From: Candidatus Hydrogenedentota bacterium
GTDB lineage: Bacteria > Hydrogenedentota > Hydrogenedentia > Hydrogenedentales > CAILVY01
NCBI GenBank assembly: GCA_903837785.1
Contig: CAILVY010000270.1
Span: 1-64,000 of the forward strand
Reading direction: 5' to 3'
Length of the DNA: 64,000 nucleotides
Shown: piece after piece, positions 1 through 64,000 of the stretch
Numbering within the stretch: position 1 is the stretch's first letter
How the letters are laid out: every line of letters begins with the position of its first letter
The notes under the pieces: generated by a model
The model's database searches: none
Seen by the model: only the letters and a program-made list of their open reading frames with translations
Told to the model about the DNA's origin: nothing
Position numbers and translations under genes: made by a program

Positions 1-343
1 ATTTTCTGCGCCCCCCTGGCCGCGTGCCCTGCATGCCCGCTGGAAGAATGTCCCACCGGACTTCATGAAGATGCGGCTCACCGGACTTCCGCCCAATGGC
101 GTCCACGTCACGGGAGATTTGCCGCCGTTGCACTTGACTTTGGCCATGTGTCTGCACGCCCCCGCTCAACGCTGTTCTTCGGAATGCCGTAATAGTGCAG
201 ATCTTGGAAACGTTCAATCGTGCCAGGACCCGGGCGGCATCTTAGCATAAGCGCCGGGCGAAGAGAACCACAGGTATTCTGGACCTGCCTGCATCGCCCA
301 TGGAGGCGGGGCCGGGTGCCGGTGTCGTGGTACAGGGCGATAC

Positions 344-1843
344 TCAGTGTTCCACGCGCAGGACAATATCCCCGGTGCGCCGATGCGGGCCGTCGCCCGA
401 TTTTCCATTGTCATCGGTCCGGTTTATGCCGATGCCGTAGACGAGATAGTCGGCGTTTTCGCGCCGGAAGCGCAACGGCTTGCCGTCGAAGGGGTCCAGG
501 GGGATGCTGTCGAGGAAGGCGGGGATGAGGCCGTCCAGGTACTCGGGTGTAAAGCCGCCTACCAGCCGGTATCGTTCCATGGCCGAGGCTATGACCCCGG
601 CGCGAACCGTAGTGAGCAGTTCCGCGTAGGCGCGGATCATCCAGGGGGCGCTTGCGAGACTGTCGGAGGGGCGCGGCAGCCAGTGCTGCGAGGCCCAGGG
701 TCCCCGGATCATGCCGTCGACGCGGGCGGTCATCTCGTGCGCGGGGTGGCGTGAGGCCTCAATCACGCCGCTCATCATGCGGACGTAGCGCGCTTTGTCC
801 AGGTCGTTCCGGCCCAGCGAACCCATGCCCTGCATGAGGAGCGTGGTGGCCCCGGGAACATAATCGTCCAGGGGCATGTGCATTCCTTCGGTGATTTGGC
901 GCTGAAATTCCGGATCGTCATAGAGGGAGATGCCCATGGCCTGCTCGGTGATCAGGGCATTCGTGAGCGTCTGCGGCGTTTCTGCCTTTGCGAAAGCCGT
1001 CGAGAGTTTCGCAAGCTGCGCATCGGCGGGCGTGCAGCGCGACAGCACGTGCCCCAACGCTTCTGCGAGATTGGCCACGCATCGGCAATAGAAGATGTGG
1101 GAGTAAATGACGGGTTCATTGCGCATCGTGTCCGCAACCCGGAACCCGGTCAGGAGTGCTTCGGCAGCCTTGTCTGTGTTCCCATCCTCTCCCTCCAGCC
1201 GCGCTTCATAATCAAGATATCGGAGCACCTCGGCCACCGCCTTGACATGTGATGAATCCGGATTCCGGCCTCGGCTCAGATCGATGGGGAAGCGGCCGGG
1301 CGGCCGATGCGAGACTTCGTGCACCGCCCGCATCGCCTCTTGGCGGCCCGCGAGAAGCTTGCGCAATGTTTCACGTTCCGTCTCCTCCAGTCGCCGTGTC
1401 CCGGGCTCCTTCTTCAAGTTACGCAACGAGTCCATTTCCTCGGGGGTTTCCAGGGGGAGACTCAGGAGCCGGTACAACGCAGGGATTGCCGCGGCCAGCG
1501 TCTTCCCCGGAACTTGCACCCCGCCCGGGAGCGGGGGAGGGGATTGCGGGATCGCTGGGGAGGCCGTGTCTGCCCCAGGCGGATTCTCCGCCACCGCTGC
1601 GGCCTCCGTACCCTCGGAGTCCTCTTTCGCGGCTTGGGCCGGCGCCCACGTGGCCAGATCCTTGACAGACATGGGCAGCTTGGCGGCCCGTGCGGATTCG
1701 AACGCCTCGCGTATGCGGTCGCTGGCGGTCCAGCGGTACGCGATCAAGGGGAACACGACAAAGACACCGAGGGACGCAACTAGCAGCAGGACTTGCCGGC
1801 GGCGGCGTTGCCAGGGATAGGCTCGCTTGGGCGTGTGGTTCAT
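344..1843 (-). CDS. Hypothetical membrane-anchored protein, paralogue A (N-terminal YPWQRRRR + TM helix)
   Basis: 499-aa ORF; N-terminus MNHTPKRAYPWQRRRRQ followed by a hydrophobic helix; C-terminus LDPFDGKPLRFRRENADYLVYGIG...GDIVLRVEH resembles the neighbouring ORF. Confidence 0.8.
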   Translation of the reverse strand: MNHTPKRAYPWQRRRRQVLLLVASLGVFVVFPLIAYRWTASDRIREAFESARAAKLPMSVKDLATWAPAQAAKEDSEGTEAAAVAENPPGADTASPAIPQSPPPLPGGVQVPGKTLAAAIPALYRLLSLPLETPEEMDSLRNLKKEPGTRRLEETERETLRKLLAGRQEAMRAVHEVSHRPPGRFPIDLSRGRNPDSSHVKAVAEVLRYLDYEARLEGEDGNTDKAAEALLTGFRVADTMRNEPVIYSHIFYCRCVANLAEALGHVLSRCTPADAQLAKLSTAFAKAETPQTLTNALITEQAMGISLYDDPEFQRQITEGMHMPLDDYVPGATTLLMQGMGSLGRNDLDKARYVRMMSGVIEASRHPAHEMTARVDGMIRGPWASQHWLPRPSDSLASAPWMIRAYAELLTTVRAGVIASAMERYRLVGGFTPEYLDGLIPAFLDSIPLDPFDGKPLRFRRENADYLVYGIGINRTDDNGKSGDGPHRRTGDIVLRVEH

Positions 1844-1922
1844 GCAAGAAACTTCCGGCGTCTAATGACATACGACCCGAAATACGATCAATCCTGATTT
1901 CAAGACGAGCAGTCCTGCCCCC

Positions 1923-3329
1923 TTACGTTCCGTTTCCCCGTTCGACCCGGAAGACCACGTCGCCCTGATTCGTCATGTAGATGTTCTGCGGGTCTGTCCC
2001 GCCTTCATCCTGGTGATTGTGCCCCACACTGTACAAGAGATAACCCCCCTCCAGTGTACGATAATGCAGCGGCTCCCCTTCCAGAAATGGGTCGCCGGGC
2101 AGATGATCAAGATAACCCGGCACGAGATCGGCAAGCGTGACCGGAAATGCCCCATGGCCGATGCGATATCGCTCCGCTGCGATCGCGGTCCGCACGAGCA
2201 GCATGTGAGCCACGGACTGTACGAAGAGTTCGCTTGTCCGGATCATCCGATCCGTCATTACGCGCCGAAGCGCCATGTCCTGTCGTATGCCGTTCGCGCT
2301 CAAGCGAAGCGCCTGGCCCGTCTTCAGCAACGCGGCCGTGGACGTGCGCGCCGCGTCAATCAACGCATCCGTATCCCGGATGAAGCCGGCCGCATCCTCT
2401 GTGTCCATCCCCAGGAGCGACTTGGCGCGAAGTGCGCCGAACAGGACACTCTTATGCAGGCGGTCCTGCTGCCACCCGCGCATTTCCTCGGGGTTGATCA
2501 GCAGTTCCGGATGTGCGGACTCATCAAGGATTTCGAGCCGGCTGCCCGCGATCGTGCGTACGATGGCATCCGGAGAAAGTGCGCGCAGCACGGTTTCGTC
2601 AAGGCACGCCAGGTCTTCGTCGTCAAACGCGAGGGCATTCAACGCGTGTTCAAGAACCTGCGCAATGGCCTGATGCTGGCGAAAGACGAATGTCTGCAGC
2701 GGCCATAGGTATTGTTCCCGAAAGCAGGCAAGCGGGGCCGCCATCGACACGATGGCTTCCGCAGCCTCTTTGGATCGCCCTTGTCCGGCGTGCATCATCG
2801 CCTCCGCCGTGTGCATTCGCTCGATGCTTTGGATGTTCCGCAGAAACGTCCAGTCAAAAATCTCCTTCCGCGGATCATCCGGAACCACAAGACATGTCTC
2901 GCAGTGCGCAGCCTCGTGAGAAACGGACAATATCTCCTGATACGGGGACAACATGCGCTCGAGATTGCTGTAGACATCTTTCCCCAAACCCCGGCGCGGA
3001 GGCGCATTTCCGGTCGCTTCAATCAGGAAAGTGATTTGATACGAAGACACATCGTACATTTCATTTCCCGGAAGACTCCGATAGAGGTCGCCGGCGTTGG
3101 GCCCTTGCGGAGGAGGGGAGTGCCAGGCGCCCAATTCCTCAAGCGTGGCCGGGAGCCCTTTGGAGCGGCCCGCTTCGAGCAGCGCGCGAATCGCGTGGCC
3201 GCGGTGCAGCCGCGACAGCGCGATGGGCACGGCAAGCGCTGCAAGCGCAACGCAAAAGATGTACAGCGAACGGCGGCGCCGGCGCTGCCACGGATAGCTT
3301 CGATGCGCTCTCTCGATGGACTGCGGCAT
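1923..3329 (-). CDS. Hypothetical membrane-anchored protein, paralogue B
   Basis: ORF trimmed to MPQSIERAHRSYPWQRRRRRS; same YPWQRRRR+TM N-terminus and DPF..G.PL.YR....YLLYSVG..GDVVFRVE C-terminus as 344..1843. Confidence 0.8.
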   Translation of the reverse strand: MPQSIERAHRSYPWQRRRRRSLYIFCVALAALAVPIALSRLHRGHAIRALLEAGRSKGLPATLEELGAWHSPPPQGPNAGDLYRSLPGNEMYDVSSYQITFLIEATGNAPPRRGLGKDVYSNLERMLSPYQEILSVSHEAAHCETCLVVPDDPRKEIFDWTFLRNIQSIERMHTAEAMMHAGQGRSKEAAEAIVSMAAPLACFREQYLWPLQTFVFRQHQAIAQVLEHALNALAFDDEDLACLDETVLRALSPDAIVRTIAGSRLEILDESAHPELLINPEEMRGWQQDRLHKSVLFGALRAKSLLGMDTEDAAGFIRDTDALIDAARTSTAALLKTGQALRLSANGIRQDMALRRVMTDRMIRTSELFVQSVAHMLLVRTAIAAERYRIGHGAFPVTLADLVPGYLDHLPGDPFLEGEPLHYRTLEGGYLLYSVGHNHQDEGGTDPQNIYMTNQGDVVFRVERGNGT

Positions 3330-3401
3330 GACGGCGAAACAATGACACGGAGCAGCCGCCACGATCAACGGCGGGCGCCGGCCCGCGGCGAGGCCACGGA
3401 T

Positions 3402-4217
3402 TCAGCCCGTGAATTCCTTCACGAAGTCGAGGATGAGTCCGGTGAGAATGGAGGCGATGCCAAAGGAGAGGACAACGCCGTAGAGGGCAAGCAGGGCCTG
3501 AACGATGCGTTTCAGGCTGTAATCCCACGCATTGGCCAGGGGCAGCCCGCTCAGCACGGCGAGGGGCGTGCAGAGGGCCAGCGACCAGAAGAACAATTCG
3601 CCCGCGCGGACATGGAGCCAGGCCCAGTCGCCCAGTTCCGGAATGGGACGATGCAGATACTGCTCTTCGATATAGTAGATGCCGCGCACCGCGTATTGAC
3701 TGCCGTAGTGCAAGGCGAACGCCAGGGCCACCGCGCCGAAGCCTCGTCCGAGAACGCGGGCCTTGGCAATCCTCGGCTCCTCCTCGCCCCCGGCGAGGCG
3801 CAGCCAAACATACAGGGCGAGATAGGCGATAAGCGCCAGCGGTCCGGTCGTGAGGCCCAGCACGAATGCGAAGCCGCGCACGAGCCAGGGAGCCGCGTCG
3901 AGGTATTCGGCGAGCCCTCCGCACACCCCCAGCCAGACCCGGTCTTCCCGCGCAAGCTGAAGCGTGCCGGGCGCCGTCCGCCGCGCGGCAAACGATGCCG
4001 CCACTTCCGCGGGATCCCCAAGCCGTTCGATCAGCGCTGCGACATCCTCGTCGTGGATGGAGTCCCCGTCTGCGGCGTTCAGTTCGCGCTCCATGCGCGA
4101 TTGCAGGCGGACGAAACCCCGCTCACGCGCACGCTCGGGCAAGTCCTCCGGAAGATGGCTGTTCACTTCACGCACGAAGCGTGCAAGCAGGCTTTCCTGT
4201 TTCTGCGTCAAGCGCAT
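3402..4217 (-). CDS. PspC domain-containing membrane protein
   Basis: REDRVWLGVCGGLAEYLDAAPWLVRGFAFVLGLTTGPLALIAYLALYVWL matches the PspC pattern; N-terminal helical region with LGDPAEVAASFA. Confidence 0.85.
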   Translation of the reverse strand: MRLTQKQESLLARFVREVNSHLPEDLPERARERGFVRLQSRMERELNAADGDSIHDEDVAALIERLGDPAEVAASFAARRTAPGTLQLAREDRVWLGVCGGLAEYLDAAPWLVRGFAFVLGLTTGPLALIAYLALYVWLRLAGGEEEPRIAKARVLGRGFGAVALAFALHYGSQYAVRGIYYIEEQYLHRPIPELGDWAWLHVRAGELFFWSLALCTPLAVLSGLPLANAWDYSLKRIVQALLALYGVVLSFGIASILTGLILDFVKEFTG

Positions 4218-4226
4218 GCGGCCCGC

Positions 4227-5540
4227 CTAGCGCAGGAACATCAGCGCCAGCGCAGCCGCCACCGCTATCGCGAGGACCGCCAGCACTATCCAGAGGCCCG
4301 GCTTTCCCTTGGCCGGAGCCGCCTTGAACAGGGCGGCAAGCTCCGGAAGCTCGGCGGCAAGGACGTCCTCCGCGGGCCGCCATTCGCCAATGCGGTCGCG
4401 CCGGCATTTCGCGCCGAGGACAATCGTGCCGCTCCGAAGCGCCTTCTCGATGTCTTTCGGAGACACGGCCTCGAAGATCACGTCCCCGTACTGATCCGCG
4501 AATTCCCATACATGGCCCAAGTGGTGTTGCGCGCGGAATTCCTGTATCCGATGGGCCAGGGCGGAACGCGCCTCGAAGCTGAGCTTTCCCTCGTACAGTC
4601 GCTCCAGAAAGCGCAATCCCTGCGGCGCTTCGCCGTTTGCGGCGAGCGCCTGCGCCAGCGTCGCAATGACCCCGGAATCCTCCGCACCCCCCAGCTCATA
4701 CGCCTCGCGCACGCATTCAAGCGATTTCCGCACGTCCTGCAAGGGGGCTTCCGATTCCAGATACACCCGCGCAAGCAGCCAATGCGCCGGCCAGCGGCCC
4801 GCGTCACGTGACAAGGCGACTTCCAGCACCGCCCGGGCATCCGCATACCGGCCGCGCCGCACCAGCTTCTCCGCTTCAACGAGATCGCCGGTCAATTCCT
4901 TGGGCGAGGATGTCGGCGTGTCCACGGAGGCGACCATGGTCTTCGCGTACGAGTCTTCCTGCGTCTCCGAGGTGGCCGTGGAACCGGGCACCACGTGATG
5001 CGGTTCGACCCGCAGCAGCAGCGGGGCTTTCTGGCCGGAACGTACAAAGTTGATGGGCGTTTCCGCCGATCCAATACGGACAATCGGCGCGAGCACCGGC
5101 AGGCCTTCCGGCGAGACTATCGTGAGTGCGTCGCCCACCCGGAACATCCCGGACTTCACGTGCCCCGTCACAATGGCCTGATCCGTGGAAGCCGGAAAGA
5201 CCGTCTCAATTACGAACACATTGGCGCCGTTCTCCTCGACGGGCGGCGCGGCGTTCGCCGACGCCTGAACCTGCGCTTCGGCCTGCTTCGCCGCAATCAA
5301 GGCACGCAATTCGTCAAGACGATCCTTCTCCGCTTTCCCATCCAGGCGCTGCATGCACTCGCGGGCCTCGGCCATGCGCCCGAGTCCAATCAGGCACCGC
5401 GCCCGGTGATACGTCACGTGGCGGCTGTTGGGGCGCTCCGCATCGATCTGATCCAGCAGTTGCAGCGCCAAATCCACCTGATTGGCGTCCGCAAGGCCTA
5501 CCGCCCGCGTGTAGAGATCCTTCGCCTCCTCGTTCGTCAT
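4227..5540 (-). CDS. TPR protein with EF-Tu domain-II-like beta-barrel and C-terminal TM helix
   Basis: N-terminal TPRs; VFVIETVFPASTDQAIVTGHVKSGMFRVGDALTIVSPEG...APIVRIGS resembles translation-factor domain 2; C-terminal hydrophobic helix. Confidence 0.75.
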   Translation of the reverse strand: MTNEEAKDLYTRAVGLADANQVDLALQLLDQIDAERPNSRHVTYHRARCLIGLGRMAEARECMQRLDGKAEKDRLDELRALIAAKQAEAQVQASANAAPPVEENGANVFVIETVFPASTDQAIVTGHVKSGMFRVGDALTIVSPEGLPVLAPIVRIGSAETPINFVRSGQKAPLLLRVEPHHVVPGSTATSETQEDSYAKTMVASVDTPTSSPKELTGDLVEAEKLVRRGRYADARAVLEVALSRDAGRWPAHWLLARVYLESEAPLQDVRKSLECVREAYELGGAEDSGVIATLAQALAANGEAPQGLRFLERLYEGKLSFEARSALAHRIQEFRAQHHLGHVWEFADQYGDVIFEAVSPKDIEKALRSGTIVLGAKCRRDRIGEWRPAEDVLAAELPELAALFKAAPAKGKPGLWIVLAVLAIAVAAALALMFLR

Positions 5541-5631
5541 GTGCTACCTCCCGGCAATGGCGTCCATTGCTGGGCCACAGTATAGCATGAACCTTCCGGC
5601 CGCGGCGCGCCCGGACGCCGTCCCGCCGCAA

Positions 5632-5669
5632 CAAAAGAAAGGCGGCCGACCCCGGGGGATCAGCCGCCC
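5632..5669 (-). terminator. Rho-independent terminator downstream of rplL
   Basis: On minus strand GGCGGC ... GCCGCC stem followed by TTTCTTTTG. Confidence 0.8.
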
Positions 5670-5688
5670 ATCGATTCGGTTGAAAGGA

Positions 5689-6087
5689 TTACGCGACGCC
5701 CTTGATCTCGACGACCGCGCCGGATCCCTCAAGCTGCTCTTTCAGCTTGTCCGCTTCTTCCTTCGTCACGCCCTGCTTCACCGCCTTGGGAACCGCGTCC
5801 ACGAGATCCTTGGCTTCCTTCAGGCCCAGGCCCGCAATGTCCTTCACGATCTTGATGACCGCGATCTTCTGCGAACCGTGTTCCTTGAGGATGACGTCGA
5901 ACGAGGTCGGGCCTTCATCAGACGCCGCCGCTTCGCCGCCGCCCGCGGCCATCATCGGCATGGCCATCGCCATCGGGGCCGACGCCGACACGCCGAACTT
6001 CTCTTCGAGGGCCTTCACCAACTCGCTCAGCTCCAGCACGGACAATTCCGCGATGGTATTGATAATGCTGTCAAACTTTTCCGACAT
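5689..6087 (-). CDS. rplL: 50S ribosomal protein L7/L12
   Basis: [17 protein letters not shown]...EEKTxFDVIL..[60 protein letters not shown]. Confidence 0.98.
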
Positions 6088-6148
6088 GATGCTATCTTCC
6101 TTTGGTCCAAGTTGTTGCTGTATTGACTTTCCGCCAGGCGATCAGCCC

Positions 6149-6676
6149 TCAGGCTGCCGCGGCTTCCTCTTTCTGTTTCCGAATCTGATCGAGCACGTTG
6201 ACCAGGCTGCGCGGCACGGCATTGAGCACGCCCACGAACTGACTCAACGGCGCGGCGATCGTGCACACCACTTGTGCGACCAATTGCTCGCGGCTCGGCA
6301 GCGTGGCCAGCGCGATCAGTTGGTCCTTGTTGACCACCTTTCCGCTCAGCACGCCCCCAACCATGGATACGAATTTCACTTCCGCGGCCGCCTGCTTCAG
6401 GATCTTGGCCGGGGTCACGGGATCTTTGCAGAAGGCCCACGCCGTCGGCCCTTCCAAAAGGTCCGCGGCCGCTTCGACGCCCGCCTCGCGCAGGGCGCGC
6501 CGCGCCAAGGTGTTCTTGTACACCTTGAAATCGATGTCCGCGGCCCGAAGCTTGTTGCGCAGGTCGGTCACCTTCTCGACGTTGATGCCCACATACTTCG
6601 TGGCAATCGCCACCTCGCTGTTCGCAAGTTTCTCTTTGAACTCTTCTACAGCGGCAATTTTCTCTGGGGTCGGCAA
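6149..6676 (-). CDS. rplJ: 50S ribosomal protein L10
   Basis: Position immediately upstream of rplL, L10 signature (VKNTLARRAL-like VYKNTLARRALREAGV, GPTAWAF) and upstream AGGAGGTGAC SD. Confidence 0.95.
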   Translation of the reverse strand: MPTPEKIAAVEEFKEKLANSEVAIATKYVGINVEKVTDLRNKLRAADIDFKVYKNTLARRALREAGVEAAADLLEGPTAWAFCKDPVTPAKILKQAAAEVKFVSMVGGVLSGKVVNKDQLIALATLPSREQLVAQVVCTIAAPLSQFVGVLNAVPRSLVNVLDQIRKQKEEAAAA

Positions 6677-6842
6677 ATGCAGTCACCTCCTCTCAAGCGT
6701 TGTTGCAGGGTCCTTAAAAATGATACGTCCCGCGCCGTCATTGGACAGGGCGGGACGTGAAATTCCATTCACTTTCCCACGGTCTCGGCAGGCAACATTA
6801 AGGCCTTTCGGCCGCCGGCTGTCTTTGACGCGCAGTCACTAC
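6677..6842 (-). promoter_or_regulatory. Ribosomal protein L10 leader (autoregulatory 5' UTR)
   Basis: Minus strand reads GAAAGGCCTTAATGTTGCCTGCCGAGACC, matching the AAGGCUUAAU...CCUACCGAGGU core of known L10 leaders; followed by ACGTCCCG...CGGGACGT hairpin + ATCATTTTT (attenuator-like) before the rplJ SD. Confidence 0.85.
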
Positions 6843-6848
6843 GGGTGC

Positions 6849-6878
6849 ATCATAGCAAATGCGCGCGGTTCCGCGCAA
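6849..6878 (-). promoter_or_regulatory. Candidate sigma70-type promoter for rplJL
   Basis: Minus strand TTGCGC-18 nt-TATGAT located just upstream of the L10 leader. Confidence 0.6.
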
Positions 6879-6955
6879 ATCCCGGTTCCCATGGCGTTTG
6901 ACAATCCGGTCCGCCCTTTGCTCCAATACGCCGCGGATTAGTTTGGAGGTCTTTC

Positions 6956-7540
6956 GTGACGCAATCCCCCCGGCAACACGATGGCTGGCGCTGGCCGGCC
7001 TTCTTCTTGTGGATGCTGTTCTTTGCCGCCGGACTCTTCCCGGAATGGGTCTATTATCAACTCCGCGATGCCGGCCAGGTCGCCACACAGCGTGCCCTGA
7101 CCAATTCCTTCTATCTTCTGCCACTCGCCATGGCCGGCTTCTTCGCCGGCTTTGTCTTTGTCCGCTGCCGCGAAGCCGGCACAGGCGAGGCGGCGACCGG
7201 CAAAGCGGTGCAGGTCTGGATCCTCGCCCTCGTGGCTTTTCTGCCCATCCGCCTCGAACAGGTCGTCGATTACTGGAACATCCCCGTGCCGGAATATCGA
7301 CGCCTTATCCTCAGCATGGCTTCGGTAAAATGCATCGCGTGGCTGTATCTGCTCAGCATCGTCTTTCGGTACCACTTCTGCAGTGGCTACCGCCTTTTTC
7401 AGCGCATGCCTTCGGTCTTCCCCAGCAGCCGAAAAGCTTCCAAAACGGCGCACTCCCCTGAGGCGGCCGGTCCACAGCCGCCTGCTTCGCCTCCCGATCC
7501 CGAAGATACGGCAGAGGCCATCCGGGAGCACGGAATCTGA
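6956..7540 (+). CDS. Hypothetical membrane protein (GTG start)
   Basis: 194-aa ORF with several TM helices; SD TTGGAGG upstream of GTG. Confidence 0.75.
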   Translation: MTQSPRQHDGWRWPAFFLWMLFFAAGLFPEWVYYQLRDAGQVATQRALTNSFYLLPLAMAGFFAGFVFVRCREAGTGEAATGKAVQVWILALVAFLPIRLEQVVDYWNIPVPEYRRLILSMASVKCIAWLYLLSIVFRYHFCSGYRLFQRMPSVFPSSRKASKTAHSPEAAGPQPPASPPDPEDTAEAIREHGI

Positions 7541-7684
7541 CGCGCCGGTATTGCTTTCATGCAAGAAAGGCATCCCCCCGAACTCTGACACTGCTCGGTG
7601 TCACGGCTCACTTCGGGAGAAGCGCGCGCAAGATTCCATTAAAACAATGAATTCCTTCAAGTACGCAGCGCCATGAACAGCTAT

Positions 7685-7708
7685 TTGTAATCTAGATTAC
7701 AATATAAT
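7685..7708 (+). promoter_or_regulatory. Perfect 18-bp palindrome TTGTAATCTAGATTACAA abutting a TATAAT -10 box (candidate operator/promoter)
   Basis: 7685-7702 is a perfect inverted repeat; TATAAT at 7703-7708; no convincing -35 seen. Confidence 0.6.
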
Positions 7709-7714
7709 TCGGCG

Positions 7715-8170
7715 CCAGCAGCAGCCTCTTCGGGCTTCCCCGGTTCTTTTTCGGCCGTAGACATGGGGCTTGTACTCTGTAAGTGCTTATAAAACAATGC
7801 TTTGAATATGAGTGATGAAATGAGTCTCGTTGTTGCGGGACCTATTGAGTTTGGCCGGAACGTGGTGTAAACTTAGTTTCGAAGCGAGGAGAGCACGGTG
7901 CTCCTCCCCCAGTAGAAACGGACAGTGCGGCAGTCGCCAGCGCTGAGCAATAGTTGACTCGAAAAGCGTTGAGGGTTTCCTCAACAGGAAGCTTTTCGAA
8001 CGAAGGGTTTCCCCTAAGAAGAGGATGCCTAATCCTCTGCGAAGCTCTAACGCCCGTTAGAGCAACGCACCTCACCGGAGATGCCGGTCGCCCCCTACCG
8101 GCATCTCCCCCCTTCTTTATCTCACCGGAGATGTCGGTCGCCCCCTGCCGACATCTCCCCCTTTTTTTAT
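7715..8170 (+). ncRNA. Candidate structured non-coding RNA of unknown class
   Basis: No credible CDS; successive hairpins: GTTTC...GAAAC enclosing GAGG-AGCAC/GTGCT-CCTC, CGAAAAGC-[GTTGAGG/CCTCAAC]-GCTTTTCG, AGAGGAT/ATCCTCT, GCTCTAACGcccGTTAGAGC, then two tandem 12-bp stems and a T-run at 8162-8168. Confidence 0.5.
8071..8170 (+). repeat. Two tandem 50-bp units, each a 12-bp-stem hairpin; second copy followed by T7 (terminator-like)
   Basis: ctcaccggagatgccggtcgccccctaccggcatctccccccttctttat / ctcaccggagatgtcggtcgccccctgccgacatctccccctttttttat. Confidence 0.9.
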
Positions 8171-8256
8171 GGGCTGTTTGTTGCCCTTCTTAGATGCAAC
8201 TCGTTCTTATTAGCATAACAGCATGCCCGAATTCAAGCACCCAGTGAAGGAATTTC

Positions 8257-8276
8257 CCCGCCGAAGGCGGGTTTTT
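8257..8276 (+). terminator. Rho-independent terminator-like hairpin
   Basis: CCCGCC-GAA-GGCGGG-TTTTT. Confidence 0.7.
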
Positions 8277-8303
8277 GTCTATTTTAGTGAATTTGGTCAA
8301 AAA

Positions 8304-8333
8304 TTGATTCTGTGCCTGCACGACTGTTAGAAT
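8304..8333 (+). promoter_or_regulatory. Candidate sigma70-type promoter upstream of lipoprotein gene
   Basis: TTGATT-18 nt-TAGAAT. Confidence 0.5.
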
Positions 8334-8456
8334 CGTGCTGACACGTTTCGTCTTGAAGACGGTACTGTTGATGTGAGAGTTTCTTGTGGGCGATCGGCAT
8401 GCGCCGGCTCACTTAATGTCCGCCTGATGCGGCGGATTCGGAAGGGAAAGAGGATA

Positions 8457-9479
8457 ATGGCTAGAGTCACGTCGTTTGTTCCAATGGTGGTTTTGCTGGC
8501 GGCCGGCTTGGGGCTGGCGGGTTGCCCGAAATCGCCGCAACTGGACGTTTCGGCAGCCACGCTGCATTTCGGCCTGGTGGAAGGCACGGTGCCGGGGACG
8601 ATGGTCTACGAGGTGGAGAAGACAGTCCAGGTGTGGAATGGCGGCGCCGCGGGCACGAGCGTGGTCTTTGACGTGAGCGCGGACAAGCCCTGGATTCAAG
8701 TGACCCCGCCGCACGGCCAGAGTGATGGCGCAAGCGACAAGGTCGCGGTCACCATCACCATAGACCGGTCGTACACGGAAGCGAAGGCGGCGGGATTTGC
8801 CAGCGGCACAGTCACTGTGGACGCCGGATTCGCCAAGCGGACCATTGCCGTGACCACGGCCCCCGATTACTTTACCGAGGCGTTTGCCGCCGGCACCAAT
8901 CTCGACAAAGTGAAGTTGACCTTCACCCCGAGCGGGGGGCCGAGCTTCTACGCGCTGAGCAATTCAGCCATTACGGCGTTTCCGACGGATCCCGCCGGCG
9001 GCCTCGTGCTGGATTTCGAGGCCTTCGGCGATCCCATAAAGGCGGCCCCCTTCGGCGGCGAGCAAGTGCCGTATTACGGGCAGAATTTCGACACCCTGTA
9101 CATCTCGAGCAAGGGTTGGATTAGTTTCGGGGAACCGGGCACGAATCCGACCACCCTCGGCAATCACTTCAAAGCGCCGCAAATCTCCGCCCTGTCCGTC
9201 GATGCTTCACAACCGGGCAGCATGGTCTCTTTCCTTCAAGATGCGGATAAGCTGGTGGTCACCTATGAGAACGTGCCCACTTTGAGCGACCCCTCCGGGA
9301 CAAACGACTTCCAGGTTGAGTTGTTCTTTGACGGACGCATCCAGGTGAGCTACCTGAACGTCGATCCCGCCATGGCGGGCGTGATCGGCCTGTCCAACGG
9401 CCTGGGTCAGAATGGCCTGCCGCCGGCGGACTTCCTCGAGACGACGTTGAACACGGGCGCGGCGAAAGCGGCCCTCTGA
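8457..9479 (+). CDS. Secreted lipoprotein with BACON-like N-terminal domain
   Basis: MARVTSFVPMVVLLAAGLGLAGCPKS lipobox; PKSPQLDVSAATLHFG..., WIQVTPPHG...; start chosen with GGGAAAGAGG SD. Confidence 0.8.
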   Translation: MARVTSFVPMVVLLAAGLGLAGCPKSPQLDVSAATLHFGLVEGTVPGTMVYEVEKTVQVWNGGAAGTSVVFDVSADKPWIQVTPPHGQSDGASDKVAVTITIDRSYTEAKAAGFASGTVTVDAGFAKRTIAVTTAPDYFTEAFAAGTNLDKVKLTFTPSGGPSFYALSNSAITAFPTDPAGGLVLDFEAFGDPIKAAPFGGEQVPYYGQNFDTLYISSKGWISFGEPGTNPTTLGNHFKAPQISALSVDASQPGSMVSFLQDADKLVVTYENVPTLSDPSGTNDFQVELFFDGRIQVSYLNVDPAMAGVIGLSNGLGQNGLPPADFLETTLNTGAAKAAL

Positions 9480-9496
9480 GCGGCACGAAAAACAAT

Positions 9497-9541
9497 CCGA
9501 AGGGTTCCCCCCAACCGGGAGGGAACCCTTCGGCGTTCTTT
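9497..9541 (+). terminator. Strong hairpin terminator between convergent genes
   Basis: CCGAAGGGTTCCC ... GGGAACCCTTCGG followed by CGTTCTTT. Confidence 0.85.
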
Positions 9542-9555
9542 GACCTGCGGATCGG

Positions 9556-9702
9556 CTACTTCTTCTCGAGGACGATCAAGAAGTCATTGTAGCTGGGTCC
9601 GTTGTTTGCAGCGATCGAAACTACCTTCCATCCGTCGCGCAATTCCTGTTCCAGATCCTCTTTGCCCGATCCATTGGACTGAATAATCAGCGCCTTCTGC
9701 AT
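9556..9702 (-). CDS. Small 48-aa protein, DUF4177-like (not in supplied ORF track)
   Basis: Manual translation MQKALIIQSNGSGKEDLEQELRDGWKVVSIAANNGPSYNDFLIVLEKK*; SD GAGGAGGAAGT directly upstream of ATG. Confidence 0.75.
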   Translation of the reverse strand: MQKALIIQSNGSGKEDLEQELRDGWKVVSIAANNGPSYNDFLIVLEKK

Positions 9703-9762
9703 ACTTCCTCCTCGCCAGACTGCCCGGCGCGCCTCCGGCGGGACGCGCCTTGTGTCCTGCGG

Positions 9763-10482
9763 CTATTGGGACCGCGCCGGATAGAAGGCTTCAAGATACT
9801 TGAGCGTGTCCTGCCAATTCAACTGTCCCGGTGCGGTCGCTTCTCCGAAGAAGGTGTAGGTGAGCAGCGAACCCAGCATGGGAAAGAATACGCGGGAGGC
9901 GCGGCCCAAGGGTCCCATTCCGATCACGGCGAGGGGCGTTTCCCCATGGCGGAGCATGAACGCTGCAAGACGCCGCACGTCTTCCGCCTCGGAGCACTCC
10001 GCAGCCACTTTCACCACGTCCACACCCAGTGCCTTGCCTCGTTCCACGACGGCCGCCAACTGTTCGATCGTGGGGGTCCGTTCAAAATCATGGCAGGAAC
10101 CGATCGTCAATTTGTGCTGTTCCCGGGCTTCGCAAACCACCGCCGCCGCGATTTCCGCCGCGCCGATTTCGATGTCCACGGCGTCCACGCACGGCAAGAC
10201 CGACTGGTAGAGTGCGAGACGCTCGGATTCGCTTCCGCGCCAGCCCCCGCCTTCCGCCGCGCCGCGAATGGTGCCCACAATGGGCACGCCCGCATGACGC
10301 TGGATCTCGCGGAGCACGAAACTCGCTTCGCACGAGGAAAACAAGTCGATGCGGAATTCCAGGGCGTCGACCCCTGCGTTGACCGCCCGCGAAACCTCCT
10401 CCCGTGCGATGCCGTCGCGCAGGGCCATTACCACGCGGGGCGCCGGGCCCAGTTCGACCTTGCCGAGATACATGGCGTTCAC
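9763..10482 (-). CDS. aroD: Type I 3-dehydroquinate dehydratase
   Basis: DALEFRIDLF, GTIRGAAEGG, LTIGSCHDFERTP, VDVVKVAAEC, PLAVIGMGPLGRASRVFFPMLGSLLTYTF. Confidence 0.93.
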   Translation of the reverse strand: MNAMYLGKVELGPAPRVVMALRDGIAREEVSRAVNAGVDALEFRIDLFSSCEASFVLREIQRHAGVPIVGTIRGAAEGGGWRGSESERLALYQSVLPCVDAVDIEIGAAEIAAAVVCEAREQHKLTIGSCHDFERTPTIEQLAAVVERGKALGVDVVKVAAECSEAEDVRRLAAFMLRHGETPLAVIGMGPLGRASRVFFPMLGSLLTYTFFGEATAPGQLNWQDTLKYLEAFYPARSQ

Positions 10483-10521
10483 CCTTCCACCGCGCGCCCT
10501 GTCCCGGACACGCGCGCCTCC

Positions 10522-11451
10522 CTAATGTTTGTCCCGCAACAGTTTTGCGTCCCATTCCCGGCGCAGGCGTGTCCGTTCTTTCCAGCGCCGGTGCAGCCAC
10601 AGCCACTGCTCGGGATACTGCCGCACGAGCCCCTCAAAGAAGTCCTGGCAACGCTGCGTGTTCTCGACAATATCCTGCCGGAGATGGCCGCTGCGTTTCA
10701 TCTCAATCTCGGGATAGATGTGCAAAGTATAGTGGCCGCGCTCGCCCCGAATCATTGCGATGGGATGCACCGGCACTTTCGCCCGCACACTCACCATCAC
10801 GGGCGCGACGGTCGCCCAGCAGGATTCCCCGTAGAACGTGACAGGGACGCCGTTGTTTCTCGGACTCTGATCGGCCAGCAGCCCCACGATCCAGCCTTCT
10901 TTTAACAGCCGCACCACTTCGGCCCCGGCTTCTTGCTTGGGAATTGTGGTGATGCCGCCCGCCTGGCGCGTCCCATCCACCGCGCGATTCATCAGCGGTT
11001 CGTCAAAGGGCCGGACCACTTCCGCCACCTTCAACCCCCGGCTGCAGAGCACCGAGGCCATCCACTCCCAGTTGCCGAGGTGGGCCCCGACGAGGAGCAG
11101 GCCCCGCTTCAAGTCACAGTTTTCCAGACCTTCGACCGTCACGTATCCCTCAAAACGGCGTTCCGCCAGTTTCGGCATATGGGAGAACTCCGCCGCCACT
11201 ATCGCCAGGTTGCGCACGGCCCCCTTCAGAATGATCTCCTTCTCGGGAAGCGTCAGGTCGTCGCCGTAGGCGAGGTCAAGATTGGCCAGGCCCACTTTGC
11301 GGATGCGCGGGATCAGGAAATAGGCGGCCTTCCCCAGTTGCACCGCGATCGTGCGGCTCACCGGCAGCGGAAGTACGCTCGTCAACTTCCCGAACACGAT
11401 GGCCAGAATGGCCATGCTCTTCTGGACATACGGGTTGCGGCGCTGTGGCAT
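10522..11451 (-). CDS. Lysophospholipid/lipid A acyltransferase, LpxL/HtrB family
   Basis: GAHLGNWEW, GWIVGLLADQSPRNNGVPVTFYGE, PEQWLWLHRRWK. Confidence 0.92.
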   Translation of the reverse strand: MPQRRNPYVQKSMAILAIVFGKLTSVLPLPVSRTIAVQLGKAAYFLIPRIRKVGLANLDLAYGDDLTLPEKEIILKGAVRNLAIVAAEFSHMPKLAERRFEGYVTVEGLENCDLKRGLLLVGAHLGNWEWMASVLCSRGLKVAEVVRPFDEPLMNRAVDGTRQAGGITTIPKQEAGAEVVRLLKEGWIVGLLADQSPRNNGVPVTFYGESCWATVAPVMVSVRAKVPVHPIAMIRGERGHYTLHIYPEIEMKRSGHLRQDIVENTQRCQDFFEGLVRQYPEQWLWLHRRWKERTRLRREWDAKLLRDKH

Positions 11452-11454
11452 CGG

Positions 11455-12831
11455 CTACGCCCCCAACGTGACGGTTTGCCCAATCTGAGGCATATACGTG
11501 TGGCTACCGTTCGCGGTATTGTCCCGCATCCACGTAAGGGCTTCAGGGTCTCCGTGCACGTAGACCACGTTCTTCGGCTTCAGCCGCTCAACGATCGCCC
11601 GCAGGGACTTCCGGTTCGCATGGGCGCTGAAGTGGAGCCGGTGAATGTTCTCCAGCTTGACCTCGACGGAGGGACACCCCAGGGCGAAACGCAGCCGTTC
11701 GCCGGGCTTTGCATTCAGGAGCTTATAGCCCAGCGTATCGGGATCCACGTAGCCCACAAAGAAGATGCCGTGGTGATTGTAGCGAACCATTTCCTGCGCG
11801 ATCAGCGCCGAGGGCGTGTTCTCCAGCATCATCCCTGAAGTCGCAACCATGATGCACGGCTCCTGCAGCAGGCGCTCGACCACCGCCGGGTCGAATACGT
11901 TCCCAATCCGCCCGAACTGCGTCAGCGGGCGCAACTCGGCGTCCGGCGCCAGATAGTCCGTGAAACGGTCGTACAGTTCATAGATGGCCCGGCCCAGTCC
12001 CGAGGCATAGACCGGCACCTCCGGAATCACGCCTTCTTCCTGAAGCCGCGCCACCACATTCAGAATTTCCTGCATGCGGCCCAGCGCAAAACTCGGCAGC
12101 AGCACGCTGCCTCCGCCCTTCAATACGCGGCGAATGCACTCGCCCAGCCGGAGCGACTCCTGGAAGTACGGAGAGACAATGCTCTCGTCGGCCGCGCCCT
12201 GCGTGGACTCGATTACAAGCGTATCGATCTCGACTCCGTCATCAAGCGGCGTGTAGCCGCCCATCAATTCCTGGTCGTTCTCGCAAATGTCGCCCGTGTA
12301 GAAGAGCGTGTGCCCCGGCATGCGCACAAGAATGCTTGCGCTTCCGAGCACGTGCCCGGCGTGGTGGAACGTCACCCCGATCTCTTCCTCGGCGCCCAGC
12401 GAAAAAGGTTGCTCAAAGTCGAAGTGCTCGACCCGCCGCATGGCGTAACCCACGTCTTCGTGGTCGTAGAGCGGGTATTCCGTGATGCCTCGCTCCTTTG
12501 CGATCGTCTCCATGACGGACACGCTGTTGTGCAGCATGCGATCCATGATGCGGGCCGTCGGCAGCGTCGTGTACGTGGTGACGGAAGGGAACTGACGCAG
12601 CAGATAGGGCATGGAACCGCAATGATCCACGTGGCCATGGGAGACGAGAAGGGCATCCGGCGCACGCGTCAACAACGAGAAAGCGGGCAGGGAATCCAGC
12701 CCCTCCTTCTTCGGATGCGTGCCACAATCCAGCAGCAATTGATAGCCGTTTTGGGTAATCTGGAAGCAGTTCGCACCCACTTCGCCGCCGCCACCCAATA
12801 CGCTGAATGTAATAGACTTACGACTTGCCAT
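11455..12831 (-). CDS. MBL-fold/beta-CASP RNA-processing nuclease family protein
   Basis: VLGGGGEVGANCFQI, SHGHVDHCGSMP, HHAGHVLGSASI, MVATSGMMLENTP, HFSAHANRKSL; start trimmed to MASRKSITF with AGAGGTG SD. Confidence 0.9.
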   Translation of the reverse strand: MASRKSITFSVLGGGGEVGANCFQITQNGYQLLLDCGTHPKKEGLDSLPAFSLLTRAPDALLVSHGHVDHCGSMPYLLRQFPSVTTYTTLPTARIMDRMLHNSVSVMETIAKERGITEYPLYDHEDVGYAMRRVEHFDFEQPFSLGAEEEIGVTFHHAGHVLGSASILVRMPGHTLFYTGDICENDQELMGGYTPLDDGVEIDTLVIESTQGAADESIVSPYFQESLRLGECIRRVLKGGGSVLLPSFALGRMQEILNVVARLQEEGVIPEVPVYASGLGRAIYELYDRFTDYLAPDAELRPLTQFGRIGNVFDPAVVERLLQEPCIMVATSGMMLENTPSALIAQEMVRYNHHGIFFVGYVDPDTLGYKLLNAKPGERLRFALGCPSVEVKLENIHRLHFSAHANRKSLRAIVERLKPKNVVYVHGDPEALTWMRDNTANGSHTYMPQIGQTVTLGA

Positions 12832-12980
12832 ATCACCTCTCATTGTACGAGGTGGCGCCCCCATTGTCAAAATGCGCATTTCGACACGAGGGGCTGCGGA
12901 GGCGCCCTTGCGCGGGCCCGGAGGCTGCCAAGCCGTGACCACCCCCTGGACGCCTCCCCGGGAATTCCCCGGTGGCACGT

Positions 12981-15533
12981 CTACTTCGCGACGATGCCGG
13001 TGATGCCGCCCGAAATGAGCGAGGCGATACTTGTGAGGATGCCGGGAAGCGCCAAACCACCTGGCGACGCCAGATAACGGGGCTCCCACACGGGATGGAA
13101 TTGTTCCTTAAATCGGCGCAACCCCTGGAAGTTGTAGAAGTGTTCGCCATGGCGATGAAGCATCGCGCCCAGCCGGTGCCACAAGGGCGCGCTCTGGCGG
13201 CTCTCCAGCCCCGCAAGCGGTGCCATGCCGAGATTGAACCACTGATACCCCTGTTCCTTCCCCCAAAGCAGGAGCTCGTTGAAGAGGTACTTCATGATGC
13301 TCGCCGGGGCGTCCGGGACATGGCGCATGAGATCAACCGAGAGTTCCTGCTTGTCCGCGCCCTCGAGCACATTCGCAAACGCGACCACCCGCCCGTCCTT
13401 TCTAATAACCGCGAGCGGAAAGCGGACGAGGTAGGCTTCGTCGAAATTGCCGAGCGAAAACCGCTTCTCCCGTACATTCTTCTCCTGGAGCCATGCGTCC
13501 GAAATCGCGCGCAGTTCCGGAAGCAGCCCGGCCACCCCCTCCTGCGGCACAATTTCAAATACGTGTCCGTCCTTCTCAATCTTGTTCTTCAGGTTCCGGC
13601 TGTCCTTGTGAGCCGTTCCTGCCAGCGAGAAACTCGTCAAGTCCACCCGGGCCTCCTCGCCCAACTTGAACAATCCGAGCCCCGCATCGAGATACAAGTG
13701 CGCGGCGTCCGGAGACACCTGATAAAAGGCACAGAAGGCGCCGTGCCGGTCGCACAGTTCCTTGAACGCCCAGATCAGGTCGCGGGCGGCGCTGTCCGGC
13801 CCTACGGGTCCGCCCAGGGCAACCCAGACCCGATCCTGCACGGCATACATGATAAAGGCATCGTTGGCACGGCTGAACAGGAAGTGTTTGTCTCCCAACA
13901 GCGCCAGGCGGGCGGCTGTGCGAGGACTCTGCCGCACAATCGCCTCGACGCGCTGCACGTCCTCGGGGCTCGGCGGCGTCAAACGAGGCGGCGCGGGCCG
14001 CAGCAATTTCGCCAGCGAGAGCAACAGCGTGATCGAGACGACGCCGAACGTCGCCCGGAGGAAGCGCGGGGCATCCCCGCTGAAGCTGAATTGCCACCAC
14101 AACTCGCTGGAGTACTCCAGGTGCTTGTGCGCGAAGAGGCCCAGCCAGATCGAGCACCCGATGACCGCACCCATCGTCACCAGCCAGCCCGGGCTCACCC
14201 CCGGTGCGAACAACGAGGCCTTGCGATTGAAATGGGGATGGCAGGGAAGCAGGGCGCCCAGCATCACGCTCAGCAGGATGGCTTCCTCGTAATCGAAGCC
14301 CTTGACCAGGGAGAACACCACGCCTGCGGCCAGCATGGCGCTCGTGAGCCAATAGGCGGCGTCCACGCGCCGCTGCAGCGCCCGCGCCAGCAACAACAGG
14401 CTGATCCCCGCAATGCTCGCGAGCAGATGGGACGCCTCGACCACGGGCAGCGGGAGCAATGTGCGCAGTGCAAGCATGCGGGCGTGTGCCGCGGGCGTCA
14501 CGCCCGAGAAGAGCAGGATGGCGCCGCAGACCACGGAGGCGAAGGCGAATACCTGCGGCACGAGCGGGTACAACACGGCGCCAAAGGTCGTCGAAAGCCG
14601 CCGGACCGTCTCCCTGCGTGCGAAAACCTCGTACACAACCAGCACGAGGATGCCCGTCAAGAGCGGCAGCAAGTAATAGACGGCCCGAAAAAGGATTAGC
14701 GCGCCGAGTACGTGCGCGGTGCTCACCCGGCTTGCCAGCAGCAGAACCATGAGGCTTTCGAAGACGCCCAGACCGCCGGGAACCATGCTCATCATGCCTG
14801 CAACCATGGCCATCATGAACACGCCCAGGAAGGCAATGAACGAGAATGGAACGTCGAGCGGAAGCAGCGCGTACATCACCGCGCCCGCCACGAGGAAATC
14901 AAGGGAGGCCACCAGGATCTGCATCAGCGCCAGGCGGGCCGGGGGCAGGGGAAACTCATAGGCACGGACGCGCACCGGGCTGCGGCGGAATCGGCACAGG
15001 ACAAGATAGACGGCCGGCATGGCCACCAGCAGCACGCCCGCGGGACGGATCAGGCCGACGGGCAGATGCGCGGAGAGGAGCAACGGCTTGGATTCGAACA
15101 GGCACGAGATGCCGCCCAGCGTCATGAAGCCCGCCCAACCCGTCACGGTGCAGAAGGCGATGAGCCTGGCGATATCGAGCGAGGACAAACCCCAGCCGGA
15201 GTAAAAGCGATAGCGGACCGAGCCGCCGCTGAGGAAGGAATGCCCGATGTTATTGCTCATCGCGTATCCGACAAACGACGTGAGCGCGATCTTGCGATAG
15301 GGAAGCGTTCGCGCGATGTAGCGGAATGCAAGGACATCATAACACGTCATGATGCCGTAACCGAGGAAAGTCAAGCTGATGGCCAGCGCCAGGCGAGCGG
15401 AGGAAATGGCCCGGATGGCTTCCCGCACCTCGCTATAGCGGATTTCCCTCGATGCGTGGTGCACGGCCCAGAACGCGAGGAGGAAGATGAACAGCCCCAA
15501 GAAAGGGGCTAATGTTTGGGCCTCCCGTTTCAT
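12981..15533 (-). CDS. mprF: MprF-like bifunctional lysyl-phosphatidylglycerol flippase/synthetase
   Basis: N-terminal UPF0104-like multi-TM domain and C-terminal DUF2156-like domain (NLGMAPLAGLE, LRRFKEQFHPVWEPRYLA); start trimmed to MKREAQTLAPF. Confidence 0.9.
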   Translation of the reverse strand: MKREAQTLAPFLGLFIFLLAFWAVHHASREIRYSEVREAIRAISSARLALAISLTFLGYGIMTCYDVLAFRYIARTLPYRKIALTSFVGYAMSNNIGHSFLSGGSVRYRFYSGWGLSSLDIARLIAFCTVTGWAGFMTLGGISCLFESKPLLLSAHLPVGLIRPAGVLLVAMPAVYLVLCRFRRSPVRVRAYEFPLPPARLALMQILVASLDFLVAGAVMYALLPLDVPFSFIAFLGVFMMAMVAGMMSMVPGGLGVFESLMVLLLASRVSTAHVLGALILFRAVYYLLPLLTGILVLVVYEVFARRETVRRLSTTFGAVLYPLVPQVFAFASVVCGAILLFSGVTPAAHARMLALRTLLPLPVVEASHLLASIAGISLLLLARALQRRVDAAYWLTSAMLAAGVVFSLVKGFDYEEAILLSVMLGALLPCHPHFNRKASLFAPGVSPGWLVTMGAVIGCSIWLGLFAHKHLEYSSELWWQFSFSGDAPRFLRATFGVVSITLLLSLAKLLRPAPPRLTPPSPEDVQRVEAIVRQSPRTAARLALLGDKHFLFSRANDAFIMYAVQDRVWVALGGPVGPDSAARDLIWAFKELCDRHGAFCAFYQVSPDAAHLYLDAGLGLFKLGEEARVDLTSFSLAGTAHKDSRNLKNKIEKDGHVFEIVPQEGVAGLLPELRAISDAWLQEKNVREKRFSLGNFDEAYLVRFPLAVIRKDGRVVAFANVLEGADKQELSVDLMRHVPDAPASIMKYLFNELLLWGKEQGYQWFNLGMAPLAGLESRQSAPLWHRLGAMLHRHGEHFYNFQGLRRFKEQFHPVWEPRYLASPGGLALPGILTSIASLISGGITGIVAK

Positions 15534-15549
15534 CCCCTGCACCTCCGGT

Positions 15550-16362
15550 TTACATCGCTCCGACCAGCTCCATGGCCTGGGCCGGCACCCAACAGGTCCG
15601 GCCGTCCCGCAGACGTATGTTGCACCACTCGCCACGATCCTCAACCAGCGAGAGTTCCGTCCCCGCGTGGAGCGGCTCCTCGAAGCTTGGCTGATAAGTC
15701 TCTCCGTTTCCCTTGCGGGCCAGAACTTCCGGCGCCACTATCACGCCGCTCGCATCTTTCGCCTGGGCAACGGCATCCACGGCGAGCGATCCGAACAACG
15801 ACAGGCTGGCCACGGCGCAAAGGGCAATAGCCGCGTTCAATCCGGGCCGCCGCACGAAGAGCCGGACAACTGCGCAGAGCCACAGCGCCAGAAATGCAGG
15901 AACGAACAGAAGTGTCCGTGTCCGGACGCTCAAGTCGTAGTGCCAGAAAAAGAGGGTCTTCAGCACGCGCGTGTTCTGCGGTTCGTCTATCCGGTCGCTG
16001 CGTTGGCTGCGAACATAGGCAAGATTCTGAAGGAGATTGACGTCGTTCGGCAGATAGCGTTTCGCCCGGTGGTAGTTCAGAATGGCGCGGCCGAGGTCGC
16101 CGCCGAGGAAATAGGCATTTCCCAGATCGTAATACAACTTGCCGTTGCGTACGCCGCCCTCCTCCGCGATGCGTTCGAAACGCAGGATGGCCTTCTGATA
16201 GAGGGCTTTCGCGCCTTCCGGATCAGTGGCCGCCAGATCATTGGCCTGGCGAAAGAACCCGTTTCCCTCGGCAAAGAGCGATTGGAGTTGGGTTGCGTCC
16301 ATCACCGCAGCGCACGCGGATGTTCCAGCAATCACGAGCAATGCGGCCAGGATCCGTCTCAT
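15550..16362 (-). CDS. BatE-like TPR + SH3 domain protein
   Basis: Signal peptide, TPR (YYDLGNAYFLGGDLGRAILNYHRAKRYLPND), C-terminal SH3-like domain; end of bat operon. Confidence 0.8.
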   Translation of the reverse strand: MRRILAALLVIAGTSACAAVMDATQLQSLFAEGNGFFRQANDLAATDPEGAKALYQKAILRFERIAEEGGVRNGKLYYDLGNAYFLGGDLGRAILNYHRAKRYLPNDVNLLQNLAYVRSQRSDRIDEPQNTRVLKTLFFWHYDLSVRTRTLLFVPAFLALWLCAVVRLFVRRPGLNAAIALCAVASLSLFGSLAVDAVAQAKDASGVIVAPEVLARKGNGETYQPSFEEPLHAGTELSLVEDRGEWCNIRLRDGRTCWVPAQAMELVGAM

Positions 16363-18215
16363 CGCAATGCTCCTTTCTCCAGCGCGGCGGCCAGGGCGAG
16401 AGTTCGTTCCGCGAGCGCCCTGACGCCGGCGTCGCTGCTTTGGCCGGCGTATTGCGACGCCTCGCATTCCTGGAAAATCTCGCGCAGTTCCAGCAGCAGG
16501 GCATCGTCCGCGCCGCGTTGCGTCAGCGGCGCGGCGGCGTCTTCATACGTGAGTGCGGCCGCCGACAGCCCCAGCTTGGCGCCCAGGTAGGCCTGCAACG
16601 ATTCGAGCAGCACGCCGTAGGCCGCCGCCGGATTTTCTTGATCAATCGCCCTGAGCCGCTGCGCCAGTTCTGCATGCGCCCGCTTGCTTCTGCGCAAGGC
16701 CGGATTCGCAAGGCCGCGCCGCCGCACGAACACGAAACCGGCCAGGCCCGCATAAGCCAGTGGCGGCAGGCCCAGCACGGTAAGCCCGGCGGCAGAGCAC
16801 ATCCACAGGCCCGCGCCGTAAGCCTGATCCGTCAGCGCGCTGAAGTCCTCGTAGTTGTGCGCGATCCCCGCCTTCCACTGCGTCAGTTGGTTCTGCACTT
16901 TCGCCACCGCGGTGCCCTCGGCTTGATCGGCCGTCACCACGCGGTTGGCGTGTACGATCAGTGGAATGGGCGCGCTGCGCGCCTCCTGATACGAGCCGAT
17001 CTTCGAGTCAAAGTAGCTCAGGACAATGGGCGGTATCTCCGTGACCGAGGCGTCCTGCGCCCGAACCGTCTGGGCGAAGACTTTGGCATTGCCCTCGATT
17101 TTCCCCGCCGCCATCTCCTTCGGAATCTTGAAATGCTTCGCCAGCTCGGGTTGATTCTCGAGCGGCGGCAATTCCACGGCCTTGAGGTACGGCGGGCCGC
17201 TGATGCGGATCGTCAGGGTGATGGGATCCCCCACGTTGACCTCCGTCGGAGCCGCGCTCACGTCCAGTTCATAGCTCCCGACCAGTCCGCTGTAATTCGC
17301 GGGACGGCCCTGCTGCGGCACTTCCGCCACCTGCAAGTGCAGCGGATTTGAGGGCGTCACGAAGCTCTTGAACATGCCGCGCTGGCCAAAGAATGGATCG
17401 TTGTCGAAGATATCGCCGAAAAGCCCCCGCGCGCCCCGGCGCTGATCGCCCACCCGGGCTTCGCAGGCCACTGTGGCGGGCGGAAAATCGTACGTGCCCG
17501 CCTGTCTTGGAATCAGAATCTTGCGGAAGAGCAAGGTCGTGTACTGGAGGCCGTCCAGCGTGTCCGTGCCTTTCTCGCCTATGCATTCTTGAGAACCAAG
17601 CGGGAAGCGCACAAGTTCCCGTCGGGGATCCGGCGGCTGCGTTGACTCCTCTATCACAAAGCGGTTGTCCTCGAGAATCGGCAGCGTAAACGAGAAATTA
17701 CGCACGTCTTTGCGGAGATACCAGGTGATAGTCAACGCCACCGGTTCGCCCGCATAACAGCGTTCGCTGGAAAGCTCCAGGCGGAACTTGAAGTCCTGGG
17801 TCTCTTCGGGTTTTCGCCCCGTCAATTGGATGGGTTGCGTGGACATGGCTTTGCCGTCAACCGTCAGGGTCATCGCCGGAATATTGAGCACGCCGGTCCG
17901 TTTCGGCGACAGGCGGTAATTGAAGACATAGGCGCGTTGAACCGTCGTGCTCATGCGGCCGTTGACCACGGTGACGGACTGGCTGTTGTTCGTTTGCCCG
18001 CCCAGCGTTTGCACGTCGAAGTCATTGGAGAGCGCCGAGACATCTGGCGCGTCCGGGTGATCGTTGCCCTGCACTTGGATCTGGAAGATGAACGGCTCGC
18101 CCACAAAGGCGTCGGTCTTCTCGACCGCCGCGCGCACGGCGACATCCTCGGCGCTTGCGGCGGCCGCCAGGGATGCTGCCGCCACGCAGGCGGCTATGTA
18201 GAGCCAGGTGCGCAT
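16359..18215 (-). CDS. BatD family protein (oxygen tolerance)
   Basis: GEPFIFQIQVQG...VQRAYVFNYRLSPKRTGVLNIPAMTLTVDGK; 4-bp overlap with next ORF. Confidence 0.88.
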   Translation of the reverse strand: MRTWLYIAACVAAASLAAAASAEDVAVRAAVEKTDAFVGEPFIFQIQVQGNDHPDAPDVSALSNDFDVQTLGGQTNNSQSVTVVNGRMSTTVQRAYVFNYRLSPKRTGVLNIPAMTLTVDGKAMSTQPIQLTGRKPEETQDFKFRLELSSERCYAGEPVALTITWYLRKDVRNFSFTLPILEDNRFVIEESTQPPDPRRELVRFPLGSQECIGEKGTDTLDGLQYTTLLFRKILIPRQAGTYDFPPATVACEARVGDQRRGARGLFGDIFDNDPFFGQRGMFKSFVTPSNPLHLQVAEVPQQGRPANYSGLVGSYELDVSAAPTEVNVGDPITLTIRISGPPYLKAVELPPLENQPELAKHFKIPKEMAAGKIEGNAKVFAQTVRAQDASVTEIPPIVLSYFDSKIGSYQEARSAPIPLIVHANRVVTADQAEGTAVAKVQNQLTQWKAGIAHNYEDFSALTDQAYGAGLWMCSAAGLTVLGLPPLAYAGLAGFVFVRRRGLANPALRRSKRAHAELAQRLRAIDQENPAAAYGVLLESLQAYLGAKLGLSAAALTYEDAAAPLTQRGADDALLLELREIFQECEASQYAGQSSDAGVRALAERTLALAAALEKGALR

Positions 18216-18219
18216 TGCC

Positions 18220-19578
18220 TCACCAGTCCTTGTCCACGGGGCGGTATCCGCCCGCCGGCGTCAGGAGCATCTTCTGATGCTCTTTCTCTTCGTTCAGAAT
18301 TTCGCGCGCGACGTTGTCAGCCTGCTCGCCTTCGCCCTCCCCTTCCTGGGCAGCCTGCATTTCCTGCTGTTGCTGTTCGCCTTCCTGCTGCCCGGCTTGG
18401 GATTCCTTCTGTTTCTGCTCTTTCTGCTCCTGATTCTTCGCCTGCTGCTCGCCTTCCTGCTGTTCCGGCGAGTTCTTCTGCTGCTTGTCTTGCTGCTCCT
18501 GCTGTTCTTGTTGCCCCTGCTGGCCTTCCTGACCCTGCTGATCCTGTTGCTCCTGCTTGTCCTGTTCCTGTTTGTCCTGCTCCTGCTTGTCCGGATTATT
18601 GAGGAGGTCAATCGCCTTCTTCAATTCGTCCGCGGCGCTCGCCTGTGCTGCGGCGGATTCCGCGGACTTCGCCGCGCGCAACCCTTGTTCAGACGTGTCC
18701 TGATGTTGCGCCGCCAGATCAACGTGATCCTTCGCTTCGGCCACGGGCGAAGCGGCCTCCGGCTCCGGCGGACGCATCGGCGGCGCCACCGGCTGGGGCG
18801 CCTGTGCGGGAGGAACAAATGCGGCCATTTCCTGTGCGGCGCCCTGTGTGGACTCCTTGAGCGTCTTCTGTTCGTCTGCGAGCCCGTTCAGCGCCTCGAT
18901 ATTCAGCGGCGCGGCGGCTTCGGATGGCGTCTGCTCCGGGGCAAGTGGCGCGAGCGGCGGGGGCGGCGGGGCCGGCGGGGCCGGCGGAACCTGCGCGCGC
19001 TGCTCTGTTTTGTCCTTGAGCTGACGCTGTGCGGCCAGCAGCTTCTCCAGTTTCTCCTTGAGTTCCTTCAACTTCTCCTGGGCCGCCTCCTGCTGCTTCA
19101 TCGCCTCCTGGATGGCCTGGATCGTGAGCCGGGCGACCTCCACATTGTGTTTCGCATCGTGAAGAGCCGGGTCGAGCGCGGCCGCGCGTTGATAGTGCTT
19201 CACGCTCTTCGCCAATTCGCCGACGGCGTCCTTGGGCTTCTCCTGCATCTTGGCCTCGGCCTCGTGATAGCTGCAATTGCCGAGATTGAATTCGCACCGC
19301 GCTTCCAGCTTGGGATCGCGGCTCCGGACCGCGGACTGTTCGAAGGCTTCCCTGGCCTTGTCGAAGTCCTTCTGCTGATAGAACGCGGCGCCTTTGTTGA
19401 AGAGGACTTCCGGCGCGTCCGGCGCCGTGGCGCCGGCTTTCTCGTAGTCTTTCAGGGCCTCATCGTACTTGCCCTGCTCGTAGGCCTGATTGCCGCTCTC
19501 GACGAGGGTGCGGGGCGACTCGCCGGCGCTCACGGCGCCCCACACAGCCAGGCTGAGTATCCAAACGAGGCGTTTCAT
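18220..19578 (-). CDS. BatC-like TPR protein with long Q/E/K-rich tract
   Basis: TPRs followed by low-complexity KQEQDKQEQ... and C-terminal ILNEEKEHQKMLLTPAGGYRPVDKDW. Confidence 0.85.
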   Translation of the reverse strand: MKRLVWILSLAVWGAVSAGESPRTLVESGNQAYEQGKYDEALKDYEKAGATAPDAPEVLFNKGAAFYQQKDFDKAREAFEQSAVRSRDPKLEARCEFNLGNCSYHEAEAKMQEKPKDAVGELAKSVKHYQRAAALDPALHDAKHNVEVARLTIQAIQEAMKQQEAAQEKLKELKEKLEKLLAAQRQLKDKTEQRAQVPPAPPAPPPPPLAPLAPEQTPSEAAAPLNIEALNGLADEQKTLKESTQGAAQEMAAFVPPAQAPQPVAPPMRPPEPEAASPVAEAKDHVDLAAQHQDTSEQGLRAAKSAESAAAQASAADELKKAIDLLNNPDKQEQDKQEQDKQEQQDQQGQEGQQGQQEQQEQQDKQQKNSPEQQEGEQQAKNQEQKEQKQKESQAGQQEGEQQQQEMQAAQEGEGEGEQADNVAREILNEEKEHQKMLLTPAGGYRPVDKDW

Positions 19579-20588
19579 GCCTTCACCTTTTTCCGTTCGC
19601 TGATGAGCGTCTCGATGAGGAGCCCCGCGAGCGCGAGTGCCAGGAAGACCTGAAACTTCTCCTCATAGAGCGTAATCGTCTGCGATTCAAGCGATTTCTT
19701 CTCGGCCGAGGCGATCAAGTCCTGATAGATCTGGCCTAAATCGAACGTGCCCGTTGCGACGTTGAGATACTTGCCACCCGGCGTCTTCTCAACCATCTGG
19801 CGCAGCGTGTTCGCGTCCAGCTTGCTCCAGACTTCCTGGCCTTGATACTTGAGGAAGGTCTTCTGGCCGTTCTGATCCGTGATGGGGATGCGCTGGCCCT
19901 GCGACTCGTCGCCGAGCCCGATGGCGATGATGCGAATGCCGTGTTGACTCGCCTCTTCGGCGGCCTGAAGCGGGAAACTGTCGTGATCCTCGCCGTCCGT
20001 GATTAGCACCAGATCCTTGAATTGCTTGTCCTGATCGTCAAAGACCTGATCCACGGCGAGGCGCACGGCATCGCCGATCAGCGTGCCGCCGCGCGTGATG
20101 CTGTTGACGGAGATGTCATCAACCATGGCGCGGAAGAAGGCGTAGTCAAGCGTGAGCGGACACTTCACGGCTGCCGCGCCCGCGAAGAGGATCAGTCCAA
20201 CACGATCGCCTTGAAGCGTGTCCAGGCAGTCGCTGATGGCGAGCTTCGCGCGCTCGAGACGATTCGGCGCGAGGTCCTCCGCGAGCATGCTTTTCGAAAC
20301 GTCCAGAAGAAAGACCACGTCCCGGCCTTCGCGTTCCACCTTCCGCGGTTTCGGGTTCCAGGCCGGCCGTGCCAACGCGAAGGCCAGCAGGCCGATGGAC
20401 GCCAGCACGAAACCCGCCTTGATCCAGCGGCGGCGGGGGCTGAGGTGCACGTTCAGCCGTTCGAACAATCCCGAGGCCACGAAACGGCGCCCCGCGCGCC
20501 GCCGCTGCCGCGCCGCATAGAGATACACGCCCAGCAATACGGGCAGCACCCACAACAGAAGCAGCATCTCCACCTGATAGAGCTTCAT
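19575..20588 (-). CDS. BatB-like VWA domain protein
   Basis: DVVFLLDVSKSMLAEDLAPNRLERAKLAI MIDAS; start trimmed to MKLYQVEML. Confidence 0.88.
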   Translation of the reverse strand: MKLYQVEMLLLLWVLPVLLGVYLYAARQRRRAGRRFVASGLFERLNVHLSPRRRWIKAGFVLASIGLLAFALARPAWNPKPRKVEREGRDVVFLLDVSKSMLAEDLAPNRLERAKLAISDCLDTLQGDRVGLILFAGAAAVKCPLTLDYAFFRAMVDDISVNSITRGGTLIGDAVRLAVDQVFDDQDKQFKDLVLITDGEDHDSFPLQAAEEASQHGIRIIAIGLGDESQGQRIPITDQNGQKTFLKYQGQEVWSKLDANTLRQMVEKTPGGKYLNVATGTFDLGQIYQDLIASAEKKSLESQTITLYEEKFQVFLALALAGLLIETLISERKKVKA

Positions 20589-21643
20589 GGGACCCTCCTC
20601 AACAGTGTGCTGCTCAGAACGGCTTCCGAGATGAGGCACAGCAGCGCGAGGAGCGCAAAGGCCGGGAACCATTCGCGATAATCCAGATACTTGACGGATT
20701 CGATCTCCGTCTTCTCAAGCGCGTCGATCTCTTTGTACACGTCGCGGAGTGACTCGGCGTCGTCTGCGCGGCGGTAGATGCCTCCCGTCTTCGAAGCAAT
20801 GGCGCGAAGCGTGTCTTCGTCCAGCGGGGCGGCCGCGGCCACCGGAACCTGTCCAAAGGGCGTCTGCACAAAGGACTCGCCATCGCCTCCGCCCACGCCC
20901 ACAGTGTAGATCTTGATGCCCCATTCCGCGGCGAGCGCCGCCGCCTCCATGGGATTGCGCTTGCCGAAGTTGTGCTGGCCGTCCGTAAGCAGGATGACAA
21001 TCTTGCTCTTGATGTCATAGGGTTTCCGGGTGCCTTTGGCCTGGCGCGCCAATTCCTCTTCCGCGGTCTTCAGGCGGGCGGCGGCCAGTGCGAGCGCGTC
21101 GCCGATGGCGGTGCCGTCCTCCTCTTTGCGTTTGGCCAGGTCCACCCGCTCCAGGAACTGAGGCAGGGCCCCGTGCGCCAGGGTGAGCGGACACAGTGTT
21201 TCGGGAAACCGCGCAAAGGCGACAAGGCCCGCCAAATCGTCCGGGCGGCCGCGCAGGTCTTTTCCGTTTCCATTAATGAACTCATTGAAGACCCGTTTCA
21301 CCACTTCGAGGCGGTTCATCCGCTGACGGCCGAAACTCATCTCCGCGCCCATGCTCCCCGAGCGATCCACGACCATCTCAATTGCGACGCCTTTGCTCAC
21401 GTCCCGCACGCGTTCACGGCCCTGCTGCGGGCGCGCCAGCGCTATCACGAGAAGGATCATTGCGCACGTGCGCAGGATCGCCGGCAACGCCATGAAACGT
21501 TGGCGCAGCGAGATTCCCGACTGCGCGGCATGTTCCGTTGACGAGAAGGTGATGGCGGCGCCCCGCACGCGGCTGCGCCAGTACATGGCCGCGGGTATCA
21601 GCAGCAGTATCAGCAGCGTCCATGGAGATTCGAAGCGCATCAC
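20585..21643 (-). CDS. BatA-like VWA domain protein
   Basis: VAIEMVVDRSGSMGAEMS MIDAS; two TM helices flanking VWA. Confidence 0.9.
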   Translation of the reverse strand: MMRFESPWTLLILLLIPAAMYWRSRVRGAAITFSSTEHAAQSGISLRQRFMALPAILRTCAMILLVIALARPQQGRERVRDVSKGVAIEMVVDRSGSMGAEMSFGRQRMNRLEVVKRVFNEFINGNGKDLRGRPDDLAGLVAFARFPETLCPLTLAHGALPQFLERVDLAKRKEEDGTAIGDALALAAARLKTAEEELARQAKGTRKPYDIKSKIVILLTDGQHNFGKRNPMEAAALAAEWGIKIYTVGVGGGDGESFVQTPFGQVPVAAAAPLDEDTLRAIASKTGGIYRRADDAESLRDVYKEIDALEKTEIESVKYLDYREWFPAFALLALLCLISEAVLSSTLLRRVP

Positions 21644-22662
21644 GCGGCCCTCTCCACGGGTTGGGGAATCGTGTCCAGCACGAACCGTCGGCAGGAGTCG
21701 GTCGCCTCCTGGGTCTCCTGATACCCCGGCTCAAGCTTGGCGAATTTCACCAAGTCGCAATGCTTCAGGAAATCGCGCAGCAGCAGCTTGTGATTGCCCG
21801 TCAGGGCGTCGCTTGCGCCAAGCTCCGTGAGGAATTCCTCCGTGGTGCGTTCCGGCGCATGCAGGCCGAAACGGCCTTCAATGTAGCGCCGGAGAATCAA
21901 GGACAGACGGAAGTAGAATTCCTTGTAATCGCCTTGTTCCACGAGCCGGGCCGCGATCAGCGCCTCCAAATCGCTCAATGCGCGCTCGTGCGGAGGGATC
22001 TGCTTTTCGAGCGCCACGCGTTCCTTTCCGCGCCGCCTGCGAAGCAACAGCACGAGGATGGACGCCACGGCGCCGCCGAGTGCGGCCGGAATCAGGTACA
22101 GCAGCCATCGATAGCTCCGGGGGAGGCCGACCGGCGACAGGATTTCGCGAAGCGTGGGCTGTTTCCCGTCTTGCGGCAGGACGGACGTGACCGACACACT
22201 CAGTTCCTCAGTCTCCGCGTCGTGCTTCTCTGATTCACCCGTCTTCCAGAACTGCACTTTAAGCGGTGGAACCTTGTATTCCCCGGCAAGAAAGGGCTCA
22301 AGCGTATACTGGCGCGCGATCGCCACTTTGCCCGTCCCTTCGAGCCTGGGCCGCGACTCGCGCTGGTCCCGTACGCTGAGCTCGCCGAGTTTTTTGTCCG
22401 GATCCGGCAGGGCGGCTTCATATCCCTCCGGCAGGGTCGCGGTCAGTTCGAGCGCAAACACGTCCGCCGTCGTGATTTCCTTCTTGTCCAGCGTCAGCGT
22501 GAGCGCAAGCGGGCCGCGTTCATACGTCTTCGTGATTCCCTCGGGCTCGGGCGGCGGCGTCTGCGATTTCGGCGACGAACACGATGCCACGAACGTCGCC
22601 ACGGCAACGAGTCCCAACGCGAAGCGGACCGCGTGCGTTGTCATATGGGTTCGCCGGTTCAT
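21640..22662 (-). CDS. Lipoprotein with BatD-like/DUF4381-like region in bat operon
   Basis: Lipobox VASCSS; TM helix followed by basic cytoplasmic domain; overlaps neighbours by 4 bp. Confidence 0.75.
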   Translation of the reverse strand: MNRRTHMTTHAVRFALGLVAVATFVASCSSPKSQTPPPEPEGITKTYERGPLALTLTLDKKEITTADVFALELTATLPEGYEAALPDPDKKLGELSVRDQRESRPRLEGTGKVAIARQYTLEPFLAGEYKVPPLKVQFWKTGESEKHDAETEELSVSVTSVLPQDGKQPTLREILSPVGLPRSYRWLLYLIPAALGGAVASILVLLLRRRRGKERVALEKQIPPHERALSDLEALIAARLVEQGDYKEFYFRLSLILRRYIEGRFGLHAPERTTEEFLTELGASDALTGNHKLLLRDFLKHCDLVKFAKLEPGYQETQEATDSCRRFVLDTIPQPVERAA

Positions 22663-23537
22663 CCCATCCTCCGTTCGCGCCGGCGGAAGAACAGCATGAG
22701 GTCCCGCACGTAGTTCTCTTCCGTGGACACATCGATGTGGTCCACGTCCATGGACGCAAAGAGCTCCCGGAGCCGTTGTTTGCGCGCGTGCGCGAGTTGC
22801 TCATAGCGTTTTCGGACGGCCGCGCTGGAAGTGTCGATCAAGACTTGGGCGCCGGTCTCCGCATCCTGAATCTCAACCAGCCCGGCGTTGGGCAGGCGCA
22901 TCTCGCGCGGGTCCGTGATGGACACCGCGATCAGGTCGTGCTTCTTGCTCAAGACCCGCATCGGTCGCTCGAAGCCGCCCCCGATGAAATCGGAGACCAG
23001 GAACACCACGCTGCGCTTGTTCGTGACCCGGCCGAGATAGTCCAGGCCGAGGGCGATGTTCGTCTGCGTCTGCTGCGGCGAAAAGGCGAGCAGATCGCGG
23101 ATCACGCGCAAGACGTGCGAGAGGCCCTTCTTCGGCGGGATGAACATCTCGATGGCGTCCGTGAACATGATCAGGCCGACTTTGTCGTTGTTCTTGATGG
23201 CGGAGAAGGCGAGCAGGGCGCAAAGCTCGGCGGCGATCTCGTTCTTCATCCGGCTCACGCTGCCGAACGCGCCAGAGGCGGACAGATCGACCAGAAACAT
23301 GATCGTGAGTTCACGTTCTTCGCGGTAACGCTTCACATACGGATGGCCCATGCGGGCCGTCACGTTCCAGTCAATCGTCCGGATTTCGTCGCCGGGCTGA
23401 TATTCGCGTACCTCGTCGAATTCCATGCCCCGGCCCTTGAAGACGCTCTGGTATTCGCCCGCCATCACGTCGTTCACGGTTTTGTTCGTGTATATCTGGA
23501 TATACCGAACCTTTTTCGCCAATTCCTTCGGGATCAT
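22659..23537 (-). CDS. DUF58 domain protein
   Basis: GRGMEFDEVREYQPGDEIRTIDWNVTARMGHPYVKRYREERELTIMFLVDLSASG. Confidence 0.95.
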   Translation of the reverse strand: MIPKELAKKVRYIQIYTNKTVNDVMAGEYQSVFKGRGMEFDEVREYQPGDEIRTIDWNVTARMGHPYVKRYREERELTIMFLVDLSASGAFGSVSRMKNEIAAELCALLAFSAIKNNDKVGLIMFTDAIEMFIPPKKGLSHVLRVIRDLLAFSPQQTQTNIALGLDYLGRVTNKRSVVFLVSDFIGGGFERPMRVLSKKHDLIAVSITDPREMRLPNAGLVEIQDAETGAQVLIDTSSAAVRKRYEQLAHARKQRLRELFASMDVDHIDVSTEENYVRDLMLFFRRRERRMG

Positions 23538-24523
23538 GGCACATCCACGCGGTCCAGTATCTGGGCGACGATGTCTTCCGCCGTCCGTTCCTCAGCTTCG
23601 GCCTCGTACGTAAGAATGACGCGGTGACGCAGCACGTCCGGCGCGATGGACTTCACGTCCTGCGGCGTGACGTAGCCGCGGCCCTGCAGCAAGGCATGGG
23701 CGCGCGCCGCCATGGCCAGGTAGATCGTGGCGCGCGGCGACGCGCCGTACCGGATCAGGTTGCCGATGTCGAGCTTGTATGCGCCCGGATTGCGCGTGCA
23801 CTCGACCAGATCCACGATGTACTCTTCGATCCTCTCGTCCATGTAGATCTCGTCCGTCAGCGCGCGGAGCCGCACGATGTCGGCCGGCGTAAGCACGGGC
23901 GCCACATCGACGTTCGGAGACGAGCGCGCCATCCGCTTCAGAATCTTGTGCTCCTCCTCCTTCGAGGGATAACTCACGCGCAGCTTCAGCATGAACCGGT
24001 CGACCTGCGCTTCGGGCAAGGGGTAGGTCCCCTCCTGCTCGATCGGATTCTGCGTGGCGAGCACGAGGAAGGGCTCTTCCAGCCTGAACGTGTTCTCGCC
24101 AATCGTGACCTGCCGTTCCTGCATGGCTTCGAGCAGTGCGCTTTGCACCTTCGCCGGCGCGCGGTTGATTTCGTCCGCGAGAATGACGTTGGCGAAGATG
24201 GGCCCCTTCTTCGTGATGAAGCCGCCGTTCTTCGGATCGTAAATGAGCGTGCCGATCAGGTCGGCCGGCAGCAGATCCGGCGTGAACTGAATCCGGTGGA
24301 AGCTGCATTGGACGACCCGGGAGAGCGTGGTCACGGACAGTGTCTTGGCCAGGCCCGGCACGCCCTCAATCAGCACGTGGTTGTTGGCGAGCAGCGCCAG
24401 CAGCAGGCGATCCACAAGATACTCCTGGCCGATGATCACCCGCCCGATTTCCGTGCGCACCTGCCCGAGCAGTGCGCTCTCCCGTTCCACACGTTCGCCT
24501 ATTTGCTTGACGTCTACCGGCAT
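23534..24523 (-). CDS. MoxR family AAA+ ATPase
   Basis: GHVLIEGVPGLAKT-type Walker A (NHVLIEGVPGLAKTL), FANVILADEINRAPAKVQSALLEAMQERQVTI, ATQNPIEQEGTYPLPEAQVDRFM. Confidence 0.97.
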   Translation of the reverse strand: MPVDVKQIGERVERESALLGQVRTEIGRVIIGQEYLVDRLLLALLANNHVLIEGVPGLAKTLSVTTLSRVVQCSFHRIQFTPDLLPADLIGTLIYDPKNGGFITKKGPIFANVILADEINRAPAKVQSALLEAMQERQVTIGENTFRLEEPFLVLATQNPIEQEGTYPLPEAQVDRFMLKLRVSYPSKEEEHKILKRMARSSPNVDVAPVLTPADIVRLRALTDEIYMDERIEEYIVDLVECTRNPGAYKLDIGNLIRYGASPRATIYLAMAARAHALLQGRGYVTPQDVKSIAPDVLRHRVILTYEAEAEERTAEDIVAQILDRVDVP

Positions 24524-24592
24524 TGCGAAGTCTCCTTCAACGCTGGGCGCGCCCCGGCCAGGCGCGCCCGTCCCTAATCTATGTGATCCAGC

Positions 24593-26101
24593 TCAGTCTT
24601 TCAGTTTCAGCACCACGAAGCGCGAGTACTTGCCGTCCCGGACCAGCAGCAGCACGCTCTTCGCTTCTTTGTCCGCCTTGACGGCATCCTCGAACTCGCG
24701 GGTGTTGTGCACCGCTTTCCGGTTCACTTCCTGAACGAGCATCCCCGGTTGCAGGCCGGACTGCGCCGCCGCGGAGTTGGGGTCCACGTCCGTGATGACG
24801 ACGCCCTGCTCTTTCTCATAGCCGAACCGGCTGGCCAGTTCATCGCTCAGATTCTGAACCGTGATGCCCAGGTCCTTGTGGGTTTCTGCGCCGCCCCGGG
24901 AAGTTATCCGGCCTTCCTCATCCTTGGGCAGTTCGCCGATTTCAACCGTCTTCTGCTCTTCTTTCCCGTCCCGCAGGATTGTCAGGGCGACCGAAGTCCC
25001 CGGCTTTGTCGTCGACACGCGGCTGCGGAAGGACTGCACTTCATCCGCCGGGTGGCCGTCGAAGGAAGTGATGACATCGCCCTGCTTGATGCCGGCCTTC
25101 TCTGCGGGCGAATCTGGGCTCACGCCGCCCACGAGAATGCCCTTGTCCACCTGGACGCCAAACTGCTTGGCGAGATCCGGGGTGAGATTCTGGATGATGA
25201 TGCCCAGATACCCGCGCGAAACCGATCCCTTTTCGCGCAATTGGCTCTCGACGTACTTGATCATGTTCACGGGGATGGCGAGGCCGATGCCCATGTAGCC
25301 GCCCGTCCGGCTGAAGATGGCCGTGTTCATGCCGACCACTTCGCCGTTCACGTTGAGCAGGGGACCGCCGGAATTGCCCGGGTTAATGGCGGCATCCGTC
25401 TGGATGAAGTCGGCGTAATCCGTAATCCCGATGTCGCCCCGGCCGCGCGCGCTGACAATGCCCATGCTCACGGAGTGTTCCAGGCCGAAGGGATTGCCGA
25501 TGGCGACCACGAGTTCGCCCACGCGCAACGTGTCCGAGTCGCCCAGGGGGAGCGTGGGCAGGCCGGTCGCCTCAATCTTGATCAAGGCGACTTCCGTCTT
25601 CTCATCGCTGCCCACGATCTTCGCGTCGAACTCGCGGCCGTCCACAAGCTTCACGCTCACTTTGTCCGCGTCGCCCACCACGTGATGGTTCGTCAGGATG
25701 TAGCCGTCGCTCGACACGATAAACCCGCTGCCCTGGCCGAACGGCACTTGACGCTTCTGGCCTTCGTCGCGCCGGTCGTCGCGGCGATCCTCATTCTGCG
25801 GCATTCGGGGGCGTCCCGGCATGCCCGGGCCAAAGAAATACTCAAACAAGTCGTCGGGCATCATGCCGGGCCCCATCCCGTGCGGCATGCGCTCCCGCAT
25901 CTCTTTCGATACTGTGATGAATACGACGGACGGCGAGGCCTGCGATGCGATCTTCACGAGGCCGTCGCTCATTTCGCGCAGGGAAGTCTGCTGACCCGCC
26001 ACGGGAGACTTGCCCGTTACCGAAACCGTCACCGCCACGGCGGCGATCAGCAACGCCGCTATCGCCGCAGTTCTCATTAGGCCGTGTGATTTGCTGCTCA
26101 T
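24593..26101 (-). CDS. Do family serine endopeptidase (DegP/HtrA type), two PDZ domains
   Basis: GSGFIVSSDGYILTNHHVV, EVALIKIEA, DAAINPGNSGGPLLNVNGEVVGMNTA, PDZ motifs. Confidence 0.96.
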   Translation of the reverse strand: MSSKSHGLMRTAAIAALLIAAVAVTVSVTGKSPVAGQQTSLREMSDGLVKIASQASPSVVFITVSKEMRERMPHGMGPGMMPDDLFEYFFGPGMPGRPRMPQNEDRRDDRRDEGQKRQVPFGQGSGFIVSSDGYILTNHHVVGDADKVSVKLVDGREFDAKIVGSDEKTEVALIKIEATGLPTLPLGDSDTLRVGELVVAIGNPFGLEHSVSMGIVSARGRGDIGITDYADFIQTDAAINPGNSGGPLLNVNGEVVGMNTAIFSRTGGYMGIGLAIPVNMIKYVESQLREKGSVSRGYLGIIIQNLTPDLAKQFGVQVDKGILVGGVSPDSPAEKAGIKQGDVITSFDGHPADEVQSFRSRVSTTKPGTSVALTILRDGKEEQKTVEIGELPKDEEGRITSRGGAETHKDLGITVQNLSDELASRFGYEKEQGVVITDVDPNSAAAQSGLQPGMLVQEVNRKAVHNTREFEDAVKADKEAKSVLLLVRDGKYSRFVVLKLKD

Positions 26102-26330
26102 GGTTCATTCCTTTGCTCTCAGGTTCATCCGTTGCTTCCCCGGCGCCTGTTCCCCGGGGGGCCTTTCTCAACACACACGGTCAGGATAAAGCACGAATCA
26201 TGCCAAAGAGGGCAAATCACATATCCTGTTGTAAAAAAAGAACTTATAAACGATCTGCCAAAGCGCGGCGGCCGGTCGCCAGGCGCCCGATAACCCATAT
26301 GGGGTTTCGCAGCCGCAAATCAAGGCGGGT

Positions 26331-27491
26331 TTACCCCAGCTGCATCGGGGCGAAGGCGGCGTCGAAGTCCTTCCAAACCGGGTCGTAGCCCGCCCGGCGG
26401 ATCGCCGAAACCACTTCGCCGGGACTCCGGGTGTCTTCCACCTCGAACTGCTCGAGCACGGCTGTCTCGGCCATGCCCTCACAACATTCCTCCCGATGGA
26501 TGGCATAGCCGCCGGGCCGGGTTGAGGACCCCGCGCTCATCGCGGTGATCCCGAGCGGGATCAGCCGGTCCCGGAACGCCGCCGACTCGCGGGTCGAGAG
26601 GTTGAAACCCGATTCGGGTAGGAAGAGGCGCAACGCGAGCATTAGCTGGACCATCTCGGGATCGCTGACGGGATGCTCCACACGGAAGCGCGCCGGGGTG
26701 TGACGGAGTCGTGGGAAAGACACGGAGAGGGCGCTCTGCCAGCACACTTTTTGAAGATGGCGCGCGTGGAGCGCAAGCCAGAGGGCCTCAATGCGCCACT
26801 GATAGAGCCCCAGCAGGACGCCCAGGCCGAGACGGCGAACGCCGGCCTCGCCGGCACGTTCGATGGCGTCCAGGCGAAAGCCGTAATCCATCTTTTCCCC
26901 GCCGAGATGCACCCGCCGATACATGTCGCGGTCATAGGTTTCCATATACAGCGTGACCCCTTCGAGGCCGCGCCGGTGGAGTTCCGCGTAGCCCGCGGTA
27001 TCCATGGCATAGACCTCGACGGAGACGGACGAGAAGTACTCGCGGGCAATCGCCACCGCCCCGGCTATGTAGTCCACGGGAACGATGCGTGGGGCTTCGC
27101 CGGTGAGCAACAACACGTGTTGATAGCCCAGCGCCGCCAGCGCGCGGCATTCTTCGCGAATCTCGTCCGGGCCGAGCGTGGTGCGCTTGTCCCGGCTTCC
27201 GGAATGCGAGGCGAAACTGCAATAGAGGCAATCGGCCGCGCAGAGATTTGATATGTAGATGGGTGCGTAGAGGCTTATAGTCCGTCCGAAATGCCAGCGT
27301 GTCAGGCGCTGTGCCTCACGCGCCATGGCCTCGAGATAGGGCCGCGCCACCGGCGAGAGCAGGGCCGCCAGATCGTGTATCGAGCGCTCCTCGCGGGACA
27401 AGGCCCCCTCCACGTCGGCGGGCGTAATGCCCGCATACAATGCCTCGACCCGTTCCCGGGGCCAGGCCTCCATCGTGGCCTGGAAGCTCAT
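26331..27491 (-). CDS. thiH: 2-iminoacetate synthase ThiH (radical SAM)
   Basis: [14 protein letters not shown] CxxxCxx[46 protein letters not shown]. Confidence 0.95.
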
Positions 27492-28282
27492 GCGGGGGAC
27501 TCCCCGGACGCGAACAGGAATCCGGTGAGCGGAGACGAGGCCTCGGCGGCATCGCGCTGCGGCCCCAATCCGGAGCGCCAGGCAAGGCGGCCCGCTTCCA
27601 CCGCCAGCGCAAAGGCCCGCGCCATGCCGCCGTGGTCACTGGCATCGGAGAGGGCGGTATTCACCAGCACGGCGTCCGCACCCATTTCCATGGCTTCGGC
27701 CGCATGCGACGGCGCGCCCAGGCCCGCATCCACCACGACCGGCACCTTGGCCTGCTCGATGATGATGCGGATCATGTCGCGTGTCCGGATACCGCGGTTG
27801 CTGCCGATGGGCGCGCCCAGCGGCATGACGGTGGCCGTGCCGATTTCCTCGAGCCGCTTGGCCAGCACGGGATCGGCCTGGATATAGGGCAGGACCACGA
27901 ATCCATCCTTGATCAGGATTTCGGCGGCCTTCACAGTCTCAATCGGATCGGGCAACAGATACCGGGGTTCGGGGGTCAGTTCCAGTTTCACCCAAGGCTC
28001 CAGGCCCGCCGCCCGCGCCAGCCGTGCCAGGCGGACCGCTTCTTCGGCGTTCCGCGCGCCGCTCGTGTTGGGCAGGAGCAGCTGCTTTTTCGGGTCGATT
28101 GCGGAGAGAATTCCTTCGTCCTCGGGGCGGGTCAGGTCCACGCGGCGCAACGCCACGGTGACGATTTCGGCGCCCGAAGCCGCAATAGCCTCGCGCAACG
28201 ACTGGGCCGACGGGAACTTGCCCGTGCCGATCATGAGGCGCGAGCGAAAGGTGCGTCCGGCGATTATCAAGGGATCGTCCAT
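27488..28282 (-). CDS. thiG: Thiazole synthase ThiG
   Basis: [94 protein letters not shown]; overlaps thiH by 4 bp. Confidence 0.97.
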
Positions 28283-28518
28283 TGCGGACTCCATGAAGTT
28301 TTGGGTCCGGCCCGGCCGTATGCGGCGATACGCCCAAACCAATTGCAGCCGCCCTGATCCTCTTCAGAGCGCCATAGAGGCGTTCATCTTATCAAATCGC
28401 GCCCCGGCAATAAAGACCGGCACGCCTCCACGCCGGCACCAGCGCGCCGGGAAGGGCCTGAGGCTGGATATGCGTGTCCGCAATGATCTACTGTGTCTCC
28501 AGGCAGGGAGCCTTGCCC

Positions 28519-29028
28519 ATGATCACATTGCGCAAAGAATGCGCCGGGGACTTGGACGCCATAACACAGGTCATTCAGCGGGCCTTCGGGCGGCCGGAGG
28601 AAGCGAGACTCGTGAACGCCTTGCGGGGTAACGGGGCGGCTGTGGTTTCGCTCGTGGCCGTCGAGGAGGGCGTGTGCGTCGGCCATGTCCTCTTCAGCCC
28701 GGTGGTCCTGGAGGCCGAGACAGGGCGGATGGAAGGGGCGGGTCTGGCGCCGTTGGCGGTGTTGCCGTCCCGTCAGCGGCAAGGGATCGGCCAGGCCCTC
28801 GTACGGGCCGGACTCGAAACCTGCCGGGAACTCGGCTACGGATATGTCATCGTGCTCGGCCATCCTGAGTATTACCCGCGCTTCGGCTTTGTGCCCGCCG
28901 CCCGCTTTGGCATACAGTGCGAGTATGATGCCCCCGAAGAGGCATTCATGGCGATGGAATTGCACCCGGGCGTGCTGGATGGGCATTCCGGCCTCGTGCG
29001 CTACCGCCCGGAATTCGCCCAACTCTAA
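28519..29028 (+). CDS. GNAT family N-acetyltransferase
   Basis: MITLRKECAGDLDAITQVIQRAF...LAPLAVLPSRQRQGIGQALVRAGL...VILGHPEYYPRFGF; start could be 28474. Confidence 0.88.
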   Translation: MITLRKECAGDLDAITQVIQRAFGRPEEARLVNALRGNGAAVVSLVAVEEGVCVGHVLFSPVVLEAETGRMEGAGLAPLAVLPSRQRQGIGQALVRAGLETCRELGYGYVIVLGHPEYYPRFGFVPAARFGIQCEYDAPEEAFMAMELHPGVLDGHSGLVRYRPEFAQL

Positions 29029-29056
29029 AGACACGCAGCAGGAAGGGACTTGAACA

Positions 29057-29923
29057 ATGACTATTCGCGGCAGCCGCAGACAATTCCTCGGCATGATGGG
29101 CGGGGCGGCGCTTGCCGCGGCCATGGCAGGCGGCCGGCAGTGCCTGGCAGCCGAAACGGGGCTCGACTTCCCACTGGTGGATCTCCATGTCCACCTCGAC
29201 AACAGCACGATCGACAAGGTGCTCGAACTCTCGAAAGAGCGCGGCGTGAAGTTCGGCATCGTCGAACATGCGGGAACCAAGGAGAACATCTACCCAGTCG
29301 TGTTGAGCAATGACGAAGAACTCCTGCAGCGCATCGCCCTCCTGGAGGGCAAGCCCGTCTACAAAGGCATTCAAGCCGAGTGGACGGACTGGATGGGGTG
29401 TTTCTCGAAAGAGGCGATTGCGAAACTTGACTATGTGCTCACCGACACCCTTACGTTCCCCGGAAAGAATGGCGAACGGATGAAACTCTGGGAGAAAGGC
29501 GCGGAGATCGGCGAGCCGCAGTACTTCATGGATCGTTACGTGGATTGGCACGTTGAAATCATGACGAAAGAGCCCATCGACATCCTGGCGAACGTGTCAT
29601 GGCTCCCGCAGCCCCTCGCGTCGGACTACGACGCCTTCTGGACCGATGCCCGCATCCGCAAAGTGCTCGATGTGGCGCTGAAATATGGCGTGGCCATCGA
29701 GATTAGTTCGGGGTTCGAACTGCCGAAGCTGCATTTCCTGCAGATGGCCAAAGAGGCGGGGCTGAAGTTCACTTTCGGCTCGAACGGCCGCTATCCCAAA
29801 ATGGGGCTGCTCGACTATTCCGTCCGCCTTGCCAGGCAACTGGGCTTGAAGTCTTCGGACATGTTTACCCCCGCCCCCGACGGCCAGAAGGCCGTGCAAC
29901 GGCGGACTTGGCAGGGGAAATAG
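29057..29923 (+). CDS. Tat-exported PHP-like metal-dependent hydrolase
   Basis: GSRRQFLGMMGGAALAAAMAGG Tat-like signal; FPLVDLHVHLDNS...KFGIVEHAG...AIEISSGFELP. Confidence 0.75.
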   Translation: MTIRGSRRQFLGMMGGAALAAAMAGGRQCLAAETGLDFPLVDLHVHLDNSTIDKVLELSKERGVKFGIVEHAGTKENIYPVVLSNDEELLQRIALLEGKPVYKGIQAEWTDWMGCFSKEAIAKLDYVLTDTLTFPGKNGERMKLWEKGAEIGEPQYFMDRYVDWHVEIMTKEPIDILANVSWLPQPLASDYDAFWTDARIRKVLDVALKYGVAIEISSGFELPKLHFLQMAKEAGLKFTFGSNGRYPKMGLLDYSVRLARQLGLKSSDMFTPAPDGQKAVQRRTWQGK

Positions 29924-30078
29924 CGCTGACGGTTGCTGCGCTCCCGGGATAAGTACATGGGCTTCCCGCGACAATCCGGGGCGTCCTGAGCCCTCTCGTG
30001 GGGCATCGCGCCTCTCTGTGCGCCTCCACGCCTGTTCGTGTATCATGGGGCGCCAGGAGAACCAGTGGAGGCTGAATC

Positions 30079-31023
30079 ATGAAGCGGACATCGATGCTGT
30101 TGTTGGGCGCAGGGATCGTGGCGGCGCTTGCCTGTGGGTGCGGGGCGAAGGATGCGAAACCGGAAACGGGCGGCCAGGGGAAGCTCTTCGGCGTCGTATA
30201 TCAAACCATGAACAATCCCTTCTTCGTGGAGTTGAATGCCGGGCTGAAGTCGGTGATCGAGGCGCACGGCGACCAGTTGGTGACATTGGATTCGCAGTTC
30301 AACAGCCTCAAGCAGAAGAACGACATTTCCGACCTCCTGCTGAAGGGCGTTTCCGGCCTCTTCATCAATCCCGTGAATTGGGAAGGGATCAAAGGCAGCC
30401 TGATCCAGGCGAAGGACAAAGGCGTGCCCAGCATCGTGGTGGACGCGCCGGTGAAGGACGAGGAACTCGTCCTGTGCCAGGTGGCCTCGGACAACGTCGA
30501 AGCGGGGCGCCTGGCGGCGCGGGCACTGGCGCAAGTGCGGCGTCCGGCGAAGATCGTGATCCTTCATCACTCGATCAACAAGGCCTGCATCGATCGCGTG
30601 GAAGGCTTCCGCGAAGAGCTTGCGAAGTACCCGGACATGCAGGTCCTGGACACGCAGGAAGGGAAAGGCACGACGGAAGGGGCGCGCCCGGTGATGCGCG
30701 ACCTGCTGGGCCGTTTCCCCGAGGTGAACGCGGTGTTTCCCATTAACGATCCGAGCGCGCTGGGGGCGATTTCGGCGCTGGAATCGGCGGGCAAACTGAA
30801 GGATGTGACGGTCGTAACCGTGGACGGATCGGCCGAGGGCGTGGCCGCGATTAAGTCAGGCAAGCTGCATTCCACTTCGGCCCAGTTCCCGCGCGAAATT
30901 GGCCGGACTGCGGCCGAGAAGATGTACGATCATCTTGCGGGCAAAGCGGTGGAGAAGGATGTGGCAATTCGCGTCGAGCTGGTTTCCAAAGAGAACGCGG
31001 ACACGTTCGCCCAAGCGAAGTAA
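30079..31023 (+). CDS. Sugar ABC transporter substrate-binding lipoprotein (RbsB-like)
   Basis: Lipobox ALACGC; FGVVYQTMNNPFFVELNAGLKSV...GVPSIVVDAPV...FPINDPSALGAISALESAGK. Confidence 0.9.
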   Translation: MKRTSMLLLGAGIVAALACGCGAKDAKPETGGQGKLFGVVYQTMNNPFFVELNAGLKSVIEAHGDQLVTLDSQFNSLKQKNDISDLLLKGVSGLFINPVNWEGIKGSLIQAKDKGVPSIVVDAPVKDEELVLCQVASDNVEAGRLAARALAQVRRPAKIVILHHSINKACIDRVEGFREELAKYPDMQVLDTQEGKGTTEGARPVMRDLLGRFPEVNAVFPINDPSALGAISALESAGKLKDVTVVTVDGSAEGVAAIKSGKLHSTSAQFPREIGRTAAEKMYDHLAGKAVEKDVAIRVELVSKENADTFAQAK

Positions 31024-31046
31024 GTCCGCGGATTGCCGCCGGCGCA

Positions 31047-32459
31047 TCATTTCTCCGGCTGGTTCAAGCGCTTGTTGAGGCCGGTGCGGGAAAGGCCCAG
31101 GAGCCGGGCCGCAATCGTCTGATTGCCCTCGGCGCGGCGCATCGCCTCGTCGATCAACAGGGAAATGGACTCCTTGATTGTCGGCAGCCGGTCAAAGAAC
31201 GCATACGGGCTCGTCTCATCCATTTGCCCTTGCAGCACCGGCGTAGTCTTCGTTTCCTGGGCGATCCGGGTCTCGAAGACCGTCATGGACAGCATGCGCG
31301 ACTCGTGGTTGGCCACGGCATCGAAGACCATGCTTTCGAGTTCACGGACGTTCCCCGGGAACGTATAGGCGGCCAGGAGTGCGTACAGTTCCTTGGGTGG
31401 CGACGGCTTCTTCTTGCCCAGGGCGGTGGCGGCCTTGTCGAGGAAGTGATCCACAAGCACCGGCACATCGTCGAGCCGCTTGCGCAACGGCGGAATGCAA
31501 ACGTGGTGCGTCTTCAGCCGGTGATAGAGGTCCCTTCGGAATTGGCCCGTGGCCTGCAGCGCATCCAGGTCCTTGTTCGTGGCAAAAACGATGCGGGCGT
31601 CGGTCCGCTTCGCGATATCGGAGCCGAGCGGATGGAACTCCCGCTCCTGTATCACCCGAAGCAATTTCACCTGCGATGCATGGGTGAGATCCCCGATCTC
31701 GTCCAGGAACAGCGTCCCGCTCTTGGCCTGCTCAATCAGGCCGCGTCTCGTCTCGTCCGCCCCCGTGTAGGCCCCGCGCACGTGCCCGAAGAGCGTATCG
31801 GAAAACACGTTGTCGTCCAGGCCGGCCGCATTCACGGCCACAAACGCGCCGCTGCGTCCGCTCAAGGCGTGGATGGCCTGTGCAAGCAATTCCTTGCCCA
31901 CGCCCGTTTCGCCCGTGATCAGCACGGGCCACAGGCTTTTGGCGACACTTTCGCAGTAGCGGAAGATGGCGTACATCCCGGGGTTGTTCGTGACAATGTG
32001 GGCGAAGGCCTCCGGATTCTTGACCATGTCCGAGAGCAGGTGGTCGCGCAGGATCTCGTTCTCCCGGCGGAGTTCGCGCATCTCGATGGCGCGGCGCAGG
32101 CCCGAGAGCAGCCGGCTCCGTTCGACGGGCTTGACCATGTAGTCGAAGGCGCCGGCCTGCATGCAGCGGACCGCCGTGTCCACTTCATTGGCGCCGGTCA
32201 CGATGATCACCGGGATTTCGGGGTAGGAGGACACGACGACGGGCAGGAGTTCCTCGCCCGAAATGTGCGGCATCGAGAGATCCAGCATGGCGGCCGAGAA
32301 CTCCTGGTTCTCGAGGATGCCTGCCACGCGCCGGGGATCCTGGCAGGAGATGATGTGATTGATGCCGTCGGAAACGAGCAAGCGTTCGACGCTCTGCAGC
32401 GCGTGTGCGTCGTCGTCCACCAGCAGTATCGGCAGATCGGGAAAGATGCCTTGCTTCAT
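31047..32459 (-). CDS. Sigma-54-dependent response regulator (NtrC family)
   Basis: Receiver (LLVDDDAHAL...AMLDLSMP), AAA+ GETGVGKELLAQAIH, GAYTGADE (GAFTGA loop variant), C-terminal Fis-type HTH. Confidence 0.93.
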   Translation of the reverse strand: MKQGIFPDLPILLVDDDAHALQSVERLLVSDGINHIISCQDPRRVAGILENQEFSAAMLDLSMPHISGEELLPVVVSSYPEIPVIIVTGANEVDTAVRCMQAGAFDYMVKPVERSRLLSGLRRAIEMRELRRENEILRDHLLSDMVKNPEAFAHIVTNNPGMYAIFRYCESVAKSLWPVLITGETGVGKELLAQAIHALSGRSGAFVAVNAAGLDDNVFSDTLFGHVRGAYTGADETRRGLIEQAKSGTLFLDEIGDLTHASQVKLLRVIQEREFHPLGSDIAKRTDARIVFATNKDLDALQATGQFRRDLYHRLKTHHVCIPPLRKRLDDVPVLVDHFLDKAATALGKKKPSPPKELYALLAAYTFPGNVRELESMVFDAVANHESRMLSMTVFETRIAQETKTTPVLQGQMDETSPYAFFDRLPTIKESISLLIDEAMRRAEGNQTIAARLLGLSRTGLNKRLNQPEK

Positions 32460-35400
32460 GCTTCCGCCTCCAATGCATGTACTTCTTGCTTCTCTGGCTC
32501 AGGCGCTTGTTTTACCGGGAGGCTCAACTGGGCTTTTGTACCATGCCCTTCCCTGGAAGAGAAAGTCAACGAGCCCCCGTGTTCATGCACAATATTGAAA
32601 GAAATCCAGAGGCCCAGGCCCATGCCGCCGGCGCCCCGTTTCGTCGTGAAAAACGGGTCCCCGAGGCGCTTCAGGTCTTTTTCCGGGATGCCCTTTCCAT
32701 CGTCCTGGATCTCGATCATCACGGCGTCCGATTCCCGGGCATACGTCGTGCTTACGTGGATCCTTTGCTCACGGCGGGAGAGGGCCTGACAGGCATTCTG
32801 CAACAGATTGATGAACACCTGTTCGATGCGCTGGAAATTGCCGAAGACCGGCGGCAAGTCCGCGCCGTATTCGACCGAGAAGTGATCCGTCGATTTCTGG
32901 ATCATGTTCGTGATCAGGATGATCGCGGACTCGACCACCGCGTTAATGTCGACCGGCGCCATCTTCTCGGTCGGCCGGTAGCGCGCATAGTCCCGCAATT
33001 CCGTCACGATCACTTCGATGCGCCGGCAACTGGCCAAGGCGACAGCATACATGTCGGCCAGCTTGTCGCGGCATTCCGAGTAGTCAAATCCGCCCAGGAC
33101 GAAATCGCCGAAATCCTCGTAGAAACGGTCCAGGATTGGCAGGATGCTGTCCCAGACACCGGCCAGCGTCGACAAGTTCGCCATGATCGCGTGGTTCGGA
33201 TTATTGATCTCATGGGCGACTCCGGAGACGAGAATGCCCAGCGAAACCATCTTCTCGGCCTGGACGAGCTGTTGTTCCCGGAACTTGGACTCTTCCTCGG
33301 CATGGATCCGCTCCGTAATGTCCAGGATGGTTCCCAGCACGTGGTGCGTTTCGGCGGCGCCCCCATGCACCATTTCACCCAGGACGTGGACTATGCGAAC
33401 TTCGCCGTCTGGCCGGAGAATGCGGTGGCGGAGGCTGAACTTCTTGTCCTGAATCGAGGCCATGTGCTGGATGAGGCCTTCGACGTCGCCGCGGTCTTCC
33501 GGATGGACTTGTTCGAGGAATTGGGAGAAGGCAGGCGGGAAGGCGCGCGGTGCATGCCCGAAGATGCGGAAGACTTCGTCGGACCAGTGCAACTCGCCGG
33601 TGGCCAGGTTCCATTCCCAACTGCCCGAATGGGTCATGCGCTGCGCTTCTGCCAGCAACCGTTCGCTCCGTCGCAAGGCGTCCAGCGTGCGCGAGTGCTG
33701 CTGGATCTCTTCGATCAGCGCCGTATTCAACTCCGAAAGGGCCGCCGTACGCTCGGCCACGCGCCGCTCCAACTCGTTGTGCGCGCGGCGCAATGCTTCC
33801 TCCTGTTGCTTGCGCACGGTCACGTCGGCGGTCATCCCCACCAAGCGTTTCAGCTGTCCGCGTTCGTCAAAGAACCCCCGCGCAATCTCCTCCAGGATGA
33901 CGAATTCCCCGTTGGGTTTCGTCACACGATACGTTGTCTTGTACGTGTCATTTTCCGGTGCGAGCCCCTTGAGGACCTGGAGGAATTCCTCGCGATCTTC
34001 CGGGTACACCCGCTGAAAGTACCGTGCGCTCGTGTCGCGCGTCGCCTCAAGGCCGGACAGGCCCAGGACTTCGCCACATTCCGCGGTGCGCAGGACCAGG
34101 TCCGAGGCCACATCCCACTCGAAGGCGAATATGCGTCCCAACCGCATGGCCTGCTGCAGCGATTCCAGGGCGCGCGCGTGGGCGAGCCGCAGGCGGATTG
34201 CCGCCAGCCCGAAGGCTGCGTCGTTCGCCAGCTCCGAGAGGGTCTCTGTCTCCGCGTCTGTGAAGCCGCCCGGCTCTCTTGAATAGACGGTGATCGCTCC
34301 GAACGCCCGGCTGCCGTCGAACATCGGGAGCACGAGCGACGAGGCATAGCCTCGCTTCAACGCTTCCTCGCGCCACGGAGCGAATTGCGGGTCCGTCAGC
34401 ATGTTCCGGCACGTGGCCGGAGTCCCCGTGCGGATCGCCGTTCCGGTGGGGCCGCGCCCCCGTTCCGTATCCGCCCACGTGATCTTCAACGTCTCCAGAT
34501 ATCCGGAATCAAACCCGTACGAGGCCACAGGCCGCACAGTCTTCTCCGCATCATCCTCGGCCAGGCCCACCCAAACCATCGCGTGCCCGCAATTCTCGAC
34601 AATGATCCGGCAAATCTCGTTCAGATATTCCAGCTCGTCTCGGGCGCGCATTACGGCCTGCTCACTGCGGTTGCGCGCCATCAGCACCTCATTCAGGCGC
34701 TGGAGCTCCTTCGTCCGCTGCGCCACGAGGTCCTCGAGGTGCTCGCGGTACTGCGACAGTTCCGCCTCGGCCCGCTTGCGTTCCGTGATATCCCGCGCGG
34801 CGGCGAATACGCCTTGAACCTCGCCCGTCTCATTCGTATAAACCGCCGCGTTATACATCACGTCCGTCAACGCGCCGTTCGCGTGGCGGATGGTCAGGGG
34901 ATAATCAGTGACCTTGCCCTCTGCCAAGACCCGCTGATAACCGCTTCGGGCTTTTTCCGGCTCGGTGGCATAATCCGAGAAGTCACTGCCGATGAGTGTG
35001 TCGCGCGTCAGGCCGGTGACCGCCTCCGTGGCCCGGTTCACGTCGGTGATCTTGCCGTCGGGGCTGATGGTCACCAACGGATCCAGGCTGGCTTCAATAA
35101 GGCTGCGCGCGTGATGCGAGGCCGTGCGCAACGCATTTTCCACGCTAAACCGATGTATGGCCTCGCCCACGAGCGGCGCGAGCGATTCGAGAAACTCGAC
35201 GTTGTCCACCGGCACCCGCCCGGGATCGGGATCGCTGAGGTGAATCGCTCCCAGCGGCTCGCCGCGGTACCGGATGGGAATGACTGCGAGCGAGGCAAAA
35301 CCGTTTGCGATGCAGGCCCCGCGATAGTGCGTCCGTTCCTCGGGCGTCAATCCCTCGAACCAGGCGTGCGTGTCCTCGCAACGGAAGGATCGACCCGTGG

Positions 35401-37297
35401 TCAGGGCGATGGCTTCCGACGCCTCGAAGCGGCCCGCGATGACCCGGGTGCAGATGCAGGTGGGCGCATCCAGTGTCAGCCGCTTTTCCTGGCGCATGAA
35501 GTCCGGGCTGTAGCCGGCATACGATTGGAACAGCACTTCCCGCTGCTCATTGACGACGCGTATGCCCACGTTCCGGCAACCGCTCCAGTCCTGAATCACC
35601 TGTACCACCAGGTCGAGATATTCCTGCTGCGAGGTGCCCGTCGTAAACAGCCATTGCACGGTCTTCAGGACTTCTTCGCGGCGTTCGGTCTGGGTGCGTT
35701 CAGTCACGTCCACGAGGGAGAAGACGAGAAACTCGACGTCGCCCGAGGCGTCCAGGATCGGTGAGACGGCCAGGTCCCAGTAGGTTACGCCCCACTCGGG
35801 ATGATCCGCGAAACTGAACGGACGCGCGAAGACTTCGTACGGCTCTTTGCTTTGCACCACTTCGCGAAACTTGCCCTCCAGTTCTTCGGAGGGATAGAAC
35901 TCGAAATGGTTGTGTCCGGGGAAGTCCTCGGGAGCCCGCTGGCAGGCCTTCGCGTAGGCGTCGTTCACGCGGATGAAATTGAAGTCCCGGTCCAGAATCA
36001 CGAGCGGCGTCATGGCGTGGCGGTAGAAACCCTCGAGGATTCTGGACTGCTCGCTCACCGCATCCTGGATCGCCCTCCGTTCCGCAATCTCCCGAAGCAA
36101 TGATTCGTTGACCTCGCGTAACGCGGTGGTGCGTTCGTTCACCTGATGTTCGAGAAAGACGTTGGCGGCGCGCGCCGCGCCCAGGGCGTCATGGACGTGC
36201 TCGGCCATCGTGTTGAAGGCGTCAGCGAGGGTCCGAAACTCGCGAACTCCCGAAATCGCGATATGGCGCCCGGGTTCCCCCCGACCGACCGCTTCCGTGT
36301 GTTCTTGCAGAAGGCTCAAACTTCCCAGGATCCTGCGGTACAACGCCATGGACAACAACGCGGAGACGGCAATGGTCAGCACAGTCATTATCAAGGCCGG
36401 AGCCAGGCTCGCAACGATTGGAGCCAGCGTGTCACTGACCGGCCGGCTCGCCCCCGCCACCCAGCCCAAGGAAGCCACGGGAAGACGGCCCGCGAAGCGA
36501 GCCCGGTCATCCGCCGCGGAGCGAAGCCGCCCTTTGGCCTCCTTGCCCGTCAACGCGGCCGCCAGCAACGGATCGGCCGTCGCCGCCGCTCCCGTTGGCA
36601 TATTCAAGATGTCGGGGTGCCGGAAAACGCGTTGCCCCTCGCGATCAAACAGCGTAATCGCGCTCCCTTCGGAACGCGCAATCGGTTCAAACACGGAGGA
36701 CAATTGTGCGTCCGTCACTACGGCCGCCAGGACGCCTTGGAGAGTGCGGTCCGGGCTGCGCTCGCCCGAAGCGATGACGAAGAAAGGCTCGCCAAGTCCC
36801 ATGCCCTCCAAGCGGTTGCTGAGAATGAAATCCTGTCCCTCGAGAATTGGCCGGAAGAACTGACCGGCATCCAGGCGTTGTCCCGTCATCTTCGGGTCGC
36901 TGGAGGCCAGGATGCTTCCATCGGGCGCGATCCAGTGAAAGGCACGCACGGGGGGATGTTCGGCCTTGCAGTTGGCAAGCATCCACTCGGCTTCCTTCAC
37001 ATTCAGCGGATTCATGCGGACCAGGGATGCAGCCAATGAGGTGCTCTCACGCCGCACCTCCTGCACGAAGTCCGAGAAGAGCGAGGCAACAGACCGCGCC
37101 AACTCCAGATTGGCCTCGATTTCTGATTGACTAAGCGTCCTGCACCACGTCACAAAGACCGCGGACTGCACAACGAGCCCGGGAAGCAGTGTGACGAGCA
37201 ACAAAACCAGCAGCAGCGTGCGCAGACGGTGCGGCACGAGGCGGTTTGACACGAAGCGTAACAACCAGAAACTCCTTTGGACTACAAACCGGTCCAT
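32456..37297 (-). CDS. Very large multi-PAS/GAF sensor histidine kinase
   Basis: 1613 aa: N-terminal TM + extracytoplasmic sensor, HAMP, several PAS and two GAF-like domains, HEINNPNHAIMANL (HisKA), HATPase GIPEKDLKRLGDPFFTTK..GMGLGLWISFNIV; 4-bp overlap with response regulator. Confidence 0.93.
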   Translation of the reverse strand: MDRFVVQRSFWLLRFVSNRLVPHRLRTLLLVLLLVTLLPGLVVQSAVFVTWCRTLSQSEIEANLELARSVASLFSDFVQEVRRESTSLAASLVRMNPLNVKEAEWMLANCKAEHPPVRAFHWIAPDGSILASSDPKMTGQRLDAGQFFRPILEGQDFILSNRLEGMGLGEPFFVIASGERSPDRTLQGVLAAVVTDAQLSSVFEPIARSEGSAITLFDREGQRVFRHPDILNMPTGAAATADPLLAAALTGKEAKGRLRSAADDRARFAGRLPVASLGWVAGASRPVSDTLAPIVASLAPALIMTVLTIAVSALLSMALYRRILGSLSLLQEHTEAVGRGEPGRHIAISGVREFRTLADAFNTMAEHVHDALGAARAANVFLEHQVNERTTALREVNESLLREIAERRAIQDAVSEQSRILEGFYRHAMTPLVILDRDFNFIRVNDAYAKACQRAPEDFPGHNHFEFYPSEELEGKFREVVQSKEPYEVFARPFSFADHPEWGVTYWDLAVSPILDASGDVEFLVFSLVDVTERTQTERREEVLKTVQWLFTTGTSQQEYLDLVVQVIQDWSGCRNVGIRVVNEQREVLFQSYAGYSPDFMRQEKRLTLDAPTCICTRVIAGRFEASEAIALTTGRSFRCEDTHAWFEGLTPEERTHYRGACIANGFASLAVIPIRYRGEPLGAIHLSDPDPGRVPVDNVEFLESLAPLVGEAIHRFSVENALRTASHHARSLIEASLDPLVTISPDGKITDVNRATEAVTGLTRDTLIGSDFSDYATEPEKARSGYQRVLAEGKVTDYPLTIRHANGALTDVMYNAAVYTNETGEVQGVFAAARDITERKRAEAELSQYREHLEDLVAQRTKELQRLNEVLMARNRSEQAVMRARDELEYLNEICRIIVENCGHAMVWVGLAEDDAEKTVRPVASYGFDSGYLETLKITWADTERGRGPTGTAIRTGTPATCRNMLTDPQFAPWREEALKRGYASSLVLPMFDGSRAFGAITVYSREPGGFTDAETETLSELANDAAFGLAAIRLRLAHARALESLQQAMRLGRIFAFEWDVASDLVLRTAECGEVLGLSGLEATRDTSARYFQRVYPEDREEFLQVLKGLAPENDTYKTTYRVTKPNGEFVILEEIARGFFDERGQLKRLVGMTADVTVRKQQEEALRRAHNELERRVAERTAALSELNTALIEEIQQHSRTLDALRRSERLLAEAQRMTHSGSWEWNLATGELHWSDEVFRIFGHAPRAFPPAFSQFLEQVHPEDRGDVEGLIQHMASIQDKKFSLRHRILRPDGEVRIVHVLGEMVHGGAAETHHVLGTILDITERIHAEEESKFREQQLVQAEKMVSLGILVSGVAHEINNPNHAIMANLSTLAGVWDSILPILDRFYEDFGDFVLGGFDYSECRDKLADMYAVALASCRRIEVIVTELRDYARYRPTEKMAPVDINAVVESAIILITNMIQKSTDHFSVEYGADLPPVFGNFQRIEQVFINLLQNACQALSRREQRIHVSTTYARESDAVMIEIQDDGKGIPEKDLKRLGDPFFTTKRGAGGMGLGLWISFNIVHEHGGSLTFSSREGHGTKAQLSLPVKQAPEPEKQEVHALEAEA

Positions 37298-37491
37298 ACA
37301 CCCACGGACTGCCGCCTGAGATTGCGATCTCCTGCCGCACGGCGCCCATTCGTCAGCTTAGTCCCGAGGGCCAGTGCTAAGCAAAACTCCACCTAAAGGT
37401 TCAACACCCCAGCCGCCGCGTTAATTCCCTTGTTGCCTTCCGCCGCAGCCGGTTATGATACAGTTCACCGACGGATTACGAGGAGAGAGTC

Positions 37492-38442
37492 GTGAGAGCG
37501 AGCAAGCAACTGCTGCCCCTGCTGGGGGCAGTCATCGGACTGTTGTTGTTCTTTCGAATGTGGGTGCCCAACCTGTTGGCTCCGGAGAACTTGTTGGACC
37601 TGACCCAGCAGATTTCCGTCAATGCGATTCTGGCCTTCGGCATGACCCTGGTTATCCTCATTGGAGGGATTGACCTCTCGGTTGGGGCGTTGCTGGCGCT
37701 CGTGGGAACCTGCGCCGTTTTCGTGCTGGACCGCAAGCTCGCGCTGGCGCAATCAAGCCTGTGGATTCTCCCCGCGGTCCTCGCCGGATTGGGCGTGGCG
37801 GCCCTGTTCGGCGCATTTACGGGCTTCTGCGCGTCCAAGACCAAGATTCCCCCCTTCATCATTACGCTGGCGACGATGCTGGTCGCACGCGGAATGGCCC
37901 TCGGTTTCAATGAAGGCCGGCCGATTCCGATTCCCGAGCATCAGACCCTCTTCCTGGGCTTGGGCAACGGCCGCCTCGGAGGGCTCTTGCCCACCCCCGT
38001 CTTCGTGATGCTCCTTGTTTTCGCAGTCACCACAGTCTTGCTGCATTTCACCCGTTTTGGACGCCATCTGTACGGCATCGGCGGGAACTACGAAGCGGCC
38101 CGGCTTTCGGGCATTCCGATCGTTCGAAACACGATCATTGTCTACATGATCTGCTCGCTCCTGGCCGGCATCGCCGGGATGATTCACACCTCGCAACTCT
38201 ATTCGGCGGAGCCGGCCTCGGGAACCGGCTTTGAACTGAATGCCATCGCCGCGGTCGTCGTCGGTGGCACGAGCTTCTCCGGCGGCATCGGAACCATGCC
38301 CGGAACCCTGGTTGGCGCCATCATCATTGGCATTCTCGACAAAGGTCTGAATCAGGCCGGGGTGCACTTCTCTCTGCAATACGTGGTCAAAGGCCTGGTG
38401 ATCCTGGCGGCAGTCTTTGCCGATGTGATCCGGCGGAAATAG
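37492..38442 (+). CDS. Sugar ABC transporter permease (RbsC-like, GTG start)
   Basis: NAILAFGMTLVILIGGIDLSVGALLAL...GIGGNYEAARLSGIPI...VVGGTSFSGGIGTMPGTLVGAIIIGIL; SD GAGGAGAG. Confidence 0.92.
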   Translation: MRASKQLLPLLGAVIGLLLFFRMWVPNLLAPENLLDLTQQISVNAILAFGMTLVILIGGIDLSVGALLALVGTCAVFVLDRKLALAQSSLWILPAVLAGLGVAALFGAFTGFCASKTKIPPFIITLATMLVARGMALGFNEGRPIPIPEHQTLFLGLGNGRLGGLLPTPVFVMLLVFAVTTVLLHFTRFGRHLYGIGGNYEAARLSGIPIVRNTIIVYMICSLLAGIAGMIHTSQLYSAEPASGTGFELNAIAAVVVGGTSFSGGIGTMPGTLVGAIIIGILDKGLNQAGVHFSLQYVVKGLVILAAVFADVIRRK

Positions 38443-38452
38443 GAGGCGGACA

Positions 38453-40531
38453 ATGAAGAAGCTTCTCGTGGCGGCGTTGGCAGTGTGTGCGGCGGGCGCC
38501 GGCGCGCAGGACCGCACAGCCGTGCTCAATCAGGCCTTGGCGCACTGGCGCCTGGCCGACGGCGGCAAGAATGCCATCCATCCGCTGGCGCTGGCGGGAA
38601 ACATCGACCTGGATATTCCCGCCGAGGGTCCCGGAGCGCAACCCGGCGCAAAGGCTGCGCGCCTGCGCAACGCCTGGTTTGACGCCGGCAAAGACTTGAG
38701 CGTTTCGGGAAACGGCATCACGGTTTATCTGCGGGCGCGCGATCCAAGAGGGCAATGGGCCTACGCCCTGTTCAGCAAGCGGGGCACGCATCAAAGCGTG
38801 CACTTCAACCTGTTCAGCGTGGACCTCGGCGGCACGCCCGGACCGGACATCGGCTTCGAGATCCACACAAGCCAGGGTTTTGTGATGACGAGTTTCCCCG
38901 TCTCTGCCATCGATCCCGCGGCCTGGCATGATTTCGTGGGCCGCTATGACGGGAAGTGCATCGAGGTGCTGTGTGACGGCAAAGTGATGGCCCGACAGCG
39001 CTGGCGGGGCGGCGACCTCACGAAGAATGACGAACCGGTTCTGATTGGCGGCGAGACGGACAACGGGAAGATCGTGCGGCCGTTCTCCGGCGAAATGGAG
39101 GAGGCGGCGCTCTGGCCCAAGGCGCTCAGCGATGCGGAATTGGCCTCGCTCATGCGCAAGGAGGCCATCGTCCGCGACGGAAACTTCGTCGAGCCTTACG
39201 CCTCGCCCATTCACTATCGTCCCGCCGTCGGCCGGCTTGCGGACACGATTCCCTTCTTCTGGAACGGCGAGTACCACATCTTCTATCTCCGGGCGCTCGA
39301 CAAAGTGCCTTGGGAGCATCTGGTCTCAGCGGACCTGATCCACTGGAAGGAATTGCCCACGGCCCTGCGTTCCGATGGCGCGCCGGACGGGCCGGACGGA
39401 CTCCACATGTTCACCGGTTCCGTGACGGAACACAACGGAACCTTTCACATCTTCTACACGGGCTGGAATCCGGCGAACAAGGAGGGCCGCGAGAAGATCA
39501 TGCATGCCACGAGCCCGGACCTGATCACCTGGACAAAACACCCGGAGTGGGGATTCTTCGCGGATGGCGTGCATTATGACAACAGCGATTTTCGCGATCC
39601 CTACGTCTTCCGGAGCGATGCGGATCAGTGCTTCTGGATGGCGGTGTGCGCGCGTGACGCGAAAACGAAGCGCCCGGTGCAGGGCCTCCTGAAGTCCACG
39701 GACATCAATCACTGGGAACAAGTGGCGCCGCTCACGCTCGAACCCCCACTCGGCGAAGGCACGCCGGAATGTCCCGATCTCTTCCAGATTGGCGACACGC
39801 ATTACCTGATCCATTCGCCCAGCGCGGGCACCACGGACATGCGTTGGGCGAAAGCGTTCCGCGGCCCTTATCTTGTGCCCCGGACCGCAAACATCGACAC
39901 GCCCATCCTCTATGCGGCGAAGCGGCTGTATGATGGAAAGCGGCACGTCATCACGGGCTGGATTCGCGATCTCGGCAACGATCGAGACGGGGGGGATTTC
40001 CAGTGGGGCGGCGACCAGAGCGTCCCCCGCGAGGTCTACGCCGGCGCCAATGGCCAACTGCTTTTCCGCGTGGTGCCCGAAGCGCTTGCCGTGTTCTCCG
40101 AGATGAACTTCACGCTGCCGCAGCCGGCAGACTTGGGAGACTCCCCCTTCCGGATGGACACGCCGGACAACTACTTTCTGGAGTGCTCGCTGAAACTCGA
40201 ACCGGGCGCCGAATGCACGCTGGCCCTGCGCCAGGCTTCGGCCTCCGATTCGGGCTATCGCCTGGCCCTGCGCCCGGGCAAGAACGAGGCGGCGATCATC
40301 GGCGCCAAGTTCAACTATGCACGGCCGGTCGATCTCGATACAGCCCAGCCGGTCAAGATTCAGGCATTTGTGCAGGGCTCCATTATCGAATGCTTTATCA
40401 ACGACGCCTATCCCTTCAGTTGCCGGGCGTATGACTTCCGCAAGGGCGGCATTGCCTTGTCGGCTTCGGGCGGAGCGCGGGTGGAATCGCTGGTGATCAA
40501 GAACTGCAAAGAGACGGAGACGCCGAAATGA
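38453..40531 (+). CDS. LamG-like + GH32-family glycosidase (divergent)
   Basis: N-terminal concanavalin/LamG-like; RPAVGRLADTIPFFWNGEYHIFYL, DNSDFRDPYVF, ECPDLFQIGDTHYL. Confidence 0.82.
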   Translation: MKKLLVAALAVCAAGAGAQDRTAVLNQALAHWRLADGGKNAIHPLALAGNIDLDIPAEGPGAQPGAKAARLRNAWFDAGKDLSVSGNGITVYLRARDPRGQWAYALFSKRGTHQSVHFNLFSVDLGGTPGPDIGFEIHTSQGFVMTSFPVSAIDPAAWHDFVGRYDGKCIEVLCDGKVMARQRWRGGDLTKNDEPVLIGGETDNGKIVRPFSGEMEEAALWPKALSDAELASLMRKEAIVRDGNFVEPYASPIHYRPAVGRLADTIPFFWNGEYHIFYLRALDKVPWEHLVSADLIHWKELPTALRSDGAPDGPDGLHMFTGSVTEHNGTFHIFYTGWNPANKEGREKIMHATSPDLITWTKHPEWGFFADGVHYDNSDFRDPYVFRSDADQCFWMAVCARDAKTKRPVQGLLKSTDINHWEQVAPLTLEPPLGEGTPECPDLFQIGDTHYLIHSPSAGTTDMRWAKAFRGPYLVPRTANIDTPILYAAKRLYDGKRHVITGWIRDLGNDRDGGDFQWGGDQSVPREVYAGANGQLLFRVVPEALAVFSEMNFTLPQPADLGDSPFRMDTPDNYFLECSLKLEPGAECTLALRQASASDSGYRLALRPGKNEAAIIGAKFNYARPVDLDTAQPVKIQAFVQGSIIECFINDAYPFSCRAYDFRKGGIALSASGGARVESLVIKNCKETETPK

Positions 40532-42384
40532 ACCTGATAGCTTGTGCCGTGTTGCTGCTGGCCGCTGCCGGCGGCGATCTGCTCATCGCGGATTTCGAGG
40601 CCAACGATTACGGGAAATGGACGGCGGCCGGGGACGCCTTCGGAACCGGCCCCGCGCGGGGAACGCTGCCCAATCAAATGGCCGTCTCGGGTTTCGAGGG
40701 GCGCGGCCTCGTGAACTCCTACCTCAACGGCGACGGGACGCAGGGAACACTCACCTCGCCCGAGTTCAAAATCGAGCGCAAGTACATAAATCTCCTCATT
40801 GGCGGCGGGTCGCATCCCGGGGAAACCGGCATCAAGCTGATGGTGGACGGCCAGAGCGTCCGCACCGCAACCGGTCCGGACAACGAGTCGCTCGAGTGGT
40901 GCACGTGGGAGGTGGGCGAGTTTCAGGGCAAGCCGGCGCGCATCGAGATCTTCGACAAGAACAGCGGCGGCTGGGGGCACATCAACATCGATCAGATCAT
41001 GCAAAGCGACGAGCGCAAGCAGGAGGAGCCCGAAGTGAGCGCGTTGTACAATGAAACCTATCGGCCGCAGTTCCATTTCTCGCCCAAGAAGAACTGGACG
41101 AACGACCCGAACGGACTGGTTTTCTACGAAGGCGAATACCACCTCTTCTTTCAGCACAATCCCTTCGGGATCAACTGGGGGAACATGCACTGGGGGCACG
41201 CGGTGAGCAAGGACCTCGTGCATTGGGAGGAACTGCCCATCGCACTCGAACCCGACGCCCTCGGGACCTGCTTCTCGGGCAGCGCCGTGGTTGACTGGAA
41301 CAACACGTCGGGATTGCAGACCGGCCCTGAGAAAGTGCTCGTGGCGCTGTACACCGGCGCGCCGGTCCCGGAGGTCGCGGGCGGGCCGAAATTCTCACAG
41401 TGCCTCGCCTACAGCAATGATCGCGGGCGCACCTGGACGAAGTACGAGAAGAACCCGGTTATCCCGCACATTATCGGCGGCAACCGCGACCCGAAAGTGT
41501 TCTGGCATCAGCCCTCACAACGCTGGGTGATGGCCCTCTACAAAGATGCGAACGATTTCGCCTTTTTCGGCTCCTCCAACCTGCGGGAGTGGACGCACTT
41601 GAGCGACATTACGCTCCAAGGCTCGACGGAATGCCCCGATATCTTCGAGCTTGCCGTGGACGGCGATCCCAAACACAAGAAATGGGTCTTCCTGGGCGGC
41701 GACGGCAGTTACATCCTCGGCAGCTTTGACGGCACGAAGTTTACGCCGGAATCCGAGAAACGCAAGGCGGATTGGGGCGCGAATTACTATGCCACCCAGT
41801 CCTACAGCGACATCCCCGCGAATGACGGCCGGCGCATTCAACTTGCCTGGATGAACGGCGGCCGCTATCCGCGCATGCCATTTAACCAGCAGATGAACTT
41901 CCCCTGCGAAGTGACGCTGAAATCGTTTCCGGAAGGCATTCGCATGTGCCGCATGCCCGTGCGCGAAATCGAGACCCTGCACGAGAAAGGGTTCTCCTGG
42001 GCGAATCTCCCGCTTGAACCCGATACAAACCCGTTGGCCGAGATCTCCGGCGACTTATTCGACATCCGCGCGGAAATTGCCTTGTCCGGCGCGGCCGAAG
42101 TGGGATTCAAGCTGCGGGGAGAACCCCTGCGCTACAGCGTGAAGGATCGTTCCCTGACGTGTCTCGGAAAGACCGCGCCGATGGAGGCGCCCGGCGGCAC
42201 ACTGTCCTTGCGGGTCCTCGTGGATCGTGCGTCGATAGAAGTCTTCGGCAACGGCGGAAGCGTGCCGATGTCCTCGTGTTTCACGCCGAAAAAGAAGGAC
42301 CGGTCGCTTGCATTGTACGCCGAAGGCGGCACGCCGAAGGTCCTGGCGCTCGACGTGTTTCCATTGCGCTCCGCGTGGCGATAG
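40528..42384 (+). CDS. GH32 fructan hydrolase (levanase/inulinase/invertase type)
   Basis: KKNWTNDPNGLVFYEGEYHLFFQHNPFGINWGNMHWGHAVSKDLVHWEELPIAL, FSGSAVVD, NRDPKVFW, ECPDIFEL; ATGA overlap with upstream gene. Confidence 0.95.
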   Translation: MNLIACAVLLLAAAGGDLLIADFEANDYGKWTAAGDAFGTGPARGTLPNQMAVSGFEGRGLVNSYLNGDGTQGTLTSPEFKIERKYINLLIGGGSHPGETGIKLMVDGQSVRTATGPDNESLEWCTWEVGEFQGKPARIEIFDKNSGGWGHINIDQIMQSDERKQEEPEVSALYNETYRPQFHFSPKKNWTNDPNGLVFYEGEYHLFFQHNPFGINWGNMHWGHAVSKDLVHWEELPIALEPDALGTCFSGSAVVDWNNTSGLQTGPEKVLVALYTGAPVPEVAGGPKFSQCLAYSNDRGRTWTKYEKNPVIPHIIGGNRDPKVFWHQPSQRWVMALYKDANDFAFFGSSNLREWTHLSDITLQGSTECPDIFELAVDGDPKHKKWVFLGGDGSYILGSFDGTKFTPESEKRKADWGANYYATQSYSDIPANDGRRIQLAWMNGGRYPRMPFNQQMNFPCEVTLKSFPEGIRMCRMPVREIETLHEKGFSWANLPLEPDTNPLAEISGDLFDIRAEIALSGAAEVGFKLRGEPLRYSVKDRSLTCLGKTAPMEAPGGTLSLRVLVDRASIEVFGNGGSVPMSSCFTPKKKDRSLALYAEGGTPKVLALDVFPLRSAWR

Positions 42385-42440
42385 ACTGTGCTCCGGCGCC
42401 GGTGTTACGATGCCCGCGGCATGACCGGGAGAGACAACCG

Positions 42441-43442
42441 ATGGCGAAGAAACGCATCATTCAGGCAGGTTTGGGCAGCATGGGTTTGTGCTGGAGCGAC
42501 CGCGTTGCGGAGTCGAAGCAGTGGGAAGCCGAGGCCTATGTGGATCCTTGCCCGGATACGCTGAAGGCGGCCGCGGCCCGTCACGGCATGCCCGCCGAAC
42601 GCTGCTTCACGAGCCTGGATGCGGCGTTGAAGGCGGTGTCGGCCGAGGCGCTGCTGGACGTCACGCCGCAACAGGCGCGCAAGGCCGTCTGCCTTGCCGC
42701 CTTCAAGCACGGCCTGCACGTCCTGAGCGAGAAACCCCTTGCGGATACGATGCGCAATGCCAGGGCGGTTGTGGATGCCGCCGCAAAGGCCAAACGCACG
42801 TATATGGTTGCACAGAACTACCGCTATCAGCCGGTGTTTCAGACGGCGAAACGATTCATCGCCAGCGGCCGGCTGGGCGCCATCGGGTATGTGGGCGTGA
42901 GCTTTCACAAGGGGCCGCATTTCGGCGGCTACCGCGAGGAAATGCCCTACCCGCTCGTGCTCGACATGTCCATCCATCACTTCGATCTGATGCGCTGCCT
43001 GCTCGGAAGCGATGTGCGCGCCGTGCACGCGGCCAGCGTCAATGCGCCCTGGAACTGGAACAAGGGCGAGGCCACGATCATGGCGCAACTCGAAATGATC
43101 GGCGGAGCCGTCGTGAATTACTTCGGAAGCTGGGTGAGCACGGGCTGGGAAAGCGCCTGGAATGCCGACTGGCGCATTGAAGGCGCAAAGGGCGTGCTGA
43201 TCATCGAACGCGACCTGCTGTATTTCTCGAACTCGGCGGGCGAGCGCCGCGCCGTGCCCCTGATCAGGATGGCGCGCGAGCATCAGGCGTGCCTGCTCGA
43301 ACTCTTCGGCAAAGCGCTCGATTCCGGCGCGGAACCGGAAACCAGCGGACGCAACAACCTCAACAGCCTGGCAACCACCCATGCCGTGGTCCGTGCGGCC
43401 AAGGAACGCCGGCGCGTGCCGGTGCGCGAGTTGATGGCGTGA
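42441..43442 (+). CDS. Gfo/Idh/MocA family oxidoreductase
   Basis: KRIIQAGLGSMG Rossmann, VLSEKPLADTMRNARAVVDAA, YMVAQNYRYQPVF. Confidence 0.92.
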   Translation: MAKKRIIQAGLGSMGLCWSDRVAESKQWEAEAYVDPCPDTLKAAAARHGMPAERCFTSLDAALKAVSAEALLDVTPQQARKAVCLAAFKHGLHVLSEKPLADTMRNARAVVDAAAKAKRTYMVAQNYRYQPVFQTAKRFIASGRLGAIGYVGVSFHKGPHFGGYREEMPYPLVLDMSIHHFDLMRCLLGSDVRAVHAASVNAPWNWNKGEATIMAQLEMIGGAVVNYFGSWVSTGWESAWNADWRIEGAKGVLIIERDLLYFSNSAGERRAVPLIRMAREHQACLLELFGKALDSGAEPETSGRNNLNSLATTHAVVRAAKERRRVPVRELMA

Positions 43443-45694
43443 GTCCCTTCTCCGAAGGACAGAACCGATACGCGCTGATGCCGCTCTTCCTGGCGGGGGT
43501 GCTCTTCGTGCTGCTGGCACCCTTGTTCTGGCTCAATTCGGGCGTGCCCGAAGGCGCGCATGCCGTGGGCGGCAGCGAATATTCCGGCCTCTATGATTGC
43601 GTCTTTCCCATCTTTCGCTATGGATTCACCCGGCTCCAGGAAGGCGAACTCTCCCTGTGGAATCCCATGCAGTGGTGCGGAACCCCCTACTTCGCGAACC
43701 CCGCCACCGGCCTTATCCAGCCGCTGAACGTGGTCTTCCTCCTCGTGAAGACCGAGCAGGCCCTTGCCGTGCAGGGATTCCTTTCGATGTTTCTGATGGG
43801 ACTATTCTTTGCCCTCTTCGCCCGGGCGCTCGGCACCGGATATGTCCCGGCGGTCATTGGCGGGATTGTATATGCCTTCGGCGGAACCGCCGCGACAGCC
43901 TTGGCCCATCCGGAGATACTTCCGGTGCTGGCGTGGACGCCGCTGGCGCTCTGGGCCATCCGTGAATTCTCCCGCACGGGACATTATGGCATTGCTGTGA
44001 TCGGCGGAATTATCCTCGCACTCATGGCCGTCGGATGCGCCGTTCAGGCCTTTGCGGCCATGCTGTGCATAGTGGTCCCCTACGCATTGTTGCGAATGCT
44101 GGCCGGGAATGCCCCCTTCTTTCGGCGGACAGCCGGTTTCCTCCTGATGCTCGTCATTGCGCTTCTTGTTTCTGCCCTGCAATGGGCGCCCAGCCTCTCC
44201 TGGCTTATCCAGCTCGACAATCCGCTCTCCGTCTTGGGTCCGTATGACCTTGCCGGGATCTTCCCCTCCAAACTTCGCGAAATTCCGTTCCAGTGCCTGG
44301 CGGCCACCCCCGACGTGTTGCCCCGGCCCGGTTACCTCGGCACGGCCACACTGCTCTTGATTCCCTTGGCGCTCTTTCAGCGCCACGCGCGCCTGGAGGC
44401 CCTGTTCTTTCTTCTGGCTTCCGCGCTCTTATTCCCCGCCGCTGCGCTTGGCCACAGCCTGTGGGGCGGCCGTCTGCCCCTCGAGGTGCTGGTCTTTCCG
44501 GCCGCGCTGGCGGTGGCGGTGTTGGCCGCCCTGGGCGCAAACCGGCTCTTTGCCGCGGGTCGGGACACGCTCTCCCCGCTCGTGTGGATTCCTCCGATGA
44601 TCGTGCTTGCCCTGGCGGCGGGCCTCTTTATTGCGGCTTCCGCGCCCATGCGCGGACGCCTTATCCCGTTTGCCGCGGTCGTCTTCCTCTTCCTGCTGCT
44701 TCGGCTGCGTCCCGTCGGCGTCTTCTGTGCCCTGCTTACAGCATCCCTGCTCTTTATTGACTTGTACGCGGCGGGTGTTCGCTACTATCCGCATCCTTTC
44801 GCGGAGCCCATCACCGAATTCGCGGATCACGCCCGGCTCTATCAGGCCGCCCAGGAACAGTCGCTTGACGGGCGGATCCTGATGAACACGCACCCCTCGG
44901 ATAAGAAGTTCACCGCGAACCTCGGCCTGCTCGCGCCGCTGCGCTCGGCCGGCGGCTCACGCTGGCCGCTGACGCGGGATCAAGCCCGGTGGTGGGCCAT
45001 GCTGAGCGATGAGAAAGCAGGCGAAGTTTCGCCACGTGCCGCCCAGCCGGAATTGCTGAACTACATGGCCGTGCGTGTGTTGCTGGCGGCGGCGGAACCG
45101 TTTGTGCCGGAAGGTTGGGAAACGCGTGGCGTGCGTTTGCGGCCTGCGCGCAGCGAAACCGGACTCAACATGTACCTCAACGAGACCGCGTTGCCGCGCT
45201 GTTACTGGACGCCGGGCTGGCGCGCGGTCAGCGGCATCGAGGAAGTCCTCAAGGTCCTTGGGGATCCCGGTTTCGACGGGCGGCGCAATTCCATTGTGGA
45301 ACCCAATTCCCCCGCGTTTGCCCAGCTTGCCATGCTCGCGCCCAATGGCGCCGCCGCCGCGGACGCCCCAAACAACGGCGTATGCACGATTCGGGAGGAC
45401 ACGCCCGGCCGGGTGGTGGTCCGGGTGGAAGCGCCGCAGGCAGGGCTGACAATCCTTGCGGACACGTATGATCCGGGCTGGATCGCAACCTTGAATGGGA
45501 AGCCCGTGCCCATCCTGAAAGTGAACGGCCTCTTCCGAGGCATCGCTACGCCGGCCGGCGGAAGCACTATCGTCTTTGTTTACCGGCCGCTGACCTTCTG
45601 GTTTGGGCTGGCCCTGAGCCTTGCAGCGCTCGCCACCCTGACGCTAATGGGCGTGGGAATGCTCTTTCGCCGCCGCCAGCTTTCGCCCAACTGA
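43439..45694 (+). CDS. YfhO-like large membrane protein (GTG start overlapping upstream stop)
   Basis: Multi-TM; LSLWNPMQWCGTPYFANPATGLIQPLNVVF; GTGA overlap at 43439-43442 in frame with the supplied ORF. Confidence 0.82.
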   Translation: MSPFSEGQNRYALMPLFLAGVLFVLLAPLFWLNSGVPEGAHAVGGSEYSGLYDCVFPIFRYGFTRLQEGELSLWNPMQWCGTPYFANPATGLIQPLNVVFLLVKTEQALAVQGFLSMFLMGLFFALFARALGTGYVPAVIGGIVYAFGGTAATALAHPEILPVLAWTPLALWAIREFSRTGHYGIAVIGGIILALMAVGCAVQAFAAMLCIVVPYALLRMLAGNAPFFRRTAGFLLMLVIALLVSALQWAPSLSWLIQLDNPLSVLGPYDLAGIFPSKLREIPFQCLAATPDVLPRPGYLGTATLLLIPLALFQRHARLEALFFLLASALLFPAAALGHSLWGGRLPLEVLVFPAALAVAVLAALGANRLFAAGRDTLSPLVWIPPMIVLALAAGLFIAASAPMRGRLIPFAAVVFLFLLLRLRPVGVFCALLTASLLFIDLYAAGVRYYPHPFAEPITEFADHARLYQAAQEQSLDGRILMNTHPSDKKFTANLGLLAPLRSAGGSRWPLTRDQARWWAMLSDEKAGEVSPRAAQPELLNYMAVRVLLAAAEPFVPEGWETRGVRLRPARSETGLNMYLNETALPRCYWTPGWRAVSGIEEVLKVLGDPGFDGRRNSIVEPNSPAFAQLAMLAPNGAAAADAPNNGVCTIREDTPGRVVVRVEAPQAGLTILADTYDPGWIATLNGKPVPILKVNGLFRGIATPAGGSTIVFVYRPLTFWFGLALSLAALATLTLMGVGMLFRRRQLSPN

Positions 45695-45975
45695 AGCGGA
45701 ACGCATACGGCCCAGCGGCTGGCTGCGGAGGAGGAATCCCCCGAATTCTGTGAAATCTGTCCCAGGGCCCGGCGTCCCTTAGAGCCAAGGGACACTACTG
45801 TCCGCCGTATTCCATGCTTTCATTCTTGCTACTGCGGCCCGGAGACTAAATTCCGCCGGTCGAGTGTATTGTATGATGTACGTGCGTTGGCGTCCGTTTA
45901 AAGTTCAAGTGAATGTGGCGGCGTCCAGAATCGTCTGATACGGCGGACGCGCAGAACAGCGCCCAGGAGGTTACG

Positions 45976-48222
45976 ATGATGCTTAGATGGAGTACAGGAG
46001 CGATAATACTCGTTGCGGCCATGGCGGTCATGCCTTGGGCGGCCGCCGACGGGTATGTGATGCACGCGCGCATCAGTTACGACGCGGGCAGCACGATGGT
46101 CAAGGGAACGGAAGACGCCGACTGGAGCCACGCCACGCTGAACACTCTCGTGCTTCCGGGCGACACCCTTTGGGTGGACAAGGGCGGCACGGCGGAAATC
46201 GAATTTGCGGGCGGGGCCTTCCTGCGCATGGCGGACGGCAGCAAACTCGAAGTGACCTCCATCCCGCCCAACGGGCTTGTCCGTGGATGGGATGGCTCGT
46301 TCTATCTGCAACGTCTGAGCCGGAGCACGGGCGATTTCGCACTGGCCACCCCGGCCTGCAAAGTCGAAGTGGAGAAGGACACCGCGGTGCGCGTGGACAT
46401 TCTGGACTCGGGCGCGACGACCGTGACGGTCCGCTGGGGCCGGGTCTGTGTCCGTACGGATGCCGGCGGCGCCACGAACGTCGGTGCGGGCGAGCGGTGC
46501 TGGGTGGACCCCGGACTCCTGCCCTCGACCCCGGCCGCGTTTGACCGGGACCTCGAAGATGGGTTGGATCAGTGGAATCGCGAGCGGGCGAAACACCTGG
46601 CGGCAGGCCCTGCCACAACACCCGTCCCGGTTACCATCGCCGAACCGACCATCGGCCTCTATGATTTGGACGGCTACGGCGAATGGGTCACTGTGGACTC
46701 GCGGCCCTATTGGCGGCCGACGGTTGTGGTTGATTACGTGCCGTACCGCTATGGCCATTGGACCTTCGTCTGCGGCGTCGGCAATGTCTGGGTCGAAGAT
46801 TATCCCTTCGCGTATGTGACGTGCCACTACGGGCGCTGGCAACATCTGCCGCACTACGGCTGGGTCTGGGGATACGACCCAGTGTGGAGTCCGGCGTGGG
46901 TGGCGACGGTGCATTGCGGCGACTATTTCATGTGGGCGCCGGTGGACTTCGCGTGCCGCCCCGTCGTCGTGCATGATTCCGTCTTCTTCAGCGTGGGCGG
47001 CGTCCATTTCGACTTCAGCGTGTGCAGCTACGTGCACGCGGACCACCTCTTTGGCTACCCGCGCTACGTCTGCGCGCCCGACCACGATTTCATCGGCTAC
47101 GTGCGGCACCACGAGCGCAACATCAACATCTGGAACATCAACATCAACGTGAACAACAATGTGGTGCGCGTGCCCTATCAACATGCGGACCGGCTCGTGC
47201 GCGATTATCACCCGCGGCGCGCGATTCGCGGCCCGGCGGCCTTCGACGGCGGCGTGGCCGTGTCGCAGCGCGTGAAATCCCTGGAAGGCTCGTTGGGTCG
47301 GGACCGATTCTCCCGGGTCGACCGCACGGGAGAGCGCAAGGAGCGCACCGCCCTCAACCGCGACGGCCGCAATCCGGGCGGACGCAGTGTGCGCCTCGAG
47401 GGGCCGGTGCAGGCGCAGGCCCCGAGCCTCTACGCCCACACGGCCAGCCTCGAACGCACCGGCCGCGACCGCAAAGCGATCCCTGAACGCGGCGAGCGCG
47501 TGGGAAATGTCCGGACGGACGGTCCCGGCGAGCGTGGCTCGGCCGGGCGCAGCCCGCGCGGACGCGACATGGACACCGTGCCCGCTTCCCGGGACAATGA
47601 GATGTCCGGACCCCGCCGCACGCCGCGCGGCGGAGAATCCGAGAACGCCAGCACCCCCGGACGGACCCTGCGCGGGCCGGCGGACACGGCCAGAATCGAT
47701 CGCCCGCCGCAGGACGAAGGGCGCGGCAGGGTTCTGGACACGCCGCGCGGTGGACGCACGGACGAACCGGCGGCGCCTTCGGAACGGCGTGGCGGACGCA
47801 CGCTCGAACGTTCCACGGCCAGAGAACCCGAATTCACTCCGCCCCCCGTGGACCGGACGCCCGAACGCACGGCGCCGGCGGATCGCGGCGGACGCACGAT
47901 TGAACGCGCTCCGGTGGGCGGCTTCGAACGCTCCGCGCCCAGAATGGAACGCAGTGTTCCTGAGACGAGAATCGAACGATCCGAGCCCGCGCCGCGTGTC
48001 GAACGCTCCGCGCCCAGGGTCGAACGCAGCGTTCCTGAAACGAGAATCGAACGTTCCGAACCCGCACCGCGCGTTGAGCGCTCCGCGCCGGCCCCCCGCA
48101 TCGAACGTTCCGCGCCCGAAACACGCGTCGAGCGTTCTGCTCCCCCGGTCTCGAGGGGAGATTCCGGCGGTGGACGGGGTTCGGGCGGAGATCATGGCGG
48201 GTCAGTCAGAGGCCGGCATTAA
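45976..48222 (+). CDS. FecR-domain/DUF6600-like protein with Arg/Glu-rich repetitive C-terminus
   Basis: Signal peptide; FecR-like VLPGDTLWVDKGGTAEIEFAGGAFLRMADGSKLEV; YRYGHWTFVCGVGNVWVEDYPFAYVTCHYGRWQHLPHYGWVWGYDPVWSPAWV; SD CAGGAGG. Confidence 0.82.
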   Translation: MMLRWSTGAIILVAAMAVMPWAAADGYVMHARISYDAGSTMVKGTEDADWSHATLNTLVLPGDTLWVDKGGTAEIEFAGGAFLRMADGSKLEVTSIPPNGLVRGWDGSFYLQRLSRSTGDFALATPACKVEVEKDTAVRVDILDSGATTVTVRWGRVCVRTDAGGATNVGAGERCWVDPGLLPSTPAAFDRDLEDGLDQWNRERAKHLAAGPATTPVPVTIAEPTIGLYDLDGYGEWVTVDSRPYWRPTVVVDYVPYRYGHWTFVCGVGNVWVEDYPFAYVTCHYGRWQHLPHYGWVWGYDPVWSPAWVATVHCGDYFMWAPVDFACRPVVVHDSVFFSVGGVHFDFSVCSYVHADHLFGYPRYVCAPDHDFIGYVRHHERNINIWNININVNNNVVRVPYQHADRLVRDYHPRRAIRGPAAFDGGVAVSQRVKSLEGSLGRDRFSRVDRTGERKERTALNRDGRNPGGRSVRLEGPVQAQAPSLYAHTASLERTGRDRKAIPERGERVGNVRTDGPGERGSAGRSPRGRDMDTVPASRDNEMSGPRRTPRGGESENASTPGRTLRGPADTARIDRPPQDEGRGRVLDTPRGGRTDEPAAPSERRGGRTLERSTAREPEFTPPPVDRTPERTAPADRGGRTIERAPVGGFERSAPRMERSVPETRIERSEPAPRVERSAPRVERSVPETRIERSEPAPRVERSAPAPRIERSAPETRVERSAPPVSRGDSGGGRGSGGDHGGSVRGRH
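47941..48090 (+). repeat. Two tandem 75-bp repeats encoding RxERSVPETRIERSEPAPRVERSAP
   Basis: 47941-48015 and 48016-48090 are near-identical; in-frame 25-aa units. Confidence 0.85.
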
Positions 48223-48246
48223 CGCCAACCAGCGAGGGAACTACTC

Positions 48247-49080
48247 ATGAATACGAACATCGTGATGAGACGCGTGGCGGCCCCGGCGCTGCTGCTTGCC
48301 GCGGGGATCATGTTCGCGGGCTGTCCCCCGGAGTTGCTCACGTATGATCAGGGCTTTGCCGATGGCTTCGCCCAGGACGACTACTATTGGGACGGGTACT
48401 TCGACAGTTACGACACAGTGGACGCCGGGCCGATTTACTATGACGTCAGCAACATTCCGGTTGTGCTCGACCCGCCCTACGATGCCGGCTACTACGACGG
48501 CCTGTGGTACGCCTACAACGACGGCTACTTCGTGGAGTACGACTACGCCTTCACGATCGGCTGGAGCGAAGGCTACGACATGGGCTATTACCCCGCATGG
48601 GCGCTATTCCTGGCCGCGGACGAACACCCCGAATTCCTGGACGGCGGATTCAGCGACGGCTATAACGACGGGTTCACGGAAGGCAGCGTCTTCGGCGCCT
48701 ATGACTGGGAAAACGACATCGCGTACGACTGGCTCGGCGCCATGCTCGACTATCGGAGCGGAATCGACGTCACGATCGGCGGTTACAGCACCGGCGATCT
48801 CGGCCCCGTCGAACTCTACGTCTACGGCACGGATCCCTATGATCTCGTGAAGACGGGCCAGCCTTCCCGCGTGAAACCGGATCGAGCGGGCCTGACGGTT
48901 CGATATCTTGGTCCCGAGAAGGCCGAGATTCCCGACGTCAGCTATCGTCCGTTGACAGCGGAAGCGCAGACGGAATTCAGCATCACGCCCACGACCTCAC
49001 CCCGCGGCAACCGCAACCTTACGTTGACGAGTTCCTGGCTCGCCCGCGTGAATGAATATCGGGCAAGCCTCAAGAAGTAA
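48247..49080 (+). CDS. Lipoprotein with Tyr/Gly/Asp-rich GY-x-DG-type repeats
   Basis: Lipobox MFAGCPP; repeated FADGF/YWDGY/YYDGL/YNDGY/WSEGYDMGY/FSDGYNDGF. Confidence 0.75.
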   Translation: MNTNIVMRRVAAPALLLAAGIMFAGCPPELLTYDQGFADGFAQDDYYWDGYFDSYDTVDAGPIYYDVSNIPVVLDPPYDAGYYDGLWYAYNDGYFVEYDYAFTIGWSEGYDMGYYPAWALFLAADEHPEFLDGGFSDGYNDGFTEGSVFGAYDWENDIAYDWLGAMLDYRSGIDVTIGGYSTGDLGPVELYVYGTDPYDLVKTGQPSRVKPDRAGLTVRYLGPEKAEIPDVSYRPLTAEAQTEFSITPTTSPRGNRNLTLTSSWLARVNEYRASLKK

Positions 49081-49098
49081 TCCAACCTCTCCGCCAAC

Positions 49099-49140
49099 CC
49101 GAACCCCCGTCGCCTTAAGGCGCGGGGGTTCGGCGTTTCT
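49099..49140 (+). terminator. Rho-independent terminator
   Basis: CCGAACCCCCG ... CGGGGGTTCGG followed by CGTTTCT. Confidence 0.75.
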
Positions 49141-49218
49141 CCGCCCTTCCCCGGAATAGCTCCTTGGGCGCGGGCTGTTGACATCCTGTATGGATACGTT
49201 GAATGGAAAGGAAGACCC

Positions 49219-49809
49219 ATGGCAGCAACACCTTCGACGATGATGCCGCTGGGAACCGCCGCGCCGCATTTCTCGCTTGAGGATTACGCGGGCAAGCGGT
49301 GGTCGCTGGCGGATTTTGAGGGCAAGAAGGGACTCCTCGTGATGTTCATCTGCAATCACTGTCCCTTCGTGAAACATGTCCGCGCAGAACTTTCGACCGT
49401 CGCCCGGGAATATCAGGCCAAAGACATCGGCATCGTGGGCATCATGTCCAACGACGTCGCCGCCTATCCCGACGATCGGCCGGAGAAGATGGCGGAAGAG
49501 GCCGCCACGGCAGGCTACGTGTTCCCGTATCTCTATGATGCGACGCAGGAGGTGGCGAAGGCGTATCACGCGGCGTGCACCCCGGACCTGTTCCTCTTCG
49601 ATGCCGGACACAAGCTGATCTACCGGGGGCAATTGGACGACTCGCGGCCGGGCAACGGCCTTCCGGTGACCGGGGCGGATCTCCGTGCGGCGCTCGACGC
49701 GCTGTTGGCGGGTGCGCCTGTCGCCGCGAAGCAGCGGCCAAGCCTCGGCTGCAACATCAAGTGGAGGCCGGGCAACGAACCCGCGTACTACAAGCAACTG
49801 GCTGCCTAA
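49219..49809 (+). CDS. Thioredoxin-like/AhpC-TSA family protein
   Basis: APHFSLEDYAGKRWSLADFEGKKGLLVMFICNHCPFVKHVRAEL. Confidence 0.93.
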   Translation: MAATPSTMMPLGTAAPHFSLEDYAGKRWSLADFEGKKGLLVMFICNHCPFVKHVRAELSTVAREYQAKDIGIVGIMSNDVAAYPDDRPEKMAEEAATAGYVFPYLYDATQEVAKAYHAACTPDLFLFDAGHKLIYRGQLDDSRPGNGLPVTGADLRAALDALLAGAPVAAKQRPSLGCNIKWRPGNEPAYYKQLAA

Positions 49810-50783
49810 CCGCGGAAATGGTTGAAGCCCAGGGGCTGGATGGGCGCGCCGTCCATGCGGAGTCCCGATCCATGGCTTGTGAAGCGGCCGATGAGGGCGA
49901 GGGGGACTTGAAAGCGATGTGTGAACGCGGTGGCGATGGCTGCGGCTTCGTCGGGGCGGAGGGCAAGGATCAGTTCATACTCCTCGCCGCCGTTCAGGGC
50001 GAGATCGAGGGCGTTCACGTTCTGCGCCGCGCAGAAGGCGGTCAGTGCAGGGTCGAGCGGCAGCATGCGGCTGTCCAGGTCCAGCCCGAGCCCGCTGGCA
50101 TCGGCGAGGTGGCCCGCGTCCTGAAGGAGGCCGTCGCTCAAATCGATGGCCGCATGGACCGGGTGTTGTTCCGCCAGCCATTGGCCTTCGGCGATGCGGG
50201 GGATGGGATGGAGATGCGCCGGTACAAGCGATGGCGCATCAATATGGCGTTCAAGCGCCAGGAGCCCGGCCGCGGAGCAGCCGGGATGACCGGTCACGGC
50301 GAGGTAGTCCCCTTCGCAGGCGCCGCAGCGCAGCAGGTGCCGGGAGCCTGTGGGTTCGCCGATTACGGTGACATCAATGACAAGACCGGACGGGGATTGT
50401 GTCGTGTCGCCGCCGACGATCACTGCGCCGCAATGTGCCACGGCGTCCGCCATGCCGCGATAAACTCCCTCCAGAAACCCGAGGTCGGTTTCCGCCGGGC
50501 AGGCCAGGGTAATGAGGACAAAGCGGGGTTGGCCGCCCATGGCCGCGATGTCGCTCAGGGCGGAGGCCGCCGACTTCCAGCCGATGGCCTCGGGCGCGGC
50601 GAGCGCACGCCGGAAATGGACGTCTTCTATCGACGCATCGCAGGTTACGAGGAGCTGGCGGTCGCCCAGCCGCAGCACGGCGCAATCGTCGCCGATGCCG
50701 GTCAGCACGCCTTCGCCCGGATGCACGTTCTGGGTGAGCCGCCGGATCAGGCCGAATTCTCCCAGGCTGCTCAACGTGCTCAT
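49806..50783 (-). CDS. thiL: Thiamine-monophosphate kinase
   Basis: GEFGLIRRL, GIGDDCAVL, DASIEDVHFRR, SALSDIAAMGGQP, GGDTTQSPSG, IDLSDGLLQD. Confidence 0.95.
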   Translation of the reverse strand: MSTLSSLGEFGLIRRLTQNVHPGEGVLTGIGDDCAVLRLGDRQLLVTCDASIEDVHFRRALAAPEAIGWKSAASALSDIAAMGGQPRFVLITLACPAETDLGFLEGVYRGMADAVAHCGAVIVGGDTTQSPSGLVIDVTVIGEPTGSRHLLRCGACEGDYLAVTGHPGCSAAGLLALERHIDAPSLVPAHLHPIPRIAEGQWLAEQHPVHAAIDLSDGLLQDAGHLADASGLGLDLDSRMLPLDPALTAFCAAQNVNALDLALNGGEEYELILALRPDEAAAIATAFTHRFQVPLALIGRFTSHGSGLRMDGAPIQPLGFNHFRG

Positions 50784-50787
50784 GGCG

Positions 50788-51657
50788 TCATGCCCCGATT
50801 GTGCGCCAGGCGTCGGGCAGGAGGGCAATGACGTCGCCGGCAGTCATACCTCGGGCCGTGAAGCGGGCCGCGGCGAGATCGCCCGCCAGGCCGTGCAGAT
50901 AGACGCCGAGACAGGCCGCATCAAAGGGCGGCAGGCCCTGCGCCAACAGGCCGCCCAGGAGTCCCGCCAGCACATCGCCGGTGCCGCCTTTGGCGAGGCC
51001 GTTGTTTCCCGTGAGATTCACGGCAAGGCGTTCGTCTGGTCCGGCGATCAGCGTGTGATGGCCTTTCAGCACCACCACACAGCGCGAGGAATTCGCCAGG
51101 CGCCGCGCGCTCGCCTCCCGGTCGCGCTGCACCTCGGCCGTCGTCGAGGCTGTCAGGCGCGCCATTTCGCCGGGGTGCGGTGTCAGGATGCAGGGCGCTT
51201 GTATCGCGGTCAGTGTTTCGGGACGTTCACTCAAGGCATTCAGGCCGTCCGCGTCCACGATCATCGGCGCGGTGCACCGGGCCACGAACGCATGGACAAA
51301 CGCCGTGGTTTCCGGGTGCCGCGAGAGCCCGGGCCCCAGGGCCACGGCCTGTTTGTCCGCCGCGAATTGCAGGGCGGGTTCGAGGGCCGCGAAGGAGAGG
51401 CTTTCCGCGTCCGTGGCAGGCAGGGGCAGGCTCATGGTCTCGAGAAGCGAGGCCGCCATGGCGTCTCCGAGGGTCCGTGGCACGCCCAACGTGACCAGGC
51501 CGACGCCGGACCGGCCCGCCGCTTCGCAGGCGAGTTTGGCCGCGCCGGTGAATCCGCGCGATCCGGCCAGAACAAAGAGATGGCCAAAGCTGCCCTTGTG
51601 CCCTTGTTCCGGGCGCTCGGGCAAGTGCGCGCGCAGATACTCTCGGGTCAGTTCCAT
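50788..51657 (-). CDS. nnrD: ADP/ATP-dependent NAD(P)H-hydrate dehydratase
   Basis: KGSFGHLFVLAGSRGFTGAAKLA, LGPGLSRH, VDADGLNAL, ILTPHPGEMARL, VVLKGHHTLIA, NGLAKGGTGDVLAGLLGGLLAQG. Confidence 0.92.
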   Translation of the reverse strand: MELTREYLRAHLPERPEQGHKGSFGHLFVLAGSRGFTGAAKLACEAAGRSGVGLVTLGVPRTLGDAMAASLLETMSLPLPATDAESLSFAALEPALQFAADKQAVALGPGLSRHPETTAFVHAFVARCTAPMIVDADGLNALSERPETLTAIQAPCILTPHPGEMARLTASTTAEVQRDREASARRLANSSRCVVVLKGHHTLIAGPDERLAVNLTGNNGLAKGGTGDVLAGLLGGLLAQGLPPFDAACLGVYLHGLAGDLAAARFTARGMTAGDVIALLPDAWRTIGA

Positions 51658-51712
51658 GCCACGTTGTCCTTTCCCAACCAGCATACGGCACCGCGTGGGG
51701 AGAACGCCACGA

Positions 51713-53149
51713 CTAGAGCAACATATTCACGTACTTGGGAACTGTGTAGTGATCGAGGCCTTCAGCGCCGCCTTCGCGGCCGAAGCCGGATTTCTTTACA
51801 CCGCCGAAGGGCGCTTCGGCGGCCGCAATGACGAGGTTGTTCACGCCGATCATGCCGGCTTCGAGGCCTTCGGCCGCGAGGAACGCGGTGCGGAGGTCGC
51901 GGGTGAAGATGTAGCCCGCCAAGCCGAATTCGGTGGCATTGGCCTGGGCGAGCGCGTCGTCGAGGCTGGAGAAGGGCGCGATCGGGGCCACGGGGCAGAA
52001 CGGCTCTTCGTGCATGATCTTCATGGAGGGATCAGCAGCGCCGAGCACTGTGGGCTGGAAGTAGAAGCCCCGGGAGAAGGCGGGATCGCGGCGTCCGCCG
52101 CATTCGAGGCGCGCGCCTTTGTCGAGGGCGTCCTGCACGAAGGCTTCCGTCGCTTCGAGGCGGCGGCGGTTGGCGAGCGGGCCGATTTCCGTGGCCGGAT
52201 CGCGGCCGTCGCCGAGACGCAGGGACTTTGCCACTTCGACGAAGCGGCCGGTGAAGCGATCGGCCGCGGCCTCGTGCACGTAGAAGCGGCTGGCCGCGAT
52301 GCAGACCTGGCCGTTGTTGCGGAACTTTCCGCGAGCGGCAATCTCGGCCGCGCGCTCGACGTCCGCGTCCTCGAAGACGAGCACGGGGGAGTGTCCGCCG
52401 AGTTCCATCGTGCAGGGCTTCACGCCTTCGGCGCAGAGGCGCAGGAGTTCCTGGCCGACGGGCACGGAACCCGTCAGCGTCACTTTGCGGATGATGTCGG
52501 AGGCGATGAGGTGCCTGCTGATGAAGGCCGAACTGCCGGTGACGACATTGACCACCCCCGCGGGAATGCCCGCGTCCTGACAGGCCTGTGCGAGACAGAG
52601 CATCGTGCGCGGGGCCTCGGAGGCGGGCTTTACGATGATGGAGCAGCCCGCGGCGACGGCCGGGGCCACTTTGCGCGCGGGCAGGAGGGCGGGGAAGTTC
52701 CACGGGCTGAACGCGGCGACCGGGCCGATCGGTTCGCGCCAAACCAGGATGCGGTGTGCCCGCGAATGGCCGTCCACGGTCCGGCCATAGATGCGCCGGG
52801 CTTCGTCGGCGTACCAGTCGAACTGGTCCGCGGCCGCATTGACCTCCGCCCTGGCCTCGGCGACGGGCTTGCCCTGTTCCTCCGTGAGGACGAGCGCGAT
52901 GTCGTCCGCGCGTTCGCGCACGAGCGCCGCCACGCGGCGGAGGACCGCGCTCCGGGACCATGCGTCGACCTCGCGCCAGGAACGCCACGCGCGATCCGCG
53001 GCCGCCAGGGCGCGGTCGAGGTCGGCTGCGGTTGCCGCAGGCACGGCATCGGCCCGCTCCTCGTTGGCGGGGTTGATGATGTCCATCGTGCGTCCGTCGG
53101 AGGACGGCACCCATTCTCCGTCGATCAACATCAGATTCGGAACCGGCAT
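51713..53149 (-). CDS. NAD(P)-dependent aldehyde dehydrogenase, succinate-semialdehyde dehydrogenase type
   Basis: AAFSPWNFPALLPARKVAPAVAAGCSIIVKPASEAP, TMELGGHSPVLVFEDADVE, NNGQVCIAASRFYV; start trimmed to MPVPNLMLIDGEWV. Confidence 0.93.
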   Translation of the reverse strand: MPVPNLMLIDGEWVPSSDGRTMDIINPANEERADAVPAATAADLDRALAAADRAWRSWREVDAWSRSAVLRRVAALVRERADDIALVLTEEQGKPVAEARAEVNAAADQFDWYADEARRIYGRTVDGHSRAHRILVWREPIGPVAAFSPWNFPALLPARKVAPAVAAGCSIIVKPASEAPRTMLCLAQACQDAGIPAGVVNVVTGSSAFISRHLIASDIIRKVTLTGSVPVGQELLRLCAEGVKPCTMELGGHSPVLVFEDADVERAAEIAARGKFRNNGQVCIAASRFYVHEAAADRFTGRFVEVAKSLRLGDGRDPATEIGPLANRRRLEATEAFVQDALDKGARLECGGRRDPAFSRGFYFQPTVLGAADPSMKIMHEEPFCPVAPIAPFSSLDDALAQANATEFGLAGYIFTRDLRTAFLAAEGLEAGMIGVNNLVIAAAEAPFGGVKKSGFGREGGAEGLDHYTVPKYVNMLL

Positions 53150-53300
53150 TGACTGCCCCTCCCAGAGGATTCGTTTCCCAGCCCCGGCGGGTGGGGCCGG
53201 ATCGATTGTACACAAAGGCGTTGGAGAGATACAGAGATTGCGAAAGCTGCGAGGCTGCCCGTCGCGGAGGCCTTCGCATGTGACCGATTGCCGACAGGTC

Positions 53301-53360
53301 TTTCGTGGAAATAGACGCACTTTTCGTGGAAATAGACGGCCCATTTTGAAAATAGACGGG
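53301..53360. repeat. Three short direct repeats of TTTCGTGGAAATAGACG at ~21-22 bp spacing
   Basis: 53301-53317 and 53322-53338 identical; 53344-53360 degenerate (ttttgaaaatagacggg); weaker fourth GAAATGGAAATAGAATG near 53383. Confidence 0.8.
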
Positions 53361-53735
53361 GCTGTTTTGTGCATAGATGACGTGAAATGGAAATAGAATG
53401 CAGGCCGAAATCGCGTGCCAGAGTGGGTTAAGGCATTGGCATTCCATGGCTTACGTTTCTGCGGCCGCGGGGCGAAGTGCGGATCTGGGCAATTCACGTG
53501 GTTCTTGGGTCCAGGATTCAATTGTCGGAGGGGAGACCGGGCTCATGGCGCGGGGTGAGGTACGCACCGATAGGCGCCGGACCCGCAGCCGTTCGGCTGC
53601 GGGAGCGCATCTGACTTCTCCTATAGATCCTGACGGGGCATTGCATTCTGCGCGGGAGGACGCCGGGGAAGCGGGGGAGTGGGAATTCGGGAAACGAGGG
53701 GGTGGGGTGAGATTAAGTGATTCGGGGAGAAGGGG

Positions 53736-53762
53736 ATGGACGTTATGGACGTTATGGACGGG
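53736..53762. repeat. Tandem 9-bp repeat ATGGACGTT x3 (last degenerate)
   Basis: atggacgtt atggacgtt atggacggg. Confidence 0.8.
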
Positions 53763-54035
53763 GGGAAGCGGCAGAGGTGCCGGGAAAGCGGGAAGATGGG
53801 GTGAGGCAAAGTAGACGCACTAGTTTACTTTTTTGGGGTGGTGCGATTATGGGAGCCTGGGCAGAGGCGGCCGGAGGGTGTCGCCGAAGTATGGGAGTTA
53901 CCCCCCCCTGCCCCCCCGCACGCGGGGGGGTGAAGCAATCAGAAGATGAACGTGGGAATTGGAAGCAGATGCAGACGCGAAGATCCCAAAAATACCTGCG
54001 CGTCACGGGTGCTTCGCACCGCACAACCGACGGTG

Positions 54036-58052
<4,017 letters not shown>

Positions 58053-58210
58053 ATTCCCACCTTTCTTAGATTCCCACGAGGCCCAGACTAGCATCTTCTC
58101 CCTGGAAAAGGCACGTTCTCCGACAGCATCGCCGGGTTTCTTCCAAACGGGCGCTTGACGGTTGGGGAAGCCGGGGGCACAATTAGGGGACATGATGAGG
58201 ATGTCTCCAC

Positions 58211-59182
58211 GTGATCGTGCAATGTGAATTGTGCCCGAAGGGGTGTGTGATCAAGCCGGGTCAGAGCGGTGAATGCCGGGTGCGGGTGAATCTGGACGGG
58301 AAGCTGACGGCGGTCACGTATGGGTATCCGTGCACGGCGAATGTGGACCCGATTGAGAAGAAGCCGCTGTTCCATTTTTTGCCGGCGACGCCGACGTTCT
58401 CGCTGGCGACGGTGGGCTGTAATCTGCACTGCAAGAATTGTCAGAACTGGGAGATTTCGCAGGCCGACCCGGAGCATGCCGAGGCGTCGCCGCTGCCGGT
58501 GGAAGAGATAGTGCCGATTGCGAAACAATACGCGTGCCGGTCGATTTCGTTCACGTATACGGACCCGTCGGTGTATTACGAGTATGCGCTCGATGGCTGC
58601 ATTGCGGCGCGGGACGCCGGGCTCAAGACGGTTCTTGTGACGGCGGGTTATCTGAATCCGGAACCGGTGAAGAAGCTGTACAGGCATGTGGATGCCGCGC
58701 GGATTGATTTGAAGTCGATGTCGGAAGGATTTTACCGGGACGTGTGCGGGGCGACGCTGGCGCCGGTGCTCAACACGTGCGTGCTTGCGAAATCGCTCGG
58801 GAACCATCTAGAGATCATCAATCTGGTGATTCCAACCTTGAATGACAGCGACGAGGACTTGAAGCAGTTGTGCCGATGGATCGTCCGGCATCTTGGCCAG
58901 GACACGCCGCTGCATTTCTCGCGGTTCTTCCCGCAACACAAGATGCTGCATCTTCCGCCGACGCCCGACGAGACATTGAATCGCGCTTGCGCGATAGCGC
59001 AGAGCGAGGGGCTTGCATTCGTCTATCAGGGGAATGTGCGGCATCACGCGTCGGAGAATACATATTGCCCGGCGTGCCACGGGCTGTTGATCGAGCGGGT
59101 GGGTTTCCAGGTGATGCAGAACAAGCTCTTGAACGGCACATGCCCGGGCTGCGGCACGGCGATTCCAGGAGTGTGGTCATGA
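58211..59182 (+). CDS. amrS: AmmeMemoRadiSam system radical SAM enzyme (GTG start)
   Basis: CELCPKGCVIKPGQSGECRVR, ATVGCNLHCKNCQNWEISQ, SISFTYTDPSVYYEYALD, LHFSRFFPQHKM, N.YCPAC. Confidence 0.95.
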   Translation: MIVQCELCPKGCVIKPGQSGECRVRVNLDGKLTAVTYGYPCTANVDPIEKKPLFHFLPATPTFSLATVGCNLHCKNCQNWEISQADPEHAEASPLPVEEIVPIAKQYACRSISFTYTDPSVYYEYALDGCIAARDAGLKTVLVTAGYLNPEPVKKLYRHVDAARIDLKSMSEGFYRDVCGATLAPVLNTCVLAKSLGNHLEIINLVIPTLNDSDEDLKQLCRWIVRHLGQDTPLHFSRFFPQHKMLHLPPTPDETLNRACAIAQSEGLAFVYQGNVRHHASENTYCPACHGLLIERVGFQVMQNKLLNGTCPGCGTAIPGVWS

Positions 59183-59343
59183 CTCGGCGGATTTTCATCA
59201 CGGTTGCGCTGGGGCTCCTGGCGCCGGTAGGCTGGATGACGCCCAAGCGCTGGCGCGAGGCGTTGCGTGCGCGGCGCTATCCGGGTCCGGTGCGTCCGCT
59301 GGACCGGGACGCGCTGGGGCAGCCGGGCAAGTGGGCGGGCTGA
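59179..59343 (+). CDS. 54-aa small protein translationally coupled to amrS (below ORF-track size cut-off)
   Basis: ATGA overlap with amrS stop; manual translation MTRRIFITVALGLLAPVGWMTPKRWREALRARRYPGPVRPLDRDALGQPGKWAG*; RR + hydrophobic N-terminus. Confidence 0.7.
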   Translation: MTRRIFITVALGLLAPVGWMTPKRWREALRARRYPGPVRPLDRDALGQPGKWAG

Positions 59344-59361
59344 CGAGGGAGGAAGCTGGCC

Positions 59362-60987
59362 GTGAAACACATGCGAAGGGTCGTGTACTCCTTGCTTCCG
59401 CTGGCGGTGGTGACGTTTCTCGTCTTTCCCTACGCGAAGCCGGTGCTGCGAACGTGGTGGTCGGCCGAGCGCTTGCGCGAGTCTGCCCATGCCGCGCCGC
59501 AAGACGCCGCGCCGCAAGCGCCGGGTGAGAAGCGGGTGCTGGAATCGGCCCTGGCCGGCTCGTGGTACACGGGCGATCCGGCGGCGCTGAGGGCGGAAAT
59601 CAAAGGCTATTCCGATAAGGCCGAGGGGCCGGTGCTGGAGCACGTGCAGGCGCTGATTCTGCCGCACGCGGGCTATCGTTATTCCGGGCAGACGGCGGCG
59701 TACGGGATCAAGCAGATCGCGGGGAAGCCGTTCAGCCGGGTGATCGTGATGGGGCCTAGCCATCACGCCGCGCTGGAGAACCGGGTGTGCGTCAGCGACT
59801 TCACGCACTACAGGACGCCGCTCGGCGAGGTCCCGATTGACTGGGCGTTTGTGGCGGCGCTCCGGCAGAACGAGCTGTTTCAAAGCGTGCCGAGCGCGGA
59901 ACGGCCGGAGCACAGCGTCCAGATCGAAGTGCCGCTCCTGCAGGAGGCGTTGGGTTCATTCAAGCTCGTTCCGTTGGTTCTCGGACAATTGGACGCGGCC
60001 ACAGCGCGCGCGGCGGGCGAGCGCATCGCATCGCTGATTGACGAGGAGACGCTCGTGATAGCCAGCAGCGATTTTACGCACTACGGCGCGAACTACGATT
60101 TTGTGCCGTTCACGGAGAAGATCGAAGAGAACCTGAAGAAGCTCGATATGGGCGCGGTGGAGCAAATCACGGCGAAGGATCCCGAGGGATTCCTGCGCTA
60201 CGTGGGAAACAGCGGGGCGACGATCTGCGGGCGAGCGCCTATCGCCGTGCTGCTTTCGATGCTTCCCGGGGCGAGCGCGGCGCACTTGCTGCGTTATGAT
60301 ACGTCGGGTAAGCTGACGAACGATTTTTCGATGAGCGTGAGCTATTGCGCCATCGCCTTCACCGGAAAATGGCCCCGGGGGGCCAAGGCAGAGGAGGCCG
60401 TGAAAGCCGTGGAAGCCGTGAAAGAGCCGGAACTCACCCCGCAGGACAAGGAAGCGTTGCTGGCGATGGCGCGCAAGACGCTGGAGTATGTGTTCGAACA
60501 TCGGAAAGCGCCGACGCCGAAGGATCTGGGCATGGAGGTTACGGCCGCCATGAAGCCGATCCGGGGCGCGTTCGTCACGCTGGAAGAACAGGGCGAACTG
60601 CGCGGCTGCATCGGCGACATCTTCGGCGAACGGCCGTTGTACGAGGCGGTCATCGGCAATGCGATCAATGCGGCATTCCGTGACTATCGCTTTCCGACGC
60701 TCGAAGCCTCGGAGTTGCCGCGGATCGAGATCGAGATCAGCGCGCTGACGCCGTTGCGATCCGTGGCCTCGTTCAACGAGATCGAGGTGGGGAAGCATGG
60801 GGTGTTGCTGACGAAAGGATCGAGCCGGGCCGTCTTCCTGCCGCAAGTGGCGCCGGAACAAGGCTGGGATCGCGACACGATGCTCAATCATCTCGCCCAG
60901 AAGGCCGGTCTTCCGCAGGATGCGTGGCGGGACGGCGCGAAGTTTGAGGTTTTTGAAGCGATCGTCTTTGGCGAGAAGAAGCCGTGA
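59362..60987 (+). CDS. Membrane-anchored AmmeMemoRadiSam protein B (Memo) - protein A (AMMECR1) fusion
   Basis: N-terminal TM; Memo: LAGSWYTGDPAALRAEIKGY, LILPHAGYRYSGQTAAYG, VIVMGPSHHAAL, VIASSDFTHYG; AMMECR1: RGAFVTLEEQGELRGCIGDIFGERPLYEAVIGNAINAAFRDYRFP. Confidence 0.93.
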   Translation: MKHMRRVVYSLLPLAVVTFLVFPYAKPVLRTWWSAERLRESAHAAPQDAAPQAPGEKRVLESALAGSWYTGDPAALRAEIKGYSDKAEGPVLEHVQALILPHAGYRYSGQTAAYGIKQIAGKPFSRVIVMGPSHHAALENRVCVSDFTHYRTPLGEVPIDWAFVAALRQNELFQSVPSAERPEHSVQIEVPLLQEALGSFKLVPLVLGQLDAATARAAGERIASLIDEETLVIASSDFTHYGANYDFVPFTEKIEENLKKLDMGAVEQITAKDPEGFLRYVGNSGATICGRAPIAVLLSMLPGASAAHLLRYDTSGKLTNDFSMSVSYCAIAFTGKWPRGAKAEEAVKAVEAVKEPELTPQDKEALLAMARKTLEYVFEHRKAPTPKDLGMEVTAAMKPIRGAFVTLEEQGELRGCIGDIFGERPLYEAVIGNAINAAFRDYRFPTLEASELPRIEIEISALTPLRSVASFNEIEVGKHGVLLTKGSSRAVFLPQVAPEQGWDRDTMLNHLAQKAGLPQDAWRDGAKFEVFEAIVFGEKKP

Positions 60988-63900
60988 GACGGAGCGGAGG
61001 GGGCGGACGGCACGCGCCGTTTCTGTTGGCCGCTTCGCTCGGTTTCTTCTCGATCGCCGCCCAGACGTTGCTCTTCCGCGACTTTTTGAGCGCTTTCGAG
61101 GGGACGGAACTTGCCATCGGGCTCTTCTTCGCCTCATGGTTCCTTTGGATTGCCGTTGGCGCGGCCCTGGCGCGGCGTTGCGGGGCGCTTGCCGGCGCGT
61201 TGCCGATGCTGTCGCTGCTGTATCTTCCCGGGTATGTCCTGGAGCATCACTTCATCCTGGCCGCGCGCGGATGGGCGGGCGTGGCGGCGTATGAGGCATT
61301 CCCGTATGCCTCCATGTTCGCGCTCTCGCTGATCGCCACAGTCCCCGTAAGTTTCATCACAGGATTCCTGTTTGCGCTCGCGTGCCGGTGGTGGGAGCAG
61401 TAACACGGCGCCGTTCTGCCTGCCGCGCGCGTGTACGTATTCGAGACGCTGGGTGCGGCGGCGGGCGGGTTGGCGGTTACGGGATGCCTCGTGCTGCGGG
61501 TTCCCGCGCAAACGGTAGCGCTGATCAGCGGACTGCTGCTGGCGCTGGCGATTATCCCCGCGTGGCGCTGCCACTGGCTTCGCTTCGTTCCGGCATTGTT
61601 GCTTTCAGGGGCGTTGATTCTGGGCGCAGGGGCGCAGTGGGCGCAGTATGACGCGCGTCATTCCTGGGGGCGCCTGCTGGACCCCGAATCGTATCGCGGC
61701 TCCTTTTCCACGGCGCAGGCGTCCTACGCCTACGGGCAACGCGGCGGGCAGTTCATCGTGATGTCGGCGGGCACGATCGCCGAGGCGCTGCCGAACGCGG
61801 AACACGGGGCGGAAGTGGCGGCGCTCGTTCTGGCGCAACGGCCGGAGAGCAAGCGCGTGCTTGTCATCGGGCCGGGGGCGCTGAGCCTCTGTCTGCAACT
61901 GCTTCGCCTGCCGCAGATTGAGTCCGTTCTCTGGAGCCATCCCGACCCGGAGTACGCCGAGACATTGCTTCGGGTGGTGCCGGAAGCGTTTCGGGGGGAC
62001 TTGGCGCGGTTCGCTACGCCGGCGATGGATGCGCGGGCGTTGTTGACGCGCGGCGCCGAAATGTACGACATTGCGGTGCTCAATCTGCCTGATGTGACGA
62101 CGCTTGCGCTCAATCGATATGCCACCCGCGAGTTTTTCGGCCTATTGAGGAAACGCCTGCCGCCGGACGGCGTGGCCGCGTTGCGCATCACGGCAGGAGC
62201 AAATGTGCTTGGGGGGGAACTTGCCAGTCTCGGCGCGTCCGCGCTGGCGACGTTCGGCAGCGTCTTTCCGCGGATTGTCCTCAAGCCGGGCGATGAAACG
62301 TGGCTGATGGGTTCGGCGGGGGACAGGCTCAGCGAAGATGCGGACGTCTTGCGCGAGCGGCTTGCGGGGATGCCGGGCCTGTCCTCGATCTATCCGCCGG
62401 ACGGGCTTCGCTCGCTCTACGTGCCGGACCGCATCTCGTTTCAGCGCGGGCGCTACGAGGCGGCTTTGCGGCAGTCTGGCGCGGAATCGCTCCTGAACAC
62501 GGACGAGCATCCGAAGGCGCTTCTGTTGGCCTTGATCGTGGCATGGCGTCAGTCCGGTTTGAGAGGCGTGTCGGCCAATCTGTCTGCGATCCAGCAGATC
62601 CTGTGCTTCACGGCGATGGTGGCCTTTCTTGCGGCCCTGCTTGCGCGCGTTGAGTATCGCCGCCGATTTCCCGTGATCGCGGAGCACGGCGCGAAAGAAG
62701 AGACGGGGTTTGGCATCGGCTATCTGATCTTTTCCACGGGTTTGGCGGGCATCGGCGCGAGCATCATGATCTTGTTTGCGTTTCAGTCGCGCTTTGGATC
62801 GCTTTCGCTGCACCTCGGTCTTTTCTCGGCGCTGTTCATGGCGGGTTCGTGTGCCGCGGGGCACGCGATGGAACGCCTGCTGGCGCGAGACGCCCTGCGT
62901 CCGGAGCGGCTTTCGCGAAGGATAGTCGTGCTGCACGCCGCGCTGATGTTGTGCGCGGCGGCCTGGGTATACAACGGGGGCGGGCTCGTCCTCGCGCTCG
63001 CCATGGCGATTGCGGGCGGGCTCACGGGCAGCTACTTCCCGCTGGCAGCGCACCGCCTGCGCGCGGCGGGCCGGGATGCGCTGGCTTCAGGGGGAGCACT
63101 CGAGAGCCTGGATCATGTGGGCGCGGCCCTGGGCGGCCTGTTCACAGGATTGCTGCTCTTGCCGTTCCTCGGGATGCGGTGGCCTTCCGTGATCTTTGCG
63201 TTGCTGCTGGCGCTGAACGTGCCGCTGCCCGTCAAGTCGAGAAGCACGGCACTGCCTGGGGTGGATGCAGTGGATCGCGCGATGATGCCTTGGCGGCTTG
63301 CGGTGGGGCTCGGCTGCGTGCTGCTGCTCAGTTCAGCGTATGCGGCGCGGCTGCATCGGGCACAGGAAGGGCAGCGTTTCGAGGAGACTGCCCGATCGAT
63401 GCTCGGGAATGTGGCCGTGAGCAGGCATGATGCGACGATCAAGGATGGCCGCGCGATCACGCACTTCACGCCTGCGGCGTCGCCTTCCGGTCCGTGCGCT
63501 TTTGATGCCACGCCGCTGGCGCCGCGCGTGCGCGGCTACGGCGGGCGCATGCCGGTCGCCGCGGCCGTGCGGCCGGACGGAACACTCGAGGAGGTCCGCA
63601 TCCTCGAGTCGCGGGAGACGCCGTCCTATCTCGAACTCGTGCGGCCCTGGCTTCGGCAACTGCGGGGCAAGCATCTTGGCGACCCGGCGGCCTATGAGCA
63701 TCTCGACGGCGTAACGGGGGCGACGATCACGTCGAGGGCCGTGCTGGAAACCCTGCGGCAATCCGTCCCCGTTGTCGCGCGGGACGTACTGCATCTGCGC
63801 GTGGATGCGGCACTGTCCAACGCGCCGTCGCGCCGTGCAGACACGCAATTCCTGTGGCTGATCGGGTTCTTTGTTGCGGCGTTCTTGTTGCGGTACCGGC

Positions 63901-64000
63901 CGGGCCGTTGGCGGCGGCGCGTGTTTCTACTGGCGGTCGTGGCGCTATTCGGCTTCTGGCTTAACGTGCAGTTTTCAACCCAGCACATCTTCTCCTTGCT
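60984..64000 (+). pseudogene. Spermidine-synthase-like multi-TM protein with FMN-binding domain, interrupted by in-frame TAA at 61401-61403 and truncated by window end
   Basis: ORF 60984-61403 and the open frame 61404-64000 are in the same frame; homology-like continuity ...ITGFLFALACRWWEQ*HGAVLPAARVYVFETLGAAAGG...; FMN-binding motif DGVTGAT at 63705-63725; the right part is absent from the ORF track because it has no stop before the window end. Confidence 0.75.

Follow-up and report, generated by a model that had tools for sequence, protein, structure and literature searches.

The proteins of the AmmeMemoRadiSam system are related to human MEMO1 and AMMECR1. In the library searched, no paper assigning a function to the bacterial system was found, and a search for AmmeMemoRadiSam with export, Tat or flavinylation turned up nothing about any small partner. 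NCBIfam family TIGR02811, “formate dehydrogenase region TAT target,” is named as a TAT target and, judging from that name, belongs with a redox enzyme region; its members are presumably under about 70 aa long, with a conserved C-terminus. Tat hitchhiker export is known for periplasmic [NiFe] hydrogenases and formate dehydrogenases (PMC10924467, citing Rodrigue et al. 1999). NosR-type and ApbE-flavinylated electron-transfer proteins are treated in PMC8238504, a paper that uses neither the term Memo nor the term AMMECR1. Here we propose that a 54-aa protein encoded directly behind amrS is probably a detached Tat leader, or mini-subunit, that exports or anchors folded AmrS in trans as part of an extracytoplasmic AmmeMemoRadiSam system.

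A 54-aa ORF coupled to a leaderless amrS

The window (the whole stretch of DNA analysed, 64,000 nucleotides) lies on contig C270 of a 7.3-Mb genome (G000), which reads as Hydrogenedentota-like by its EGEGEG repeats. The features at the locus are as follows.

58211..59182, + strand: amrS, leaderless radical-SAM enzyme of 323 aa, whose GTG start lies right at the MIVQCELCP core
59179..59343, + strand: candidate Tat-signal mini-subunit ORF, 54 aa; ATG at 59179, stop at 59341-59343
59185..59196, + strand: RRIF twin-arginine motif (codons 3-6), with both R residues and the F unchanged in 19/19
59191..59238, + strand: hydrophobic h-region IFITVALGLLAPVGWM; helix 3-19 predicted
59278..59292, + strand: YPGPV motif, codons 34-38; kept in most Hydrogenedentota, Planctomycetota and Verrucomicrobiota members
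59323..59340, + strand: PGKWAG at the C-terminus; its W and last G are unchanged in 19/19, and 48/58 proteins across phyla have an [LW]xG end
59362..60987, + strand: Memo-AMMECR1 fusion with N-terminal signal anchor VVYSLLPLAVVTFLVFPY; PF01875, PF01871, TIGR04336/TIGR04335
60984..64000, + strand: NosR-like membrane protein; MFS/spermidine-synthase-like part, then FMN_bind with TGATIT

The 54-aa product is MTRRIFITVALGLLAPVGWMTPKRWREALRARRYPGPVRPLDRDALGQPGKWAG, and its ATG overlaps the amrS TGA in a shared ATGA. The coordinates, length, sequence and overlap recorded in a first-pass annotation of this DNA all proved exact on re-reading, and the neighbours named there, amrS (TIGR04337) and a Memo plus AMMECR1 fusion (TIGR04336/TIGR04335), were right: a profile search finds AmrS, AmmeMemoSam_A and AmmeMemoSam_B all at this locus. 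Only 18 nt separate the end of the small ORF from the start of the Memo gene, and the gene for the membrane protein starts at 60984 within the Memo stop (GTGA); the locus therefore looks like one tight transcription unit. The frame of the small ORF is open for 157 aa counted from an upstream GTG; in GC-rich DNA, frame length is no proof of a gene at 54 aa, and conservation therefore decides.

AmrS of the window scores 373 bits against TIGR04337 over profile positions 12 to 333 and thus lacks the first 11 positions of the model and a full-length N-terminus; most other AmrS matches to this profile start at positions 1 to 8. Its radical-SAM motif CxxxCxxC (CNLHCKNC) is intact. The N-terminus of the small protein combines a [ST]RRxFLK-like Tat motif (TRRIFIT) with a hydrophobic segment (VALGLLAPVGW), and the “RR + hydrophobic stretch” noticed earlier (TRRIFI plus VALGLLAPVGW) is thus a twin-arginine signal. 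Searches of Pfam and NCBIfam assigned the 54-aa protein to no family, the Pfam result meaning that it matches no curated Tat-signal profile either; Pfam TAT_signal (PF10518) matches 2/19 relatives weakly (best E 0.002) and also, weakly, the fused leader of the AmrS at locus L161. Folded alone with AlphaFold, the protein gave a low-confidence model (pLDDT 68) with an N-terminal helix and nothing further that was informative.

Several other observations concern the surrounding DNA and the genome. An in-frame TAA at 61401-61403 interrupts the MFS/FMN/ferredoxin gene (CRWWEQ*HGAVLPAARVY), and all 21 compared relatives read through at this site, e.g., CRWWEQEQELPPARVY in L101; the TAA may mark either a pseudogene or an assembly error. 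On the minus strand, 54036-58193 encodes a divergent leucine-rich-repeat protein of 1385 aa that has (EG)n repeats as spacers and, at its C-terminus, paired dockerin-like DGQVNLSELLRVIQFFNS repeats; translation probably begins in fact near 58053, with the signal peptide MCLNPFARII. A second amrS paralogue, at G000:C261:265-1260, has a cytoplasmic-type N-terminus (ELLESKTLPAASELTAVEGDGALRCLACGHRC), and this type is the sole amrS in many genomes of the phylum.

The small gene and the AmrS N-terminus

In tblastn searches of 68 genomes, good matches of the 54-aa peptide always adjoin amrS. The amrS genes found there are of several kinds, one of which scores highly and starts at profile positions 9 to 12; for this kind, to which the window's amrS belongs, a small ORF was found by position alone in 18/18 other Hydrogenedentota-like loci. 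These ORFs encode 55 to 65 aa, and their overlap with the amrS stop is 4 or 10 nt long. Across the 19 proteins selected by position, only five residues are invariant: R3, R4, F6, W52 and the last residue, G54. Codon position 3 was the most divergent in 6/6 pairwise comparisons, which indicates that the small ORF is a translated gene under selection. The first-pass annotation had named a lack of conservation of the peptide or its position as what would refute it; both are conserved, and its coupled, unannotated small protein stands. On this comparative evidence, the 54-aa ORF is confirmed as a real, widely conserved gene.

The small ORF is also found in at least eight other phyla, with 59 loci counted. 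Named bacterial genomes, scanned in the same way, yielded 80 amrS loci spread over many phyla; here again, an amrS whose start lies right at VxCxLCP has behind it a small ORF that opens with a twin-arginine motif. Of 118 loci, two were excluded and 116 were classified by the AmrS N-terminus. A small ORF accompanies 59/62 leaderless AmrS (those starting at VxCxLCP; 3 are without) and 0/54 AmrS with their own N-terminus, a near-perfect complementarity; in the latter class, automatic matches at two loci (L081 and L094) proved out of type on visual inspection and were discarded. Fisher P values (6e-30 over the 116 loci and 2e-18 in the genome_contigs set alone) overstate the independence of the loci, since on the AmrS tree the switch between split and fused occurs only about three times, a pattern pointing to a few events kept for very long rather than 60 independent ones. 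A later set of 30 amrS loci from Nitrospirota, the phylum of L132 (whose locus recurs in it as L209), gave a small ORF in 8/9 leaderless AmrS versus 0/21 others; the 8 include that of L206, which lies further downstream than the automatic limit. No small ORF was detected behind the leaderless AmrS of L117, L123, L138 and L208 (three Lentisphaerota/Kiritimatiellota and one from the Nitrospirota set); the partner may be encoded elsewhere, or AmrS may be cytoplasmic.

Where the small ORF is absent, AmrS has an N-terminus of its own, either an export leader and EAxFYEKLxG ahead of VxCxLCP or a cytoplasmic version that carries no export leader. The fused leaders are Tat (e.g., MVELNRRSFIKC) or Sec-like, and about half look like Sec rather than Tat signals, which is odd for an Fe-S enzyme: a Sec leader on an exported Fe-S radical-SAM protein would be unusual. 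Sec-like leaders were seen on the fused AmrS of L128, L144, L150, L157, L160 and L180. One natural Tat-AmrS fusion (L161, Zixibacteria) was folded by AlphaFold with 47 relatives, giving a mean pLDDT of 92. In this model, residues 50-62 (VEAKYYKKLEHKE) have a pLDDT of about 98, include a strand (55-57) and pack onto AmrS, and the leader and linker are at pLDDT 43 to 64; the high confidence of residues 50-62 suggests that this segment belongs to the enzyme fold. Among solved structures, pyruvate formate-lyase activating enzyme, in complex with AdoMet and a peptide, comes nearest, and it does so by sequence as well.

The C-termini of the small proteins fall into overlapping types. A check of the YPGPV..L....PGKW motif, proposed in the first-pass annotation, found it kept in most members from Hydrogenedentota, Planctomycetota, Verrucomicrobiota and Lentisphaerota, where the end reads YPGPxxPLDxxxxxxPGxWxG. 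Myxococcota have RPLxxxDLxxxxxLAG; Omnitrophota, Elusimicrobiota, Fermentibacterota and Pseudomonadota have EAxYYxxxxxLAG; and Nitrospirota have EAMFWRRL, most of them lacking a terminal Gly. Among 58 readable small proteins, Gly is terminal in 50 and an [LW]xG end is present in 48; an RR/KR motif was part of the detection rule in the genome_contigs loci, so that RR frequency there is partly circular, whereas Gly was not part of the rule and its frequency is not circular.

An EA-x-[FYW][FYW]-like motif occurs in 19/58 small-protein ends and in 26/54 AmrS N-termini (0.3 in shuffles of each). In many phyla the small protein consists of a Tat signal plus the strand missing from AmrS (EAMFWRRL or EAxYYxxxxLAG). 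In Nitrospirota, EAMFWRRVE or EALFWKRLS ends the small proteins, matching ARWWHxLPDGR, with which canonical AmrS begins; the small protein thus visibly bears the missing strand. The C-terminal part of the window's small protein, YPGPVRPLDRDALGQPGKWAG, is of the YPGP...WAG type and lacks EAxFY; what connects it with the EAxFY type is its position, its Tat leader and its [LW]xG end.

A further tail may be involved. The operon ends with a second small membrane protein (contig C270, 64483-64758; L181:7484-7759) that terminates in VDAGRMKSLIEEKRLSGHEADFYKPLPQ; of all sequences in the operon, its LSGHEADFYKPL most closely matches the motif at the N-terminus of AmrS. Elsewhere, an LSxHEAxFYxxL tail with the same motif as the fused-AmrS N-terminus forms the C-terminus of the FMN protein or of a neighbouring ORF. 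About half of the split loci have the LSxHEAxFY tail, and none of the fused loci does (three matches judged unrelated were set aside). Its distribution suggests a second docking tail on AmrS, and the 64483-64758 protein may supply the missing AmrS strand in the window operon.

Proposed export, or possible retention, of AmrS

The neighbouring genes point to the cell envelope. Memo has a Sec or lipobox leader in nearly all loci of the comparison. The NosR-like protein of the window fuses an MFS/spermidine-synthase-like part to FMN_bind, with TGATIT as its flavinylation motif, and two CxxxCP ferredoxin motifs; these motifs (Fer4_5) lie beyond the window, in a gene that ends at contig position 64539. 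The host genome encodes TatC and ApbE, and TatC is present in 22/24 other genomes carrying the small gene.

As the simplest account, we propose that the system contains a split enzyme, in which the AmrS leader and N-terminal docking segment would be encoded downstream as a separate, translationally coupled gene. AmrS would fold and take up its Fe-S cluster in the cytoplasm, and the folded enzyme would bind the C-terminal 20 to 25 residues of the mini-subunit. Since the leader is of the Tat type and AmrS is an Fe-S protein, we infer hitchhiker export: the Tat signal would carry AmrS out or keep it on the inner membrane, facing outwards. There, AmrS would work with the exported Memo-AMMECR1 protein and draw electrons from the flavin/ferredoxin NosR-like protein. 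A bolder version, to which we would give somewhat less than an even chance, is that a radical-SAM enzyme has been moved wholesale outside the cell in trans by a Tat signal plus its own detached N-terminal strand, to work there in an AmmeMemoRadiSam machine outside the cytoplasm that a flavinylated NosR-like protein would supply; the MFS/spermidine-synthase-like part of the latter may even handle SAM.

A radical-SAM enzyme at work outside the cytoplasm would come as a surprise, since SAM is regarded as a cytoplasmic compound. The supply of SAM to an exported AmrS counts against export and is the strongest reason to keep an alternative in which the RR-hydrophobic segment holds AmrS at the inner membrane face, the enzyme acting in the cytoplasm and passing product or electrons to exported partners. 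Such retention would place radical-SAM chemistry where the SAM that it needs is available, and it fits the short h-regions and the scarcity of clear signal-peptidase sites. However, a plain anchor needs no invariant RRxF, the fused relatives carry Tat or N-in/C-out Sec-type leaders, and Memo is exported in the same loci, and we regard retention as unlikely, although worth carrying forward.

Of the roles suggested for the small protein in the first-pass annotation, anchor comes close to a Tat signal/anchor subunit of AmrS, and substrate is unsupported: the small gene and an N-terminal segment on AmrS almost exactly replace each other, and elsewhere the equivalent segment is fused to AmrS in cis, as would be expected of a subunit and not of a substrate that is turned over. 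The substrate reading in its fullest form would have AmrS abstract H from the conserved C-terminal Gly (or modify W/Y) before the matured peptide is exported by Tat as a cofactor carrier. It draws on the frequency of that Gly (50/58), on the best solved fold being a glycyl-radical activase with a Gly peptide and on the suitability of Tat for cargo matured in the cytoplasm, but the small ORF is absent wherever AmrS has its own N-terminus, the equivalent segment is part of AmrS in the fusions, most Nitrospirota members lack the Gly and no protease or RiPP partner was seen near the gene (neighbours were searched for Memo, AMMECR1 and FMN parts), which together make it improbable. With the neighbours searched for Memo, AMMECR1 and FMN parts, a RiPP precursor seems unlikely as the main reading, given the complementarity with the AmrS N-terminus and a C-terminus that is conserved rather than variable; the other feature seen was a Tat leader. 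That the small protein is only a dedicated escort chaperone of AmrS, or a partner of Memo instead, seems very improbable: its [LW]AG end resembles the LAG at the Memo domain start, but the ORF follows the AmrS N-terminal state and lies directly behind amrS in L067 and L071, where no Memo was detected in the stretch examined. An origin from the Memo leader (AG shared before FYP/SWY, the LAG likeness, the masked locus L129) was not adopted and is recorded as an observation only. A chance ORF kept for translational coupling alone would suit the short length and overlapping start and is scarcely credible, being refuted by residues kept across phyla and by third-position codon divergence.

Comparison with known systems

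Like the described AmmeMemoRadiSam systems (TIGR04335/TIGR04336/TIGR04337), the window locus has all three defining proteins. Unlike the standard form, its AmrS is N-terminally truncated and paired with a separate Tat protein, its Memo-AMMECR1 carries an export leader and a NosR-like flavin membrane protein is linked. In many phyla, AmrS is paired with a Tat mini-subunit or fused to a Tat/Sec leader, Memo is a lipoprotein or anchored and the next gene encodes a periplasm-directed flavin electron donor; these features move the search for the function of the system to the cell envelope. An extracytoplasmic AmrS is directly testable, and with it the cellular place of an uncharacterised conserved system. 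A rule for annotation follows: where amrS starts at VxCxLCP, its stop codon should be checked for a small Tat ORF.

The NosR-like protein of the window resembles NosR-type/ApbE-flavinylated electron-transfer proteins (PMC8238504) in its FMN_bind with [ST]GA[ST]x[ST], its membrane ferredoxin and the presence of ApbE in the genome, and differs in the fused MFS/spermidine-synthase-like part and in its partners, AmrS and Memo. One small protein matches TIGR02811 at E=0.07, a score too weak for the same family, and the enzyme is another one. As in Tat hitchhiker pairs, the signal-less and signal-bearing proteins are encoded side by side, and the signal on one partner would carry a folded, cofactor-containing partner without a signal, as proposed here from sequence. 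In contrast to those pairs, the signal partner is only 39 to 81 aa, barely more than a leader and docking segment, and the partner that it is proposed to carry belongs to the radical-SAM enzymes. AmmeMemoRadiSam systems and Tat hitchhiker pairs are already known; the proposed Tat mini-subunit of AmrS would be a variation on both.
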